This document shows, piece by piece, positions 1 to 64,000 of a DNA stretch of 64,000 nt. The notes under the pieces are model-generated. The model made no database searches. It had not been told where the DNA came from and saw nothing but the letters and a program-made list of their open reading frames with translations. The position numbers and the translations under genes were made by a program. The stretch is taken from the NCBI GenBank assembly GCA_021801025.1, contig JAJYYK010000001.1, forward strand, positions 186,001-250,000. Direction: 5' to 3'. The stretch comes from Pseudomonadota bacterium (GTDB taxonomy: Bacteria; Pseudomonadota; Gammaproteobacteria; Burkholderiales; Sulfuriferulaceae). How positions within the stretch are numbered: the stretch's first letter is position 1; every line of letters starts with the position of its first letter.

Positions 1-132
1 ATTCTAACGTGCTGTTCAGTTTTTTGGTTGATGTTAATATTGTCGTCAATTAAACCTGAATATTTTTCAGCGCTTGCATCGGTTCGCAGATGCCTCCAAA
101 CAAGTTATTTGCGTTAAATCAAGGAGAGATAA

Positions 133-240
133 ATGAAAGAATTAATGTTCGGTAAAAGTACCAATTTGCCCATGATCCTGGTTGTGGCTTTAATTGTCAC
201 GGCATGGTTAAGCTTTCTTTCGGTGGTGATTGCTTCTTAA
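133..240 (+). CDS. 35-residue single-span membrane protein (paralogue 1)
   Basis: A short frame of 35 codons begins at an ATG 8 nt after a strong ribosome binding site (AAGGAGAG). It encodes a short polar N-terminus with the motif FGK..N.P, then one hydrophobic span ending in WLSFLSV. About half its residues are identical to the second tiny protein at 487-594, and both have the same length. The shared sequence, strong ribosome sites and own terminator make it a real gene despite its size. I do not recognise the family. Size and topology recall small accessory subunits of membrane complexes, but nothing here identifies a partner. Confidence 0.7.
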   Translation: MKELMFGKSTNLPMILVVALIVTAWLSFLSVVIAS

Positions 241-273
241 TTTCAGTTTTACCATTGAAATAATGATGTCAGG

Positions 274-304
274 CCAGCATGTATGTGGCATGCTGGTTTG
301 ATTT
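274..304 (+). terminator. Rho-independent-like terminator after paralogue 1
   Basis: A perfect 8-bp stem (CCAGCATG / CATGCTGG) with a 7-nt loop is followed by TTTGATTT. It lies 33 nt after the stop of the first 35-residue gene, so that gene probably has its own short transcript. Confidence 0.65.
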
Positions 305-486
305 GAAGTGGTTTTATAATGATTAAAGACTGCTTCGAGTGAGTGAGCAGGGTTGAATAGCCGGTTTTTGTAAAATGATATAAATACCTCTTAAATTCTT
401 TGTATGTGTTGTGAGAATTATTATTTAGTTGTGCTAGTATGTGACAAATGGATAGTTAAGTCTTTTATAACTGAGCAAGGAGTATC

Positions 487-594
487 ATGATGGTTCAATA
501 TTTTTTTGGCAAAGCCAATTTCCCCTTAACCATCGTTGTGGGGTTGATTGTGATGGGTTGGTTGAGTTTTTTGTCGGTGATTTTACGTTGGTGA
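487..594 (+). CDS. 35-residue single-span membrane protein (paralogue 2)
   Basis: The frame begins with two consecutive ATG codons, 7 nt after AAGGAG, and runs 35 codons. The protein has an aromatic N-terminus, the FGK.N.P motif and one hydrophobic span with LIV..WLSFLSVI, ending in Arg-Trp. It aligns along its whole length with the gene at 133-240 (about 18 of 35 identical), so the two are tandem duplicates kept under selection. AT-rich upstream DNA with TTGTGC and TATG-like blocks could be a promoter. Function unknown. The family is too short for most gene callers and may be unannotated elsewhere. Confidence 0.7.
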   Translation: MMVQYFFGKANFPLTIVVGLIVMGWLSFLSVILRW

Positions 595-627
595 TTCTTT
601 ACTGATAGTGACTGAATTGCCGGACTT

Positions 628-733
628 GTAAATCGGCGGTGGGAATGAAGTTGGTTGAAGGAACTTTTCTGTTCGTCACTGCGGGGTGGAAGGCCAACTG
701 AACTCCCCTGCCGATTTTACGTAGAGGTTTTTT
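628..733 (+). ncRNA. Long imperfect hairpin with U-run (structured RNA or extended terminator)
   Basis: Positions 628-656 pair with 692-720 in a long imperfect stem: GTAAA-TCGGC against GCCGATTTTAC, then GGGA against TCCC, then AGTTGG against CCAACT, with small bulges and G-U pairs. The apical loop is about 35 nt, and TTTTTT follows at 728-733. It starts about 33 nt after the second 35-residue gene. It may be an unusually large terminator or a small RNA processed from that transcript. The pairing is visible; the role is inference. Confidence 0.45.
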
Positions 734-793
734 CACTGCATCGAACGGAGAAAATGATGGCTCGCGTTGTGGCAAACAGGCGGGCCTGAGTTA

Positions 794-845
794 AAGGCAA
801 AGTCTTATGTTGTGTTGCGCAATGTGACACACCTGGTTTTGCCTT
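794..845. other. Hairpin between convergent genes
   Basis: AAGGCAAA at 794-801 pairs with TTTGCCTT at 838-845, with an inner TGTGT/ACACA helix. It sits between the plus-strand tiny genes and the 3' end of rpoH on the minus strand. It lacks a clear U-run on either side, so a terminator role is only possible. Confidence 0.35.
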
Positions 846-906
846 GTGTTGGGCCGGACCTTGCTGGGTCAAGCCCCCCACAGAGGTTAAAACGACGGCT
901 GCTGTA

Positions 907-1761
907 CTAAGCAGCCTTCAGAGTTTGACGCAGTTTCAAGATGGCTTTGTTTTCAATTTGCCGCACCCGTTCCGCTGAAATACCAAATTCCGCAGCTAAT
1001 TCATGCAATGTAGAAGGGTTCTCTTCATTGAGCCAGCGTGCTTGAACAATGCGTTGACTGCGGGGATCAAGCTGGCACAGTGCTTCGCTTAACCCTGATC
1101 CAGCCAAACGCTCTGCTGCGACACGCTCAAGAATTCGTGATGGCTCAGCTTCAGGATCTGATAAATAAGCAATAGGTGTAAAAGCCTCTTCACCATCTTC
1201 AAAGCTGGTATCTAATGCGACGTCTTGTCCGCTAAAACGTGTTTCCATTTCCAGAACTTCTTCACGTTTGACACCCAATTCTTTGGCCATCGCCTCTGCC
1301 TCGGTATGTGTCAAGCTGTGGCTATTCTGCTTCAAACTGCGCAAATTAAAGAATAATTTGCGCTGCCCTTTGGTGGTGGCAATTTTCACCATTCGCCAAT
1401 TGCGTAACACGTATTCGTGAATTTCCGCTCTAATCCAGTGCATCGCAAAAGAGACCAGGCGTACACCACGGTCAGGATCAAACCGTTTGACTGCCTTCAT
1501 CAAGCCGATGTTGCCTTCCTGAATAAGATCGGCCTGCGGCAAGCCATATCCAATGTATTTGCGCGCAATGCTGACCACCACACGTAAATGTGACATCACC
1601 AGGCGTCCTGCCGCATCGACATCCTGCTGATCGCGCAAACGGTAGGCGAGTGAAGTCTCTTCCTCCTGGCTCAGAATCGGATAATTGTTGACAGTATAAA
1701 TATAACTTTCCAAACTGGTGGCATGGTTACTTAATACTGGTAGTGTCATTGTATTGGTCAT
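907..1761 (-). CDS. rpoH: RNA polymerase heat-shock sigma factor RpoH (sigma-32)
   Basis: 284 residues, the normal length for RpoH. Region 2 carries the core-binding and -10 recognition segment (DLIQEGNIGLMKAVKRFDP, then SFAMHWIRAEI). The RpoH box QRKLFFNLR, diagnostic of sigma-32 and involved in control by DnaK/FtsH, follows. Region 4 ends with a helix-turn-helix (LHELAAEFGISAERVRQIE). It directs transcription of chaperone and protease genes after heat or envelope stress. It stands alone and converges on the tiny membrane genes. In many proteobacteria ftsX is upstream, but here an unrelated AT-rich membrane gene occupies that side. Confidence 0.97.
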   Translation of the reverse strand: MTNTMTLPVLSNHATSLESYIYTVNNYPILSQEEETSLAYRLRDQQDVDAAGRLVMSHLRVVVSIARKYIGYGLPQADLIQEGNIGLMKAVKRFDPDRGVRLVSFAMHWIRAEIHEYVLRNWRMVKIATTKGQRKLFFNLRSLKQNSHSLTHTEAEAMAKELGVKREEVLEMETRFSGQDVALDTSFEDGEEAFTPIAYLSDPEAEPSRILERVAAERLAGSGLSEALCQLDPRSQRIVQARWLNEENPSTLHELAAEFGISAERVRQIENKAILKLRQTLKAA

Positions 1762-1934
1762 AACAGTTTCGCCTCCATACGCGCAATTTTATCACCGTTT
1801 CTATGAGTGTGCTATGGGCGTAAAGTTCCCATGGGGTAGAGGGCGATGATCAGGATAACACCCTCACGTTAATATGTATCCCGCCTGCCGTCAGTTTGAT
1901 GGCGCACATAATTTGTTTGGCTTATAGCATCTAT

Positions 1935-2378
1935 TCATGCATCCCCAGTGTTGCTACCCTGGGAGCTAACGATAATCCTGAGGAGGAAATTGGTCGCGAA
2001 GCCGGTAATAATCAAAACGGTATTGGCAACCTGCATATCCCTGGAGGCTCCTATACTTAATCTGTCTATAATTGTGGCCGTGTGTGTGCCATTGGAAAGT
2101 AGCTCAAGTGTAAACAGTGAAGAGGAGAATATGATTAAAATAATCAGTAACACATTGCTGCCCATACTTAAAGATCCAGGCGTTAATTTTTTTACAATCA
2201 ATACCGAGTCTGCATAATAAATAATTGACATCAGTGACATTTCAAGGCTTATATCAGCGATTTGGCCACTATATATTCTGATTATAATAAAAAAAAGATA
2301 AATAAATACGGGAATGCTAAGAATTAATATTTCTGAAAAGGCATCTATCACTGTATGGAAAGTACGGCTGTAATTCAT
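1935..2378 (-). CDS. Hypothetical four-span membrane protein
   Basis: 147 residues with about four hydrophobic segments: one near the N-terminus (ILILSIPVFIYLFFIII), one near residues 45-60, one at LLIILIIFSSSLFTLELL, and one near the C-terminus (VLIITGFATNFLLRIIV). No catalytic motif is visible and I do not recognise the family. Start chosen: ATG at 2378 after an AG-rich stretch. The gene is clearly richer in A/T than rpoH and mutL on either side, which suggests later arrival. A shorter opposite-strand frame overlaps, but the regular hydrophobic pattern favours the minus strand. Confidence 0.5.
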   Translation of the reverse strand: MNYSRTFHTVIDAFSEILILSIPVFIYLFFIIIRIYSGQIADISLEMSLMSIIYYADSVLIVKKLTPGSLSMGSNVLLIILIIFSSSLFTLELLSNGTHTATIIDRLSIGASRDMQVANTVLIITGFATNFLLRIIVSSQGSNTGDA

Positions 2379-2779
2379 TTTTTTCCCCTGTTTTTTAAAA
2401 TTATGGTGAATTACGATAGTGATTCAGGTTGGTGATGTGATCGCCTGGTATGGGCGATGTCAGGATGCTTGCTATGACAGTGACAGTTTACACGCCTTGT
2501 TGTCAATTCAGGCGCTGTTTTCAACGGGATATTTCCTTACCGTTTATACATTTAAAAACAATTGTCTTGCAAGATGCCGGGTGTTATCTGGTGCATAATA
2601 AAACAATTATTAATCAACTTGTTGTAGTCATATTGATATTTGAATTTATTCAACAATCAATTTGTTGCGTGCATCATGGAACAAGTCCATTATTTGAATT
2701 CGAGTGTGCCATGGGCGCACAATTTCTGAATAAGCGGATGATGATAACCCGGGTTTATCTGCGTTGAATCCTGCGCCGA
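2379..2779. other. AT-rich intergenic region without a supported gene
   Basis: About 400 bp between the membrane-protein gene and mutL. A plus-strand open frame at 2450-2767 exists but has no ribosome site, unnatural composition and no recognisable domain. AT content is high, as in the neighbouring 1935-2378 gene, so the whole 1.9-2.8 kb stretch may be one inserted block. Confidence 0.4.
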
Positions 2780-4594
2780 TTATTTTCCACGCATAAACAG
2801 CTTGTCCAGTTCCTGAATACTAAACTGAAACCAGGTGGGGCGACCATGGTTGCATTGATTGGCACGTTCAGTGGTTTCCATGTCACGTAACAGGGCATTC
2901 ATTTCATTCAGGGACAGTTGGCGGTGCGCACGCACCGCACCATGGCACGCCAGGTTGCCGAGCATTTCATTGCATCGTTCTTCCAGGGTATGGGCTTGCC
3001 CATGTTCTGCCAGGTCATGAAGGATGTCACGGGCCAGTTGGGCGGGATCGCCGTGCTGTAGCAAATGAGGTATGCTGCGCACAGCCAGCGCGGTGGGTGA
3101 AATCGGTGTGATGTGTAAACCGAGACTTTGCAAAAATTCGGCCTGCTCAATGGCGGTGGCAACAGTGAGTGCGCTGGTTTCAAAGGTGATGGGAATGAGC
3201 AGTGCCTGGCTGGCTAAACTGTGTTGTGCGAAGGAGGTTTTTAGCTGTTCATAAAGGATGCGTTCGTGTGCGGCGTGCATGTCCACCAGCACCAAGCCTG
3301 CCTGGTTTTGTGCCAGTAAGTAAATGCCGTGCAGTTGCGCGATGGCGTAACCGAGCGGGTGATCGTCGGTAGATATGGGCGGTGTGGGCGCGACATCCGT
3401 TAAATCAGCTTGAGGTTCATAAGGCGGCGGTGTTTGCGCCACCCAATGGCTGAATTGAGCTTGTTGTGGTGGAAAAGTGTGGTGTGGGAATGTCGTGTGA
3501 GCTGCGCCGCTGCCTGTTAAGGTGTGTCTTGAGCTAAAAGCATTGGCAGAATCGCGGGCACCATCTGTTGCAGGGCGCAACGAAGCGGGTACAGCAGCAG
3601 ACATTTTGGCCGAACTGGCCAATGCTTGCTGAACGGCGTGATAAACAAATTGGTGTACGGCGCGGCTGTCGCGAAAACGCACTTCGGTTTTGGCAGGATG
3701 AACATTTACATCTACGGCGGCATAATCCACGGTGAGAAACAGACAGTAGGCAGGATGCCGGTCGTGGTGCAGCACATCTTGCCAGGCTTGCCGCAGCGCG
3801 TGACTGAGTAATTTGTCTCGTACAAAGCGGCCGTTGACATACAGAAACTGCATGTCGCGACCTACGCGGGCATAGGCTGGCAGTGCGACCAGCCCACTTA
3901 AGCTGAGTGGACCCCCAGCAACAAGTACAGTTTGAGCTGCCTGTGCAAACTCTGCTCCAAGCAGGCTTTTCATGCGTTCGGCGTGTGATTCGGCGCGCAA
4001 CTGCCGCTGAACGCGACCATTGTGCGTGAGGGTGAAGGCCACATCGGGACGGGCAAGTGCTGTGCGTAATACCGTCGTGTCACAATGGCCATATTCGGTC
4101 GAGGCGGATTTAAGGAATTTGCGACGGGCGGGCGTATTAAAAAATAATTCACGTAATTCGATTGTGGTGCCGTCATTCAATGCGCAGGGAACAGGCGCAC
4201 CGAATTTGCCACCTTCGGCAAGAATTTCATGCGCGTGGAGCGCGTTCGCATGGCGACTGGCTAAACGCAGTTTGGAAACGGCAGCCATGCTGGCCAGGGC
4301 CTCGCCACGAAACCCAAAGCTGGCGACGCTTTCCAGGTCACCCAGACTGGTAATTTTACTGGTGGCATGACGTGCGAGTGCAAGGACAAGCTGATCGGCC
4401 ATGATGCCATGACCGTTATCTACCACTTTTAAAGTTTGCAAGCCGCCCTCTTCCAAGTGTATACGCAGATCGGTCGCCCCGGCATCCAGACTGTTTTCCA
4501 ACAGTTCCTTGAGTGCGGCAGCTGGGCGTTCAACGACTTCACCTGCCGCAATTTGGCTAATGAGTAAATCTGGAAGCTGCTGGATGGAGGGCAT
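2780..4594 (-). CDS. mutL: DNA mismatch repair protein MutL
   Basis: 604 residues. The N-terminal GHKL ATPase shows NSLDAGATDL (motif I), DNGHGI and GFRGEALASM. A variable Pro/Ala/Thr-rich linker follows at about residues 330-400. The C-terminal dimer domain begins near residue 420. Around residue 437 is DMHAAHERILYE, matching the endonuclease metal motif DQHA(X)2E(X)4E except Gln to Met, and CNHGRPTW near the end matches the second metal motif. The protein is therefore probably a nicking MutL, as expected where MutH is absent. It couples MutS mismatch recognition to strand removal. amiC lies 44 nt upstream in the same direction. Confidence 0.96.
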   Translation of the reverse strand: MPSIQQLPDLLISQIAAGEVVERPAAALKELLENSLDAGATDLRIHLEEGGLQTLKVVDNGHGIMADQLVLALARHATSKITSLGDLESVASFGFRGEALASMAAVSKLRLASRHANALHAHEILAEGGKFGAPVPCALNDGTTIELRELFFNTPARRKFLKSASTEYGHCDTTVLRTALARPDVAFTLTHNGRVQRQLRAESHAERMKSLLGAEFAQAAQTVLVAGGPLSLSGLVALPAYARVGRDMQFLYVNGRFVRDKLLSHALRQAWQDVLHHDRHPAYCLFLTVDYAAVDVNVHPAKTEVRFRDSRAVHQFVYHAVQQALASSAKMSAAVPASLRPATDGARDSANAFSSRHTLTGSGAAHTTFPHHTFPPQQAQFSHWVAQTPPPYEPQADLTDVAPTPPISTDDHPLGYAIAQLHGIYLLAQNQAGLVLVDMHAAHERILYEQLKTSFAQHSLASQALLIPITFETSALTVATAIEQAEFLQSLGLHITPISPTALAVRSIPHLLQHGDPAQLARDILHDLAEHGQAHTLEERCNEMLGNLACHGAVRAHRQLSLNEMNALLRDMETTERANQCNHGRPTWFQFSIQELDKLFMRGK

Positions 4595-4638
4595 ATCTGG
4601 GCCTGAGATTGAGAGAGATGTCGTGGAAAATGGGTGTT

Positions 4639-6009
4639 CTACGGCTGTTTTGCCAGTTTGGCTCGTGCAGTAGCCGGATTGCTGGCGAAATAGTGTTGTA
4701 TCCCTGAAACAATGGCACTGGCGAGTTGATCCTGGTAGCGGTCATCGGTAAGCCGTTTTTCCTCTTCAGGGTTGGAAATAAAAGCGGTTTCAACCAAAAC
4801 GGATGGAATGTCGGGTGCTTTCAATACCGCAAACCCGGCCTGTTCCACGCCATCATGGTGCAATTGGCAGATTTCGGACAATTGATCGAGCACATTGTGC
4901 GCTAAATGGCGACTGTCATTGTTCGTGGCGGTTTGTGATAAATCGAGAAGAGTTTTTGCCAGGTCACGGTCTTTGACTCCTACATTGACCCCACCCACCA
5001 GGTCGGCCTCGTTTTCAGATTTTGCGAGCCAGCGCGCGGCGGCGCTACTGGCGCCATGTTCTGACAAGGTGAAAACGCTGGAGCCGTGCGCGTCCGGTGT
5101 GATGTACGCGTCGGCATGAATGGAAACAAATAAATCGGCACCCCAGCGCCGGGCTTTATTGACCCGTTCGGCTAATGGGATAAAAACATCATCATTGCGT
5201 GTGAGTAGCGCATGAACATTATTGATGGCATTCAGTTTGGCGGCTAGCCGTCTGGCAATGGCAAGGGTGACATTTTTCTCCAGGGTGCCGCCTTGTCCGT
5301 GTGCGCCGGGATCTTCACCCCCATGTCCAGGATCGATGACAATGATAATGGGGTGTGTGATCACAATATGCTGATGATGGCTGTTTAAATCCTGGCGTGG
5401 CGTTTTGGGTAATTTGACAAAAGTTTGCTCATCACTTGCGGGTATATTGTCTGTGCCAGGCGGATTCGCTGGCATCAGGGCGGTATTTTCAGTTTGATGG
5501 CTGGGGTTCGTGTCTGATAGCGGTATTGGGTTCAGCGCGGTCATGGCGTTGCTGTGGATAGCCGCGCCGGTTGTCGCATTCCCGGGGTAGATGTCCATGA
5601 CCAACCGGTAGGCATAATCACCAACAGGTTGCAAGCTGAAGCTGGTGGGTTTGACATCGTCGCGTAATTCCATGACCAGGCGCAACACTTTGGGGCGATT
5701 GGTAGCGAAGCGTAATTTGCTGATCCAGGGATCGCCACCGGCATTAATTTTATCGCATAAATTTTGTAGCGCACTGTCGGCCTGAACATCTTTTAAGTCG
5801 ATGACCAAACGTTTGGGGTGGTCAAGGGCAAACATGCTGTAATCGATGGGTTGAGGCGATTCAAAGGTGATGCGGCTGTAGTCGATGGAAGGCCAATACC
5901 GTACTGCATTGAAGCTGTTGTCTGCCATTGCGGTGAAAGATACCCAGCTTAGCAAAGCGGCAATCATGATCTTTAATAATTTCAGCATGTTAGCAATTTG
6001 TTTACGCAT
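4639..6009 (-). CDS. amiC: N-acetylmuramoyl-L-alanine amidase AmiC (AMIN + Amidase_3)
   Basis: About 456 residues. A hydrophobic signal peptide ends near SFTAMA, then an AMIN targeting domain (about residues 35-130), a Pro/Thr-rich linker, and the zinc amidase domain. Zinc-site motifs are IDPGHGGEDPG (His), LEKNV (Glu), VSIHADA (His) and VETAFISN (catalytic Glu). It cleaves the stem peptide from peptidoglycan at the division septum, normally activated by EnvC/NlpD. The open frame extends further upstream into tsaE, but residues before the signal peptide make no sense. The start is at 6009 (28-nt overlap with tsaE) or 5988 (7-nt overlap). It lies in an operon tsaE-amiC-mutL, a common proteobacterial order. 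Confidence 0.94.
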   Translation of the reverse strand: MRKQIANMLKLLKIMIAALLSWVSFTAMADNSFNAVRYWPSIDYSRITFESPQPIDYSMFALDHPKRLVIDLKDVQADSALQNLCDKINAGGDPWISKLRFATNRPKVLRLVMELRDDVKPTSFSLQPVGDYAYRLVMDIYPGNATTGAAIHSNAMTALNPIPLSDTNPSHQTENTALMPANPPGTDNIPASDEQTFVKLPKTPRQDLNSHHQHIVITHPIIIVIDPGHGGEDPGAHGQGGTLEKNVTLAIARRLAAKLNAINNVHALLTRNDDVFIPLAERVNKARRWGADLFVSIHADAYITPDAHGSSVFTLSEHGASSAAARWLAKSENEADLVGGVNVGVKDRDLAKTLLDLSQTATNNDSRHLAHNVLDQLSEICQLHHDGVEQAGFAVLKAPDIPSVLVETAFISNPEEEKRLTDDRYQDQLASAIVSGIQHYFASNPATARAKLAKQP

Positions 6010-6470
6010 CGCGCGCCTAAGGGGGTTAAAGCAACGGCGCGTATGCTGCGTCCGCTGTCCTGCTCGTTCAGGTGGATATGCACATCGGCTGGAGGCAACA
6101 GCGGTAAGCCTTTTTCCGGCCACTCAATGAGACATAAACTTTCCGCACCGCAATAGTCACCAAATCCACTCTCTTCCCATTCTAACGCATTCTTGAAGCG
6201 ATATAAATCAAAGTGGTAGAGATTTAAGTTAAAAACAGAATAAGCTTCAACCAAATGATAAGTTGGACTTTTTACCGTGCGGGTATAACCGAGCCCACGC
6301 AATATACCGCGTACCAGGGTGGTTTTTCCTGCCCCAAGATCTCCATACAAATAAATGACCATCCCGGCAGCCAATGACTGAGAAAGTGCTGTGCCTGCTT
6401 GCAATGTGGCGGTTTCGTCATCAAGGTGACGTTCAAAATGGGCCGGTGGAGGTGAGGTGTGGTGGGGCAT
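5982..6470 (-). CDS. tsaE: tRNA t6A biosynthesis ATPase TsaE
   Basis: 162 residues from the ATG at 6470; a TTG at 6527 would add 19 unlikely residues. Walker A is GDLGAGKTT, followed by KSPTY, the DLYR segment, and EWPEKG near the C-terminus, all typical of TsaE. It binds TsaB-TsaD and drives turnover of the complex that makes threonylcarbamoyladenosine at tRNA position 37. First gene of the tsaE-amiC-mutL cluster; its 3' end overlaps amiC, which suggests coupled translation. Confidence 0.93.
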   Translation of the reverse strand: MPHHTSPPPAHFERHLDDETATLQAGTALSQSLAAGMVIYLYGDLGAGKTTLVRGILRGLGYTRTVKSPTYHLVEAYSVFNLNLYHFDLYRFKNALEWEESGFGDYCGAESLCLIEWPEKGLPLLPPADVHIHLNEQDSGRSIRAVALTPLGARCVNKLLTC

Positions 6471-6562
6471 GAGTGATCCAATATGATGGTGCTGGCTGCC
6501 TGGATGAATGCGGTCGCTGTGGCTCAAAACAAAGGCTGCTATTCATTTTTAACAACAGCTGG

Positions 6563-7423
6563 TCAGTTGCCAGCGGAACGGTAGCAATTTTTGCCGCTGT
6601 GTTTGGCCAAATACATTGCGGCATCGGCGATTTTTACCAGCTGCTCTGCTGTTTTTCCGTGGTCGGGATAGAGAGCGATACCAATACTGACGCTGATCGA
6701 GCAATTTTTTCCATTTATCACAAATGAGCGAGCGATGGTTTCAATAATTTTCCTGGCCACACGATCTTTGCCATCTGGCGCGCGCACATCGGAGAGGATC
6801 ACTGTAAATTCATCGCCGCCCATGCGCGCTACTGTATCCGAGTCACGTACACATGCCACAATTCGTTTGGCCGCTTCGCAGAGAAGCGTGTCGCCAGCAC
6901 TGTGTCCGAGTGTGTCGTTGATGAGTTTGAAACCGTCAAGGTCAAGATAAAGAACGGCGACCGATACTTTGTTTCTGTGCGCCCTGGTGATGGCCTGGTT
7001 GAGGCGATCATAGAACAGGATGCGGTTAGGAAGCGTTGTCAGGCTGTCGTGGTGGGCGAGATTGGTAATCTGTTCATTTGTTTGTTTAAGGCGCGTTAGC
7101 AAATTCCAGATAAAGCGTGCCTGGAAGCCGCCAATAATATTTCCATGGCCCAGTTGAGCGGCAACGTAGGTGGTGACACTGTCATCACCGGTGAGGTTGA
7201 ACGCCAGACAGGGACGGCTTGCCCCGATTGCGTTGGCAAGATCGGTAAAACTTCGCACGCCGAGCTGTTTTGCAAGAGCCAGTGCTGGTGCCAGCGGGTT
7301 AGCATCAACAATACCGACGATTTTAATCAGGGGGTCTTCGCTAAAAAGTTCAAGCATCGCTGTGCCGCCACGCCCTGCGCCAATAACAAGTATTTTTTGT
7401 ATGTTTTGAGGCTTTGCTGTCAT
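6563..7423 (-). CDS. Rossmann-fold/GGDEF fusion, putative nucleotide-sensing diguanylate cyclase
   Basis: 286 residues from the ATG at 7423. Residues 8-110 form a Rossmann-type domain: the dinucleotide-binding glycine motif VIGAGRGG near residue 13, a following acidic residue in VGIVDANP, and alternating strands and helices like the N-terminal half of homoserine or dihydrodipicolinate-type reductases. No catalytic second half follows. Instead a short helix (NLLTRLKQTNEQITNLAHHD) leads into a complete GGDEF domain with GGDEF at 202-206 and the RDSD product-inhibition site just before it. It should make c-di-GMP. The domain order implies cyclase control by NAD(P)(H) or another nucleotide, which is inference. 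There are no transmembrane segments. Confidence 0.85.
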   Translation of the reverse strand: MTAKPQNIQKILVIGAGRGGTAMLELFSEDPLIKIVGIVDANPLAPALALAKQLGVRSFTDLANAIGASRPCLAFNLTGDDSVTTYVAAQLGHGNIIGGFQARFIWNLLTRLKQTNEQITNLAHHDSLTTLPNRILFYDRLNQAITRAHRNKVSVAVLYLDLDGFKLINDTLGHSAGDTLLCEAAKRIVACVRDSDTVARMGGDEFTVILSDVRAPDGKDRVARKIIETIARSFVINGKNCSISVSIGIALYPDHGKTAEQLVKIADAAMYLAKHSGKNCYRSAGN

Positions 7424-7924
7424 CACGTATCTCACGGCAATTAATGCTCGCCCAACTTTATTTCTTGTCGGCAGGCGGTTGCAAGCAAAGACAATACCCT
7501 TGAATGTTACATCATCGCATTCTACCCCTTCAAGCGCGAATCATCCAATGTTTGCTGCTGATTTTCGGGCGGTCATTTTTTATGTCCAAAAAATGTATTG
7601 GCTTAACGTGACATCACATACCCCTTGTTCCATACCGGGGGTTAAAAACCAGGTGGGGTGCCTCACGCCCGGACCGCGCCCTTTGGGCCGGAGTTCAGCG
7701 CGCCTGTCGTCCTCTGAAATTTTAAACCAGTAAAACAGTAAATTCTGGGTGGTCACGTAATTTTCGTGAAGTACTTGCACACGCCTTCGATTTTATATAT
7801 TATTAACACTTGAAACATTATTCAGTATAATAAAAATTGCACGAGAGTGCTTTCAATAAAATACATTGTTTTAAATAATGAATTTGAGTTATTTGTGTAT
7901 TGATTAAAAATAACGCGCATTTTA
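7424..7924. other. Intergenic region before the type IV secretion operon
   Basis: About 500 bp with no supported gene. The left part (7630-7740) is GC-rich with partial palindromes (GCGCCCTTTGGGCC) and blocks resembling the dispersed repeat family described at 21584 (CTGGTTTTTAACCCCCGG in reverse complement). The right part (7780-7924) is strongly AT-rich and presumably holds the promoter of the secretion operon. Confidence 0.4.
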
Positions 7925-8359
7925 ATGAAATATTTTATATTGTTAGGAATATTATTTTGTGCCAACAGTCGTGCAGACTGTTGGGGAGATGTCGAGGCGC
8001 GATTTGCCGTATCCCAGTATTTATTGCTGGCCATTGCGCAACACGAATCCGGATTAAATCCTCATGCAGTTAACCGCAATGAAAACGGGTCATATGATAT
8101 TGGTTTGATGCAGATCAACACATCATGGCTACCTGTATTAAAGCCCTATGGCATTGGGCTCGCGGAATTAGGAAATCCATGTATTAACTTAAATGTGGGC
8201 GCTTGGATATTGGCGAATAATTTTATCTTGTACGGCAAAAATTGGCGTGCGGTCGGCGCTTATAACGCAAAAACGGAAATTAAACGGGTGCATTACGCAC
8301 AGCAGGTTTTTATTAAAATGAAGAACATTGCCGATGAATATGGAATTGAATCGAAGTGA
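7925..8359 (+). CDS. VirB1-like lytic transglycosylase
   Basis: 144 residues. An N-terminal signal peptide (residues 1-17) precedes an SLT-type goose-lysozyme fold. The catalytic glutamate is in AIAQHESGLNP (Glu41), followed by GLMQIN and the tyrosine motif VGAYNA. It opens peptidoglycan locally so that a secretion apparatus can cross the wall. It resembles VirB1, TrbN and IagB. It is the first gene of the Trb/VirB operon, and its 3' end overlaps the next gene. It is visibly richer in A/T than the rest of the operon. Confidence 0.88.
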   Translation: MKYFILLGILFCANSRADCWGDVEARFAVSQYLLLAIAQHESGLNPHAVNRNENGSYDIGLMQINTSWLPVLKPYGIGLAELGNPCINLNVGAWILANNFILYGKNWRAVGAYNAKTEIKRVHYAQQVFIKMKNIADEYGIESK

Positions 8360-9413
8360 GACTGTGCAGAGCAGTAAAGGGCGCAAAGCACTGGATGTAT
8401 TGCGCGGTGCACTGCGACCAATTTTGCCTTATCTGGATAACCCGAACGTGCAGGAAATCATGATCAATCGACCAGAAGAAATTTGGGTGGAAGAATCTGG
8501 CGTGATGCAAAGGATCGAAGCGAGTTTGCAACCGCTGGCGGTAGAAATGGCCATACGTGCCCTGGCTTCTAATAACGATAAAAAACCGACACCCATTATG
8601 GACGCGCGATTACCCGATATGCGTGTTGCGGCGGTGATGTATCCCGTTGCCATTCATGGCCATGCGATGAGCCTGCGTAAACATGCGGCACAACAAATTT
8701 CACTGCATGAATATGTGGCGAGTGGCGCGTTTTCGCCGTTGCAAGTGGCTGAAGCCCGGCAATGCTATCACGTTGGTGCGCAGCGTCCATCTGAGGTGCA
8801 GGTGCAACAGGGTGGAGATTTTTTACGCCAGTTTTTGATTTGGGCGGTGGCACATCGACATAACGTATTGATTGCCGGGGGAACCAGTTCAGGTAAAACC
8901 ACTTTGACCAATGCGCTATTACAGGCAATACCTGCAAATCAGCGGGTAATTACGATAGAAGATACGGCGGAGCTCAAGTTAGATACACCTAACCGGGTGT
9001 CATTTGAGGCCAATCGCGAGTTGGGTGTGGATGTGCGCGCTTTGGTTCGAGTTTGTCTGCGTTTTCGTCCAGATCGTATTGTTGTGGGAGAAATTCGTGG
9101 TGGTGAAGCCTATGATCTGGTGGATTCGCTGAATACAGGACACTCAGGCGGCATCAGTACGATACATGCTGACACGGCAGAATCGGCGCTGAATCGCCTG
9201 GAGAGCTTAATGCGCATGTCACCGGAAGCGGTTAATTTCCCGCAAGCGGCGATGGCGCGTCAAATTGCCCAGACTTTTCGCTTTGTGGTGCAAGCGGCTA
9301 ATTTTGGTGGTCAGCGTGGCCCGGTTCGGGTGGTGGAAATAATAGGTTTTGAGCAAGATAAGTATCAATTTCGGGAGGTTTTTAATCGTTTTCCAGCCGG
9401 GTATCCGCAGTGA
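8334..9413 (+). CDS. trbB: Type IV secretion ATPase TrbB/VirB11
   Basis: About 359 residues from ATG 8334 (ATG 8340 is equally possible; an upstream TTG at 8328 is unlikely). An N-terminal domain precedes the hexameric ATPase core. Walker A is GGTSSGKTT near residue 181, followed by TIEDTAEL, the Asp box, Walker B RIVVGEIRGGEA and the His box SGGISTIHAD. All are standard for the VirB11/TrbB family that powers pilus assembly and substrate transfer at the inner membrane. It overlaps the lytic transglycosylase gene by 26 nt. Length and motif set are complete, so the gene appears intact. Confidence 0.95.
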   Translation: MNMELNRSETVQSSKGRKALDVLRGALRPILPYLDNPNVQEIMINRPEEIWVEESGVMQRIEASLQPLAVEMAIRALASNNDKKPTPIMDARLPDMRVAAVMYPVAIHGHAMSLRKHAAQQISLHEYVASGAFSPLQVAEARQCYHVGAQRPSEVQVQQGGDFLRQFLIWAVAHRHNVLIAGGTSSGKTTLTNALLQAIPANQRVITIEDTAELKLDTPNRVSFEANRELGVDVRALVRVCLRFRPDRIVVGEIRGGEAYDLVDSLNTGHSGGISTIHADTAESALNRLESLMRMSPEAVNFPQAAMARQIAQTFRFVVQAANFGGQRGPVRVVEIIGFEQDKYQFREVFNRFPAGYPQ

Positions 9414-9464
9414 GTTGAGTGTGTGTCTGGAATGGTGGCCAGTTTCATTTAGTGAGGACAGTAT

Positions 9465-9740
9465 ATGAATGCGTTATACCAACCATTTTGCTATATTTTA
9501 AGCAATTTTTTTGATAGCCCTGCCATGATAGGGCTGATTGTAGCCATCACTTTGGCCGTAGGCGTGATTGCATGGCTAACAGATATGGGTGGGCGCGGTT
9601 TCCCGGTGATGACCTTTTTAGTTGTAGGCATCGGCACCGGGATGCTGTTGGGAATCCCGGCCATAATGGCCGGGATGGGTATCGCTTTGCCGTGTAATCA
9701 AACGACTGTGGCGAGCATTTCAGCCACACCAGCGCATTAA
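9465..9740 (+). CDS. trbC: TrbC/VirB2-like pilin
   Basis: 91 residues with a good ribosome site (GAGGAC, 5 nt from ATG). Two hydrophobic helices (about 20-40 and 46-75), separated by a short polar loop DMGGRG, match the VirB2/TrbC pilin pattern. The N-terminal stretch is unusually short for a cleaved signal sequence. Position between trbB and trbD is canonical. It would form the conjugative or secretion pilus. The sequence similarity is low, so the assignment relies on order and topology. Confidence 0.8.
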   Translation: MNALYQPFCYILSNFFDSPAMIGLIVAITLAVGVIAWLTDMGGRGFPVMTFLVVGIGTGMLLGIPAIMAGMGIALPCNQTTVASISATPAH

Positions 9741-9787
9741 TATCCTGATATTTTTGGGCATCTCACTTTGTATCAATACTCGAAACC

Positions 9788-10108
9788 ATGCGGCCTATAG
9801 TGCGCCGAACACAAGTCGCCACCCGTTTATCCGAGGTGAAAATGCTTGCCGGAGGAGAGTTTAAACTGGTGGTGGCTAATCTGGCCTTCGGCTTTATGGC
9901 GATTGCGTTGCTACATGTGTGGCAGTACGTTCTGGTCGTAGGGGTGTTGCACGGGGTGCTGATGTTGGCAGCCAAATCAGATTTGCAAGCACGCGAGATT
10001 TATCTCGAATACACCAGGCAGTCTGATCGCTATACGCCCTGGTCAGTGCCACGACGTTACCGGTTTAATCGTCGTCCGGTTGGGTTTGGGCGAGATCTCA
10101 TGTTATGA
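9788..10108 (+). CDS. trbD: TrbD/VirB3-like inner-membrane protein
   Basis: 106 residues. The short N-terminal tail, a hydrophobic double span at about residues 28-62 (LVVANLAFGFMAIALLHVWQ and onwards) and a basic C-terminus with YTRQSDRYTPWS fit the VirB3/TrbD family, which anchors VirB4 in the inner membrane. Its stop overlaps the start of trbE by 4 nt (ATGA), so the two are translationally coupled, and in some systems they are fused. Confidence 0.85.
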   Translation: MRPIVRRTQVATRLSEVKMLAGGEFKLVVANLAFGFMAIALLHVWQYVLVVGVLHGVLMLAAKSDLQAREIYLEYTRQSDRYTPWSVPRRYRFNRRPVGFGRDLML

Positions 10109-12558
10109 GCACGCATCACGAGCGCCCTTTTGCCGAGTTGTTGCCGTGGATGTTTACCTATGGTGACGATGATGTGGTGGTGAATAAGGACGGTTCATTG
10201 ACAGTGTTTTTTGAAGTGACCGGTATCGACATTGATGGATCAAGTTCCGGCGACGTGGCTTATTTTCTTCAAGCTTTAGATCAGGCGTATGAAGTGTTTA
10301 AAGAGGCGCCTTGTGTATTTACCTGGTTGGTACACCGTAAAAATTGTCCGCATTATCCAGTCGCTGTGTTTCCCGACCCTTATTCCCAATTGATTGACGC
10401 GCAGCGGAAAGCGCAATTTGATTCGGGCAGTAACTTTATCAACCGCCATTATTTGGCCATTACTCTGATTTCTGATAGCGGATTGAATGGCATTGCCACA
10501 CGGATGCATTTTTATCTCCAAAATGGATATGGAGTATTTCGTGCCATAGGCCGCACGCTGGGGTCTTTGTTGCGTGGCAATGAAGCATTTGCCTATGCGG
10601 CCAGTGAACTGGCCGGCCGCACAGAAAAGTTTAATGGCTTGTTAGACCGTTTTGTGGAGCGTTTGTCTGGTTTGGGTATTGCACGTGTCGCAGGTAATTC
10701 ATTGAGGGGGTTGTTACGCCGTTGCGTGAACCCTTCATCAACCCAGGAAGAGTTGGTTGCAATGCCATTTTTGGATACGCATATACCGAACGCAGAGTTG
10801 GTCATTGAACGCGAGTACCTGCTCTTCGATGAATGTACGTATGTCATGGGCGTTTCGTTGAAAGAGCCGCCACGAATCACCTATCAAGGGTTGTTTGATC
10901 AGATGTTGTCCCTGGATGGCGAGTTGGTATTCTCGCAAAATTTTCGTTTTGCCAGCAAGAAGCAGGTGATAAGTTATTTAACCAGTGTCCGCCAGTACAA
11001 TGATTTGCTGAAATATTCGCCACTGACCTGGCTGTACCTCGCTTTCAACGGTAATGCCGATGCACGCACCAATGATGCCAGGATGGAATCGGCTGAAGCA
11101 GCGCATCGGGCAAGTAACCGGGTAGAAATGAACGATGCTTATTATGGTTGGTATGCCGCTCAAGTCATGGCAATTGCGGGCACGGCACAAGCCGCCGAAC
11201 AGGTGATTGCCACAGTATCTGCGGCGCTGGAAGTCAATAATTTGACCGTAATAAAAGAAAAAACACATTTGCTGTCAGCATTTGCGGGGGGGGTTGCCGG
11301 CATGTATGCCACACAGAAACGCTGGTTTATGTTGGAGATTCCCTCTTTGTCGGACCTTACTCCGCTACGTACTGTAGATCCCGGACAGCAGAGCAACGCT
11401 TATTTGACCCAGCAACGTGGTCAACATTCCGCCGCACTCATGTTGCTGGAAACGGCTTACAACACGCCGTATTACCTGAATTTGCATGTGGGTGATTTGG
11501 GACACGCTTTGGTGGTGGGACCTTCCAGATCAGGAAAGTCTGCCGGGATGAATGTGTTGATTGCACAATTTAGAAAATACATACCCTCCCGAATCATTAT
11601 TTTTGATAAAGACCGATCTTGTCGTATCGCTACTTTAATGATGGGTGGCGACCACATCGATATTTCGGCGCATAGCCGTAACCGTTGGAATCCACTGAGT
11701 TTGCTGGGTGATGCCAAGGCACTGGAATGGTTGGCAAGTTGGATAGAAGGCTTAATCTGCTATCGTGGTTACCGTTATACAGCAGAGGATGCGAAGGATG
11801 TTTGGCGTGCTTTACAGGGGTTGTCCGTGCAAGATGCTGCGCATTGGACATTGGGACATTTGCATTCCGTTTTGTCACCGTCATTGCAAAATGAATTGGA
11901 AGCATGGGTAGGTTCAGGGGCATTGGCACATTATTTTGATAACCAGGAAGACACCTTTTCCATATCGGAATTTTGCTGCATGGAAATGGGCGAAATTTTA
12001 CAAAAAGAGCATGTGGCCCGTGCATTTATGGATTACGCCTTTTACCGTATTTATACCTTGTTACGTGACCCACGGCATGGTGTCATTCCCACGCTGATTT
12101 ACGTCGAAGAATGTTGGTTTATGCTGGAAAACCCTTATTTTGAACAGAAAATTCGCGATTGGACTAAAACCTTTGCCAAGCTGGTTGCACAATTGGTGAT
12201 GGCAACACAGTCCCTGGAGGACATTGCCGATTCTCGCGTGTTTTCCAGTTTGCGTGACAACATTCAGACCCGAATCTATTTGCCTAACAGCAATGCGCTC
12301 TCGCCACAAATGCTGTCCCTGTATGTGGAGCAGTTTGGTTTGCATGAAGATCAAGTGGCACAAATCGCGTCGGGTACACCAAAGCGGGATTATTTCATTC
12401 AGCAGCCTGGCGTGTTTCGTCAGGCAATTCTGTCCATTGATCCGGTGACACTGGCGATCGTGCGTTCTGATTCTCTGGCGCAAATGCGGTTTCAACACCA
12501 TTATGAATCGGGGCAGATCAATTGGCGGGAAAATTATATGGCAGACATGCTTTCCTGA
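10105..12558 (+). CDS. trbE: Type IV secretion ATPase TrbE/VirB4
   Basis: 817 residues, the usual TrbE length. The N-terminal CagE/VirB4 domain (to about residue 430) precedes a RecA-like ATPase. Walker A is GPSRSGKSA near residue 471, with IFDKDRSC following. Walker B is LIYVEECWFML near residue 664, and motif MATQSLEDI follows. It is the main assembly ATPase, tied to TrbD and the pilin. No internal stop or frameshift is seen. The next gene begins only 12 nt later. Confidence 0.95.
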   Translation: MSTHHERPFAELLPWMFTYGDDDVVVNKDGSLTVFFEVTGIDIDGSSSGDVAYFLQALDQAYEVFKEAPCVFTWLVHRKNCPHYPVAVFPDPYSQLIDAQRKAQFDSGSNFINRHYLAITLISDSGLNGIATRMHFYLQNGYGVFRAIGRTLGSLLRGNEAFAYAASELAGRTEKFNGLLDRFVERLSGLGIARVAGNSLRGLLRRCVNPSSTQEELVAMPFLDTHIPNAELVIEREYLLFDECTYVMGVSLKEPPRITYQGLFDQMLSLDGELVFSQNFRFASKKQVISYLTSVRQYNDLLKYSPLTWLYLAFNGNADARTNDARMESAEAAHRASNRVEMNDAYYGWYAAQVMAIAGTAQAAEQVIATVSAALEVNNLTVIKEKTHLLSAFAGGVAGMYATQKRWFMLEIPSLSDLTPLRTVDPGQQSNAYLTQQRGQHSAALMLLETAYNTPYYLNLHVGDLGHALVVGPSRSGKSAGMNVLIAQFRKYIPSRIIIFDKDRSCRIATLMMGGDHIDISAHSRNRWNPLSLLGDAKALEWLASWIEGLICYRGYRYTAEDAKDVWRALQGLSVQDAAHWTLGHLHSVLSPSLQNELEAWVGSGALAHYFDNQEDTFSISEFCCMEMGEILQKEHVARAFMDYAFYRIYTLLRDPRHGVIPTLIYVEECWFMLENPYFEQKIRDWTKTFAKLVAQLVMATQSLEDIADSRVFSSLRDNIQTRIYLPNSNALSPQMLSLYVEQFGLHEDQVAQIASGTPKRDYFIQQPGVFRQAILSIDPVTLAIVRSDSLAQMRFQHHYESGQINWRENYMADMLS

Positions 12559-12570
12559 TGAGCTGAAAGA

Positions 12571-13401
12571 ATGAAAAGTGCCATAAAAAAATACTTGTTT
12601 GTCAGCGTCATAATGGGGATGCTGGTCTACTCCCAATCCGGCCATGCCTTTACATGGGCGACAGAGTGGACACAAATTGCCAATTTTATCAAATTGATGG
12701 ATAGCGGCATCAAAGAAGGCATCATGCTGGAAAATCAGGCGCAGGCTGAAATCACACGCATCAATACTTTGATGGACGCAGAAAAAAATCTGGTGAATGC
12801 ACCAACGGACTTGATACACAACACCATTGCGGTGTACTCAACACAGCGTCAGCAAACCCAGCAGCTATTAAATGACCTGAACGCCATGCAAACTGTTTAT
12901 CAGCAGGCCACACAGATGCTGGGGTCGCGTATGGTTGAAGCACAGGCCCTGGGCACTAACCCACAACAGTATCTGGAAATGGAAGCCCAACTGGCCGCCA
13001 CCAAAGGGGGGCAATATCAAACCGCTTATCAGCGTGATACCCAAACTTTACAGGATGTGGTGGATAAATCGATGTCTTTGGAAAACATGATGATGCAATT
13101 ACCCAGTCGGGGTAATCTGGAAGGCATGGACAAATTGAATACCCTGATGGCGATGGTGGCTGGGGAAACACTCAATTTGAATAAGCAATTTGCACAGGCC
13201 AGTGCGGAACATCATGCGCAGCAGGTATACAACACACAACGGCAACAAACTGATGTGGCGCAGCAACAACGTGCAGCCTTGCAATGGGCGCAACAACAGC
13301 AAGCAGAACAACTGCAGGCGTCAAGCAGTGCCAGTACCCCTTCCGGTTACAGTCAAAGCCAGATGGAACACAAGGCCTGGGCGGCAGCCATCCCACCATG
13401 A
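12571..13401 (+). CDS. trbJ: TrbJ/VirB5-like minor pilus protein
   Basis: 276 residues. The N-terminal signal peptide (to about residue 26, SGHA) is followed by a largely helical, Gln-rich coiled-coil body typical of TrbJ and VirB5. These proteins sit at the pilus tip and help target recognition and assembly. The C-terminal 40 residues are Gln/Ala/Ser-rich and probably unstructured. It overlaps the next small gene by ATGA. In Ti-type trb operons trbJ also follows trbE directly, so its position is normal. Confidence 0.85.
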   Translation: MKSAIKKYLFVSVIMGMLVYSQSGHAFTWATEWTQIANFIKLMDSGIKEGIMLENQAQAEITRINTLMDAEKNLVNAPTDLIHNTIAVYSTQRQQTQQLLNDLNAMQTVYQQATQMLGSRMVEAQALGTNPQQYLEMEAQLAATKGGQYQTAYQRDTQTLQDVVDKSMSLENMMMQLPSRGNLEGMDKLNTLMAMVAGETLNLNKQFAQASAEHHAQQVYNTQRQQTDVAQQQRAALQWAQQQQAEQLQASSSASTPSGYSQSQMEHKAWAAAIPP

Positions 13402-13661
13402 AAATCATGCTGGCATTTGCATTGTTGTGGGTGAATGGGCATGAGCAACGCATGTTTTTACGTCAAATCGTGTTGTGGCGAAACATGTCCTTGGACGAAC
13501 GGGCGAAATATCGTTCACCGTCCGAGTTTCGTTATGTCTGGCGGGTACGCTGGGCACTGGCATGGGCAATGGTGATGACGGAAACCCCATTATTGCTGGC
13601 GTGGTCCATACTCACCAGTTTATTGTTCGGGGTAATTATTCTGGCCAGGTGGTTACCGTGA
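13398..13661 (+). CDS. Small membrane protein in the trbK position
   Basis: 87 residues from ATG 13398, which overlaps the trbJ stop as ATGA. The longer open frame upstream lies inside trbJ and is not used. It has a hydrophobic N-terminal segment (MKIMLAFALLWVNG), a basic middle (WRNMSLDERAKYRSPSEF), and a C-terminal hydrophobic span of about 25 residues. There is no lipobox. In RP4 and Ti plasmids trbK, the entry-exclusion lipoprotein, lies exactly here, so an analogous role is possible. The sequence gives no homology that I recognise. It overlaps trbL by GTGA. Confidence 0.65.
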   Translation: MKIMLAFALLWVNGHEQRMFLRQIVLWRNMSLDERAKYRSPSEFRYVWRVRWALAWAMVMTETPLLLAWSILTSLLFGVIILARWLP

Positions 13662-15055
13662 TCGCGTGTTCAGGCCTTTGGCACAGAGCGTGGATAAAAC
13701 GGTGGGTTTATGCAATCTTAATGATTGGCATCGCGCTGTCCAATGCGGTATGGGCTGGCAATACGACGGATACGGGATTCGGCAGCGTGGTCGGACAGCC
13801 AGTCAATACAGCGGCTTCCGCACCACCTGCACCGGATTTTGGTAAAGAGTTGTATGCAGGATTAACTGCCATGCACACCGCTGGCGCAGCGCTGGCCCCG
13901 AAGTTAGTTCCGGTGGGTGAGCGGTTGTTGGGCGTGTTTTTTGCCATCATGTTGGTGTGGTATATTTTTGAAGGTATGGCCGAGCAACAATTGGATGGCA
14001 TGTTCCGTAAAATTATTCAGCACAGTATGCGGGCCATGATTGCGATGGAATTGCTGGCTAGCTGGGGAAGTCCGAACGGTTTAGGGGTGGCTCACTTTCT
14101 TGAGTATGGTTTGGATGAGCTAAGTACGCCGTTTATACAGGCGGGAGACCCTTCGGACAAAGTGATTGATGTGTATTATCAAGCGATACAGGGTATGTTT
14201 AGTATGGTGACGAACGACCTGTCGAGCTTTTCGCTCTACAGCGTGGCGAAGTCTGCCGTGAACGGTGGATTTGGCTGGATGTTATTCATGGCTATTTTGA
14301 CACTGGTGGTGGCCCTGATTTGTGTCGCACTGCTGATGTTGTCCATGACTTACGCTTTGATTTACGTCAACATTGGCGCTTTTATTGTATACATTGGGTT
14401 AGCGGTCGGCCCAGTATTTGTGGCCACGCTTGTTTTCCCCCCTGCGCAGGGCTATTTCCAGAACTGGATGAGTTTTGTCATTTCGGGTGGAATATACAAG
14501 CTGGTGGCGGTGGTGGTGGGCGACATCATGGCGCAAGTTTTGATAGAGGTGGGTAAACACGGCAGCAATGTGGCGATCATGGCGAATGGCGCGGGGGCGT
14601 TTTCAGGCGCCTTTGATTTGTTGAAATTTTTGCTGTACTCACTCTTGTTGGTGTTCTGGAGTCTGTTTGCTTATTTTTTGACCAGACACATTTCTAATTT
14701 TGTACATGCCCTGGCAGGCGGTATCAACTTGCATATGGGCAGCTTAAGCAGCCTGAAACCTTCTCTTTCTGGCAGCTTGCCGGGATATTCCCAAATAATG
14801 AAAATGCGACAAGAGCGTCAGGACGCCAAACAGGGTGAAGCCAAAACACAGGAAAAAATCCGGATAGCCGAAGCAAAAGCCGCTGAGAAAGCCCAAATGG
14901 CAGAGGCCAAAGCCGCAGCCAAAGCCCAAATGGCCGCTGAAAAAATCTCAGCCAGAACGCAAGCCGCTGAAGCGAAGGCAGCAGCAAAAGCCCAGGCTGC
15001 CACTGTAAAACCGGCGACGCGATCCAGAAAAAAACCCCCACGGGCACCAGAGTGA
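13658..15055 (+). CDS. trbL: TrbL/VirB6-like channel protein with Ala/Lys-rich tail
   Basis: About 465 residues from GTG 13658, which overlaps the preceding stop as GTGA. A signal-like span near the start is followed by five or more membrane spans in the middle (for example around IFEGMAEQQ, MLFMAILTLVVALICVALL, and the block near residue 320), as in VirB6/TrbL. It forms part of the inner-membrane translocation pathway. From about residue 385 the C-terminus is soluble and built from near-repeats of AEAKAA(E/A)KAQMA, a charged helical tail seen in some TrbL proteins. It is the last gene of the operon; trbF, trbG, trbH and trbI do not follow. Confidence 0.88.
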   Translation: MIACSGLWHRAWIKRWVYAILMIGIALSNAVWAGNTTDTGFGSVVGQPVNTAASAPPAPDFGKELYAGLTAMHTAGAALAPKLVPVGERLLGVFFAIMLVWYIFEGMAEQQLDGMFRKIIQHSMRAMIAMELLASWGSPNGLGVAHFLEYGLDELSTPFIQAGDPSDKVIDVYYQAIQGMFSMVTNDLSSFSLYSVAKSAVNGGFGWMLFMAILTLVVALICVALLMLSMTYALIYVNIGAFIVYIGLAVGPVFVATLVFPPAQGYFQNWMSFVISGGIYKLVAVVVGDIMAQVLIEVGKHGSNVAIMANGAGAFSGAFDLLKFLLYSLLLVFWSLFAYFLTRHISNFVHALAGGINLHMGSLSSLKPSLSGSLPGYSQIMKMRQERQDAKQGEAKTQEKIRIAEAKAAEKAQMAEAKAAAKAQMAAEKISARTQAAEAKAAAKAQAATVKPATRSRKKPPRAPE

Positions 15056-15136
15056 TGTTAGCTTCTGCCACGCCAATTCAACCACTTTGTCAGCGAGTAA
15101 TCTGAGCATCCACATAATGTGACAGGGTAGCCGAAA

Positions 15137-16741
15137 TCATTTCGCTGCCACACGCAACGCCAGAGCTTCAGCAACGCGGATACCATCTATTGCAGCCGAT
15201 AAAATGCCCCCCGCATAGCCCGCACCCTCACCAGCAGGATACAGCCCTGCTGTATTCACGCTTTGGTAATTGTCTTCATTTCGACGTATACGGACCGGAG
15301 AAGAGGTGCGTGTTTCCACGCCCGTCAATACGGCATCAGGCAAAGCAAATCCACGCAGTTCTTTGTCAAAGGCTTGCAGGGCTTCGCGCATTGCCGAAAT
15401 GACATAATCCGGCAATGTGCTGGTCAAGTCGCACAATGTCACCCCCGGTTGATAAGAAGGCTGCACTTCACCCAACTGAGTGGAAGCGCGACCAGCCATA
15501 AAATCGCCCAATAACTGAACGGGCGCATGATAATTGCCGCCGCCCAACTCAAAAGCACGGCCTTCCCACTGTCGTTGGAATGCAATGCCTGCCAGGGGAT
15601 GTCCCGGATAGTCATCAGGTGTGACATTGACAACAATCGCGCTGTTGGCGTTGCGTTCATTGCGTGAGTATTGGCTCATGCCGTTGGTGACCAGCTTGCC
15701 TGGCTCGGATGCGGCGGCAACCACAGTGCCGCCTGGACACATGCAAAAACTGTACACCGCCCGCCCATTGCTGGCGTGATGCACTAAACGGTAATCTGCT
15801 GCACCCAACTCCGGGTGGCCTGCCGCATCACCCAGTCGACACTGGTCAATTAAGCCCTGTGGGTGTTCGATGCGCACCCCTACGGAAAAGGGTTTGGCTT
15901 CCATGTAAACACCGCGCGCATAAAGCGTTTCAAAAGTATCTCGCGCACTGTGACCAATGGCTAAAATAGCTTCAGAGCAGGCAATCACTTCTCCGCTATC
16001 CAATATCACTGCGCTTAATTCATTATTTTCACGCACAATGTCTGCCACACGGCTTTGAAAACGAATCTCGCCACCCAAGGCTTGAATGGTGGTGCGCAGC
16101 TGTTCCACGATCCCTACCAAACGAAAAGTCCCGATGTGCGGTTTGCTGACATAGGCGATTTCTTCTGGGGCACCGGCCAGAATCAACTCATTGATGACTT
16201 TACGGGCATAATGTTTGGGGTCCTTGATTTGGCTGTACAGTTTGCCATCTGAAAAGGTCCCAGCCCCACCTTCACCAAATTGTACGTTCGATTCAGGCAT
16301 CAGTTCCCCTTTGCGCCATAAACCCCAAGTGTCCTGCGTGCGTTCGCGCACTGATTTCCCCCGCTCCAAAATCAAGGGGCGGAATCCCATCTGTGCCAAA
16401 ACCAAACCTGCAAATAAACCTGCAGGACCCAGGCCGATCACCACCGGACGGGTAGGTAAGCTGTCTGGCGCATGCGTTACAAAATGGTAAGCGGTGTCGG
16501 GCGTGACGCTGATGTGCTTGTCTGCCCTGAATTTGGATAATAACGCAGCTTCGTTGCTCACCCGGATATCTACAGTATAAACAAACTGTATCATCGTTCG
16601 TTTACGTGCGTCGTAACCACGGCGAAATATCTTGAATTCAAGCAGGTTTTTTTCAGTGATGTGCAAACGACGGCAAATTGCCCCTTTTAGAGCGTCAGCC
16701 GAATGTTCAATAGGCAACTTGAGTTCAGTAATACGTAGCAT
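15137..16741 (-). CDS. FAD-dependent dehydrogenase of the COG2509 type
   Basis: 534 residues. A 90-residue N-terminal domain precedes the FAD-binding glycine motif GLGPAGLFAG. The ERG strand end and the segment FGEGGAGTFSDGKL are hallmarks of this conserved but poorly characterised family. The C-terminal motif YPAGEGAGYAGGI places the FAD ribityl contact. It is probably cytosolic; substrate unknown. It is convergent with trbL, 80 nt away, so it marks the right edge of the secretion operon. Confident as to family, not to reaction. Confidence 0.85.
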   Translation of the reverse strand: MLRITELKLPIEHSADALKGAICRRLHITEKNLLEFKIFRRGYDARKRTMIQFVYTVDIRVSNEAALLSKFRADKHISVTPDTAYHFVTHAPDSLPTRPVVIGLGPAGLFAGLVLAQMGFRPLILERGKSVRERTQDTWGLWRKGELMPESNVQFGEGGAGTFSDGKLYSQIKDPKHYARKVINELILAGAPEEIAYVSKPHIGTFRLVGIVEQLRTTIQALGGEIRFQSRVADIVRENNELSAVILDSGEVIACSEAILAIGHSARDTFETLYARGVYMEAKPFSVGVRIEHPQGLIDQCRLGDAAGHPELGAADYRLVHHASNGRAVYSFCMCPGGTVVAAASEPGKLVTNGMSQYSRNERNANSAIVVNVTPDDYPGHPLAGIAFQRQWEGRAFELGGGNYHAPVQLLGDFMAGRASTQLGEVQPSYQPGVTLCDLTSTLPDYVISAMREALQAFDKELRGFALPDAVLTGVETRTSSPVRIRRNEDNYQSVNTAGLYPAGEGAGYAGGILSAAIDGIRVAEALALRVAAK

Positions 16742-16885
16742 AATGCGGGGATATCGGGGTCTGGGTTTGATATTTTACCCCGGTTGGGTGAAAATTACCG
16801 TAATCTGCTTCATCCTGCCATGTTTTTCAAGCGATTTGAGCGCGCTTACCGTAGAATACACGTCTTTAAGTCGTCAAATTTTAAC

Positions 16886-17839
16886 ATGAGCATACAATGG
16901 TTTCCCGGACACATGGTGGCGGCGCGCAAAAAAGCCACCGAAACCATGGCTTACACCGATGTGGTGATCGAGCTGGTTGATGCCCGCCTGCCTGAAGCCA
17001 GCGCAAACCCGATGATTGAGACTTTGCGACGTCACCGTCAACGCCCCGGTTTGAAAGTGTTGAACAAGGCCGATCTCGCTGACCCTGCTGTCACACGGGA
17101 ATGGCTGGATTGGTATCAAAAACAACCGGGTATGAGTGCGGTCGCGTTGTCTTGCAAAACCAATACCGACGTAGCGCGGATTATCAAGCTCTGTTCGCAA
17201 TTGGCGCCACATCGTGGCACGACGGTCAAACCGCTGCGCATGATGATCATGGGTATTCCCAATGTGGGGAAATCCACCTTAATGAACGCTTTACTTAAAA
17301 AACGGGTGGCCAAAGTGGGTGATGAGCCTGCCGTCACCAAAAGTCAACAACGGCTGGAACTCAATGACCACATGGTCTTGGTAGATACGCCCGGCTTGAT
17401 GTGGCCGCGAATTGATTGGCCGGAAGACGCCCTTATGCTGGCCGCCAGTCATGCTATTGGCCGCAATGCAATTATCGATGAAGAAGTGGCGACTTTTTTG
17501 GCCGGCATTTTGTTGGAGCGCTATCCACAGACGCTGGGCCAACGCTATGGATTCGATGCTGGGCAAATGGATGCGTCGGGCGTGATCGAAGGCATCGCTC
17601 AGCAACGGAATTTCCGCGCTAAAGGTGGGGAACTCGACTACGACAAAGCAGCTGCGACCTTATTACAGGACTATCGCAGTGGACGACTTGGTCGCATTAG
17701 CCTGGAAACCCCAAGCAGCAGAGCAGCCAAAACGCAAGACTATGCCCACGCACGTCTGGTGCAACAAGAGGCGGACAAAACAGATGCTGGCGATACGCTG
17801 ATGCAATCTGCTCCTGATGATCGGGAGCAACCCGAATAG
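16886..17839 (+). CDS. ylqF: Ribosome biogenesis GTPase YlqF/RbgA
   Basis: 317 residues from ATG 16886; the frame remains open upstream but MSIQWFPGHM is the invariant family start. It is a circularly permuted GTPase: G4 NKAD comes first, then G1 GIPNVGKST and G3 DTPGL. The family helps late assembly of the 50S subunit. The C-terminal helical domain is present (FDAGQMDASG onwards). The tail after about residue 290 is charged and variable. Divergent from the FAD protein gene. Confidence 0.93.
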   Translation: MSIQWFPGHMVAARKKATETMAYTDVVIELVDARLPEASANPMIETLRRHRQRPGLKVLNKADLADPAVTREWLDWYQKQPGMSAVALSCKTNTDVARIIKLCSQLAPHRGTTVKPLRMMIMGIPNVGKSTLMNALLKKRVAKVGDEPAVTKSQQRLELNDHMVLVDTPGLMWPRIDWPEDALMLAASHAIGRNAIIDEEVATFLAGILLERYPQTLGQRYGFDAGQMDASGVIEGIAQQRNFRAKGGELDYDKAAATLLQDYRSGRLGRISLETPSSRAAKTQDYAHARLVQQEADKTDAGDTLMQSAPDDREQPE

Positions 17840-18257
17840 ATTCTGGCATCCTTGCCTTATTTCATGTGCTTATGTAATATTCTTGTCAGGTATAAATATG
17901 GATTTAAATATCCCTTTACCCGCTTGGCTTGCCAATCGTTGTTGCTTCAACGGATATCGTTTTTCTTCAAAATAATTTTGAAAATCCAGGGTTGTCTGGG
18001 GCTTCAAAAAATATTGGCGGCGTATATTGATCTTTTAAAACAGGGGGAAATAAAAACTTTTTACATCAATACATAAAATATAAACTTGCTTTTAGCCTGG
18101 CCCGGATATGGTACAAGCCAACATGTTGCTACATCACTGTTGATGCGATGTTATTCAAAAGGGTGGGTGCACTGGGTGCCGATTTTTTGTTTTGTCGTGG
18201 GCATTCACCCGCCAGTATTCGAGTTGGCTTTATCTCGCTCAGTAGGGGTATCCCATA
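17840..18257. other. AT-rich gap without a supported gene
   Basis: 418 bp between ylqF and the next gene. Two short open frames occur (17852-18076 and 18086-18283) but have no ribosome sites, domains or natural composition. A small inverted repeat GGATTTAAATATCC lies near 17898. I see nothing else. Confidence 0.4.
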
Positions 18258-18791
18258 ATGAAAACACTGCAAATTCAAAGTAAAACTGATTTACTCGCCG
18301 CGCGCGAGTATTTTTTTAACTGTATTATTGATGCCTTACAGACAGAGCCGATGAAAGCCGAAGAATTAACGGGCTGGGATATGGATCATGTCCCGCCACG
18401 TTGGTTGCTGATGGATGTCGAATTTGGTTCTCTGCTTATCAAGGTCGCCCCCAACTTCATCGGTGAAGGTGATGAAAGTCACTATTATTACTCCATTTCC
18501 GTCGCAGGTGACATTCTGCGTATTGGTATTTTTATGCCGATCTCTAAAATTCTGTCCGCGCCAGTCAAAGACAATGGCAGCAAACGATTGTCCCAAATCT
18601 GGAATGGCGCACCTCTGGATGTGCAGGCACGTGGTGACGGGATTATGTACGAATGGACTTTCACTCATTTCGATCCATCTAACTGGGGGTGCGCGGAAAA
18701 ATATATCCTGGGAATGCGCCTTCTGCATCAGCGTTATATTCGTTTGATTTACAATGTGGTTCGTGAGGAGTTAACGCCCGTTCTCTGTTAG
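18258..18791 (+). CDS. Hypothetical protein, 177 residues
   Basis: I do not recognise this protein. It is soluble with no signal peptide or membrane span, and shows mixed alpha/beta character with several Trp and Tyr residues (GWDMDHVPPRWLLMDVEFGS, then YYYSISVAGD). ATG 18258 follows a weak GTAGGGG site. A strong hairpin terminator follows the stop, which supports a real single-gene transcript. Composition is ordinary, so it may simply be a lineage-specific gene. Confidence 0.6.
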   Translation: MKTLQIQSKTDLLAAREYFFNCIIDALQTEPMKAEELTGWDMDHVPPRWLLMDVEFGSLLIKVAPNFIGEGDESHYYYSISVAGDILRIGIFMPISKILSAPVKDNGSKRLSQIWNGAPLDVQARGDGIMYEWTFTHFDPSNWGCAEKYILGMRLLHQRYIRLIYNVVREELTPVLC

Positions 18792-18808
18792 TCCGGTCGT
18801 GAAAATAT

Positions 18809-18848
18809 CCACTGAGTGGGTATTCGTCGTGGTCAATACACTCAGTGG
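18809..18848. terminator. Hairpin terminator with 10-bp perfect stem
   Basis: CCACTGAGTG at 18809-18818 pairs perfectly with CACTCAGTGG at 18839-18848, followed by ATGTTTTAAC. It lies 18 nt after the 177-residue gene and before the convergent coaD, so it may end transcription from both sides. Confidence 0.6.
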
Positions 18849-18989
18849 ATGTTTTAACGTCAATTTATGCAAAGTCCGACAGGCTCCCGGGTGGCTTTCC
18901 GGGCATGTACGAGTGCTGATGGTCAATGGACGGTCATTTTTGCAGTTTGTTCATCGTCATTGCATCGTGTGCTGATGGATTGTTCGGGT

Positions 18990-19475
18990 TTAATGGGCCC
19001 GAAGTTTATGTTGTAATTTCTCTACCACGCTGGCGTGAACAAATGGACTCACGTCGCCACCTAACCAGGCGATTTCCCGCACCATGCTGGCAGAAATAAA
19101 CATATAGTGTTCGGCTGGGGTCATGAATACGGTTTCCACATTGGGATTGAGTTTCCGATTCATGCCCGCTAACTGAAATTCATATTCAAAATCAGAGACG
19201 GCGCGTAAGCCGCGCAAAACGATGTGCGCATGATGCACAGCCATAAAATCCATCAGCAAACCAGAAAATCCGGTCACGCGCACGTTGGGGACATCGGCAA
19301 ATACTGCTTGCGCCATTGCCACACGTTCATCCAGATCAAAAAAAGGCTGTTTGTGCCCGCCTACGGCAACGGCGACAATGATTTCATCCACAATGCGCGT
19401 CGCACGCCGGACCAGGTCTTCATGTCCACAGGTCACTGGATCAAAAGTGCCTGGATATACTGCAAGTCGTTTCAT
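18990..19475 (-). CDS. coaD: Phosphopantetheine adenylyltransferase CoaD
   Basis: 161 residues from ATG 19475, giving the family start [13 protein letters not shown]. The nucleotidyltransferase motif is T.GH (TCGHEDLV). [13 protein letters not shown] and the later SASMVRE are conserved contacts. It converts 4'-phosphopantetheine and ATP into dephospho-CoA, the penultimate step of coenzyme A synthesis. The start overlaps the rsmD stop by 4 nt (ATGA), so the two are translated together, a very common rsmD-coaD pairing. Confidence 0.96.
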
Positions 19476-20059
19476 ATCATCGGTCTCAATAAACAATAAT
19501 GTGCTAATCCACTGCGCCCTTCTCGCCATACTATCCAGCCATCAGGCAGTTGAAGTGTACCGTCATGCTCCACATATACAAATGCCGAAGGGGCGAGCAA
19601 AGATTGAATGTGGGTCAAAGCCGCTGTATGTAATGACAATGCAAAAGGCGGATCCAGCAATACCAGATTGAAACCCGCAAATGCTTCCGTGAGCTTGTAT
19701 TGTTGCAACCATGCCATGCCATCCGCACAGATGGTTTGTACCATCGCCGCATTGAGTTGCTGTCGGTTGACTTCCAGTGCATGGTACGCAGTGCGGTTTT
19801 TTTCTACCATCACTACCTGCACTGCGCCGCGAGAAGCCGCTTCAAATCCCAATGCGCCACTGCCCGCAAAAAGGTCCAAACAATGCCAGCCAGTCAAGTC
19901 TTGGCCCAGCCAATTAAACAGGCGCTCCCGTACCGCATCCGCTGTGGGGCGCAATCCATCCATTGACGGGAAATGCAACAGGCGGTGTCGCCAGCGCCCA
20001 CCAATCAATCGCACTGTATTGCGGCGTGTTGACGATACGCCTTTATTTCGTTGCGCCAT
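19472..20059 (-). CDS. rsmD: 16S rRNA m2G966 methyltransferase RsmD
   Basis: About 195 residues from ATG 20059. Conserved segments: RIIGG-like [24 protein letters not shown], the SAM motif [15 protein letters not shown], and the base-flipping motif LLDPPF. It methylates G966 of 16S rRNA. Its start lies within the end of the M16 gene (17-nt overlap), so the cluster M16-rsmD-coaD is probably one transcript. Confidence 0.95.
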
Positions 20060-21386
20060 CTGACTTGCTGTCTGAAGGTTGCTCCGGGGCATTGCCTACC
20101 ACCACCGTTACCATGCGATCAGGATGGATATGAGTTTGAAAAGCCAGTTTGACTTGTTCTGCGGTCACTGCCGCAACCTTGTCAGGGAAAGTATCAAGAT
20201 AATTCAAGGGTAGCTGATAAAAACCAATCATGGCCAAATATTCCAGCAGCTTTTGATTGCTGTCGATGCGCAAAGGGAATCCACCGATGATGCTGTGCTG
20301 TGCCTGCGTCAACTCGGCTGCGGTCACGCCTTGCGCAACAAAATTAGCCAGTGTTTGTTGGGTGACGGCCAGTGCTTGTGCTGTTTTATCGGCACGAGTT
20401 TGTAACCCGATTTGAAATGCCCCAGCCTGCCGCATGGGCATGAAGTAACTGTAAACGCTGTAAGTCAACCCACGTTTTTCACGTACCTCGTGCATTAAAC
20501 GGGAATCAAATCCTCCTCCGCCCAGAATGTAATTGCCGACATACAAGGCAACATAATCCGGGTCGCCTCGTGCTACGCCGGGTTGACCAATTAAAATTTG
20601 GCTTTGTTGCGACGGAAACACGATGCGTTTCATCACTGCCTGCTGCAAGGCCGGCACGGGCGCAATGGCTGTGCTGGCGGCCAAACTGGCTGAGGGCAAA
20701 TTCGCTGTCAATTGTCCGGCGATCTGATTGGCTTGCGCACGGGTTACATCACCGGTCAATGCGATCACCGCCGCTTGTGCGCTGTAATGGCTGCGATAGA
20801 ATGATTTTAAATCCACACTGTTCAAGGATCTAACACTGTCAATATTGCCATTTTCCCGATGCCCGTATGGTTGTCCGGCAAATACCAGTTTTTGAAATGC
20901 GATGGCTGCGAGTGATTGCGGCTGTCCTTCGGATGCGACCAAATCATCAATCACCCGTGCCCGTTCACGTTCTACCACGGGTTCGGCGAATGCGGGTTGT
21001 TCCAGTACCTTACTCATGATTTTGAGCGCAGGATTTGCGTCATCCGCACGGCTTAAGGTGCGCAAAACGATCCCCGCACGGTCCGCATCAAAATGACCGC
21101 TTAATTGGGCACCGACATTGGCCAAAGCTTCGGCGATTTGTGTGTCGCTCATGCCACCGGCACCTTGATCCAGCATCCGTTGCGTGAGGCTTGCCAAACC
21201 CGCTTGATGGGCAGGGTCATATGCGCTGCCCGCAGGAAAATCCACGCTCACATCCAGCATGGGCAGGTCGTGGTTCTCAACGAAATACACTTGAGCCCCA
21301 TTGGCAAGCTCCCAGTGTTGAATGGATACCGCTGCCGCGTTGTCCGCCAAGACGCTAAGTAGACATAACATCAATATCCTGCGCAT
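20043..21386 (-). CDS. M16 peptidase-like subunit lacking the zinc site
   Basis: 447 residues with a signal peptide (to about residue 18), so periplasmic. Two M16 repeats are visible, with GGGGFDSRLMHEVREKRGLTYSVYS near residue 285 as the R/Y motif of the C-terminal half. The HXXEH zinc motif expected in GLAHFLEHML is replaced by GLASLTQRML: all three ligand/catalytic residues are changed. Such subunits act as the non-catalytic partner of an active M16 protease, normally encoded next door in the order active-inactive-rsmD. Here no second M16 gene adjoins. Confidence 0.92.
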   Translation of the reverse strand: MRRILMLCLLSVLADNAAAVSIQHWELANGAQVYFVENHDLPMLDVSVDFPAGSAYDPAHQAGLASLTQRMLDQGAGGMSDTQIAEALANVGAQLSGHFDADRAGIVLRTLSRADDANPALKIMSKVLEQPAFAEPVVERERARVIDDLVASEGQPQSLAAIAFQKLVFAGQPYGHRENGNIDSVRSLNSVDLKSFYRSHYSAQAAVIALTGDVTRAQANQIAGQLTANLPSASLAASTAIAPVPALQQAVMKRIVFPSQQSQILIGQPGVARGDPDYVALYVGNYILGGGGFDSRLMHEVREKRGLTYSVYSYFMPMRQAGAFQIGLQTRADKTAQALAVTQQTLANFVAQGVTAAELTQAQHSIIGGFPLRIDSNQKLLEYLAMIGFYQLPLNYLDTFPDKVAAVTAEQVKLAFQTHIHPDRMVTVVVGNAPEQPSDSKSDGATK

Positions 21387-21583
21387 ATATGCTCCTCATG
21401 ATTAAATCTTAATTATTCCAGTAAAATTTGAGACCGGTGCACGGAAATAGGGTTTGCTCAGGTTTGTTGAAAACCGGCAAGAAACCGAAGTGTACAACGA
21501 GTACGCAGGAATTTTGAGTCAATTTTCAATGAAATTTAGCTTGTGTAATATGTTGATGTAATTGACTGACATATATTCTTGTG

Positions 21584-21695
21584 TTTTATCCTTTTCCCTT
21601 GCTGGTTTAAAACCCCGGCCTTCAGGCCGGCAGGAGCGCCGAACCCCGCCCTGACTAAATATCCACCGGCCTGAAGGCCGGTGACCTCATTGCTT
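21584..21695. repeat. Dispersed palindromic repeat, copy A
   Basis: Begins TTTTATCC, has a 27-nt core (21597-21623) containing CCTTGCTGGTTTAAAACC, two hairpins (CCGGCCTTCAGGCCGG and ACCGGCCTGAAGGCCGGT), and ends GTGACCTCATTGCTT at 21681-21695, directly at the lrp stop. The same core and the same end recur at 51245-51305, where the middle is missing. A related form is at 41443. REP-like; could serve as terminator of the minus-strand gene. Confidence 0.75.
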
Positions 21696-22160
21696 TTAGT
21701 CAATCGGTAATGCGCTGTGATGTCCCCTTTGGCGCAGAACAAAACTGGTGTGTACGCCAGTTACGCCAGGAATCAAGGTAAGCCGGTTAAGCAATAAATG
21801 CTGATAGGCATCCATGTCGCGCACCACCACTCTCAATTGGTAATCGGCAGATTGACCGGTAATGAGCAAGTATTCGACGACTTCCGGAATGTCTTGAATC
21901 GCCGATTCAAATTGATCAAATCGTTCTGGAGTATGTTGATCCATCACGATATGCACCAGGGCGGTGAGCGTCAAGTCAAGTTTGCGCGGGTCGAGTTGGG
22001 CACGATAGCCGCTGATAATTCCCTGTTCTTCCATTGCACGCACGCGACGCAGGCAAGGAGAAGGGGATAGGCCAATTTGATCAGCCAGAGCTTGATTGTT
22101 GACGCGCCCATCTTTTTGTAGCACCTCAAGTATCTTTTTATCGTAGCGGTCTAATTTCAT
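21696..22160 (-). CDS. Lrp/AsnC family transcriptional regulator
   Basis: 154 residues. N-terminal helix-turn-helix (KILEVLQKDGRVNNQALADQ and LSPSPCLRRV) and a C-terminal RAM ligand-binding domain with GxxD-like ITGQSADYQL. Length and pattern match Lrp itself. It is divergent from leuA across a 156-nt AT-rich gap, suggesting control of leucine synthesis and of itself, in line with known Lrp-type behaviour. Which amino acid it senses cannot be read. Confidence 0.92.
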   Translation of the reverse strand: MKLDRYDKKILEVLQKDGRVNNQALADQIGLSPSPCLRRVRAMEEQGIISGYRAQLDPRKLDLTLTALVHIVMDQHTPERFDQFESAIQDIPEVVEYLLITGQSADYQLRVVVRDMDAYQHLLLNRLTLIPGVTGVHTSFVLRQRGHHSALPID

Positions 22161-22316
22161 GTTATTCCCGGTTAATGTGGGTAAATGGGTTAATTATTGC
22201 TGATAATGAATAGATATCGCAATAGTACACCTAATTTATATTAAATTTCACATGAATACGCAAGCACCTGTCGCGTGGCCTCATCTATGATGGAGCTTCA
22301 ATCTCACGGAGTTTTC
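22161..22316. promoter_or_regulatory. Divergent lrp-leuA control region
   Basis: 156 nt, AT-rich, between divergent genes, with TTATATTAAATTTC in the centre. A ribosome site CACGGAG precedes ATG 22317, which decides the leuA start; earlier in-frame GTG/ATG codons at 22275-22290 lack one. No attenuator-like run of leucine codons is seen. Confidence 0.45.
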
Positions 22317-23978
22317 ATGATGTTAGCCTTACCCAAAAACAAATATACAGCCACACCCAGGGTGAACTTGCCAGATCGTATTTGGCCGAATCGCGGCCTG
22401 ATTGCCGCCCCTGTTTGGCTCAGCACGGATTTACGGGATGGCAATCAAGCGTTGTTTGAACCTATGAATGTCGTGCAAAAAATGCAGTTGTTCAAGTTAT
22501 TGTGTGCCATCGGTTTTAAGGAAATCGAAGTGGCATTTCCCGCTGCCTCGCAAACAGAGTTCGATTTTGTGAGAGCACTGATTGAAGGCGGACACATACC
22601 GGATGATGTGACCATCTCAGTACTGACTCAGGCGCGTTCATCACTGATTACTCGTACTATGGCGTCTTTGCGTGGCGCCCGCCGGTCTATTGTGCATGTC
22701 TATCATGCGACTTCGCCATTGTTTCGGGAGCGGGTGTTTGCCCTGAACCGTGAACAAGTGAAAGCCATGGCCGTGGATGCGGTGACGCAAATTCATGCCT
22801 TGACGATTCAGCAACCCGAAACGGAATGGGTTCTGGAATATAGCCCTGAAACCTTTAATGCGACGGAGCTCGACTTCGCTCTGGAGATTTGTCATGCTGT
22901 GGCAGCCGCGTGGGGGGCTACACCTGTAAATCGGGTGATCCTCAATTTGCCCGCCACGGTGGAGTGCGCCATGCCCAACGTGTATGCAGACCAGATTGAG
23001 TGGATACATCGCAATCTGGTTTGTCGTGACAGCGTGGTGCTCAGTATTCATCCACACAATGACCGGGGTACGGCAGTGGCCGCCGCTGAACTGGGAATGT
23101 TAGCAGGTGCTGACCGGGTTGAGGGGTGCTTGCTGGGCAATGGTGAACGAACCGGAAATGTGGACATTGTCACCTTGGCGTTGAACCTTTATACGCAAGG
23201 TATTGCACCCAATTTGGATTTTTCCGATATTCATGCGGTGATGCGCGAAATCGAAGCCATTACGGGTTTGGTTGTCCCGCCGCGTCATCCCTATGCGGGC
23301 GATTTGGTGTTTACGGCATTTTCCGGCTCGCATCAGGATGCGATCAAGAAAGGTATGGCACAGCAAGCGCCGGACAGTCTCTGGTCCGTGCCCTATTTGC
23401 CCATAGACCCGGCAGACTTGGGACGCAGCTACGATTCGGTAATTCGCGTCAACAGCCAATCAGGTAAGGGCGGCATCGCCTGGTTGCTGGAAAATCATTA
23501 TGGTTTGAGTTTGCCGCGGCGTTTGCAAATCGAGTTTGCCGCACAGGTGCAAAAACATTTGGATGTGCATGGTAAAGAAATCAGTGCGGAAGCGTTATGG
23601 ACGCTGTTTTCGCAACAGTACTTGCAGACAGACCAGCCTTACTGTTATGTGTCGCATCGTCTGACCGGTGACGGCGCAGTGCAAGGCATACAGATGACGG
23701 TGCAATGTCATGGTGTGAAACAAGTCTTGACCGGAGAAGGCAATGGGCCGATTGCTGCAGCGGTTCACGCCCTGCAGAGTGCGGCGATTCATTTGCAACT
23801 ACACAGTTTTGAAGAGCAATCCGTGGGAGAAGGTGCGCAGGCCACAGCTTGTGCCTACATCGAAGCGCGGTTGCGCCATGGGCGTGTGGACACCTATGGT
23901 GCTGGAATGGATGCGAACAGTGTGACCGCTGCCATGAAAGCCCTGATCAGTGCGGTAAATCGTCTGAGCGGTAATTGA
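22317..23978 (+). CDS. leuA: 2-isopropylmalate synthase, long (type 2) form
   Basis: 553 residues. TIM barrel begins STDLRDGNQAL, the LRDGNQ variant typical of the longer LeuA form. The metal-binding HPHNDRGT and GNGERTGNVD follow. The C-terminal regulatory LeuA dimer domain runs from about residue 425. It condenses acetyl-CoA with 2-oxoisovalerate, the first committed step of leucine synthesis, and is normally inhibited by leucine. Divergent from an Lrp-type regulator. No other leu genes are present here. Confidence 0.95.
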   Translation: MMLALPKNKYTATPRVNLPDRIWPNRGLIAAPVWLSTDLRDGNQALFEPMNVVQKMQLFKLLCAIGFKEIEVAFPAASQTEFDFVRALIEGGHIPDDVTISVLTQARSSLITRTMASLRGARRSIVHVYHATSPLFRERVFALNREQVKAMAVDAVTQIHALTIQQPETEWVLEYSPETFNATELDFALEICHAVAAAWGATPVNRVILNLPATVECAMPNVYADQIEWIHRNLVCRDSVVLSIHPHNDRGTAVAAAELGMLAGADRVEGCLLGNGERTGNVDIVTLALNLYTQGIAPNLDFSDIHAVMREIEAITGLVVPPRHPYAGDLVFTAFSGSHQDAIKKGMAQQAPDSLWSVPYLPIDPADLGRSYDSVIRVNSQSGKGGIAWLLENHYGLSLPRRLQIEFAAQVQKHLDVHGKEISAEALWTLFSQQYLQTDQPYCYVSHRLTGDGAVQGIQMTVQCHGVKQVLTGEGNGPIAAAVHALQSAAIHLQLHSFEEQSVGEGAQATACAYIEARLRHGRVDTYGAGMDANSVTAAMKALISAVNRLSGN

Positions 23979-24032
23979 CGTTCCCATGTAAAATTCAGGT
24001 TGACGTACCGAATCAACATAAGGAATGTGACA

Positions 24033-24356
24033 ATGACTTACGTGGTAACTGAAAACTGTATTGCATGTAAATACACTGATTGTGTGGAAGTTTGCCCCGT
24101 AGATTGCTTCCGTGAGGGCGAGAATTTTCTGGTCATTGATCCTGAGGAGTGTATCGATTGCACCCTGTGTGTGGCCGAGTGTCCGGCAGAGGCGATTTTT
24201 GCCGAAGAGGACGTGCCGCCGGATCAGCAGCATTGTATTGCCCTGAATGCGGAGTTGGCGCAAAAATGGCCGTTGTTGATCGCGCGGCGCGAGCCTTTGG
24301 CAGATGCCGATGAGTGGTTGGGCAAGCCCAATAAATTACCCTTGTTGAAGCGTTGA
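24033..24356 (+). CDS. fdxA: FdxA-type 7Fe ferredoxin
   Basis: 107 residues from ATG 24033 (ribosome site AAGGAA). Cysteines C9, C17, C21 and C25 with the second cluster [12 protein letters not shown] give one [3Fe-4S] and one [4Fe-4S] centre. The C-terminal extension ([12 protein letters not shown]) and length are those of Azotobacter-type FdxA. An electron carrier of the cytosol whose partner is not evident here. It lies 55 nt after leuA and 19 nt before the AddB-like gene. Confidence 0.95.
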
Positions 24357-24375
24357 GTATTGTGGCAAGTTAGCC

Positions 24376-27069
24376 ATGTTAACGCAATGGTACCTTGATG
24401 CGGCCAGAGCGCTGTTGGCGCAAACCGCTCAGTTAAACATTGCGCTACCAGAGATGGTGGTGCTGGTGCCCAATTTTCAGGCTGGTCAATTGCTTGTTCG
24501 TGCTTTGGCGCAAGCGAGCGGTCGTCCAGTACTGTTGCCGCCGCAAGTATTGACGCTGCCTGCCTGGGCCGAGACCGTGATGTTAGACGTTGCTGTCTTG
24601 CCAGACAGTCGGCGTACGGTGCTGTTGTATCAGTCCCTCAAGCAGCATGCATGGTTTGATGAAGATGCGTTGTGGCCGATGAGCCTGGAGTTGGGGCGAC
24701 TGTTTGACGAGTTGACCCGGCAAGCACTGGGCTTGCCCGAAACAGCCGAGGCCTTTGGCGAACAACTGGCGGTGGCTTATGGCACCCGGGCGCAGACGGC
24801 CATTACGTTTGAAGCGCGTTTGGTGCACGAACTTTGGTATGCATTGGCTGCGCGCCCGCACGAAGGGGTTTCGCCTGCTGCGTTGTATGCCATGCAATTG
24901 GCAGCGTTGGCGCGAACCGCTTCTGTTCCGCTCTGTGTGCTGTATGAATCTAGCCTGGATCGACAAGAACGCCTGTTTCTGGCCGTGTATGCGCATCGCC
25001 AAGCGGTGATACGTTTGCCGGCTCCACAAGGCGACGACGCGACGGCGTGTTTGCGTGTGGCCTGGACAACGGGAGACTCTTTGTCTGTGCGTGCGCAGGA
25101 ATTGGCGTGCCGCATGCCAGGTAGTCCATGGCAGGGCAGATTACAGTTGACAGGCACTTATGGCCTGGAAAGCGAGGCCCAGGCCGCTGAAGCGCAAATC
25201 CGCCTGTGGCTGGCAGAAGGCCGACAACGTATTGCAGTGGTGGTGCAGGACAGGCTGACCGCACGCCGTTTGCGAGCCCTGCTTGAACGCGCACAGATTT
25301 TGGTTACCGATGAAACTGGTTGGACCCTGGATACCACGGTTGCCAGCGCAGGCATCATGCGCTGGTTAGACACGGTACGGGCAGATTTCCCCTATCTTGA
25401 TGTGCTGGATCTGCTGCAATCGCAACAATGTTGTGCGGATTGGCAAGCAACTCAGCGCGAACAGGTGATCAGTCATCTGCAAGTGTGGTTGCGCAAACAC
25501 GGTCCTGTTCACGGTTGGCCGGCATGGTTAGCTGTGATGAAAGCACATGCTGTTGATGATCCGCTGCATCAGGTGTTGTTGCGTTTGTATCATGCCGCAG
25601 AACCTTTGCTGTCCCGACGTGAGCGCACACTTCCGGCGTGGCTGGACGTCCTTGAAGACAGTTTCAGGCAGCTGGGTGGTTTGATGCATTTGAGTCAAGA
25701 TCAAGCGGGCGCACAATTGTTGATGCTGCTGTCCACGCGCAAGCTGGAGTTGCGTCCTGTGTCAGAGCTCACACTTAACTTGCATGAATTTTCCCGGTGG
25801 TTGGACCATGAGTTACAAGGCGCACAGTTTGTAGATGGCAGCGTGGACAGTCCTTTGGTGTTCACCCATTTGGCGGCCAGTCGTTTACGCGATTTCGATG
25901 CAGTGCTGATTTTGGGCGCTGACGCAAGACAATGGATGCCATCTGGCGCGAATTCAATATTCTTTAATCAGTCTGTGCGCGCGACTTTGGGTTTAAGCAC
26001 CCAGACAGAATTGTTGGAACAGTTCGAGCGAGACACGGCCATCCTGTTGGCGTACGCACCCGTGACCCGGGTATTATGGCAGTTGCGGCAGAATGATGAG
26101 GATAATCCGCTGGCGCCCGGACTTGAACGCCTGGATCTGTTGCATCAGATGGTTTGGGGCACTTCGTTACGTGACACCAGTTTGCTGCAATGGGTGAGGC
26201 CGGATTTGGCACAAACCAGTACCGGCAGGGGACCACCCAGACCTGCGGCACACATACGCTTGATTCCTGAGCAAATAAGCGTTAGCGCATACCGCAGTCT
26301 GATGGACTGCCCATATCAGTTTTTTATTCGTCATGTACTGGGCTTAAGTGCGCAGGATGATATTCGTGCTGACATGGTGAAATCGGATTATGGGCAAGTG
26401 GTGCATGCCATTTTGCACGATTTTCATCGTACTTTCCCGCGTGTGACCGATTTGTCCATGGATACCGCTGAGGCTGCACTGCAAGCCATCAGCCTCACGT
26501 ATTTTTCCCGATTTTCGGACCAGGATTTTTTTGTACGTGCATGGCAGGCCCGCTGGCGCGAGAAAATCCCCGATTATTTGCAGTGGCAGCGAGACAGAGA
26601 ACAAGACGGTTGGTGTTGGTACGAAGGCGAAATCGATGCCGCGCGCACCTGGGCAGTGGATGATCGGCATCATGTGACGTTGAAAGGCCGTATAGACCGC
26701 ATCGACAGCAGTGCGCACGGATGGTCGGTGCTGGATTACAAGACTGGTGCGACCAACACATTGAAACAGGATGCGAAGGCCGCTGATGAAAGTGTGCAAT
26801 TGGCTGCTTATGCCGTGCTTGCAGCACAAGTAGCGGGGGGTGACGCCATGATTGCACAAGCGGCCTTTGTCAGTCTTGATGACGTCGCTACACTTACTGT
26901 TGCGGTAGACGAATCACTGCCCATGATTGCCGCATGCAGCGCCGAACGTTTGGTTGTCCTGTTTAAAGCCATGTATGCTGGCACACCATTGCCCGCAAAT
27001 GGTCGGGCAACGAGCTGCGCATGTTGCGAGGCGCGCGGCGTGTGTCGGCGCGATCATTGGCTTGAGTGA
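24376..27069 (+). CDS. AddB-like PD-(D/E)XK nuclease with iron-sulfur site
   Basis: 897 residues. The long N-terminal part resembles an inactivated UvrD-type helicase, with no proper Walker A. The C-terminal part (from about residue 640) is a RecB-type nuclease: a Cys in MDCPYQFF, His in GQVVHAILHD, then GRIDRIDS and VLDYKTGAT with the catalytic Asp and Lys, QLAAYA, and the Cys cluster CACCEARGVC that completes an iron-sulfur site. This is the AddB architecture. AddAB processes broken DNA ends for recombination. The helicase partner addA is not downstream, where a gene on the other strand begins. Confidence 0.88.
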   Translation: MLTQWYLDAARALLAQTAQLNIALPEMVVLVPNFQAGQLLVRALAQASGRPVLLPPQVLTLPAWAETVMLDVAVLPDSRRTVLLYQSLKQHAWFDEDALWPMSLELGRLFDELTRQALGLPETAEAFGEQLAVAYGTRAQTAITFEARLVHELWYALAARPHEGVSPAALYAMQLAALARTASVPLCVLYESSLDRQERLFLAVYAHRQAVIRLPAPQGDDATACLRVAWTTGDSLSVRAQELACRMPGSPWQGRLQLTGTYGLESEAQAAEAQIRLWLAEGRQRIAVVVQDRLTARRLRALLERAQILVTDETGWTLDTTVASAGIMRWLDTVRADFPYLDVLDLLQSQQCCADWQATQREQVISHLQVWLRKHGPVHGWPAWLAVMKAHAVDDPLHQVLLRLYHAAEPLLSRRERTLPAWLDVLEDSFRQLGGLMHLSQDQAGAQLLMLLSTRKLELRPVSELTLNLHEFSRWLDHELQGAQFVDGSVDSPLVFTHLAASRLRDFDAVLILGADARQWMPSGANSIFFNQSVRATLGLSTQTELLEQFERDTAILLAYAPVTRVLWQLRQNDEDNPLAPGLERLDLLHQMVWGTSLRDTSLLQWVRPDLAQTSTGRGPPRPAAHIRLIPEQISVSAYRSLMDCPYQFFIRHVLGLSAQDDIRADMVKSDYGQVVHAILHDFHRTFPRVTDLSMDTAEAALQAISLTYFSRFSDQDFFVRAWQARWREKIPDYLQWQRDREQDGWCWYEGEIDAARTWAVDDRHHVTLKGRIDRIDSSAHGWSVLDYKTGATNTLKQDAKAADESVQLAAYAVLAAQVAGGDAMIAQAAFVSLDDVATLTVAVDESLPMIAACSAERLVVLFKAMYAGTPLPANGRATSCACCEARGVCRRDHWLE

Positions 27070-27126
27070 TCGCCAGCACTGATAATGTTGCGACAACGTT
27101 ATCAGTTATCCGCAGCGATTTCCCGG

Positions 27127-27525
27127 TTACAAAAAAGAAAAAAATTTGATAAATGAAGCCGCCAATAAAGGTTGACGGATCATTTTTCGATAATCACCCT
27201 GAATAAAAACAATTTGCCGATTCGCCACGGCAATCCCCAATCCGGTAAGGCCAGGCCCTACTCCCCGCCATTTCAGCCATTGTTGTGGTTCTGCACGCAA
27301 ATCCCAAGTCGCCACGGTATCATGGGTCTCAAGATTTACGGTGTTGACCGCTGTGACACGTCCATGTGACACATGGATGAATATTTCAGGGGCGGGGGCA
27401 TCAATGTAACCCAGGGCCACAATGTCGTTGAAATTTGCTGCGGCAAGCTCTGTCGTGATTTCATGACAATTATTCCACTTCCTGGTAAAAGCTGCGCACC
27501 AATTTTCGGAAAATAAACCATCCAT
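27127..27525 (-). CDS. Small protein with SCP-2-like features
   Basis: 132 residues, soluble. A central segment with HVSHGRVTAVNTV and the ending DYRKMIRQPLLAASFIKFF resemble small SCP-2/sterol-transfer-like proteins, whose short basic end often contacts lipid. Hydrophobic C-terminus. Neither substrate nor pathway can be read. It lies alone between convergent addB and phoU. Confidence 0.5.
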   Translation of the reverse strand: MDGLFSENWCAAFTRKWNNCHEITTELAAANFNDIVALGYIDAPAPEIFIHVSHGRVTAVNTVNLETHDTVATWDLRAEPQQWLKWRGVGPGLTGLGIAVANRQIVFIQGDYRKMIRQPLLAASFIKFFSFL

Positions 27526-27723
27526 TTGCTCTCCTCCAAGAGTTATCGATATATTGTATAGTGGAGATTATTTTTATTGTCCACCCCGTGTCATTTTACG
27601 CGCGAAGTGCATATCTTATGCGCGAATTTTGTATCAATTCACGGCATGTTCATGCGGCAGGCCGGTTCGTCAGGCCACAGACAAGTTGGGGGGCGTGATG
27701 ATTTATCGCGCTGGAAGGCCAGA

Positions 27724-28428
27724 TTACTCCTCAATATCACGTTCTATTTCGTCAATTTTGGTGTGACGGATGTCTTTACCCTTGACCATGTACACCACAT
27801 ACTCAGAAATATTGCACGCATGGTCCCCCATGCGCTCTATCGATTTAGCCACGAACATAATGTCGATAAACGTTTTGATGGTGCGAGGATCTTCCATCAT
27901 GTAAGTAATGAGGTTGCGTAACTCAAGATTGTATTCTTCATCCACGGCACGGTCTTTGCGGGCAATCAGGGCCGTATCGTGGACATCCAGGCGAGCAAAG
28001 CCATCCAGTGCGCGGTGCAGCATATCCAGCACGATCTCGCTCATGAATCTGATTTGGTTAAAGCGGGGCTGAACAATCCGCCCTGCCTCGTGAATTTTGC
28101 GCACCATACGCGCCACTTTGGCGGCTTCGTCGCCGATGCGCTCCAGGTCGGTGATGGTTTTAATGGCAGTAATGACCATACGCAAGTCGGAAGCGGTGGG
28201 CTGGCGACGGGCGATAATTTGCGCGCACGCTTCATCGATTTCGACTTCCATTGCGTTGACCAGGTGGTCCTGGGCGACGGTATTATCTGCCAGCTCGAGG
28301 TCGGCATTGAGCAAAGCTTCCATCGCCTGACTGATTTGCTGCTCGACCAGACCGCCCATGCTAAGCACGCGTGAGCGCATGTGCTCGAGATCGGCATCAA
28401 ATTGTTTGTAGGTATGTTCCTGTGGCAT
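27724..28428 (-). CDS. phoU: Phosphate-transport regulator PhoU
   Basis: 234 residues from ATG 28428, which has GAGGAG 9 nt upstream; the ATG at 28437 abuts that site and is less likely. Two three-helix PhoU bundles with the metal-binding E/D..RI motifs: LERIGDEAAKVARM and SIERMGDHACNISEY. PhoU links the Pst transporter to PhoR and lowers Pho regulon expression when phosphate is plentiful. No pst or phoBR genes lie beside it. Confidence 0.96.
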   Translation of the reverse strand: MPQEHTYKQFDADLEHMRSRVLSMGGLVEQQISQAMEALLNADLELADNTVAQDHLVNAMEVEIDEACAQIIARRQPTASDLRMVITAIKTITDLERIGDEAAKVARMVRKIHEAGRIVQPRFNQIRFMSEIVLDMLHRALDGFARLDVHDTALIARKDRAVDEEYNLELRNLITYMMEDPRTIKTFIDIMFVAKSIERMGDHACNISEYVVYMVKGKDIRHTKIDEIERDIEE

Positions 28429-28512
28429 GTGCAGCATCTCCTCGTAGATATGTGAAAGTATAGTGGTTTTTTTACGGGTAAATGTGACAGTTTTGTGATT
28501 AATGAACAGAAA

Positions 28513-28965
28513 TTAATTGGTAAATGGGATACGGATAACCTCATTGTCCACTTTTAGCGTCATCAACCAATGGTGTCCACCCATCATGCAGGCAGGCAAG
28601 ATCACTGTTGCTTGCCATTTTTCTCCCGCTAGCGGTTGCAAGCGGTAGCGGTTTTCGCCCATATCCATATCCGGCATGGTAAATTGGGCAGTCAGCGAGT
28701 GTGCCCCCGGCACGGTCGCCCAGAGTTTAAACGAATGTAAAGCCGAAGGCTGGCCATTGAATTCAATGACCAGTTGTCGCCGGTCAGGCAAAGTGTATTG
28801 GCAGGCATGTTGTTGCGGCATACACGCCGTCTGAGTGGGTGGGGTGCTCTCCGCATGTGCTGACACGCTGAGCGCTGCACTTAAATAGAAGCCCATCAGC
28901 CACTTGTTGCAATGGGTATTGTGCAATGCAAGATGGGTAAATTGAAATATATCAAATGATTTCAT
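28513..28965 (-). CDS. Exported protein with a Met/Cys/His-rich domain
   Basis: 150 residues from ATG 28965, which overlaps the Nudix-ThiE stop as ATGA. A signal sequence ends near SVSAHA at about residue 38. The mature part holds two cysteines early (TACMPQQHACQ), then FTMPDMDMGENRYRL and LPACMMGGHHWLM, a Met/His/Cys cluster reminiscent of YtkA/FixH-like or copper-handling periplasmic proteins. This is a resemblance, not a firm family call. It probably acts in the periplasm. Confidence 0.65.
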   Translation of the reverse strand: MKSFDIFQFTHLALHNTHCNKWLMGFYLSAALSVSAHAESTPPTQTACMPQQHACQYTLPDRRQLVIEFNGQPSALHSFKLWATVPGAHSLTAQFTMPDMDMGENRYRLQPLAGEKWQATVILPACMMGGHHWLMTLKVDNEVIRIPFTN

Positions 28966-29897
28966 GACCAAATTCCTCGTAATAAAGCGATGCCGTGAGC
29001 ACCGCGTTCGCGTGCGGGCGTCAGCAGAGATTGTGTCATGCCGCCCAGAGCGTAAACAGGTAAACTGCATCCTCGCACAAGTTCTGCAAATCCTTCCCAT
29101 CCCAGTACCGCCACACCAGGATGGCTGGCCGTAGGTAAAACGGGCGACAACAGCGCATAATCGCAACCCAGTTGTTCAGCTTGATCTAATTCAGGCTTAT
29201 TGTGACATGATGCGCCAACCAGACGAAAATCAGGACGCGTTGCTGTATCGGCCAATTGTTTGGCGGTTAAATGAATGCCGTCAGCCCGGGTGCGCTGGGC
29301 CAGATTCACATCCTGATTAATGACCACTTGCGCGCCATGCTGGTGAGCGCGTGCAATGACGGTTTCAGCATAGTGCTGCGTTAATCCGGCTTCCCTGAGT
29401 TGAATCAGTTTTAGGCCAGCCAGCAGGGCAGCATCCAGTTTTTCCAGAAAACCGGCAGGGTCATTCTCAATATGGGTAATCCCTATTATCGGAGGTAAAC
29501 ACAGCGCACGTAACAAAGGTAAATTGGCGGGTAACAAGGGCATCACATTCACCGCGTCAGGGTGTTGCCAGGAGAGCATTTGTCCTTCGCGAGGCATTGG
29601 ATCGCCTTGCCATGTATCGATTAAAAAACAATTTAAACCAATGCGTGCGGTTGGATAATTGTGCGTCAGTGTTAACCATGGCGTGGCGTGCGTGACCTGT
29701 ATCCCCAGTTCTTCTTCCAGTTCTCGCGTTAACGCTTGTCTGCTGGTTTCTCCGGCTTCTATTTTCCCGCCCGGAAACTCCCAGTAACCAGACCAAGGCT
29801 TGCCGACTGGGCGACTGGCCAGCAAAATCGCGCCATCAGGGCGGTACAAAATACCAGCGGAAACAGCAATGACAGGAAGTGATGTTGGTTGATTCAT
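28962..29897 (-). CDS. Nudix hydrolase fused to a ThiE-like domain
   Basis: 311 residues from ATG 29897. The N-terminal MutT domain has the Nudix box GGKIEAGETSRQALTRELEE. The C-terminal half (from about residue 140) is a TIM barrel of the thiamine-phosphate synthase family (LIQLREAGL, then GADGIHLT-like TRADGIHL, LVGASCHN, YALLSPVL, YALGGM). This fusion is known in beta- and gammaproteobacteria. The Nudix half removes 8-oxo-dGTP, and the ThiE-like half is of uncertain role. Overlaps the exported protein gene by 4 nt. Confidence 0.92.
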   Translation of the reverse strand: MNQPTSLPVIAVSAGILYRPDGAILLASRPVGKPWSGYWEFPGGKIEAGETSRQALTRELEEELGIQVTHATPWLTLTHNYPTARIGLNCFLIDTWQGDPMPREGQMLSWQHPDAVNVMPLLPANLPLLRALCLPPIIGITHIENDPAGFLEKLDAALLAGLKLIQLREAGLTQHYAETVIARAHQHGAQVVINQDVNLAQRTRADGIHLTAKQLADTATRPDFRLVGASCHNKPELDQAEQLGCDYALLSPVLPTASHPGVAVLGWEGFAELVRGCSLPVYALGGMTQSLLTPARERGAHGIALLRGIWS

Positions 29898-30139
29898 GGT
29901 TACGTAAAGGTTTATGGTAGAATTTAAAGACCTGATTGTCGTAAAACAAGAAAGTGATGACCGTTGAATTGTACAACGATGGCGAACATGTGTGTTCAAT
30001 GCTCAGGGGCATTTGAGAATTAAACCCGGGTAATCTGCCAGGAGCCTGTGGGAGTGCGGGCGGTTAATTAAAGAAAGCACTGCGACCCGCGTGGATTTTT
30101 TAAATTTGAAAGATTGATTTCACCTTGAGAGGCAACAGG

Positions 30140-31321
30140 ATGAGTACTAAATCCTCTGTGACAGACCATGAGTACGAATTAAAAGACGGCGTCTCGATCA
30201 TTTCAACCACCGACCTCAGAGGCCGGATTACTTATGTGAACGCTGCTTTTATAGAAGCCAGCGGCTATTCCGAGGACGAGCTTATCGGTAAGCCACATAA
30301 CATGGTACGTCATCCAGACATGCCGCAAGAGGCATTTGCGGATCTCTGGGAAACGCTGGGTGAAGGTCAGGCTTGGACCGGCATGGTTAAAAATCGCCGC
30401 AAAAATGGTGATTATTATTGGGTGCTTGCCAATGTCACTCCCTTGCGCAAAACCCTTCCTACAAAGGGATATCTTTCGGTACGGAATAAACCCTCGCGAG
30501 CGCAGATTGCTGAGGCGGAACGCCTGTACCAGCAAATAAATTCTGGGCATGCCGCTCATTTGATTATTCGGCATGGCAAGGTGATACGGCGTGGTTGGCC
30601 TGGTATCCTGATCGTTCTCAGGCGCATTCCCATCGGTATCAGGATTATGTTGACGGCCAGCTTTGCTGCCATACTGATGGCGGCCCTGGGCATTCTTGGC
30701 TGGTGGGAAACTGCTTCGCAGCCACAGTTGGTGGGCGTGCCCGGCTGGTTACCCCTATCGCTTGCTGTCGCAGGCGGTATAGGTGGTTTGTTGCTGCTGC
30801 TATTTGGTTATTTTATCTCCAGCACGATCTTGAAACCTATTGACCGTGCGCTTGAAGTTGCGCATGCCATTGCCTGGGGAAATTTGTCTACCGAGTTTGA
30901 GATAAATGCTTCAGATGAGACAGGGCAGCTTCTGAGCGCACTCAATCAAATGAAAACCAATCTGGTCGCGGTGATGTCAGAGGTGGGCTCTCATGTGCAC
31001 AGCATTAATACAGAAGCGAAGAGTATTGCTGAGCTTTCTTCACGGATCCAGTCTGGCACTACGCAGTTGGGACAGGCGGCCGAGAATATGGAAAAACTGA
31101 CCAATATCGTCAGAGCTCATGCCGAGCACAATAACGCGATGAATCAATCTGTCGCATCAACAAGCCCGCTTAACATCAAGGACAAATCGGAAAACATTGG
31201 CGAAATCGTTCAACAACTCGCCATCATGGAGGAGCAGATGTTGACTGCAACTTTGGCGCTGCAACAGGAGGTTGGTAATTTGGGGCAAGCCGTCCACGTA
31301 TTCAAGCTGGATGATATCTAA
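30140..31321 (+). CDS. Aer-like PAS-HAMP receptor without a signalling tip
   Basis: 393 residues. The N-terminal PAS domain (1-115) has the Aer signature NMVRHPDMP and NGDYYWVLANV. Two membrane segments lie at about 160-195 and 200-225, then HAMP (LKPIDRALEVAHAIAWGNLS). The methyl-accepting helices start, then break off: the highly conserved hairpin tip that binds CheA/CheW (ALNAAIEAARAGE) is absent, and only about 40 residues of C-terminal helix follow. Length is about 120 residues below Aer. It probably cannot signal to chemotaxis kinases in the usual way. A GAGAGGC-like site precedes ATG 30140. Confidence 0.85.
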   Translation: MSTKSSVTDHEYELKDGVSIISTTDLRGRITYVNAAFIEASGYSEDELIGKPHNMVRHPDMPQEAFADLWETLGEGQAWTGMVKNRRKNGDYYWVLANVTPLRKTLPTKGYLSVRNKPSRAQIAEAERLYQQINSGHAAHLIIRHGKVIRRGWPGILIVLRRIPIGIRIMLTASFAAILMAALGILGWWETASQPQLVGVPGWLPLSLAVAGGIGGLLLLLFGYFISSTILKPIDRALEVAHAIAWGNLSTEFEINASDETGQLLSALNQMKTNLVAVMSEVGSHVHSINTEAKSIAELSSRIQSGTTQLGQAAENMEKLTNIVRAHAEHNNAMNQSVASTSPLNIKDKSENIGEIVQQLAIMEEQMLTATLALQQEVGNLGQAVHVFKLDDI

Positions 31322-31339
31322 TCAGAATAATTCATAACT

Positions 31340-31360
31340 AACCGGTATATGCGGTTTTAT
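31340..31360 (+). terminator. Weak terminator after the Aer-like gene
   Basis: A short stem AACCG/CGGTT with a 7-nt loop, then TTTAT, 18 nt after the stop codon. Weak but in the right place. Confidence 0.4.
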
Positions 31361-31375
31361 TCGTGAGCTGCAGCA

Positions 31376-31408
31376 CCCCTCTTCCCGTCTTTCTGCAGGG
31401 AAGAGGGG
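31376..31408. terminator. Strong hairpin between convergent aer-like and gor
   Basis: CCCCTCTTCCC at 31376-31386 pairs perfectly with GGGAAGAGGGG at 31398-31408 (11 bp, 11-nt loop). It lies 6 nt beyond the gor stop on the minus strand and after the Aer-like gene on the plus strand. No U-run follows directly, so it may act as a Rho-dependent or stabilising element. Confidence 0.5.
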
Positions 31409-31413
31409 ACATG

Positions 31414-32760
31414 TCATCGCATGGTGACAAATTCTTCTGCCCCGGTGGGATGTATCGCCACCGTTTCATCAAAATCGCGTTTCGTCGCACCCATTTTAAT
31501 CGCTACCGCAAAACCTTGCAGCATTTCATCGGCGCCATCACCAATCACATGCAAGCCCACTATCTTTTCGTCTACGCCCACTGTAATCAGTTTCATGGCG
31601 GTTTTGGCCGGATGTGCAGTAAAGGCATCCACCATGGGTACAAAGCGAGTCTGATAAATTTTAATTTCATCCCCATGAAGTTCACGCGCCTGTTTTTCAG
31701 TTAAACCTACCGTTCCGATGGGTGGATGGGTAAACACCACTGTGGGAATGTTGTTGTAATCCAGATGTCGCGCTGACATGCCGCCGAAGAGCCGGTCGGC
31801 CAATCGCCGGCCGGCGCCAATCGCCACGGGTGTTAATGCCGGGCGCGGTGTAATGTCACCGATGGCGTAGATGTGTGGTACCGTAGTATTCTGAAATTCG
31901 TCTGTGGGCACATAGCCGCGCGAATCAGTTGCGATTCCTGCTGCCGCCAGGTTGAGAGGCTGGGTATGGGGTTCGCGTCCGATGGCCCAGATGACGCAGT
32001 CAAGTCCGGCAAGCGGTGCGCCCTGCTCAAAACTCAAAGTTAAGGTGCCATTCTCTTTGTGCAGTGCAGATGCGTGGCAATGGGTGAGGATATCAATTCC
32101 CGCATCAGCCATGTTTTCCATCAAACTTTCCCGTAACATGATATCGAAGCTATCCAGTACATGCTCGCGGCGCAATAATAAAGACACTTCGCTGCCCAGG
32201 GCATTGAGCACGCCTGCAAATTCCACTGCAATGTAGCCTGCACCCACGACTGCCACACGTCGCGGCTGGGTTTCCAAATCGAAAAATCCATCCGACGTAA
32301 TACCCAATTCGGCCCCTGGAATTTGTGGCGCGCTTGGGCGGCCGCCTGTGGCAATCACAATATGATTCGCTGTATAGTGTTCGCCATCGACCACCACCGT
32401 GTGAGCATCCACAAACACCGCATGCCCCCGGATGACTTCTACCCGGTTATCGGCCAAACCGACACCATAGCGTTGATTCAGCCGCAGGATATATGCATCA
32501 CGTGCCTGTTTCAGCTCCGGCCATTGAAATGCATGTTCACCCAGCTGAATGCCGTAGCCAGCAGCGCGTTCTAGCGCGTGGTGAACAGTTGCGGCATTCC
32601 ACATGATTTTTTTCGGTACACAGCCCACATTGACGCAGGTTCCGCCCAAACGGCCACTTTCAATGACGGCGCATTTTGCACCATAACGCGCAGCGCGATT
32701 CACTGTGGCAATGCCGCCACTGCCGCCACCAATGGCCAATAAATCATAATGCTTGCTCAT
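31414..32760 (-). CDS. gor: Glutathione reductase
   Basis: 448 residues. FAD motif GGGSGG near residue 11, redox disulfide [13 protein letters not shown] near residue 41, NADPH-binding [11 protein letters not shown], and the C-terminal HPTGAEEF carrying the catalytic His-Glu. The sequence [10 protein letters not shown] and the C-terminal HPT are characteristic of glutathione rather than lipoamide reductase. It regenerates reduced glutathione, which would feed the peroxiredoxin-glutaredoxin encoded immediately upstream. Confidence 0.95.
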
Positions 32761-32775
32761 GATGTCACTCCCTTA

Positions 32776-32870
32776 GGGCTCGTTAATAAATAGCAGTAAC
32801 ATACGTTGCTGCGTATTCGGGATGGATGCAAGGCGAGAGGCGCAGCGAATGGTTATTCATTAACGAGCCC
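32776..32870. mobile_element. MITE-like element with 3-bp target duplication
   Basis: A 95-bp stretch bounded by perfect 12-bp inverted ends GGGCTCGTTAAT / ATTAACGAGCCC; with two mismatches the similarity runs to about 19 bp. TTA flanks it on both sides (32773-32775 and 32871-32873), as a target duplication would. There is no coding frame. Ends beginning GGG and a TTA-type duplication suggest a derivative of an IS5-family transposon, which is inference. It sits between gor and the peroxiredoxin gene. Confidence 0.8.
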
Positions 32871-32904
32871 TTAACCAATAAACAGCCAGCAGCTGTTTTG
32901 AGCA

Positions 32905-33654
32905 TTATGCCTGAGTAATACCAAAGTAACGTTCCAAATCATCCCTGCCGCCGATGTGTTTGCCGCCGATAAAGATTTGCGGTACGGTGGAGCGACCAGT
33001 GGTGGCACGCAAGGTGTGGGATGAAATGCCTGTACCCTGTCCAGTTTTAATCTCTTCATACTGAATACCGCGCTCATTCAGAATTTCTTTGGCACGAATA
33101 CAGTGTGGACAACCTTCACGGGTGAATATGGTCACGAACTCAGGTTCTTTGGCATTGGGATTGATATAGTGCAACATGGTGTCCGCATCGGATACGACGA
33201 ACGGATCGCCCGGCAAATCCGGCTCGGCAAATACCTTTTCAATCACCCCGTTCTTCACCAGCATGGAATAACGCCATGAACGCGGTCCGAAACCAAGGTC
33301 CGACTTGTCCACTAGAAAGCCCATTGCTTTGGTAAATTCGCCATTGCCATCCGGAATAAAGCGCAGATTTACTGCATTTTGATCTTTTGCCCACGCGTCC
33401 ATGACAAATGCATCATTCACTGAGATACACACGATCTCATCAACGCCATTTTCTTTAAATGTTGGCGCCAATTCGTTGTAGCGTGGCACATGGCTGGATG
33501 AGCAGGTGGGCGTGTAAGCGCCGGGAAGCGAGAACACCACAATCGTTTTACCCTTAAAAATGTCGTCGGTGCTGATGGATTTCCATTGGCTGCCCTCGCG
33601 CGTTTTGAAGGTGACATTGGGTACGCGTTGACCCTCACGGTTTTCGAATTGCAT
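32905..33654 (-). CDS. Peroxiredoxin-glutaredoxin fusion
   Basis: 249 residues. The N-terminal Prx5-type peroxiredoxin carries the peroxidatic cysteine in PGAYTPTCSSSHVP. The C-terminal glutaredoxin domain (from about residue 170) has FTREGCPHCIRAK, then TVPQIFIGG. The glutaredoxin half reduces the peroxiredoxin using glutathione, so the protein removes hydrogen peroxide and organic peroxides in the cytosol. Placing it beside gor makes a complete NADPH-glutathione-peroxide chain. Two steps are separated by a MITE-like insertion that may interrupt a former operon. Confidence 0.95.
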   Translation of the reverse strand: MQFENREGQRVPNVTFKTREGSQWKSISTDDIFKGKTIVVFSLPGAYTPTCSSSHVPRYNELAPTFKENGVDEIVCISVNDAFVMDAWAKDQNAVNLRFIPDGNGEFTKAMGFLVDKSDLGFGPRSWRYSMLVKNGVIEKVFAEPDLPGDPFVVSDADTMLHYINPNAKEPEFVTIFTREGCPHCIRAKEILNERGIQYEEIKTGQGTGISSHTLRATTGRSTVPQIFIGGKHIGGRDDLERYFGITQA

Positions 33655-33775
33655 GTTTAAACTCCTTTAATATGGTGGGATGGATGTGTCGTTTGCCACA
33701 GCCATGCGCCATCATAGAAGCAGATGATCAATAAATCCAATTGAATTATTTTAATTAATCGATAGTGATTTACTA

Positions 33776-35128
33776 TTAAACACTGAGGCGGCCCGGTTTG
33801 GAAAAGTAATTGTTGTGCGCCAACGCATGATACAGCGGCGGGGTGAATATGGCGGAGATACGTGAGGCCACCAGTGCAGAGGCCATCATTGGGATGACCA
33901 TATTGCTGCCATTGGTCATTTCCAGCACGATGACAAATGAGGTAATAGGTGATTGCGTGACCGCAGACAGATACCCGGTCATGCACAAGGCAATCAGTGC
34001 AGGCAGCGGTGCCCAGACGAAAATCGTATGTACCCATTGCGCCAGGCCTGCGCCGATGGACAGGGAAGGGGAAAACAGGCCGCCCGGTATACCCGCCATA
34101 TAGCTGATTACCAGACTTGCCCATTTGGTGAGCGGGTAGGTTTGGCTCAAGGTTTGCGTGCCATCAAGCAAGGCGCGCGCCTGATCATAACCGCTGCCCC
34201 AGGTGGCATTACTGGTTACTGTGCCTAAGGTGGCAATTGCCAGACCGATGACCAAGGCATAGCGCAGTGGAGAGTTCATCCGCCAGGCTTGCAATATTTT
34301 TGGCATCCACACTGTCCGGTTTAACAATGTCCAATTGAATGCGGCGCCCAGCAAACCGCTTAAAATAGCAGCGACAATGACGGGTTGGACAAAGGCAAGA
34401 TGAAAGCTCTGCGGGACATTCAGTTGACCGAAATACAGGTAATCGCCCGCCAGTGCCAGTGAAGTCAAACCCGAAAATATCACGGTAATAATGACTGTAC
34501 TGTTAAGGTTACTGTTGAAATCACGGGCAAGTTCTTCAATGGCAAAGATAATGCCTGCCAAAGGCGTATTAAATGCGGCCGAAAGTCCGGCAGCGGCACC
34601 GGCCAGCAACAATTGTCGTTCAAGTTGCGGTGTGCGGTGCGGATAGAATCGTTGCAATTCATTCATAATGGCCGCGCCAAGGTGTACGGTAGGGCCTTCG
34701 CGACCGATGGTTAATCCGCCCAACAGGCCAATCAGTGACACCATGATCTTCCCCACGATCACACGGAAACCAAATAGACGTGAGATGAGTGCTCTGTCTT
34801 GCGGTGCCTGCAAGGCCGCAATGACTTGAGGAATGCCGCTGCCTTCACTGCCCCCAAACCACTTTCGTGTCAGGGACACTGCCAATATCGTCAGGGCAGG
34901 TGTGATCACAAAAGCCAACCAGGGTCGCCCCGCAATGGCACGAATGAACATCTGATAGGCATCTGTACTCCAGCGCGCATACCATACTGCAACCAGCCCC
35001 ACTACTACTGCACCGCTCCAGGGTAAGAGGTATTGAAGTAACAGGCGGCGAAAGCGGGCTTTGAGCAGGCGTTGGCGTCTGCCCTGAGATGTTTTGCGCA
35101 ACAAGATTTTGCTATGTGTTGTTAGCAT
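33776..35128 (-). CDS. ClC-type H+/Cl- antiporter
   Basis: 450 residues from ATG 35128; the longer frame adds 43 unlikely residues. Ten or more membrane helices. Selectivity motifs: GSGIP, GREGP with the gating glutamate, GGLFSP, and a tyrosine near the end (TPPLYHALA). FAIEELARDF carries the internal proton glutamate found in ClC-ec1, so coupled exchange rather than a channel is expected. Members help acid resistance and charge balance. Three perfect hairpins lie upstream between it and the Pal-like gene. Confidence 0.93.
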   Translation of the reverse strand: MLTTHSKILLRKTSQGRRQRLLKARFRRLLLQYLLPWSGAVVVGLVAVWYARWSTDAYQMFIRAIAGRPWLAFVITPALTILAVSLTRKWFGGSEGSGIPQVIAALQAPQDRALISRLFGFRVIVGKIMVSLIGLLGGLTIGREGPTVHLGAAIMNELQRFYPHRTPQLERQLLLAGAAAGLSAAFNTPLAGIIFAIEELARDFNSNLNSTVIITVIFSGLTSLALAGDYLYFGQLNVPQSFHLAFVQPVIVAAILSGLLGAAFNWTLLNRTVWMPKILQAWRMNSPLRYALVIGLAIATLGTVTSNATWGSGYDQARALLDGTQTLSQTYPLTKWASLVISYMAGIPGGLFSPSLSIGAGLAQWVHTIFVWAPLPALIALCMTGYLSAVTQSPITSFVIVLEMTNGSNMVIPMMASALVASRISAIFTPPLYHALAHNNYFSKPGRLSV

Positions 35129-35229
35129 TGCAGGATTCCGGGAAAGTGTAGATTTTCTGATTTGTATAGATTTTTTGGAAATTCGAAAGATCTTTGCAGT
35201 AATCGTTGACAAAAGCGCACCGCAGTTTA

Positions 35230-35266
35230 TATCGGGAAGTGAGGCAATTTGCCTCACTTCCCGATA
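35230..35266. repeat. 18-bp perfect palindrome upstream of the ClC gene
   Basis: TATCGGGAAGTGAGGCAA, a single T, then its exact reverse complement: an 18-bp stem with almost no loop. Such a perfect structure can form a cruciform or a very stable RNA hairpin. No U-run follows in either direction. It lies about 100 nt before the ClC start. Confidence 0.7.
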
Positions 35267-35334
35267 GGCGCTTTATCATGAAATCAACGATATCCACTAT
35301 CAGCCGGTTCTCTCTGTGCCCGGCTAGTTGAGAT

Positions 35335-35356
35335 GCGCTGGTCGTGTCACCAGCGC
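35335..35356. terminator. Hairpin after the Pal-like gene
   Basis: GCGCTGGT and ACCAGCGC form an 8-bp stem with a 6-nt loop, 60 nt beyond the Pal-like stop on the minus strand. A second stem AGCCGG/CCGGCT lies near 35302. Together they probably end the transcript, although U-runs are missing. Confidence 0.45.
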
Positions 35357-35415
35357 AAGCTTAAGCCCAAGCAGCCCGCACATCAAACGTGCGACAGACT
35401 GATTATGCATGACGC

Positions 35416-35964
35416 TTACTCGCTTTGATACACAATATCGGTGCGACGGTTTTTAGCCCAAGCTGCCTCGTCATTGCCAGTCGCCACTGGTTTTTCTTTA
35501 CCATAGCTGATGGTGGACATTTGTGCATCCGGTACATTCAACAGGGTCAGAGATTTACGCACGGAGTCTGCGCGACGCTGACCCAAAGCCAGATTGTATT
35601 CTGCGCTGCCCCGATCATCCGTATTGCCTTGCAGCTGCACTTTAGCGCTGGTGTGGCTCACCAGATAAGCTGCATGCGCCTGTAGCATCGGTGTATATTC
35701 GCTCGTCACATTCGATTTGTTAAAAGCGAAATAAATACTGCGTTGTGCAAGAAGGCTATTGGGATCATTCAGTGGGTTCACTGCAACTGGCGCCTGGGCA
35801 TGAGCCCGTGCTTCAGCCGCAGCTGCCGCCGCAGCTTGATCAGCCGCCGCTTTTTCAGCCGCAGCACGTGCCGCATCGGCTTGCGCTGTGTCCACCTTGG
35901 CAGGGGTTGACGCGCAACCCGCCAACAGGCCCATTACAGCCAAACTCAGTAAAGTCTTTTTCAT
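35416..35964 (-). CDS. OmpA/Pal-like peptidoglycan-binding lipoprotein
   Basis: 182 residues. Signal peptide with lipobox LLAGC, then a low-complexity Ala/Lys/Gln-rich linker, then an OmpA_C domain (IYFAFNKSNV, GNTDDRGSAEYNLALGQRRA, KNRRTD). It would be anchored in the outer membrane and bind peptidoglycan. Length and linker match Pal, but tolA/tolB/ybgF are not adjacent, so it may be a second Pal-like copy and I give no symbol. Confidence 0.9.
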   Translation of the reverse strand: MKKTLLSLAVMGLLAGCASTPAKVDTAQADAARAAAEKAAADQAAAAAAAEARAHAQAPVAVNPLNDPNSLLAQRSIYFAFNKSNVTSEYTPMLQAHAAYLVSHTSAKVQLQGNTDDRGSAEYNLALGQRRADSVRKSLTLLNVPDAQMSTISYGKEKPVATGNDEAAWAKNRRTDIVYQSE

Positions 35965-36330
35965 TTCATCATTCCTTTTATATTAAAAAATTAACAACAA
36001 TTAATAACAATGTTTCGTTAACAAATCAGGATCGAGATTTTTAACCCACATTTACAATACACAACATATTGCCGTACAACAATATTTTCCACACTTGCCT
36101 CTGCATTGAACAAGCCTTCATGGCTTGTCGCCTACAGAAACCATTGTCAACTCACCGTGGCTATTCCCTGTCCTTTGGCAGGGCGCCATTTCCATTTGGC
36201 GCGAGACCAATCGACTCATCAGTCAACGTTGATCAATATTATTTGTATTTACGCACTGACTACGGACATCCTCACTGTATGAAATTATTCCTGCTGACGT
36301 TACATGAAAACATCCCAACCGCCTTAACAG
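35965..36330. other. Intergenic region without a supported gene
   Basis: About 365 bp. AT-rich near the Pal-like start (a promoter region with AACAATTAATAACAATG). A plus-strand frame at 36069-36356 has no ribosome site and no domain. I see nothing else. Confidence 0.4.
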
Positions 36331-37497
36331 TTAACGTTCATCTATATTTAATTTAATGGCGGAATTTGGAAGTATTAAGTCACAGGTTTCTGGACATACA
36401 TAACGTGGATATTCGCGAGAGGTGTCTATGCAGCCACCGCTAATGTAAACCCCTTGAGGTTCCCTGAAGTTCAACATTTCTTGCAGGATCTGCTCTGTTT
36501 TCAATTGATTATTTATTGAGGTGCGGGTGAGCTCTTCGACAATTGCTTCATCAATTTTAAATATACCCGCTTCATCTGCATAGGCCGCATTGCGCCAGTG
36601 AAAAACCTCCAGACACTTTGACGTCAACGTATAAGGTTGATCCTGTTTCCAAAAATTAGAGAATAATCCGTTACCAAGGTAAAACACCCACGATCCTTCA
36701 TAACCCATGATATTTGCCGACAGTTCGTCGGGGTTGCGAAACCATAGACGGTCTCCAGGAACATAATATTTTGGTGGCAAGGGAACCGTCATGGAACCAT
36801 ATTCACGCATAAAGATGTCATGGAATTCGCCAGACTTGATTGCCCTGTTCTCCCATTGTTTTTGCAGTTGGTGATGCAGCTTTGGGTTGGTAATCTGCAA
36901 TTCTTGGGCGATCGCAAGCAGAATGACATACTCGGTCGCCCGATAACAAGAAAACGAATAAAGCTTCCCGGATGTCGAGGGTTGGGTTGCTGCCTGCAAC
37001 GCGGTTATCAGGGGTTCCCCCGGAAGGATCGTGAACCCGGTTGCTTCAGAATAAACCCAGTAATCCTTGGGGCGCTCAGCCTCTTCGGTATCAAAAGCCA
37101 GTACGGTTTTACGTGCGGCTTCAACGATGTTTTTTCTGATGCGAACCGCTGATGCAAGTTCGTTATAACTGGGGAGGTCGAACGCCTCCGGCCCCGCTAG
37201 CATGGACAACAAAATCTCTCGTTCAAGGTCGCTGGTGCTGCATTCGGTGTCCAGATTAAGCTTTTGACATAGCTGTGTTGTATCACCGTCTGGCATCCAT
37301 TCCTGAGCGATATCCTTACGAAGCTGAAAATGAATGAACCGGCTACTGGTATTAATTTTCTCAATTGTGGTTACCCAAAAATCAAGCCCCAGTTCCTGGA
37401 GGCGGTGCATAAATTTCTGTCGCGCTTCTCCAATATCACCCGCTGTTTCCCCCTGAATTTTAATGCCCCCGAGATTTGTGTCTGGCTTGTTCGTCAT
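36331..37497 (-). CDS. Tgl-like protein-glutamine gamma-glutamyltransferase (putative)
   Basis: 388 residues. Residues about 107-285 follow the order of motifs in the Bacillus spore-coat transglutaminase Tgl: ELASAVRIRKNIVEAA, YWVYSEATG, GKLYSFSCYRATEYVILL with a candidate catalytic Cys at 184, PGDRLWFRNPD, then GYEGSWVFYLG with Glu267. Bacillus Tgl uses Cys and Glu at the matching places. The neighbouring Glu and the later His are not clearly kept. About 105 extra residues precede and 110 follow, and it has no signal peptide. It lies 5 nt after a MarR gene, so translation is likely coupled. Its substrate is unknown. Confidence 0.65.
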   Translation of the reverse strand: MTNKPDTNLGGIKIQGETAGDIGEARQKFMHRLQELGLDFWVTTIEKINTSSRFIHFQLRKDIAQEWMPDGDTTQLCQKLNLDTECSTSDLEREILLSMLAGPEAFDLPSYNELASAVRIRKNIVEAARKTVLAFDTEEAERPKDYWVYSEATGFTILPGEPLITALQAATQPSTSGKLYSFSCYRATEYVILLAIAQELQITNPKLHHQLQKQWENRAIKSGEFHDIFMREYGSMTVPLPPKYYVPGDRLWFRNPDELSANIMGYEGSWVFYLGNGLFSNFWKQDQPYTLTSKCLEVFHWRNAAYADEAGIFKIDEAIVEELTRTSINNQLKTEQILQEMLNFREPQGVYISGGCIDTSREYPRYVCPETCDLILPNSAIKLNIDER

Positions 37498-37502
37498 TAC
37501 GA

Positions 37503-38036
37503 TCAGATGTCTGAAAGAGGTTTGGTGGCTGCTGCTTCGTCTTTGTGATGCATTATGGCAATAAGAACATCCATGTTGCTGCTCAGGTTATTCAGGATAT
37601 CTGTCGGCAATCGTTGCAGGGCATCGGGCAATATCCCAATCATTGGTTTAGGGGCGCGTTCCATCACTTCGTTGCCTCGCTCGGTCAGAAACAGATAAAC
37701 AACTCGTTGATCTTCGCCGCGTTTTTTTTTAACGAGATGTTTTTTTTCCAGTTCACCAACCAAGTTGCTGGCTGTGGACTGGTGTATCGACATGACCCGT
37801 GCCAATTCGGATACACGTAAACCGGGTGAGTCTGCGATTTCAGAGATAGCCCAAAGCTGAGCACCCGTTACACCGCATTTCAACTCGATATCCTGAAAAT
37901 GTTTTTTCACGGAACTAAATATGATCCGGAATTTTCTCAGGGTCTCTTGTGTTCGTTCTTCGTGTGTCATCAAAGAAGATGTCAAGGTCGTGTCCAATTT
38001 TTCGGCGAGTGGCGTAATTATTCTCTCATTAGTCAT
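37503..38036 (-). CDS. MarR family transcriptional regulator
   Basis: 177 residues from ATG 38036. The winged helix-turn-helix is at LRVSELARVMSIHQSTASNL, with the wing KKKRGEDQRVVYL. MarR proteins usually repress their own operon until a small ligand binds. The inverted repeat ACAAT-ATA-ATTGT lies 28 nt upstream of the start, a plausible operator. It precedes the Tgl-like gene by 5 nt, which makes that gene its likely target. Confidence 0.9.
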   Translation of the reverse strand: MTNERIITPLAEKLDTTLTSSLMTHEERTQETLRKFRIIFSSVKKHFQDIELKCGVTGAQLWAISEIADSPGLRVSELARVMSIHQSTASNLVGELEKKHLVKKKRGEDQRVVYLFLTERGNEVMERAPKPMIGILPDALQRLPTDILNNLSSNMDVLIAIMHHKDEAAATKPLSDI

Positions 38037-38063
38037 AATATATTTGCAATAAATATAATTTGT

Positions 38064-38076
38064 ACAATATAATTGT
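38064..38076. promoter_or_regulatory. Candidate MarR operator
   Basis: ACAATATAATTGT is a perfect 5-3-5 inverted repeat, overlapping the palindrome TTGTACAA at 38060-38067. It lies 28 nt before the MarR start in AT-rich DNA. Operator function is inferred from position. Confidence 0.5.
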
Positions 38077-38150
38077 CTCATAGAACTTATTATTGTTGCA
38101 ACCCCAGCAGCACTCAGGGTGTTAATTAGCACGCAAGGTTTTCCGCTTTA

Positions 38151-38164
38151 TGCTAAAATTAGCA
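38151..38164. promoter_or_regulatory. Palindromic site TGCTAAAATTAGCA
   Basis: A perfect 6-2-6 inverted repeat in the intergenic region between marR and the P-type ATPase. A half-site TTAGCAC also occurs at 38126. Possibly a regulator-binding site. Confidence 0.35.
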
Positions 38165-38323
38165 CATTGTAAAAAATATAAAACTTATATAAAACAATTT
38201 GTTGCGTCATATATTACTGGAAAGACACAAGCTGTTTCATGGCAAAAACCAGACGTGGATTAACCTGATTCTTTTAGCCATCGTGGTTCCGTGCAGGGCA
38301 GCGCGACTCATGACAACCCTGCT

Positions 38324-38393
38324 TATCCGTTCTGGGTCTGGGCGCTAAAGACGCCCCGCGGACGGCTGGGTTAGCATGTGTGCTACCGTACGG
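38324..38393 (+). other. Structured intergenic stretch
   Basis: Nested pairings are visible: CCGT/ACGG around a GGGCG-CGCCC hairpin (38340-38356), then TAGCA-TGCTA (38372-38385), then the palindrome CCGTACGG (38386-38393). About 560 nt before the ATPase start. It might be an RNA element or remnant; I could not match it to a known riboswitch. Confidence 0.3.
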
Positions 38394-38713
38394 AACAAAT
38401 CGGAATCAGCGCATAAGATGATCTTGCTGTCGAGTCGTGTCGACTGCGGTGTGGCGTTGATTGTGGCCAAAGCTGCTTGGCGCATAACAGAAAATCCGAT
38501 TAAAACTCATGCTAACAAGGACCATCACAATGAGTTCAAGCACATAGCCCAGATTTTGTATAAATTGACACGCGCCCTCGCTTGTCTATTGATTGATATA
38601 AAAGATTTTGTTCAGTCGGGCGTATGAATCACTACGCCACTCCTTCTCAAAACTTCCCTGGCAATCAATATCCTGCGCGATCATCACGTGAATTTACGCA
38701 AAATCCGGGATAG

Positions 38714-38890
38714 AAGCTCATCACGGTTGTCGCGCTGTTCAACCACTCGCACGCCGAGCAGGCCGTGAAGGCGTTGTGGAAACCAGGTTTTGACATGAAG
38801 CGGCTTTCGATCGACGGACACGACGATCACACCGAAGCCGACGCAATCGCCTGCCACGAATCGGTCGTTCAGCCTGAAGCCGTGCTTTGA
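38714..38890 (+). pseudogene. Decayed remnant of a DUF1269-type stress protein
   Basis: An open stretch with an in-frame TAG just before it and no start codon reads VVALFNHSHAEQAVKALWKP then GFDMKRLSIDGHDDHTEAD. It resembles the N-terminal part of a family of small stress-related proteins (typically VAVF..HAEAE.AVK.LQKAGFDMKKLSIVGKDYH). The sequence then loses the expected YNTGDRM motif and stops at 38890. Genes of this family often precede P3A ATPases, which suggests that the remnant arrived with the next gene. Confidence 0.55.
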
Positions 38891-38954
38891 ATGGTCGATC
38901 ACGCCAACACAACCGATGCGTAGCGGTCTCGGCAAGAACGAAAGGATGCCTGTC

Positions 38955-41456
38955 ATGGAAGCCAATACCACCCAATTCAGTCAGCGCGAATCGAAACCAG
39001 GTCCGAAGCCTGATGCGAAGGACGATCTGAAATCCTTACCCCTTGCGGAGGTGGAGAAGAAATTGGCGTCATCGCCAGACGGCCTCAGTCAGACCGAAGC
39101 CCAGAAACGGCTGGCTCAATACGGGCCGAACGAGATAGTGGAAAAGAAGACCAATCCTCTGCTGAAATTCTTGACCTATTTTTGGGGTCCCATCCCGTGG
39201 ATGATCGAGGCGGCCGTGATCCTGTCGGCCGTAGCCAAGCATTGGCCAGACTTCGGCATCATCCTGGTTCTGCTCTTGGCCAACGCCGTAGTCGGATTCT
39301 GGGAGGAACACACTGCGGGCAATGCCATCGAGGCCCTCAAGGCCAAACTGGCGGTCAAGGCCAGGGTGATACGTGACGGCAAGTGGGTCAACCCGGCGGC
39401 GCGTGAGTTGGTGCCGGGTGATGTCATTCGCATGCGCCTGGGGGACATTGTGCCGGCGGATGCGCGCTTACTGGACGGCGATCCCATGTCGATCGATCAG
39501 TCCGCGCTGACCGGAGAGTCCTTGTCGGTCGAATGCAAACCGGGCGACGCGGTGTTTTCCGGTTCGATCATCCGCCGGGGTGAGAGCAGTGCGCTGGTGT
39601 ATGCCACGGGTGCGAACACCTACTTCGGCAAGACCGCAGAACTGGTTCAGGACGCGCACACCGTCAGCCATTTTCAAAAGGCGGTATTGAAGATCGGCAA
39701 CTACCTGATCATGCTTGCAGTGGTGCTGGTGGTTATGATCATTGCCGTCGCGATTTATCGCGGCGATCCGATTCTCACCACCTTGCAGTTTGCTCTGGTG
39801 CTGACCGTTGCGGCGATTCCGGTGGCGATGCCCACTGTGTTGTCGGTCACGATGGCGGTCGGCGCACGTCTGCTCGCCACAAAGCAAGCGATCGTCAGCC
39901 GCCTGGTGGCCATTGAGGAACTGGCGGGCGTGGATGTGTTGTGTGCGGACAAGACCGGCACGCTGACCCAGAACAAGCTCACGCTGGGCGATCCGTTCAG
40001 CGTGAACAATATTCCCGCCGGGCAGGTCATCCTCGACGCCGCGCTGGCGTCGCGTGCGGACGACAAGGACACAATTGATCTGGCTGTGCTGGGCGGCCTG
40101 AAAGATGACAAGGCTCTGAAGGGCTACCAGGTGATGCATTTCATGCCGTTCGACCCGGTGCACAAGCGCACCGAAGCGACCGTCAAGGGCGCGGACGGAA
40201 AACAATTCAAGGTGACCAAGGGCGCGCCGCAGGTGATCCTGGCGCTGGCGGCGAATGCCGGCGAAGTCAAGTCCGCAGTCGACAAGGCGGTCAATGACTT
40301 TGCGGCGAGCGGTTTTCGTTCGCTGGGCGTGGCGCGGTCTGAGGGAGACGGCCCATGGCAGTTTGTCGGCGTGTTACCTTTGTTCGATCCGCCACGGCAA
40401 GATGCCAAGGAAACCATCGCGACCGCGCTGGCGATGGGCGTGAAGGTCAAGATGGTGACGGGCGATGCACTGGCCATCGCCAGGGAAACCGCCAAAAAAT
40501 TAAACATGGGCGCCAATATTCTCGATGCCTCCAGCCTGGGCGACTCGAAAAAGGAGGAGACCCCAGAGGTGGCTGAGTCCATCGAAAAGGCCGACGGTTT
40601 CGCCCAGGTGTTTCCTGAACACAAGTTCCACATCGTGGATGTCCTGCAAAAACGCGGCCACATCGTCGGCATGACCGGCGACGGGGTGAATGATGCCCCA
40701 GCGCTGAAGAAGGCCGACTGTGGCATCGCCGTATCGGACGCGACGGACGCGGCACGCGCGTCGGCGGCCATCGTGCTGATGACCCCGGGCTTGTCGGTGA
40801 TCATCGACGCGATCAAGGAAAGCCGGAAGATTTTCCAGCGGATGAACAGCTACGCAATCTACCGCATCACAGAAACGCTTCGCGTGCTATTGTTCATGAC
40901 GCTCTCGATCCTGATCTTCAACTTCTATCCGGTGACAGCGGTAATGATCGTGATGTTGGCATTGCTCAATGACGGCGCCATCCTGTCCATTGCCTATGAC
41001 AACGTCCATTACAAGAATCAGCCCGAAGCATGGAACATGCGCATGGTGCTGGGGATATCCTCGGTGCTGGGCGTCATCGGGGTCGTTGCAGCCTTCGGCT
41101 TGTTTTATCTCGGCGAACGCGTGTTCCACCTCGACCGCGCGCACATCCAGACACTGATGTATTTGAAGCTGTCCGTGGCAGGACATCTGACGATTTTTCT
41201 CACTCGAACGCGCGGACCGTTCTGGTCGATACGCCCGGCGCGGATTCTCTGGGGGGCCGTGCTCGGCACACAAATCTTGGCGACGCTGATCGCGGTTTAC
41301 GGATTATTCATGACGCCTCTTGGCTGGAAATGGGCTGGGTTCGTGTGGGGCTACGCGCTACTGTGGTTCCTGGTGAATGACCGCATCAAACTGCTTGCCT
41401 ATCGGATTTTTGATCCAGTCAAAACCGGGTCTGATCAAAATTCCTTGCTGGTTTAA
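38955..41456 (+). CDS. P3A-type proton-efflux ATPase
   Basis: 833 residues from ATG 38955 (GAAAGG 9 nt upstream). Cation-ATPase N-terminus, transmembrane pairs, TGES, PVAMPTVLSVTMAVG, phosphorylation site DKTGTLTQN, ATP-binding KGAPQ, and TGDGVNDAPALKKADCG. The length and these motifs fit plasma-membrane-type H+ ATPases, which extrude protons and aid pH or acid tolerance. It is markedly richer in G/C and in GC-ending codons than its neighbours, so recent acquisition is likely. Preceded by a decayed stress gene; the 3' end carries a copy of the dispersed repeat. Confidence 0.92.
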   Translation: MEANTTQFSQRESKPGPKPDAKDDLKSLPLAEVEKKLASSPDGLSQTEAQKRLAQYGPNEIVEKKTNPLLKFLTYFWGPIPWMIEAAVILSAVAKHWPDFGIILVLLLANAVVGFWEEHTAGNAIEALKAKLAVKARVIRDGKWVNPAARELVPGDVIRMRLGDIVPADARLLDGDPMSIDQSALTGESLSVECKPGDAVFSGSIIRRGESSALVYATGANTYFGKTAELVQDAHTVSHFQKAVLKIGNYLIMLAVVLVVMIIAVAIYRGDPILTTLQFALVLTVAAIPVAMPTVLSVTMAVGARLLATKQAIVSRLVAIEELAGVDVLCADKTGTLTQNKLTLGDPFSVNNIPAGQVILDAALASRADDKDTIDLAVLGGLKDDKALKGYQVMHFMPFDPVHKRTEATVKGADGKQFKVTKGAPQVILALAANAGEVKSAVDKAVNDFAASGFRSLGVARSEGDGPWQFVGVLPLFDPPRQDAKETIATALAMGVKVKMVTGDALAIARETAKKLNMGANILDASSLGDSKKEETPEVAESIEKADGFAQVFPEHKFHIVDVLQKRGHIVGMTGDGVNDAPALKKADCGIAVSDATDAARASAAIVLMTPGLSVIIDAIKESRKIFQRMNSYAIYRITETLRVLLFMTLSILIFNFYPVTAVMIVMLALLNDGAILSIAYDNVHYKNQPEAWNMRMVLGISSVLGVIGVVAAFGLFYLGERVFHLDRAHIQTLMYLKLSVAGHLTIFLTRTRGPFWSIRPARILWGAVLGTQILATLIAVYGLFMTPLGWKWAGFVWGYALLWFLVNDRIKLLAYRIFDPVKTGSDQNSLLV

Positions 41457-41478
41457 GACGCCGTCTTTCAGGGCGCCA
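41443..41478. repeat. Dispersed palindromic repeat, copy C (diverged)
   Basis: Shares CCTTGCTGGTTTAA with copies A and B, then differs at paired positions. It overlaps the last codons and stop of the P-type ATPase. About 29 of 34 positions match copy A. Confidence 0.5.
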
Positions 41479-41611
41479 GGCGTGCCGCGCTCCAGCGAAA
41501 GCTGGCGTGATTGGGAACCTGATTCATCCGGGATTTATCCAGTCCGTGATGTTGCCGCAAATTTTACCGGATGAAGGACATCGGATTTAGAGGTTTGAAC
41601 ATTGGTTCAAC

Positions 41612-42505
41612 TTAAAGTAGGGACCTACAAGCATAACGCCCCGCGAAATCCCGTGCAAATTGCCATGCGCTGCGGCCGGAACGTGCGCCGCGAGTGAGCG
41701 CCCACTGCCGCGCTTCATGCCGCAATTGTGGTGTATCGGTGACAGGAATATGCAAGGCATCAAGCCATTGCATGACGCATGCCAGATAGGTGTCCTGGTC
41801 GAAAGCATAAAATGACAACCACAGACCGAAGCGGTCGGACAGCGATGTCTTTTCTTCCACCGTTTCGTTGGGATGGATTTCTGGACCGGCTTCGGACAGG
41901 TTGTCGCGCAAGGATTCCGGCATCAGATGGCGCCGGTTGGAAGTGGCGTAGATGAGCACATTGTCAGGCGCAGCAGCCAGTGTACCGTCCAGGGCAACTT
42001 TCATCGCCAGATAACCGTTGTCATCATGGTTAAAGCTGATGTCATCACAAAAAATGATAAAACGTTCAGTGCGTTCAGCCAATTGTTCGGTGATCTCGGC
42101 CAAATCAGCCAAACGGGTTTTATCCACTTCAATGAGGCGCAGGCCCTGTTGGCTGAATTGCGGAAGCATGGCTTTGACCAGCGAGGATTTACCCGTACCG
42201 CGTGCACCGGTGAGGAGTACATTGTTGGCCGGATATCCGGCGACGTATTGCGCTGTATTGCGCAGTATGCTGGCTTTTTGTTCATCCACACCGCTCAGCC
42301 GGTTGACATCGACAAGTTGTGGGTGAGCAATGGGCACAATTTCACCCCGCCCAGCACGGTATTGCCATCGAAATGCGGTGTGCGAAGACCAGTCTGGTGG
42401 TGTTGCCGGAGCAGGCAAACAGGCCTCCAGGCGAGCCAACAGACTTTCGGCACGGGTCAGCAGCGAGGACAACTCAACTGCGGTATTCGGCGTTAATTTT
42501 GACAT
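41612..42505 (-). CDS. DUF815 family AAA ATPase
   Basis: About 297 residues from ATG 42505. Walker [10 protein letters not shown], Walker [11 protein letters not shown], and [13 protein letters not shown], all conserved in the DUF815 (PF05673) family. Function is unassigned; the family often accompanies argJ or a Nudix gene. It overlaps the argJ stop by 32 nt, so argJ and this gene are co-transcribed. Likely cytosolic. Confidence 0.93.
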
Positions 42506-43700
42506 AGTCGTAAGAGAAATCACAGGTCCACAGGGTGGCTGACGCCGTACCGCGATGCAAGTCCGCACGCACGGTGATTTCGGCCTGGCGCATCACCGCT
42601 TGACCGTCAGATTCCCGGTAGCTCGCGGCACGCCCACCGTGTTCAGCTACTAATACGGTGCCCAGCCACAGTTGTAACAGGTTGACGTCGAGGTCGTCGA
42701 CGCCCGCATAACCGATGGCAGCCAAAATACGTCCCAGATTCGGATCTGATGCGAAAAAGGCAGTTTTGACTAATGGCGAGTGCGCAATGGCGTAACCGAT
42801 TTTGCGGCATTCGGCGATGCTGGTGCCGCCTTCAATCTGAATCCGGATAAATTTGGTCGCCCCTTCACCATCGCGCACAATGGCTTGGGCCAATTCAATA
42901 GCGACTTCACTGATTGCCTGCAACAGCATCGGGTAGGCCTGATCAGTTGAGTCGCCAATCAGTGAATTGCCTGCTTTGCCTGTGGCCATCAGCATCAGGG
43001 AATCGTTGGTCGACGTGTCTCCATCCACGGTGATACAGTTGAAACTGGCATCGGCCACCTGTTTCACCATCTGCGCAAGGACGGGCTGGGCGATGGCGGC
43101 ATCGGTAGCGATAAATCCCAGCATGGTCGCCATATTGGGATGAATCATGCCAGAGCCTTTGGAAATGCCCGTAATGGTGATATTGATACCATTGATTCGC
43201 ACTTGGCGTGATGTGCCTTTGGCCACAATATCGGTGGTCATGATCGCCTGAGCCGCTTCCAGCCAATGGTTTTCTTGCACATTGCCCAAAGCAGCAGGCA
43301 ATGCGGCGCACAGTTTTTCCGCCGGCAGAGGCTCCAAAATCACGCCAGTCGAAAATGGCAAGATGGCTTCGGCAGGGCAATTCAGTAATTTTGCCAGTGC
43401 AGCGCAGGTTTGTTTTGCGCGCGCCAACCCGTCTTCCCCCGTGCCCGCATTGGCATTGCCGGTATTAATCACTAACGCACGGGGTGCTGTGCCCGACAGG
43501 TGTTGTCGCGCCAGGATCACCGGCGCTGCACAAAAACGGTTTTGCGTGAATACACCCGCCACCTGGGTGCCGGCTTCAAGCAGTATTACCGTGACATCTT
43601 TGCGACCCACGGTTTTAATTCCCGCACTGGCGGTACCCAGTTGCACACCGGCGATGGGCAACAGAGCGGAAGCTTGCGGGGCGATAAGATTGACAGGCAT
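42474..43700 (-). CDS. argJ: Bifunctional ornithine acetyltransferase/N-acetylglutamate synthase ArgJ
   Basis: 408 residues. [13 protein letters not shown] contains the self-cleavage Thr (ATML) that splits the proenzyme into alpha and beta chains and becomes the nucleophile. [14 protein letters not shown] and [10 protein letters not shown] are further family motifs. It moves the acetyl group from N-acetylornithine to glutamate, allowing the recycling route of arginine synthesis. Overlaps the DUF815 gene. Confidence 0.97.
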
Positions 43701-43847
43701 GGTGTCGGAGATCCTTCTTAAAACAGGTAAATTTATTCCGGGAGGCGTGCAAACAAAATTTCTCAGATTGTTTTAAACGCGACCGTTTCCCGAAAGCGTG
43801 TCTGTACACATTATTTTGCGTTGCGCGTCACATTTTTTCTTTGCACA

Positions 43848-44174
43848 TTATTTTGCGCGCAGTGCCTCGTCATTGTACGCCCCATCAATTTTATGCACGA
43901 TGTCCTCGACCATGCGAAAGCCTTCAACCGGTGCATCATCTTTCATATAATGCAGGCGAATTGGCCCGAGGGCTTTAATGGCCTGTGCCCGATTCAGTTC
44001 TTCATCAGGGCTTTGCAGTGCGCTATGGGTGTACAGTTGCGCAATGATATGACCAGCAATCGTGTTGTTGTGCTGTTCGTTAAGCGCGGCATTCAGTGTG
44101 GCGGATACGTCGCCCTGTGCCAAATCATACTTGCTGTGTTGCAGGATGTAACTTAGCAGTGCTGTAAAAGTCAT
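43848..44174 (-). CDS. Hypothetical protein, 108 residues, coupled to the EVE gene
   Basis: A soluble, mostly helical 108-residue protein; I do not recognise its family. It contains LLSYILQHSKYDLAQGDVSATLNAALNEQ-like helices. The start ATG at 44174 overlaps the EVE stop by 4 nt, so they form an operon EVE-this gene. Natural composition, and the coupling, argue that it is real. Confidence 0.6.
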   Translation of the reverse strand: MTFTALLSYILQHSKYDLAQGDVSATLNAALNEQHNNTIAGHIIAQLYTHSALQSPDEELNRAQAIKALGPIRLHYMKDDAPVEGFRMVEDIVHKIDGAYNDEALRAK

Positions 44175-44644
44175 GTGGTTCCCTGTTGCGCTAACTCGTT
44201 GACAATAAATTGATAATCTCGGGCATCTAGTGGTGTAATGGACAACCGGTTACCTCGTTGTAAAATTCGCAAATCGCTTAATTCTGGACGGCTACGTAAT
44301 TCGGCCAATGAAATCAAGCGGGTTTTTCGCACCAGTTGCACATCCACATTGAACCAGCGCGGTGTTTCGGATGTGGCTTTGGGGTCAAAATAACGGTGAG
44401 CAGGATCAAATTGGGTCGCATCGGGGTAGGCCAGGCAACTGACCCGGGCAAATCCTGCAATGCCGGGTTCTTTGCAGCTGGAATGGTAAAACAATACCCC
44501 ATCATCGACGCGCATTTGGTCGCGCATGAAATTGCGCGCCTGATAATTGCGTATGCCATACCATGCCACCGTTTGATTGGGGAAGCTGGCGAGGTCGTCT
44601 ATGCTGACATCCGAGGGCTCGGATTTCATTAACCAGTAGCGCAT
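44171..44644 (-). CDS. EVE domain protein
   Basis: 157 residues: YWLMKSEPSDVSIDDL at the start, WYGIRNYQARNFMRD, VLFYHSSCKEPGIAG, then ATQFDP and YFDPKA. This is the complete EVE domain, related to the YTH and PUA folds that read modified nucleotides in RNA or DNA. Its bacterial role is not settled. It is convergent-free and divergent from the large c-di-GMP protein. Confidence 0.93.
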   Translation of the reverse strand: MRYWLMKSEPSDVSIDDLASFPNQTVAWYGIRNYQARNFMRDQMRVDDGVLFYHSSCKEPGIAGFARVSCLAYPDATQFDPAHRYFDPKATSETPRWFNVDVQLVRKTRLISLAELRSRPELSDLRILQRGNRLSITPLDARDYQFIVNELAQQGTT

Positions 44645-44770
44645 GAGTGAACGAAGCGAAATGAAAAACTGTAGTTTACTGGAAAATCGTGTTTGTGCAT
44701 CGACATCTCAGGACTCTTTTTAGATCATCCAAAATGCTGGATAGGCGACTTAACCTGGATAAGAGCAGTT

Positions 44771-44795
44771 GGGCGAGTGTGAATCACGCTCGCCC
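44771..44795. other. GC-rich hairpin between divergent genes
   Basis: GGGCGAGTG and CGCTCGCCC form a 9-position stem with one G-U pair. It lies between the EVE gene and the large c-di-GMP gene. No U-run follows on either strand, so it may be a regulatory structure. Confidence 0.35.
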
Positions 44796-44915
44796 ATCAG
44801 AAAACGAAATATCATTCACCGCTTAAGGTACTTACAGGTCACTCTGTCAAATAATGTAGTAAAATCCGGGCAACAGTATCAACTGTACACGACATAGCGC
44901 AGAAAAAATGTCCTG

Positions 44916-47900
44916 ATGACTGAAAAAAATACATTGCTTACGTGTTTGGACACGACCTATTCAGCCCCCCTGAATGCGATCGGTGAGAGCGTTCTGCTCA
45001 CTGATGTGAATCAGCGCATCATTTATATCAATTCGGCATTCACCCGCATCACGGGTTACACACTGGACGACCTTCAAGGCAAGAACTGTCATGTTCTGCA
45101 AGGGTCTGGCACGAGCGCTCAAACGCAGGCTGATATCCGTGCGACCCTTGCGGCAGGGCGGCCCTACCATGGTGAGATACTGAATTACTGTAAAGATGGC
45201 GCGCCTTTCTGGAATGAACTGACCATCAACCCCGTCTGTGATGCAGAAGGCATGATTACTCATTTTGTTGCCGTGCAGCGGGATGTCAGTGCGAAAAAAG
45301 CCATGGAAGCCGAGCTGGTCATTCGACAAGAACTGATGGCGCTGAATAATGAAGCCGAGTTGTATCAACGGGTTACCGACCTTATTGTCAAAGAGGCTGA
45401 TGCCGTTGGTGCGTTCATTGCTGTGGCAGACCCTGGCAAAGCCTGGCTCAAGATCAGTGCTGCCTCGGCTGATCAGGATGATTTACGTGCGGCACTGTTG
45501 GCATTGACCCCATCGTGTGATCCAGCGCATTTGCCGTTTGGCATGATGTTGCCCAGTCGCGCCTGTCGTGAGAAGCGTCCCATCGGTCCGGAAAACCCGC
45601 AAAACAGCGTGTCGATGCGAGCGATTCAGGAGAAATATCCTGTGTTGTATCGGGTTCAGGCTGTCATGGCCTACCCCATTTTTGTACAGGGTCAAGAGAT
45701 ACCCGCTGCGGTGCTGGTGATCGACGGTGCATCGGCGCAGCACTTTACGGCACCTGTGCGCCAGCTTCTGGCACAGGTGGCCATTACGGTTGGTATGTTG
45801 CTGACCCAGTTGCGACAGCAACGGGACATTACGGAAGCGGCGACCTTTAATAGCCAACTGTTTAATACCCTTGGCGCCATTGCCATGGTGATCAATCGCG
45901 ATGGTGAAATCGTGCGCATGAACCACATCGCCGAACAGTTCATGGGTTGTTCTTTTGACGAAGTCAGAGGACAGGTTTATTTCTGGGAGCGATTTATTCC
46001 TGAAGCCGAACGCCTTTCTATCCGTAATCTTTTTGAAAGGATGCGTGAGCATTCGATTCCGCCAGAATTTGAAAATCACTGGGTGAACCGCTTTGGGGAG
46101 AAGCGCCTGTTTCACTGGACGAACACAGTTTTAGATGATGCCGATGGTCAAGCGGGGTATGTGATTACCTTTGGGATGGACATCACCGATCAAAAAATTC
46201 TGGAACAACGCCTGCAGGCGGAAGCTACCAAAAACTACGCGTTCCTCCAGTATGCCAGTGATGGCATTCACATTGTGGATGAACAGGGTTATCTGATCGA
46301 AGCCAGTCAGCAGTTTTGCATCATGCTGGGCTATTCCCGCGAAGAAATGCTGGGCATGCACGTTTCCCGGTGGGATGCAGAGAAAACTGCCGATGAAATA
46401 CAGAAACTTATTGTCCAGGAGTTTTCTGCGCAAGAACCCCAACACTTTGAAACCCGTCACCGGCGCAAGGATGGCAGCGTTTTCGATGTTGAAATCAGCG
46501 GAATCGCTATCGATCTCCAAAACAGGAAAGTATTATTTAATTCTGCGCGGGATATTACCCGACGCAAAGTCCTGGAAGCCAGCCTGCGGGACAATGCTTT
46601 GCGTTTGCAACGGTTGAGTGACTTTAATATATTGATCGCACAGGTGAATGAATCCATCTCCACCGGTCTGGATGAGCAGCGGTTGCTGCAGGACGTGTGT
46701 GATCTGTCCATTCGGTATGCGCATCTTGCATTGGCCGTCATCGCCCGCCCCGATGCCTCAGGGCGGTTTCAATATCTTAACGCGGCTGGAAAAACCGCTT
46801 ATCTGGAAGATTTACAGTCTTCCAATTCACTGGCTTCCAATGACCCCAGTCTTCCGGAAGGGCGGGGCGCATACGCCAGCGTCTGGCGAGAAGAGCAACC
46901 CTTATTCATCGACAATGCACTTTCCGCAGCCTTTGCCCAGACCTGGCATGAGCGTTTTTGCCGCTTTGATCTCCGGTCTTATGCGGTGCTGCCCATCTTT
47001 CGGCAAGGCCGGATTTTTGGCTTGTTTGCGCTTTATCATTCGGAAGAAAATATTTTTGATCATGATTTAAGCACAACGTTAACAGAACTGGCCCACGACA
47101 TTTCTCGTGGCCTCGATCATATTGATCTGATGCATCAGGAACGGGCCATGTTCGCTTTCAATGAGGCGTTACTGAACAGCCTGACCGTCGGTGTCATTGT
47201 TGCGCGCTACCCGGAGCGGGTGATCGAACGGGTCAATCCGAGGACGCTGGAAATCTATGGGGCCTCTTCCATGGCGGATCTGGTGGGTCATTTCGCGCAG
47301 GAATTGTTCCCTGACACGGAACCTTATGAAATGGTAGGAAAATTTGCAGAAAATATCCTGACGGAAGGCAGCGGGATGTTGCATGATGTGCCTTACCGGC
47401 AGCTAAATGGAACCCCTGTCTATGCTGATCTGTCCGGGCAAAAGCTGTTGGCGAAAGACGGTGAACCGGAGCGGATTGTCTGGACACTGGTAGATACCAC
47501 GGAACGCCATTATCTGATGGATAATTTGTCCAAGCAGTCGCTGTCTGACTTGCTGACCGGTTTGCCCAACCGCCGTGCCCTGGATGTCGAAATGGAACGC
47601 GCCATATCACGTATGGGCCGGAATGAGAAACTGCTGGCGGTGTGCATGCTGGATCTGGATGATTTCAAACCTGTGAATGACACTTACGGGCATGATGCAG
47701 GTGATCTGGTTTTGAAGATTGTCGCCCAACGCCTGCAGAAAACCTTGCGCAAAACCGATTTGGTTTCCCGGTTGGGGGGTGATGAATTCGTTCTGCTGGT
47801 GGAGAATCTGGAGCATTTGGATCGCCTGAAAGCCATCCTCGACAAGGTTGTGGAGGCGATTCAGGTACCCATTACACTGGAAGATGGACAGATAGTCTGC

Positions 47901-49163
47901 ATCGGTCTCAGCATGGGGGTGAGCATCTATCCTTTTGTGGAGGGAGCCTCCCTCCTGCGCATGGCTGACCAGGCGCTTTACGAGAGCAAGGCCCATAAAG
48001 AAGACCGGTTGAGTTTTTGGACGCTCTATGGCGAACATACCCCGCAACGGGAAAATCAGGCCCAAAAATTGTTGCACGAGGGCGGTCTCCGGGTGTTTTA
48101 TCAACCGATTTTAGGCAATCACGGCCGCACAATAATTGGTATTGAGGCATTGGCACGTTTGCAGGACGGTGATGGCAAGATTCTGTCCCCCAGCGAGTTT
48201 CTGCCTATGCTCAGCCATATTGACCTTTTTGATCTCAGCAGGCGGGTGCTGAATCAAGCGCTGCATGATCTGGAAGCGCTTGTTCAACACATGGCGCTGT
48301 GGGTTTCTATCAATATTGATCCGCAGAATATTACTGATGCCAGTGTGGTTTGGCTACGGGATCATATTGCAGAGAGCAAAATAGAACCCAGGCGAATTTA
48401 TTTGGAGGTTTTGGAAGGCAGTAATTTTGATGACCAAGCGTCCGCATTAGCGCATTTGAACAGTTTAAAAGCATTGGGTATCCGCCTGGCACTGGATGAT
48501 ATTGGCAGCGCCTACTCATCCTTGTTGCGACTTAAGGACTTGCCAATTGATAAAATCAAACTGGATCAGGGTTTTGTTCGTCAGTTGGCGCAGAAACCAC
48601 GGGACCTGTATTTCGTGGCATCTGTCCTTGATCTGGCGAACGGTCTGGGTTTGGAACTGGTTGTCGAGGGCGTGGAAACCGACGATATTCTCGATGCCAT
48701 GATGATGCTGGGTATCCCCAGCATGCAAGGCTATGCGATCGCTTATCCTATGCCATTTCATGAATTACGGGATTTTTTAATGCATGCACCTTCTCATGGA
48801 CGCACTCATCCGACCAGTTTGCTGGGCCTTTATGCCAAACAACTTGCCAATCACAGTGCGCTGAAGAAGGCTATTTTGCAGAACCCACATCTGGTCGATC
48901 ATCAGACGCTGGCGGATTCATGTGCCTGCCCAATTCATCATGACTTGAACCAATTGCAGATCCCGGATGGGGACGTCATCCATTCTCTTCATCAGGCATA
49001 CCATCAGGCCATCGCCACGATGAGTGATTTGATTGCCACCACGCCTGCCAGTGATGATTGGGGCGCGGCAGGCGAAGCGCACGAAGCTTTGCAAAAGGCA
49101 ATCATTGCGGAATACTATAGACGAAAATCCGTGACAGGGTGTTCGGTGATCCTGCCAGCCTGA
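44916..49163 (+). CDS. Large PAS/GAF/GGDEF/EAL protein with CZB-like tail
   Basis: 1415 residues, no membrane span. Order, approximate: PAS (15-130), GAF (150-305), PAS (312-430), PAS (435-550), GAF (570-735), PAS (745-860), GGDEF (870-1030), EAL (1050-1290). GGDEF is intact near 952 with the RKTD inhibitory site before it. EAL residues appear complete: EALARL near 1076, INIDP, LEVLEG, DDIGSAYSS near 1194, KLDQGF, VEGVET and MQGY, though the DDFGTG loop reads DDIGSA. From about 1300 to 1400 His (NHSALKK), Cys (DSCACPIHH) and H.aY.HQ are arranged like a zinc-binding CZB domain. It probably makes and degrades c-di-GMP under several signals. Confidence 0.9.
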   Translation: MTEKNTLLTCLDTTYSAPLNAIGESVLLTDVNQRIIYINSAFTRITGYTLDDLQGKNCHVLQGSGTSAQTQADIRATLAAGRPYHGEILNYCKDGAPFWNELTINPVCDAEGMITHFVAVQRDVSAKKAMEAELVIRQELMALNNEAELYQRVTDLIVKEADAVGAFIAVADPGKAWLKISAASADQDDLRAALLALTPSCDPAHLPFGMMLPSRACREKRPIGPENPQNSVSMRAIQEKYPVLYRVQAVMAYPIFVQGQEIPAAVLVIDGASAQHFTAPVRQLLAQVAITVGMLLTQLRQQRDITEAATFNSQLFNTLGAIAMVINRDGEIVRMNHIAEQFMGCSFDEVRGQVYFWERFIPEAERLSIRNLFERMREHSIPPEFENHWVNRFGEKRLFHWTNTVLDDADGQAGYVITFGMDITDQKILEQRLQAEATKNYAFLQYASDGIHIVDEQGYLIEASQQFCIMLGYSREEMLGMHVSRWDAEKTADEIQKLIVQEFSAQEPQHFETRHRRKDGSVFDVEISGIAIDLQNRKVLFNSARDITRRKVLEASLRDNALRLQRLSDFNILIAQVNESISTGLDEQRLLQDVCDLSIRYAHLALAVIARPDASGRFQYLNAAGKTAYLEDLQSSNSLASNDPSLPEGRGAYASVWREEQPLFIDNALSAAFAQTWHERFCRFDLRSYAVLPIFRQGRIFGLFALYHSEENIFDHDLSTTLTELAHDISRGLDHIDLMHQERAMFAFNEALLNSLTVGVIVARYPERVIERVNPRTLEIYGASSMADLVGHFAQELFPDTEPYEMVGKFAENILTEGSGMLHDVPYRQLNGTPVYADLSGQKLLAKDGEPERIVWTLVDTTERHYLMDNLSKQSLSDLLTGLPNRRALDVEMERAISRMGRNEKLLAVCMLDLDDFKPVNDTYGHDAGDLVLKIVAQRLQKTLRKTDLVSRLGGDEFVLLVENLEHLDRLKAILDKVVEAIQVPITLEDGQIVCIGLSMGVSIYPFVEGASLLRMADQALYESKAHKEDRLSFWTLYGEHTPQRENQAQKLLHEGGLRVFYQPILGNHGRTIIGIEALARLQDGDGKILSPSEFLPMLSHIDLFDLSRRVLNQALHDLEALVQHMALWVSINIDPQNITDASVVWLRDHIAESKIEPRRIYLEVLEGSNFDDQASALAHLNSLKALGIRLALDDIGSAYSSLLRLKDLPIDKIKLDQGFVRQLAQKPRDLYFVASVLDLANGLGLELVVEGVETDDILDAMMMLGIPSMQGYAIAYPMPFHELRDFLMHAPSHGRTHPTSLLGLYAKQLANHSALKKAILQNPHLVDHQTLADSCACPIHHDLNQLQIPDGDVIHSLHQAYHQAIATMSDLIATTPASDDWGAAGEAHEALQKAIIAEYYRRKSVTGCSVILPA

Positions 49164-49309
49164 GGACCAGAATTTTCACTTCGTAATACAAAAGGATGCA
49201 CTGCGTTTGTTTCGTTTGGGCTATCAATGCCATATCGTGCAAAGGTCGTAGAATGTGTGTTAGATTGTCCCCCTCTCTATTTCATATCCAGTAAAATTTC
49301 CAGGGAGCC

Positions 49310-49819
49310 ATGTTGAAACAACTGAATACTGATGTATTAAATCAATTGTCAGAAGCCGCCAGGCAGTCTGCACGTCACCGGATGAACGCTAATCTGCATG
49401 AGGCGCTGGAAGATCCTATCCAACGTTTGGCGATTGCGATGGAGCCCGGCACACTGATTCGCCCACACCGTCATCCGCAGACCTGGGAGCTGCTCACGGC
49501 ATTGCGTGGACGTTTTGTGGTGCTGAATTTTGATGAACAAGGATTTGTGACGCATCGCGTGGTGCTGGGTGAGGGATGTGCTGTACAGGAAACCCCCGCC
49601 GGGGTGTGGCATGCGGTGTTGTCATTAGACAGTGGTGGGGTCATTTTTGAAGTGAAACATGGTCCCTACGCGCCATTTACATCGGAGAATTTCGCCCCCA
49701 GCTATGCCGATGAGGCCATGCTGGACAGCGCCACTCTGAATGCATGGTATGCACAAGCCCAAGTGGGCGATCGGCTTTGGACTTGTCCATCACCAACCGA
49801 TCTGTTCAATAACGGTTAG
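49310..49819 (+). CDS. WbuC-family cupin
   Basis: 169 residues. The cupin core carries IRPHRHPQTWELL and TPAGVWHAVLS, with histidines that could bind a metal. WbuC-type proteins occur in polysaccharide clusters and elsewhere; the reaction is unknown. The segment FEVKHGPYAPF is typical. ATG 49310 follows AGGGAGCC. Convergent with the desaturase gene. Confidence 0.85.
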   Translation: MLKQLNTDVLNQLSEAARQSARHRMNANLHEALEDPIQRLAIAMEPGTLIRPHRHPQTWELLTALRGRFVVLNFDEQGFVTHRVVLGEGCAVQETPAGVWHAVLSLDSGGVIFEVKHGPYAPFTSENFAPSYADEAMLDSATLNAWYAQAQVGDRLWTCPSPTDLFNNG

Positions 49820-49838
49820 CGCGATGAGCGGTAACCGT
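49812..49838. terminator. Hairpin between convergent genes
   Basis: ACGGTTA at 49812-49818 pairs with TAACCGT at 49832-49838. It overlaps the WbuC stop and abuts the desaturase end. No U-run, so weak evidence for a terminator. Confidence 0.35.
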
Positions 49839-49840
49839 CG

Positions 49841-51043
49841 TCATACGTAACTGCGCAGCGTACGGGAAAATCCTTGCAGGGCCTCGATGCCACTGGACTC
49901 GGCACGATGGCACCATTCTTCCAGTTGTTTGAGCAGTTGTTCTTTTGATGCGTTAGACCGTGACCACAGGGTAGAAAGTTCTTGTCGCATGGTGTAAATC
50001 AATTGTAATTCACTGCTTTTCTCTAACACTTGACCCAGTCGGGTTCGTTCGGCTTCAGCCAGTTCGTTGGCATCAAGATGTAGCCAATGTTTAAAATTAC
50101 GAATGATGCCATGGTGTTCAACGTGCGGCCATGAGGCACGTAATTTGTCAAATTCGCTCGCGCAGGTGGCTTTCATGGTACGGGAGTAACGTGTGATGAC
50201 ATCATAGCGATGGGTAATAATAGCCTGCAACAGGTCCATATCGCACACTGGTTTGGCAGCGCGCAAACGGGCTTTTGGCGCGACTTTCTTGACTTTAGCC
50301 AAGTGTAGCGTTTCCATGATGCGGATGTACATCCAGCCGATGTCAAACTCATACCATTTATTTGATAGCTTTGCTGAGCTGCCAAACGCATGATGGTTAT
50401 TGTGCAGCTCTTCACCACCAATCAGGATACCCCACGGGAACACGTTGGTGCTGGCATCTTCACAGGCAAAATTGCGATAACCCCAGTAATGGCCTATTCC
50501 ATTGATAATCCCCGCGGCAGTCACGGGAATCCATGCCATTTGTATTGCCCAGATGGTCAAACCTATGGGGCCAAACAAAAGCAGGTCGATGACCATCAGA
50601 CTATAAATCCCCGCCCCGCTATGGGAGGCATAGAGATGACGTTCCAGCCAGTCGTCTGGTGTGCCGGAGCCAAATTTGTTTATGCTCACCTGATCCTTAC
50701 ACGCAATCCGATACAGTTCGACGCCCTCAAACAGGACTTTTTGAATACCAAGCACTTGCGGGCTATGGGGGTCATCGGGCGTTTCACAACGAGCATGGTG
50801 TTTGCGGTGTATCGCCGCCCATTGACGTGTGACCATCCCCGTCGTCAACCACAGCCAGAAACGGAAAAAGTGACTGGGAATGGCGTGCAACTCCAGCGCA
50901 CGGTGCGCTTGATGGCGGTGCAGGTAAATGGTGACGGCCACGATGGTGATGTGCGTCAGCACCAGTGCGATGGCAATGTAAGCCCACCAGGACAAATGGC
51001 CGATCAGGCCATAAGCGATGAATGATTGTAACGTCAGATGCAT
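49841..51043 (-). CDS. Membrane fatty acid desaturase (acyl-CoA delta-9 type)
   Basis: 400 residues from ATG 51043. The three histidine boxes are HRHQAHR, HRKHHAR and HNNHH, with four membrane helices between. They bind a di-iron site that introduces a double bond into saturated acyl chains. The C-terminal 100 residues form a helical extension. It would adjust membrane fluidity. Convergent with wbuC. Confidence 0.92.
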   Translation of the reverse strand: MHLTLQSFIAYGLIGHLSWWAYIAIALVLTHITIVAVTIYLHRHQAHRALELHAIPSHFFRFWLWLTTGMVTRQWAAIHRKHHARCETPDDPHSPQVLGIQKVLFEGVELYRIACKDQVSINKFGSGTPDDWLERHLYASHSGAGIYSLMVIDLLLFGPIGLTIWAIQMAWIPVTAAGIINGIGHYWGYRNFACEDASTNVFPWGILIGGEELHNNHHAFGSSAKLSNKWYEFDIGWMYIRIMETLHLAKVKKVAPKARLRAAKPVCDMDLLQAIITHRYDVITRYSRTMKATCASEFDKLRASWPHVEHHGIIRNFKHWLHLDANELAEAERTRLGQVLEKSSELQLIYTMRQELSTLWSRSNASKEQLLKQLEEWCHRAESSGIEALQGFSRTLRSYV

Positions 51044-51244
51044 AGTCAAGATTTGCCTTGAAATTAAGGGATATTTTATTGTCGGGTTACAAACCGCATA
51101 ACCGACAAGGTCGGCCATTGTAGCAGAAGTGAATATAGGGTGTTAATCATTAACCAATTAGCCCGCACGTTAACCATTTAAACAGCGTGTTGGCAAGTGC
51201 GCGTCGCATGAACGGGCACCCACCACTCGCCTACTGATCCGCGA

Positions 51245-51305
51245 TTTTATCCTTTTTCCTTGCTGGTTTAAAACCCCGGCCTTCGGGCCAGTGACCTCAT
51301 TGCTT
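51245..51305. repeat. Dispersed palindromic repeat, copy B (internally deleted)
   Basis: Shares TTTTATCC, the 27-nt core at 51258-51284 and the 15-nt end GTGACCTCATTGCTT at 51291-51305 with copy A, but lacks about 50 nt of the middle. It overlaps the last codons of the MscS-type gene, as copy A abuts the lrp stop. Confidence 0.75.
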
Positions 51306-52580
51306 GCTGGTACGCTCAGTCTTCATGTACCGAATATCGCGACGCGGATAGGGTATTTCAATCCCTTCGGTATTAAAAGCGTGCAAAATAGATAAATAAA
51401 TGTCTGAAATGAGGTTGGCTTGCCCAGCTTCCGGGTCGGCGATCCATCCTCTCAGTACTAAATTGATGCCGTTGTCGCCAAAGCCGGTGAGATTGGTTTC
51501 TACCGTGTAGGTATCTCGATTCAAGACCCGTGGATGCTGGATGGCAATGTTGTGCATCAGTGTGCGTGCCTGTTCTATGTCGCTATCATAACTGATTTGT
51601 AGCGGAATTTCGAAACGGACTTCACGCTGGGTAAAAGAATGGTTGATCACAGTAGACGTGATCAGCGTTTCGTTAGGCAGAATGATTTCTGTGCCATTCA
51701 GAGCGCGCAACAGGGTGTAGCGGGTATTGATTTGGCGCACTTCACCATATTGCCCATCCACGGTAATCATGTCACCGGGGCGAATTGAGCGATCCAGTAA
51801 AATAATAAACCCGGAAACATAGTTGCTGGCGATTTTTTGCAAGCCCAAACCCAAACCCACACCCAATGCGCCACCAAAGACCGACAAAATGGTGATGTCA
51901 ATCCCTACGGCGGGGAGAGCGATGATCACGCCGACAATAAGCAGCGCACTGCGCAAAAATTTAATCAGGGCAAGCCGCAAGCTCGGATCCATGCCTTGGG
52001 TACGCATTAAGCGTGCCTCGATCACCTGTGACAACCACAATGCAATTACCACCGCGAATGTGATGACTGTGATGGCTTCCAGCAACAACAACAATGAAAA
52101 ACGGTGATTGCCCGACACAAATGCCACGCTGTCCAGCAGATTGGCGGTCATGGGTAACAATCCGGTGATATGCAAGGCAAAGCCCAACCAGACCACCCAT
52201 ACGATAGCGCGCCCCCATACACGCAGGGCTTCGCGGCTACCCGTCAAGCGATGGAGCAGAATCATCGCAACCCGTATAATCAGTAAGGCGATCAATAACG
52301 GCACCACAATATTAAGCAGATGCAGTTCGTGTGCGCTGCGCAACATTTCGCGCGCGATCGCTACTAACCACAGCGTCATCATTGGAAAGACAAGGGCCTT
52401 GATCGCACGTTTTTCCTGCCGTAATGCAGCATACTGTGATAACAGCCAGGCAACCAGGCCTCGTGTTGCCAGGAAGCTGATGGCAACACTGGTCACAATC
52501 ACCGCTAATTGAATGACCAGTTCAGTTTGGTGGGAGTCATGAATCAGGTGAGTAAGTAAATTTTCCAGAGGTGAATGCAT
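51297..52580 (-). CDS. MscS-type mechanosensitive channel
   Basis: 427 residues. Several N-terminal membrane helices precede the pore helix VFGGALGVGLGLGLQKIASN, the glycine/alanine-packed TM3 of MscS. The following beta domain has RSIRPGDMITVDGQYG. It opens under membrane tension to release osmolytes. Gene lies 8 nt after the rsmB-like gene in the same direction. Its final codons and stop lie in repeat copy B. Confidence 0.93.
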   Translation of the reverse strand: MHSPLENLLTHLIHDSHQTELVIQLAVIVTSVAISFLATRGLVAWLLSQYAALRQEKRAIKALVFPMMTLWLVAIAREMLRSAHELHLLNIVVPLLIALLIIRVAMILLHRLTGSREALRVWGRAIVWVVWLGFALHITGLLPMTANLLDSVAFVSGNHRFSLLLLLEAITVITFAVVIALWLSQVIEARLMRTQGMDPSLRLALIKFLRSALLIVGVIIALPAVGIDITILSVFGGALGVGLGLGLQKIASNYVSGFIILLDRSIRPGDMITVDGQYGEVRQINTRYTLLRALNGTEIILPNETLITSTVINHSFTQREVRFEIPLQISYDSDIEQARTLMHNIAIQHPRVLNRDTYTVETNLTGFGDNGINLVLRGWIADPEAGQANLISDIYLSILHAFNTEGIEIPYPRRDIRYMKTERTSKQ

Positions 52581-52588
52581 GAGTAAGC

Positions 52589-53860
52589 TTATCCCGTGAT
52601 GGCGAATTCAAGCACAGCGGCGAAAAAACCGTCTGTGCCGTGATCAGCCGGATTGAGGCGCAGATATTCCCCCGTATCCAGTGCAATATGCTGCGCTGCG
52701 AGTACTTCTGCGGCTGATTTGAGTATGAATTGAGGATGCTGCGCTAAAAAAGTCTCGATAATCTGTTCATTTTCTTCCGGCAAAATGCTGCACGTGGCAT
52801 ACACCAGACGTCCACCGGGTTTCACCAGGTGGGAGGCGGATGCTAAAATTCGGGCTTGTTTGGCGGTGAGTTCTTGTACACTTTGTGGGGATTGACGTAG
52901 CTTTAAATCGGGATTGCGGCGCAAGGTACCTAAACCGCTGCACGGCGCATCGACCAAAACGCGATCAATTTTTTTGGACAGGCGTTTGATGCGTGCATCC
53001 ACTTCGCTGGTGATCAGTTGCGGGGTAATGTTGGACAGGCCGGACCGTTTGAGGCGCGGTTTCAGTTTGGCGAGGCGTTTTTCAGCAATATCAAAGGCAT
53101 ACAAACGGCCAGTGGATTGCATCAGTGCCCCCAGAGCCAACGTCTTGCCGCCGCTGCCCGCACAGAAATCCACCACCATCTCCCCCCGTTTTGGGGCAAG
53201 TAACCAACTCAGTAATTGGCTACCTTCGTCTTGCACTTCCACATGACCAGACACGAACAAAGGATGCTGGTTAATTGCCGGTTTGTCTTCCAGACGCAGT
53301 CCCACAGGCGAATACGGTGTGGGGGATGCTTTGATTCCGCTGGCGTTAAGCGCATTGAGTACTGTGTCGCGATTCGTCAGGAAGGTATTGACGCGCAGAT
53401 CCAGCGACGCGGGGCGCCGTAGCGCCAAAGCCAAACGTTCGGCGGCATCGCGTCCCAAAGCTGTCAGCAATTTTTCAGTGAGCCAATCAGGTAGATCCCA
53501 TTGCACACCCAAGGCTTGTTCGGACAGGTTCATGGCCTTGATGGTGGGTAATAGATCCATTTCTGGACCGCGCAAATAAGGTTCAAGCTGACGCGCATTA
53601 AAACCCTGGATGCGGGTCAGCCAGGCAACGGCCAGTAAGCGTGGTGTGGGTTTGCCGCAGGCAGTTTCAAGTGCACGCAAATGACGCAATACACCGAAGA
53701 CTAACTCGGCAATGAATGCACGATCTTTAGACCCCAACGCATGGTTGTCGCGAAAAAAGCGGCTCAGTAATACATCAGCAGGCGAATCAAGTGGTAACAC
53801 CTGACGTAAGGCGATGATGGCGGCATCTAATGGGAGCAGAGTGGGTGCTGTAGGAGGCAT
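52589..53860 (-). CDS. RsmB-like 16S rRNA m5C methyltransferase
   Basis: 423 residues. An N-terminal NusB-like helical domain precedes the RNA m5C methyltransferase: the SAM motif VDFCAGSGGKTLAL, the motif DAPCSGLGTLRRNPD with its cysteine, and the catalytic cysteine in YATCSILPEEN. E. coli RsmB methylates C967 of 16S rRNA. It lacks the usual neighbours fmt and def. Start at 53860 is preceded by AGGAG-like bases. Confidence 0.9.
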   Translation of the reverse strand: MPPTAPTLLPLDAAIIALRQVLPLDSPADVLLSRFFRDNHALGSKDRAFIAELVFGVLRHLRALETACGKPTPRLLAVAWLTRIQGFNARQLEPYLRGPEMDLLPTIKAMNLSEQALGVQWDLPDWLTEKLLTALGRDAAERLALALRRPASLDLRVNTFLTNRDTVLNALNASGIKASPTPYSPVGLRLEDKPAINQHPLFVSGHVEVQDEGSQLLSWLLAPKRGEMVVDFCAGSGGKTLALGALMQSTGRLYAFDIAEKRLAKLKPRLKRSGLSNITPQLITSEVDARIKRLSKKIDRVLVDAPCSGLGTLRRNPDLKLRQSPQSVQELTAKQARILASASHLVKPGGRLVYATCSILPEENEQIIETFLAQHPQFILKSAAEVLAAQHIALDTGEYLRLNPADHGTDGFFAAVLEFAITG

Positions 53861-53921
53861 CTAAATTCCTGAATGGGTAAAGGTGAGGTATGGAAAGGGT
53901 TAACCCAATACAATTCGGGGG

Positions 53922-54662
53922 TTACATTCGTATGCTTCTTCCCCCATCTACATTAATGATTTGGCCGGTGATGTAACGGGCTTTCGCGGCCAGAAAATAA
54001 ACCGTTTCAGCAATGTCGGTAGGGTGTCCGGACTGTTTCAGTAAAGTATGTGAGATAATGCGTTCTCGTGATGCATGGTCAAAATGAACATCGTCTTCCG
54101 GCCACAAAATAGGCCCCGGTGAAATAGCGTTGACGCGTACTTCCGGCCCCATTTCCAGTGCCAGCGAGCGCGTGAGGCCGATTAAACCTGCTTTGGCAGT
54201 GCTGTACACCACATAATTTTCCATTGGGAATTCACCGTGAATGTCAGTAATGTGAATAATAGCACCTTGGGTGCGGCGTAATTCGGCAGCTGCAGCCTGG
54301 GCAAGAAACAGGGGCGCTTTAAGGTTGGTGCCAATCAAATCCAGCCAATTGGTTTCGTTGATGCTGCCCAAGGGCGTGGCGTAAAAGCTGGAAGCATTAT
54401 GTACCAGCACATCCAGTCGCCCAAAATGATGCAAGGTTGACTCAATCAGGGCCGGCATATTGGTGCAATCGAGCAAATCTGATTGAACGAGTGCCACTGA
54501 ATTTGCGCGTTGTTGATTCAGTTCAATTTGTAACGCAAGTGCTTCCTGTGCTGAATTGCGGTAGTGGATGACAAGCTGGGCACCTGCGGCGTGTAAGCGC
54601 CGGCTAATGGCGGCGCCCACTCGTTTTGCGCCACCGGTGATTAAAACTGTTTTGCCTTGCAT
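53922..54662 (-). CDS. Pteridine-reductase-like short-chain dehydrogenase
   Basis: 246 residues. Nucleotide motif TGGAKRVGA (the TGxxxRxG form of pteridine reductases, with Arg for NADP), NNAG-like HNASSFY, catalytic Tyr-Lys in YVVYSTAKAG. NADP(H)-dependent reduction of pterins is suggested, as for FolM. Divergent from the MidA-like gene. Confidence 0.85.
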   Translation of the reverse strand: MQGKTVLITGGAKRVGAAISRRLHAAGAQLVIHYRNSAQEALALQIELNQQRANSVALVQSDLLDCTNMPALIESTLHHFGRLDVLVHNASSFYATPLGSINETNWLDLIGTNLKAPLFLAQAAAAELRRTQGAIIHITDIHGEFPMENYVVYSTAKAGLIGLTRSLALEMGPEVRVNAISPGPILWPEDDVHFDHASRERIISHTLLKQSGHPTDIAETVYFLAAKARYITGQIINVDGGRSIRM

Positions 54663-54706
54663 CAGGTTTCCTTTATCCTTGCACTATTTTATCACTGATT
54701 GTACGC

Positions 54707-55855
54707 ATGTTCCTACCTAAACCAGAACCCTATGCTTTGGCGATTAGCGCTCAATTAAGCGAGCTTGTTCAGGAAAACATCCTTAAACATGGCGGCGCGC
54801 TGGATTTTGCGCACTATATGGACTTGGCATTGTATGCACCGGCATTGGGTTACTATGCCGCAGGTGCCGTAAAATTTGGTGCGGAAGGTGATTTTATCAC
54901 TGCACCAGAAATTTCTCCGTTGTTCGGCCAGACTTTGGCACGGCAAATTGCGCAAGTGTTGATGCTAACCGGTGGCGATGTGTTTGAGGCCGGAGCAGGT
55001 AGTGGCGCCCTGGCTGCAACGGTATTGGGCGCACTGGCCGAACTGGATTGTTTGCCGGATCATTATTACCTGCTGGAAGTAAGCGCCGACTTGCGTGAGC
55101 GCCAAGCCCAACATATTGCGCAACAAGTGCCTGACTTGGCGCACCGGGTGGTGTGGCTCGACAGTTGGCCAGAAGCAATGACAGGTTGTGTCATTGCCAA
55201 CGAGTTATTGGACGCCCTGCCTGTGCACATGCTGCACTGGCGGGGTGAAGGGATTTATCAACGTCAGGTAATATGGGATGAACAAGGCTTTGTGTGGCAA
55301 GATGCACCTCTGCCCGCAGGTGAATTGCGTGAATTGGCTGAGCAGATTGCGGTACCGCCGGACTACATCAGTGAAATAGGATTGGTAGGCCAGGCTTGGG
55401 TGCGCAGTTTGGCCGATCGGGTACGGCATGGCGTGGTATTATTGATCGATTACGGGTTTGGTGAACACGAGTATTACCACCCTCAGCGTTCGCAAGGCAC
55501 CTTGATGTGTCACTATCGCCATTTTGCGCACCCCGACCCATTTTATTTCCCCGGTTTACAAGATATCACTGCACATGTGGATTTTACTGCCATGACCGTG
55601 TCCGCTCAGCAAGGCGGTTTGAAATTAGCCGGATTTACCACACAAGCGCATTTTTTGGCCAATTGCGGGATAACAGATTTGCTGGCGCATACACCACCTG
55701 ATCAGCCAGCGAAGTATCTGCCTCAAGTGGCTGCGGTGCAAAAACTAATGAGTCCGGCAGAAATGGGGGAACTGTTTAAGGTGATTGCATTCACGCGCGG
55801 GATAGACCAACCCTTGATGGGTTTTGTGCAAGGCGATCAACGGCGGCGGTTGTGA
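54707..55855 (+). CDS. MidA/NDUFAF7-like SAM-dependent methyltransferase
   Basis: 382 residues. GDFITAPEISPLFGQ and VFEAGAGSGALAA form the SAM-binding region of the COG1565 family, and VIANELLDALP is the conserved segment. The mitochondrial homologue dimethylates an arginine of complex I. The bacterial substrate is not known. Its stop overlaps the waaA start (TGATG), so they are co-translated. Confidence 0.9.
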   Translation: MFLPKPEPYALAISAQLSELVQENILKHGGALDFAHYMDLALYAPALGYYAAGAVKFGAEGDFITAPEISPLFGQTLARQIAQVLMLTGGDVFEAGAGSGALAATVLGALAELDCLPDHYYLLEVSADLRERQAQHIAQQVPDLAHRVVWLDSWPEAMTGCVIANELLDALPVHMLHWRGEGIYQRQVIWDEQGFVWQDAPLPAGELRELAEQIAVPPDYISEIGLVGQAWVRSLADRVRHGVVLLIDYGFGEHEYYHPQRSQGTLMCHYRHFAHPDPFYFPGLQDITAHVDFTAMTVSAQQGGLKLAGFTTQAHFLANCGITDLLAHTPPDQPAKYLPQVAAVQKLMSPAEMGELFKVIAFTRGIDQPLMGFVQGDQRRRL

Positions 55856-57138
55856 TGGGGACACGTTTTGTCTACAGTTTTATCCTGTGGCTGACCTTGC
55901 CCCTCGCGCTGGCGCGGCTGGCCTGGCGCGGTTTCCGTCAACCCGGTTATTGGCAACATGTACCGGAACGTTTCGGTTGGTATCAACACAAAGTTGAAAA
56001 ACCTGTTATCTGGTTGCACGCGGTTTCGGTAGGTGAAACGCGTGCCGCTACCCGTTTGTTGACCTTGTTCCGTCAGCAGTACCCACATCATCAATTGTTA
56101 TTGACCCACGGCACACCGACAGGAAGGGCAATGGGTGCGCAGTTATATGGTGCTACGGTGTGGCAGGCCTATTTGCCCTATGACTTGGGCTTTGCAGTGC
56201 GACGGTTCGTGCGGCATTATCGCCCGCAAGTGGGCATGTTGATGGAAACTGAAATTTGGCCCAATTTGCTGAGAGCTTGTTGTCAGGAAAACGTACCGGC
56301 GATGCTGATCAATGCGCGACTTTCTGAACGTTCTGCACAACGCTATCGTTATTATTTGGGCGGTATGTTGAAAACGGCGTTGGCAAGCTTATGTGCAGTA
56401 GCCGCACAAAGTGAGGCCGATGCACAACGTTTACGCGAGTTGGGTGCTGTTGATCCGCAAGTCATCGGCAATTTGAAATTTGATACCTGTCCGCCTGAAG
56501 AACAGCGGGCGCAGGCTCAGTATTGGCGCTCGGAATGGAAAAGTAAACGCTTGACATGCCTTGCTGCCAGCACGCGCGAAGGTGAAGAGGCCTTGTTGCT
56601 GGATGCATGGCAACACACCTGCAAGGACGACGCTTTGCTGGTCATTGTACCGCGTCATCCGCAACGCTTTGACGCTGTGGCGCAATTGCTGGTACAACGC
56701 GGTGTGCGGTTTCAGCGACGTAGCGATGGTTTGCCAGTGGACAAACAAACGCAAGTGTGGCTGGGCGACAGCATGGGCGAAATGTTTGCTTATTACGGCG
56801 TAGCCGATGTTACTTTAATGGGGGGGAGTTTTTTGCCATTTGGCGGACAAAACCTGATTGAGGCAGCGGCGATGGGCAGTCCGGTGCTGATTGGTCCTCA
56901 CCGCTGGAATTTTAGCGAAGTCAGTCGCACCGCCATTGCTTCTGGCGCGGCCATCGCAGTACAAGATGCTGCGCATTTGCCCGGGATATTGAGTGAGCTG
57001 CTTGCCGATGCGCCGCGCAGAGAACGTATGGGTGCGACCGCCCTGCAATACAGCCATCGCCATCAAGGGGCAACGGAGCGTTTGATGCCAATCATCGGCG
57101 AATGTCTGCGGCAAGAAGAGACCTCGCTCCGCGAATAA
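55855..57138 (+). CDS. waaA: 3-deoxy-D-manno-octulosonic acid transferase WaaA (KdtA)
   Basis: 427 residues from ATG 55855. N-terminal membrane anchor (YSFILWLTLPLALARLAW), then a GT-B glycosyltransferase with HAVSVGETRAA, METEIWPNL, and MGGSFLPFGGQNLIEAAAMG near the C-terminus. It adds Kdo residues to lipid A, the inner core step of lipopolysaccharide. Overlaps the MidA-like gene. Its lipid A context is reinforced by msbA nearby. Confidence 0.96.
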   Translation: MGTRFVYSFILWLTLPLALARLAWRGFRQPGYWQHVPERFGWYQHKVEKPVIWLHAVSVGETRAATRLLTLFRQQYPHHQLLLTHGTPTGRAMGAQLYGATVWQAYLPYDLGFAVRRFVRHYRPQVGMLMETEIWPNLLRACCQENVPAMLINARLSERSAQRYRYYLGGMLKTALASLCAVAAQSEADAQRLRELGAVDPQVIGNLKFDTCPPEEQRAQAQYWRSEWKSKRLTCLAASTREGEEALLLDAWQHTCKDDALLVIVPRHPQRFDAVAQLLVQRGVRFQRRSDGLPVDKQTQVWLGDSMGEMFAYYGVADVTLMGGSFLPFGGQNLIEAAAMGSPVLIGPHRWNFSEVSRTAIASGAAIAVQDAAHLPGILSELLADAPRRERMGATALQYSHRHQGATERLMPIIGECLRQEETSLRE

Positions 57139-57248
57139 GCCAGACACTCTCCTTTGCCGTATAATTGCCCCGGCTTTGCATGAAACGCACGCATATTATC
57201 CGCGCATTCATTTTGCTGTGTGTTAAAAATCGTATTGACTGGAATTTC

Positions 57249-58640
57249 ATGAACAATATTTTTGATTTGGTTGTGATTGGATCTGGCCCTGGCGGCTACC
57301 GGGCTGCAGTGCTGGCCAAACTGCGGGGGATGGAAGATGTTGCGATTGTTGAACGGGCTGCCTGGGGTGGTTGTTGCCTGAACCGGGGCTGCGTGCCGAA
57401 GAAGGCCTGGCACCATACGGCCAGGTTGATTATGAGTAGTCAGGCTGCGCAAGCACGCGGTGTCGTCGGTAGCCTGCGGGGCGATCTGCAAGCCGCTTGG
57501 GCACATCAGCGCGAAGTGGTCAAGGGCGTGCGAGAAAGTTATTCTGATTACCTTAAGCGCTTGGGTATTGCGACTTTTCAAGGCGCTGCACATTTTATCG
57601 ATGCGCATACTCTGGCTGTGGGCGAAGTGACTTTGACAGCGCGTCATACCGTGATCGCGACCGGTTCCAGCCCTTTTATTCCTGATGCGTTCCCACGTAC
57701 GCCAGGGCGAATTTTGACCACCGACGATTTGTTTGATCTGCCACCGCCGGCAGGTCGGCGTGTCGCCATTTTAGGCAGCGGTGTCATCGGTACCGAGTTT
57801 GCTTTTATTCTTAAGCAATTGGGTTGCGATGTGGTGTGGATGTCCAATACTGCGCCTTTGTCGCACAGCGCATTTTCCCCCGCCGCATTGGCTTTGCTGG
57901 AAAATGCATTAAAACCGCTGAATATCCCCCGTTATCCCCGGGCGCAAACGGTGCGGGTGTTGCCTGATGGCGTGATGTTGCAGTTTGCTGATGGGCGCAG
58001 TGAGCAAGTGGATTGGGTATTACTTGGGTCTGGACGCCAGCCACACACTGATGGCTTACAGCTCGATGCGGCAGGCGTCGACACCGATGAACAAGACTTT
58101 GTGATCACCAATGATTATCGACAAACCAATGTGGCGCATATTTTTGCCATTGGTGATGTCGCCAATCCCCGTATGACTGCCAACCATGCGATGGCAGATG
58201 CCGATGTCGCCATTGCCAACCTGTTGGTGCCGCAGTCGCGTGCCAACAATCCGCATGCAGTACCAGAGCTTGTTTATTCTGCGCTTGAGTTGGGACGTAT
58301 TGGCTTGAACGAAGACATGGCCATCGATGAAGATATGGAACCTGCAGTGGGGTTCTCTGCCTTTGAGACCAATCCGTGTGCCTTGGGTCAGGATGACAGT
58401 GCAGGTTTTGTGCGTTTGATTGCCGACATGGACAGCGGGAATTTGTTGGGTGCCGAAGTGATCGGTAGCGAGGCCGGAGAGATTATTTACACCATTGCAA
58501 CCCAAATGGGGCATGATGATGCCTTGCACCGCCTGGCTCATCTCCGTGTGAATCACCCGGCGCGTGCCGAAGAGATTCGTAATGCGACAGAAACTTTGGC
58601 CGTCAAATGGGGGTTGAGTGCACAGGTATTTTGCGATTGA
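57249..58640 (+). CDS. Dihydrolipoamide dehydrogenase-like flavoprotein
   Basis: 463 residues from ATG 57249 (start MNNIFDLVVIGSGPGG). FAD motif GSGPGG, redox disulfide GGCCLNRGCVPKK, NAD motif GSGVIG, and the His-Glu pair in RVNHPARAEEI. The fold is that of the class I disulfide reductases. It is an orphan with no 2-oxoacid dehydrogenase genes alongside, and an extra cysteine in GGCC makes the partner uncertain. It could serve lipoamide or another disulfide. A TATAAT-like sequence lies at 57160-57165. Confidence 0.82.
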   Translation: MNNIFDLVVIGSGPGGYRAAVLAKLRGMEDVAIVERAAWGGCCLNRGCVPKKAWHHTARLIMSSQAAQARGVVGSLRGDLQAAWAHQREVVKGVRESYSDYLKRLGIATFQGAAHFIDAHTLAVGEVTLTARHTVIATGSSPFIPDAFPRTPGRILTTDDLFDLPPPAGRRVAILGSGVIGTEFAFILKQLGCDVVWMSNTAPLSHSAFSPAALALLENALKPLNIPRYPRAQTVRVLPDGVMLQFADGRSEQVDWVLLGSGRQPHTDGLQLDAAGVDTDEQDFVITNDYRQTNVAHIFAIGDVANPRMTANHAMADADVAIANLLVPQSRANNPHAVPELVYSALELGRIGLNEDMAIDEDMEPAVGFSAFETNPCALGQDDSAGFVRLIADMDSGNLLGAEVIGSEAGEIIYTIATQMGHDDALHRLAHLRVNHPARAEEIRNATETLAVKWGLSAQVFCD

Positions 58641-58648
58641 GTAAGCCA

Positions 58649-60418
58649 ATGCCCAACACCCACAGCTTCGCATTGTATTGGCGCTTGTTGCGTCAGGTAC
58701 GACCCTACTGGCGCATGTTTGCCGGCTCGCTACTGGCGATGGCGGTGACTGCGGCGGCGGAGCCAGCCATTCCTGCCTTGTTCAAACCTTTGCTGGACGG
58801 CAGTTTTGTCCACAAAGACATGCATTATGTCAAATTGATTCCTTTGTTGATGGTGGCTGTTTTTTTGGTGCGCGGCGTGGCTGATTTCGCCAGTACCTAC
58901 GGCATGAGCTGGGTGGGAAGCCAGTTGGTGATGGACTTGCGCAAAGCCATGTTTGACAAACTCATTGCCATGCCCACGCGTTTCTATGATGACCGCTCCA
59001 CCGGCAACTTGATTGCCCTGATTGTGTTCAATGTCACGCAAGTCACTCAATCAGCGACCGGCGCAGTCACCCTGCTGGTGCGAGATTCGCTCGCAATTGC
59101 CGGTTTGTTGGCATGGTTGCTATGGATTAACTGGAAGCTGACTCTGGTGATTATTGCCATTGCGCCAACGGCGATATTTGTTATTCGTACGGTGAGTCGC
59201 CGTTTGCGACAAATCAATCGTGATGCGCAAAAAAATATCGGTAATATCGCCCATGTAGTAGAAGAGGCGGTCGGTGCGCACAAAGTACTCAAAATTTTCG
59301 GCGGGCAGACCTACGAACGCCAACGTTTTCATTTGGCAGCCAATCAGGACCGACGCTTGTACATGAAAGCGGTGAGTGCGGCGGCCAGTAATGGCCCGGT
59401 GGTACAACTGGTCGCGGCATTTGGCGTGGCTTTGGTGGTCTACATCGCCACCAAACAAGCTTTCAATGGCGAAATCACTGTGGGCGGCTTTGTGTCGTAT
59501 TTGGTAGCGATGTTGATGATTTTTGGCCCAGTGAAACGTTTAACCGGTATCAATGAGCAATTGCAACGCGGCCTGGCAGCGGCGGAGGTGGTGTTCGATT
59601 TGATGGACAGTACCACGGAGACAGATCAGGGGACGCTGACTTTGGCGCGCGCCCAAGGTCAACTTGAATTTCGTGATGTAAGTCTTCACTATGATGGTAA
59701 GCACCACCCCGCTTTAGATCACATTAATTTGATAATTTCGCCCGGTGAAACATTGGCTTTGGTTGGTGCATCAGGCAGCGGTAAAACCAGCCTTGTTAAC
59801 TTGATTCCGCGCTTTTATAACCCGAGTCTCGGACAAATTCTGTTGGATGGTATCGACATTCACGATATTCAATTGAACGCGTTGCGTGACAACATTGCCC
59901 TGGTCTCACAAGACGTGGTGTTGTTCAATGACACCATTGCAGCCAACATTGCCTATGGCAAACAGTCGCAGGCCAGCGAGGCAGAGATTGTGCGTGCGGC
60001 GGAAGCCGCGCATGCCATGACGTTTATTCGCGCTATGCCACAGGGTTTAAACACCATGGTGGGTGAAAATGGTGTCAAGCTGTCTGGTGGCGAACGTCAG
60101 CGTATCGCCATCGCACGTGCTTTGTTGAAGGACGCACCGATACTGATTTTGGATGAAGCTACTTCGGCCCTGGACAATGAATCGGAGCGCCATGTCCAGG
60201 CTGCGCTCGATACCTTGATGCAGGGGCGTACCACGCTGGTGATCGCACATCGTTTATCAACCATAGAAAACGCAGACCGGATCGCCGTGATGCAGCATGG
60301 ACGTATTGTGGAAATTGGGCCGCACGCTGAATTGCTGGCTAAACAAGGTGTTTATGCTCATTTGCATCATCGCCAGTTCCAGCCGCAGCAAAATAAGGGC
60401 GCTGGCTCTTCAACCTGA
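58649..60418 (+). CDS. msbA: Lipid A flippase MsbA (ABC transporter)
   Basis: 589 residues from ATG 58649. Six membrane helices in the first half, then the ABC ATPase: Walker A GASGSGKTS, signature LSGGERQRIAIARAL, Walker B ILILDEATSALD. Full-length half-transporter of the MsbA family, which flips lipid A-core across the inner membrane. Placed near waaA and 9 nt after the Lpd-like gene; the order fits lipopolysaccharide assembly. Separated by 17 nt from the TtcA-like gene. Confidence 0.94.
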   Translation: MPNTHSFALYWRLLRQVRPYWRMFAGSLLAMAVTAAAEPAIPALFKPLLDGSFVHKDMHYVKLIPLLMVAVFLVRGVADFASTYGMSWVGSQLVMDLRKAMFDKLIAMPTRFYDDRSTGNLIALIVFNVTQVTQSATGAVTLLVRDSLAIAGLLAWLLWINWKLTLVIIAIAPTAIFVIRTVSRRLRQINRDAQKNIGNIAHVVEEAVGAHKVLKIFGGQTYERQRFHLAANQDRRLYMKAVSAAASNGPVVQLVAAFGVALVVYIATKQAFNGEITVGGFVSYLVAMLMIFGPVKRLTGINEQLQRGLAAAEVVFDLMDSTTETDQGTLTLARAQGQLEFRDVSLHYDGKHHPALDHINLIISPGETLALVGASGSGKTSLVNLIPRFYNPSLGQILLDGIDIHDIQLNALRDNIALVSQDVVLFNDTIAANIAYGKQSQASEAEIVRAAEAAHAMTFIRAMPQGLNTMVGENGVKLSGGERQRIAIARALLKDAPILILDEATSALDNESERHVQAALDTLMQGRTTLVIAHRLSTIENADRIAVMQHGRIVEIGPHAELLAKQGVYAHLHHRQFQPQQNKGAGSST

Positions 60419-60435
60419 AAACAGCAAGAAAAAAC

Positions 60436-61161
60436 ATGTCCACGCACATTAAACCCCCGCGTTCCCTGCTTTCCGTTACAGGTCGAGCGATTGGCGATTT
60501 TGACATGATACGGACAGGTGATCGTATACTGTTGGGGCTGTCTGGAGGGAAAGATTCACTTTCCCTGTTGCATATTTTGCTCGATTTGCAACAGCGCGCA
60601 CCAATAAAATTTTCGCTTGCTGTGTGTACGGTTGACCCACAATCACCGGATTATGACCCCAGTACACTGGTGCCCTATTTGGCTGAATTGGGTGTGACTT
60701 ACCATCTGGAGCGGCAACCCATCGTTGAATCAGCCAAAACCCAATTGCGTGGAGATTCGTTTTGTGCGTATTGTTCACGCATGCGACGAGGTATCCTCTA
60801 TCGGGTGGCACGACAACATGACTATAATGTGCTGGCTTTGGCGCAACACCTGGATGATCTGGCCGAAACTTTGCTGATGTCGATGTTTTTTGGCGGAAAA
60901 TTACGTACCATGAAAGCACACTATACCAATGATGCGGGCGATATTCGTATCATCCGGCCACTGGTGTACGCGCGTGAGCGTCAAATGAACAGCTTTGCTC
61001 AACTGGCGAATTTACCTGTCATTATTGAGAACTGCCCAGCGTGCTTTGCTTTGCCTACGGCCAGACAGGAAATGAAGTTACTGCTTGCCGGGCTGGAGAA
61101 ACAACACCCGAAATTGTTCCCAAACGTGCGCACGGCGATGCGGGGTCTGATGGCATCATAA
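60436..61161 (+). CDS. TtcA-like tRNA 2-thiocytidine synthetase family protein
   Basis: 241 residues, shorter than typical TtcA (about 280-310). PP-loop LSGGKDSLS, a CxxC in FCAYCSRMRRG, and NCPACF near the end are family hallmarks of iron-sulfur-containing tRNA thiolases. TtcA adds sulfur at C32 of tRNA. The shorter length lacks part of the C-terminus, so it may be a paralogue. No frameshift seen. Confidence 0.82.
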   Translation: MSTHIKPPRSLLSVTGRAIGDFDMIRTGDRILLGLSGGKDSLSLLHILLDLQQRAPIKFSLAVCTVDPQSPDYDPSTLVPYLAELGVTYHLERQPIVESAKTQLRGDSFCAYCSRMRRGILYRVARQHDYNVLALAQHLDDLAETLLMSMFFGGKLRTMKAHYTNDAGDIRIIRPLVYARERQMNSFAQLANLPVIIENCPACFALPTARQEMKLLLAGLEKQHPKLFPNVRTAMRGLMAS

Positions 61162-61361
61162 AATGCCACCGGTCAAAAATGCCCTGTGAAAAGTGGCCAC
61201 TGCTTTGCACTCAACATGGAAACGGCAATTCGATTTATCGCAGACTCACCCCTCTGGCGAGGCTAAAAATAACCATTCGGATGAATGGTGAAGTGATGAC
61301 AATCTGCTTGTCCGGTATGTGATTATCTTAACAAGGGCGCAGTGAACAGCCGTTTCCGGGT
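61162..61361. other. Intergenic region, nothing supported
   Basis: About 200 bp between ttcA-like and the STAS gene on the other strand. A short open frame overlaps ttcA and is a shadow. I see no terminator with a U-run. Confidence 0.35.
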
Positions 61362-62567
61362 TCAAACAGATTCGCTGCGTTTATCCTTGATTACCGTAGC
61401 AATTTTATCAATTCCTGTGTTCACCAAAAATACATATACCAGTATGTTGCTAAGGATAATGGTTACTTTTTTTCCTTTGCTTAATAATTGAATCAAAGTG
61501 TCCATCAGCATCCCGACACAAGAAAAATCAATGCGCGGCACATTCGCCAAATTGAGTACCACTTCAGTAAGGGGGGTCGCAAAAGTTTTAAACGTGTCTA
61601 ACTGGGCGATGGCTTGGGCATCCATGATCCCCTGGAAAGCGAATACATTTGTAGAGACTCTCCGGTCTACGAAATTTCCCGATTCGGCTTGCTGGGTCGA
61701 GACGTCCTGAGCAATTTTTTTGGGTGCTTCCCACGATGGTGGCGACATTTCAAAATGCATGGCATATTCAATCGCCAAATCTTCGAAGGCGTTTATTTTC
61801 CCATTGATTTGGTAGAGCTGTAACAGGAGCAGCCAATATTCAGGCTGAGAATTTTGCTCACTGGTCACAAGGGTTTTGAGGTGGGCAACGAAAGCACCAC
61901 TCGCCAGTTTTACCAGTACATGCTGTTTTTGAAATTGAATTAAGGCTTCCCGCAACGTATTGCAGCCTTCCGGCGTGACGGAACTGAGGCCTGATAAATC
62001 CAGCTGTATTTGCCCCGTAGCGGCCGCTTTGACCATCAGTTGAATTCGTTCATCCATGCTGCGATCAAGGACACCTCGCAAACTGAACAACTGGGCACCA
62101 TCTGTTTGTTTTTTTGTGTTTGGATTGCTACGCATTGTTTGTAAACGATCCATCAACTGGGTGGGTGGAGATTTTTCACGTTTGAGCACGTAATCCATAC
62201 TCAGTTGCTCAAAAGCGTCAACTTGTTGTGTTGTCACATACAATTCGAATAGCATCATCCATAGCATATCTTCCTCTGGATTTTGCTGTAGCATGGTTTG
62301 CAGCAGTAGTGCCGCCGCCTCCACCTTGTTATTGGCATACAGCATGGCCACGTCTTCTGTGCCGGGCGGAAGTTTGGACTCAATTTCGGTCACTTCGATT
62401 TGGGTTTCTGTTGCATTTAAACCGAAACCCTGTTCAGACAGCGGTTCTTGTTCGATTTGCGCAATGGCTAATTCCATTGCATTTTTAGGGTGAGTAGAGC
62501 CAGATTCCTCGGTAGGCGTCTGCTTAGCCTTTTTGCGTGAAAAAAATGTACCGAAATCCACTGTCAA
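61362..62567 (-). CDS. Protein with two tandem STAS-like domains
   Basis: 401 residues. The N-terminal 100 residues are charged, then a short helical segment VDAFEQLSMDYVLKREKSPP, a first STAS-like domain (FSLRGVLDRSMDE onwards), then a near-copy of the segment (INAFEDLAIEYAMHFEMSPP), and a second STAS-like domain (NVFAFQGIMDAQAIAQ onwards). The duplication of helix plus STAS is clear. STAS domains act in anti-sigma or lipid-transfer control (MlaB-like). No phosphorylatable Ser/Thr signature is evident. Function unknown. Confidence 0.75.
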   Translation of the reverse strand: MTVDFGTFFSRKKAKQTPTEESGSTHPKNAMELAIAQIEQEPLSEQGFGLNATETQIEVTEIESKLPPGTEDVAMLYANNKVEAAALLLQTMLQQNPEEDMLWMMLFELYVTTQQVDAFEQLSMDYVLKREKSPPTQLMDRLQTMRSNPNTKKQTDGAQLFSLRGVLDRSMDERIQLMVKAAATGQIQLDLSGLSSVTPEGCNTLREALIQFQKQHVLVKLASGAFVAHLKTLVTSEQNSQPEYWLLLLQLYQINGKINAFEDLAIEYAMHFEMSPPSWEAPKKIAQDVSTQQAESGNFVDRRVSTNVFAFQGIMDAQAIAQLDTFKTFATPLTEVVLNLANVPRIDFSCVGMLMDTLIQLLSKGKKVTIILSNILVYVFLVNTGIDKIATVIKDKRSESV

Positions 62568-62769
62568 ATAACCTTTTCTGTTGTCAATTCATCACTAAAT
62601 CTGGCGTGGTCACTTGTAACAAACAGACATGCGCAATGTCATTGTTACCCATGGCGTTTTCATGCCCAATAAATCGTTAGATTATCCATGTATACAGGAA
62701 AAACGGCAACTTAATTCACCCGCACTGTTGATATCGGTGAGTGGTTTGAACGGGTTTTGTGCACAGGTT
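62568..62769. other. Intergenic region, nothing supported
   Basis: About 200 bp between the STAS gene start and ubiX stop. A plus-strand frame at 62629-62811 is spurious. Probably the STAS promoter. Confidence 0.35.
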
Positions 62770-63378
62770 TTACTCACCCCAACGGACCATCAAGTTGTGC
62801 GGCACCTGTAGATGATCCAATATTCGCGCAACCACAAAATCTACCAAGTCTTCAACAGATTTCGGCTGATGATAAAAGCCGGGGTTAGGGGGTAGAATCA
62901 CCACACCCATGCGTGCCAGTTTGAGCATGTTTTCCAGGTGCAACACCGAATAAGGCGTTTCTCTGGGTACGACAATCAATTTGCGCTGTTCTTTGATACA
63001 GACGTCGGCTGCCCGTTCAATCAAATTATCCGACATGCCTTGCGCCACAGCAGCCAAGGTGCCCATGGTGCACGGACAGATCACCATGGCATCCGCCGGA
63101 TTGGACCCTGATGCCACTGGCGCAAACCATGCCTCGCGTCCAAATACACGCACCTCACCCGGCAGATGCGCATAGCGTTCGGTCAATTGTGTTTGTAAAG
63201 CCTCGGCATGCGTGGGAATCGTCCACCCCATTTCTTGCTTCGCCACAATCTGTGCTGCCGTAGACACAAGCAAGTACACACTTACATTGGCGAGCAGTAA
63301 TTGTTCCAACAAACGTACGCCATAAGGCATGCCCGATGCACCGGTCCATGCCAGAGTGATGTTATGCGGTTGGGACAT
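62770..63378 (-). CDS. ubiX: Flavin prenyltransferase UbiX
   Basis: 202 residues from ATG 63378. LAWTGASGMPYGVRLL at the start and SGSNPADAMVICPCTMGTLA with LVVPRETPYSVLHLEN in the body are family motifs. It makes prenylated FMN, the cofactor of the UbiD decarboxylase in ubiquinone synthesis. Overlaps the start-side gene by 17 nt. Confidence 0.96.
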   Translation of the reverse strand: MSQPHNITLAWTGASGMPYGVRLLEQLLLANVSVYLLVSTAAQIVAKQEMGWTIPTHAEALQTQLTERYAHLPGEVRVFGREAWFAPVASGSNPADAMVICPCTMGTLAAVAQGMSDNLIERAADVCIKEQRKLIVVPRETPYSVLHLENMLKLARMGVVILPPNPGFYHQPKSVEDLVDFVVARILDHLQVPHNLMVRWGE

Positions 63379-63886
63379 GTTTAACCTTTCGCAACCATTG
63401 TTCGGCCAGTACACCATTCACCAGGCCACCCAGCCATGCCGCAGTGGCAAACAGGGGGCTCGAAGCCCACACGTTGACGCCAGGCATCATCCACCAGGAC
63501 ACCACGGCCAATTGCGCGCTAATGTGGGCAAAAGCTGCCAACACGCTCACACCCACCAGACTGATCCAGCGAGCAGAAAAGCGACCCACCAGAGCCAGCA
63601 CCACCAAACTGCTAGCCGCCCCCGCGCAACTGAGTACAAACCCGGGGGTTAAAAAACTGCCCAGAAGCAGGCTGCCCGCGATCACCCGCAGGCCAGATAC
63701 CCAAGCTGCAGTGGCCAAGCCGTATTGCCGCAACACCAGCAATATGACGATATTGGCCAAACCCGGTTTCACGCCGGGGATGGGTGAAGGTAGACTCGCT
63801 TCCAGCCACATCAATGAGATAGCTAACGCAGCCAGTTGCGCAATACGGTGATCGTCAGCAGTAGATTCAATAGTTAAGGCTGTCAT
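63362..63886 (-). CDS. Gx transporter family membrane protein (COG4769)
   Basis: 174 residues with five to six membrane helices. LEASLPSPIPGVKPGLANIVILL and SGLRVIAGSLL are typical of this family, which accompanies NusG-II and ApbE-like genes involved in flavin transfer. Its start lies inside the neighbouring NusG-II frame by 20 nt, and its end overlaps ubiX by 17 nt. The three are one operon. Confidence 0.9.
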   Translation of the reverse strand: MTALTIESTADDHRIAQLAALAISLMWLEASLPSPIPGVKPGLANIVILLVLRQYGLATAAWVSGLRVIAGSLLLGSFLTPGFVLSCAGAASSLVVLALVGRFSARWISLVGVSVLAAFAHISAQLAVVSWWMMPGVNVWASSPLFATAAWLGGLVNGVLAEQWLRKVKHVPTA

Positions 63887-64000
63887 ATTGCTTCGATGCT
63901 CCAGTGATTTCTATGCTGACCTGATTCGGCAGGCAAATTGCGGCTTCTCCCGCCCGGCTGATCCAGCCCTGGTGTACGCACAACTGTCTTGGGCCCGGGT
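63867..64000 (-). CDS. NusG domain II protein, C-terminal part (runs off the window)
   Basis: Only the last 44 codons are present. They read PRQLCVHQGWISRAGEAAIC then LPNQVSIEITGASKQYDSLNY, matching the family C-terminus (QLCVHQGWI, ICLPNQVSIEI). NusG-II proteins often precede Gx transporters and ApbE. Overlaps the Gx gene by 20 nt. The 5' part lies outside the window. Confidence 0.8.
   Translation of the reverse strand, partial: PGPRQLCVHQGWISRAGEAAICLPNQVSIEITGASKQYDSLNY

Follow-up and report, generated by a model that had tools for sequence, protein, structure and literature searches.

The window, a 64,000-nt stretch of a Sulfuriferulaceae genome (G000), contains an operon of virB genes whose missing core counterparts are encoded on another contig, C6. 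Both halves are present, single, retained together in the family and subject to selection. We infer that they form one machine descending from a conjugation cluster, and consider a single type IV secretion system (T4SS) of such origin, split over two chromosomal loci, to be the likely explanation.

The virB operon of the window

The gene order is virB1–virB11–virB2–virB3–virB4–virB5–(small gene)–virB6, and an accessory gene was also considered:

7925–8359, + strand: virB1, lytic transglycosylase (SLT); PF01464, 75.8 bits; orthologues in eight relatives, 56–92% identity
8340–9413, + strand: virB11, ATPase; TIGR02788, 250.0 bits, cut-off 249.95
9465–9740, + strand: virB2-like pilin; assigned by position and two hydrophobic helices; 63–97% identity to eight relatives
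9788–10108, + strand: virB3; PF05101, 33.6 bits
10105–12558, + strand: virB4, ATPase; PF03135 and TIGR00929/TrbE models
12571–13401, + strand: virB5/trbJ-like; assigned by position, weak TrbJ match (27.8 bits, cut-off 360)
13398–13661, + strand: small gene (87 aa) between virB5 and virB6; tblastn match here in five of eight relatives
13706–15055 (ORF listed from 13475), + strand: virB6/trbL, polytopic membrane protein; PF04610, 42.5 bits
18258–18791, + strand: accessory gene (177 aa), near the virB operon in six of nine carriers; weak structural matches

The operon, proposed by the sequence-only reading to extend from a virB1-like gene to trbL, is confirmed as real and far beyond chance, since VirB4 is 61–94% identical in eight genomes, the gene order is retained, and dN/dS is 0.05–0.20; the SLT/VirB1, VirB11, VirB3, VirB4/TrbE and TrbL/VirB6 families are matched, and VirB5 weakly. 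Four-nucleotide overlaps are observed between virB3 and virB4 and between virB5 and the small gene (ATG at 13398). The virB11 ORF is listed from TTG at 8328, and comparison with relatives makes ATG at 8340 likelier. The start listed for virB6 (13475) probably lies too far upstream, and 13706 or 13721 is likelier, because the match begins at residues 94–122 in six relatives (those with a virB6 match, G009 excluded), so that the small gene would comprise 13398–13661. The opposite-strand gene following the operon, also noticed earlier, encodes an FAD-dependent oxidoreductase and lies 81 nt past the virB6 end.

VirB2 is conserved in the nine carriers and has no match in the domain and family scans; its predicted model has two hydrophobic helices at low confidence (pLDDT 60.4) and was dropped as a structure-search query for this uncertainty. 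No Pfam match was found for the small gene, and VirB7 was not identified among the genes of the system. Sequence searches with the 177-aa protein find nothing on plasmids or in PDB, and Foldseek yields nothing at E 0.001 or better, the best candidates being a type III chaperone (E 0.003) and YbjN; a YbjN or secretion-chaperone fold is only a possible lead.

Ti/Tn4371-type Trb operons have the order trbB-C-D-E-J-(K)-L. The window operon resembles it, and to this extent its initial classification as a trb operon stands; however, the models favor VirB11, and the cut-offs of TrbB, TrbE and TrbJ are missed by far. Moreover, unlike in these operons, where TrbF-G-H-I stand together with TrbB–TrbL, here virB8–10 are located elsewhere and a type IVb pilus is attached. 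Whole-genome searches place no virB8, virB9 or virB10 in the window, and these genes have no match at nine virB loci of eight relatives. Next to the operon, the ORFs and family scans reveal neither virB8/9/10 nor a relaxase, coupling protein or integrase, in agreement with the sequence-only reading. Its claim that the core module is lacking is true for the locus but not for the genome.

The second locus and retention of both halves

Whole-genome profile searches identify VirB8, VirB9 and VirB10 of G000 on C6 only, that is, core proteins are encoded elsewhere, as had been suggested among other options; an inner-membrane machine without a core, another of these options, is not supported. The searches yield one VirB4 (also the single PF03135 match in the genome), one VirB8, one VirB10, and one VirB9 plus one copy of the VirB9 C-terminus, therefore the genome has parts for one system. 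Taken together, the window operon and C6 provide VirB3, 4, 6, 8, 9, 10 and 11 of a P-type (VirB/Trb) T4SS. On C6, virB8–virB9–virB10 are followed by the second VirB9 C-terminus and then by an R64-type IVb pilus operon, all in one unidirectional run. The pilus genes encode TcpQ, PilN secretin (under the NCBIfam cut-off, 246.6 vs. 287.65), PilP, PilO (PF06864), PilQ ATPase, PilR, PilS (PF08805), a PilM-like protein and PilV with Shufflon_N, which comprise the characteristic R64-type set. The pilus set after virB8–10 in G000 and G009 is of a different kind from that of other carriers, so that the pilus could be a replaceable or separate part. A DprA-like ORF, a common housekeeping neighbor recognized by eye, lies close to the locus. 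A dyad search for a promoter common to both loci gave nothing above shuffled controls, and the motif upstream of virB8, found in nine carriers and built from these nine, performs upstream of virB1 no better than shuffled sequence in most of them, so this candidate common promoter was rejected.

The window operon is present in nine of 18 family genomes, and the other half is found in all nine carriers. VirB8 (53–93% identity) occurs in the same nine genomes as VirB4. VirB10 is identified at ≥48% in eight of them, the exception being G011, where one contig ends with virB8–9 and a different contig end carries the second VirB9; virB10 is probably in the assembly gap between these ends. The gene order of the window operon is the same in the eight other carriers, where contigs allow, the region past virB6 being visible in seven of the nine. 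The halves are adjacent in none of the carriers; in G013 they share a contig, on which VirB4 (87.5 kb) is about 163 kb away from VirB8 (252.5 kb). Both halves are absent together from the other nine family genomes, two of which (G003 and G016) contain a distantly related system, these absences being counted on draft genomes that are 64–99.96% complete. G008 has an additional, distant VirB9/VirB10. As half of the family genomes are without the system, it is dispensable.

Purifying selection acts on both halves. In the comparison of G000 with G009, dN/dS is 0.05–0.20 for virB1, virB11 and virB2–6, and 0.10–0.19 for virB8–10, with 0.06–0.18 for four neighboring control genes; higher values, 0.35–0.51, are observed for the small gene (which overlaps other frames), the second VirB9 piece, TcpQ and PilP. 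Those virB frames that were examined are open, in line with the impression of the sequence-only reading that the operon is not decaying. Apparent frame damage was rejected in three cases: the gaps in G011 virB11 and G015 virB4 are 621 N and a short run of N, respectively, and the second VirB9 gene of G005 has an intact frame of 311 aa, even though its profile match crossed two stops. Of the two findings that the sequence-only reading had set against itself, pseudogenization in relatives is thus not seen, and a complete conjugation set elsewhere is found as far as the core is concerned, the coupling protein being present only in an apparently separate element. On the whole, its interpretation is partly supported.

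This element is located on contig C15, where the only coupling protein found in G000 sits beside a MobC-family protein. TraD-type coupling proteins beside MobC-family proteins are also observed in G005 and G011, in all three genomes on contigs other than the T4SS loci (MobC model, 240.8 bits in G000 and 249.4 in G005, cut-off 200), and integrase-like ORFs were recognized by eye nearby in G000 and G011. No coupling protein was found in the drafts of the other six carriers. The C15 pair looks like a separate integrative element, and its coupling protein was set aside as a part of the system, given these six carriers, its location on another contig and its MobC-family neighbor. The relaxase search, which covered the MOBP and MOBH families, found none in the nine carriers. 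Hence, in the scope of the MOBP and MOBH search, a relaxase and a coupling protein of the system's own, which would characterize a self-transmissible element, are not observed; six of nine carriers, as drafts, retain the VirB set without VirD4, and all nine have one T4SS in several chromosomal places, kept over speciation. With these negative results for MOBP and MOBH relaxases and, in six of nine carriers, for a coupling protein, the third option of the sequence-only reading, a novel secretion or uptake device, may apply.

One-cluster relatives and known systems

Contiguous one-cluster versions occur outside the family, both in genomes of other families and on plasmids, the three examples being those of Polaromonas sp. 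JS666 (plasmid 1), Thioalkalivibrio (pTK9001) and Azonexus hydrophilus NCP973, with the genes located behind a MobH relaxase and TraD. In JS666 plasmid 1, the cluster is MobH, TraD, virB11-2-3-4-5-6, AAA ATPase, virB1, virB8-9-10, TcpQ, PilN-O-P-Q-R-S-V. These MOBH/MPF_T plasmids with an R64-type pilus share with the system considered here the genes, their sub-orders, the second VirB9-like and TcpQ proteins, and PilN-O-P-Q-R. On the contrary, here the genes occupy a pair of chromosomal loci for which no MobH or TraD was found, and VirB4 identity is only 29–36%.

The wider sample comprised 399 genomes drawn from the order, and at the VirB4 limit of E 1e-90 it gave 25 matching genomes of other families, with loci examined in 17 of them (eight f13 genomes, G029, G119, G158, G194, G224, G253, G310 and G364, were outside this examination) and CagX searched in 18; no CagX was found in G029. 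Sulfuriferula rows form a single clade both in the VirB4 tree and in the VirB8+VirB9 tree (100/100 in both), on the side of G103, G289 and L079 (99/99 and 88/97, respectively). The VirB4 tree omits G015, and G011 is represented by a partial VirB9 row. The contiguous group in the trees includes rearranged one-contig cases, G073:C212 (VirB9 about 28 kb from VirB4), G177 (VirB9 upstream) and G172; G282, with the halves on two contigs, was placed in no group. On parsimony, these trees indicate at least two independent splits, one in Sulfuriferula and one in a second family, f42. In the latter, a 291-aa protein preceding TraD was considered as a relic relaxase and rejected, as it has no MobH match (hhalign probability 0.0).

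Relaxase-less, scattered T4SSs are a kind already known, and the present system is a variant of it. The Rickettsiales T4SS is similarly long kept in several chromosomal places without a relaxase, and such scattering is called relatively rare in other proteobacteria (PMC3158045); the differences are the lineage, the clean cut between the inner-membrane components and the core, and the type IVb pilus. With the VirD4-less Bartonella Trw, Bordetella Ptl and Helicobacter ComB it shares the VirB set retained and, in six of nine carriers, no coupling protein found, but here there are two loci and an attached type IVb pilus; according to PMC12857230, ComB is without VirB5 and VirB11, and Ptl without VirB5. 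In PAPI-1 of Pseudomonas aeruginosa, T4SS parts also work with an R64-like type IV pilus, but the same paper recognizes clear T4SS homologues for VirB4 and VirD4 alone, unlike the nearly full VirB set with no VirD4 here. VirB-type genes of Ferrovum are similar by published descriptions: PMC4886054 reports VirB1 and VirB7 as missing in all genomes and D4 in F. myxofaciens, and PMC4725956 places the JA12 genes at three loci, two of them, in contrast to our case, described as nearly complete sets. In the literature searched, with subscription papers outside it, we saw no description of this split.

Possible history and roles of the proposed split system

As both halves are kept in relatives although the usual genes for selection of DNA cargo were not detected alongside, the data point to a chromosomally domesticated conjugation machine that has taken on a different function. 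The ancestor would be a conjugation cluster like that of JS666 plasmid 1, which in the Sulfuriferula lineage would have been divided between two chromosomal sites prior to the divergence of the carriers, with MobH and TraD lost and both pieces retained by purifying selection. The window operon would supply the inner-membrane and pilus half (VirB1, 11, 2, 3, 4, 5, 6), and C6, the periplasmic and outer-membrane half (VirB8, 9, 10 and the second VirB9 C-terminus). From the two sets, a single VirB channel that spans the envelope and bears a VirB2/VirB5 pilus may be built, next to the PilN secretin or docked onto it, with the type IVb pilus of the latter contacting surfaces or cells. Lacking its own coupling protein, this channel would be unable to load relaxase-bound DNA from the cytoplasm, therefore contact or adhesion and export of periplasmic proteins would be the likeliest jobs. 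Such a role, by analogy with that proposed for VirD4-less Trw and Ptl, is suggested tentatively, and the substrate is a guess.

The split may instead conceal two unrelated devices that never meet, an inner-membrane VirB machine of the window and a VirB8–10/type IVb pilus machine of C6. The separate loci and the lack of a common promoter motif agree with that, but every VirB part is single-copy, the halves co-occur in nine of nine carriers and are jointly absent from the other nine genomes (with the distant system in G003 and G016), and one-cluster relatives have the same parts, which makes this quite improbable. Even less probable are two leftovers of a conjugative element without a present function, heading for loss: relaxase, TraD and the AAA ATPase are not found with the halves, and half of the family genomes have neither, yet low dN/dS in both halves, open frames, and loss or retention of the halves together make this reading already hard to hold.

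A resident T4SS without cargo of its own could serve mobilizable elements that supply the coupling protein and relaxase themselves and move through it between cells. CloDF13 uses R388 in this way, and CloDF13 MobB with R388 devoid of its own coupling protein gives transfer of 2.4e-2 per donor (PMC7431656). The C15-type pairs of G000, G005 and G011, with integrase-like ORFs in G000 and G011, fit this scheme, but the element is present in only three of nine carriers and thus is insufficient alone for long-term retention, and G003, the one T4SS non-carrier examined, has other coupling proteins; we regard such sharing as unlikely. Import of outside DNA by the VirB machine, the type IVb pilus or both is still less likely. 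Type IV pili serve DNA uptake in many bacteria. Uptake is also possible for VirD4-less VirB systems such as ComB (PMC12857230), but ComB is devoid of two proteins present here, VirB5 and VirB11, and the DprA-like ORF near C6 carries little weight as a housekeeping neighbor. The single split system derived from a conjugation cluster is preferred.

A broader generalization is speculative: MOBH/VirB/type-IVb-pilus machines may be repeatedly broken into an engine locus (VirB11, 2–6) and a core locus (VirB8–10, with or without the pilus), chromosomally fixed as host-owned cargo-free channels, with outside elements plugging in with their own coupling protein and relaxase. If the split system is real, a conjugation machine of several subassemblies has been cut at the same joint, between the inner-membrane engine and the trans-envelope core, at least two times, surviving as two co-retained chromosomal loci. 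It would then call for caution with operon-level scans, which label such systems truncated when the other half sits elsewhere. It would also provide natural material on which VirB subassemblies need co-expression and on what a T4SS does without a coupling protein, and might represent a resident channel open to elements whose transfer genes are limited to a coupling protein and a relaxase.

The two halves in the source genome

The sequence-only reading had described an intact trb/virB operon without core-complex genes. The ORFs, their order and their tight junctions are borne out, and the missing core was found by profile searches elsewhere in the same genome, on contig C6:

7925–15055, + strand: VirB1 (an SLT protein), VirB11, VirB2-like, VirB3, VirB4, VirB5 (TrbJ-like), an 87-aa protein and VirB6
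C6, 21–24.5 kb, – strand: virB8, virB9, virB10 and a second VirB9, in that order
C6, after the second VirB9, – strand: a 197-aa STN/TcpQ-like protein, then a 153-aa ORF resembling pilin-like proteins found in the relatives
C6, after the 153-aa ORF, – strand: TcpQ, PilN secretin, PilP, PilO (PF06864) and PilQ ATPase, in this order
C6, after PilQ, – strand: PilR, PilS, a PilM-like protein and PilV with a Shufflon_N domain, in this order

In the operon (the engine half), virB3/virB4 and virB5/small gene overlap by 4 nt, and virB6, whose start is better placed at about 13706–13721, ends at 15055, with an opposite-strand FAD-dependent oxidoreductase ending at 15137. The assembly (G000; 2.38 Mb, 20 contigs, 99.96% complete; the window lies on contig C2) contains, by whole-genome profile search, one VirB4, which is the window's, one VirB8, one VirB10, and two CagX/VirB9 matches, one full and one C-terminal.

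The genes downstream of the second VirB9 constitute an R64-type IVb pilus operon. It is R64-like in G000 and G009 (L005, 10342–19528), and the set following virB8-10 differs in G010 and G013, where several N-methyl pilins occur alongside a larger PilQ and a PilT-like ATPase (loci compared: L005, L060, L063, L055, L056), that is, modules are exchanged at a fixed place. Upstream of virB8 on C6, an ORF pair resembles, by eye, a two-component system. A 20-bp motif of the form YTGTCATNAAAATTTCATTT is conserved 62–169 nt before virB8 in nine carriers of the operon (L006, L054, L055, L150, L059, L060, L061, L057, L058), and is possibly a site of the neighbouring two-component regulator.

Retention and selection within the genus

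Among the 18 genomes of the family, all of one genus, VirB4 orthologues with 61–94% identity are present in nine (G000, G005, G008–G013, G015); G003 and G016 have matches of 29–30% only, and seven have none. VirB10 at ≥48% identity is found in eight of the nine carriers and in no other family genome. In the ninth, G011, virB10 probably falls in an assembly gap, because virB8 (70%) and virB9 lie at one contig end, and the second VirB9, STN, pilN and pilO at that of another contig. Searches of the fetched virB loci of the eight relatives gave no virB8/9/10, and in the 7/9 carriers where the sequence past the end of virB6 can be seen, the neighbours are ordinary chromosomal-looking genes. In G013 both halves share one 275-kb contig, on which VirB4 is encoded at 87.5 kb and VirB8 at 252.5 kb.

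Some carriers have additional genes at the operon. In G011, virB5 and the small gene are separated by a 126-aa lipoprotein-like ORF (L047, 13207–13587) that by eye resembles lipoproteins of the entry-exclusion or VirB7-like kind. In G012, G013 and G015, a large protein weakly similar to the TraB-family protein of pTK9001 (L048 3089–5302, L049 3972–6062, L053) is encoded upstream of virB1 together with a triple-HTH-like regulator; both are absent from the fetched virB flanks of the other carriers.

Both halves are under selection. Nei–Gojobori dN/dS between G000 and G009 (own script) is 0.11 for virB1, 0.10 for virB11, 0.05 for virB2, 0.13 for virB3, 0.08 for virB4, 0.11 for virB5 and 0.20 for virB6, and in the core half, 0.10 for virB8, 0.11 for virB9 and 0.19 for virB10; the controls give 0.12 (mutL), 0.18 (amidase), 0.08 (rbgA) and 0.06 (FAD oxidoreductase). 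Higher values are observed for the small gene (0.45), second VirB9 (0.51), TcpQ (0.45) and PilP (0.35). For the G010/G011 pair, values range from 0.03 to 0.27 over nine virB genes, of which two have partial coverage.

One-cluster relatives and a probable second split

In an order-wide sample of 399 genomes, a VirB4 search with an E limit of 1e-90 gave matches in 31, six of them from the Sulfuriferula family. virB4 and then virB8-9-10 follow in one stretch in 7 of the 17 other-family genomes with fetched loci (G025, G064, G065, G073, G103, G232, G289). Limnobacter alexandrii and a Chloroflexi-labelled MAG carry on one contig a MobH-like or HD-domain protein, TraD and virB11-2-3-4-5-6, continuing with virB8-9-10, the second VirB9 and PilN. 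The latter record (L079, QLUN01000003.1) is titled Chloroflexi, yet its cluster encodes a VirB/secretin system of the diderm type, and the bin may be mislabelled. In Polaromonas JS666 plasmid 1, pTK9001 and an Azonexus plasmid, the last also with an FlhC-family regulator, the complete set is annotated following mobH and traD; the closest VirB4 in the plasmid collection is only 36% identical.

A second family, f42, has VirB4 and VirB9 on different contigs in all seven genomes examined. Both its virB8-9-10 trio and its virB11-2-3-4-5-6 operon lie among housekeeping-looking genes (neighbours listed for G270, G299, G353), and pilus-gene queries gave no match beside the trio in fetched stretches of up to 20 kb. 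A third, chromosomal locus of FlhD, FlhC, a 291-aa protein and TraD is present in 5/7 (L173, L174, L175, L176, L179; Pfam for G270, tblastn for the rest), perhaps a regulator and coupling protein left from an ancestral element. In G179 TraD adjoins the virB operon, and G299 has no coupling-protein match.

In midpoint-rooted trees of VirB4 (31 rows) and VirB8+VirB9 (30 rows), with some long branches, Sulfuriferula forms a single clade (100/100 in both) and f42 a separate one (98/97 and 100/98, respectively), with one-cluster relatives falling between them. G103, G289 and L079 are on the Sulfuriferula side in both trees (99/99 and 88/97). The two trees disagree on the closest neighbours of f42: by VirB8+VirB9 they are G025 and G073:C212 (98/96), which in the VirB4 tree group with Limnobacter. 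On parsimony, these topologies suggest at least two independent splits.

Relaxase-less T4SSs are already known, scattered ones being described in Rickettsiales (PMC3158045), and IncI plasmids and PAPI-1 provide examples of T4SSs that work together with an R64-like pilus (PMC12857230). As far as our literature search shows, what is new is that the system is divided in two at the joint between engine and core, that a subgroup of the genus has retained this division, and that it recurs in a second family.

Coupling proteins and possible function

Single copies, co-retention and common ancestry suggest that the engine and core loci would together supply one machine. Profile searches of the nine carriers found neither Relaxase (PF03432) nor TraI_2 (PF07514), and the coupling protein TraG-D_C (PF12696) in three. 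There it adjoins a MobC-family protein (model score above cut-off in G000 and G005; assigned from position and a similar sequence in G011), with an integrase-like ORF beside the pair in G000 and G011. On contig C15 of G000 (L013, G000:C15:44000-63000, about 8496–13850) the element comprises the integrase-like ORF, an HTH protein, a TraD-type coupling protein and the MobC-family protein, and no T4SS genes; similar elements are seen in G005 and G011 (L177, L178). By its gene content it looks like a candidate CloDF13-style mobilizable island.

The resident T4SS might serve as a shared channel for mobile elements bringing their own coupling protein and relaxase. A MobC/coupling-protein element exists in three carriers, and CloDF13 MobB works with R388 (PMC7431656). 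By itself, a machine without its own coupling protein should not load relaxase–DNA; known VirD4-less systems act in adhesion, two-step protein export or DNA uptake (PMC12857230).

A 177-aa gene of unknown family (18258–18791 in the window) lies near the virB operon in 6/9 carriers: four have it upstream in divergent orientation, and in G000 and G009 it sits about 3 kb downstream. It is strongly conserved (dN/dS 0.05), and its predicted model resembles, with weak scores, YbjN and type III chaperones, which may give a faint hint of protein substrates. For the two-locus machine itself, the attached type IVb pilus with its PilV-like tip favours a contact function.
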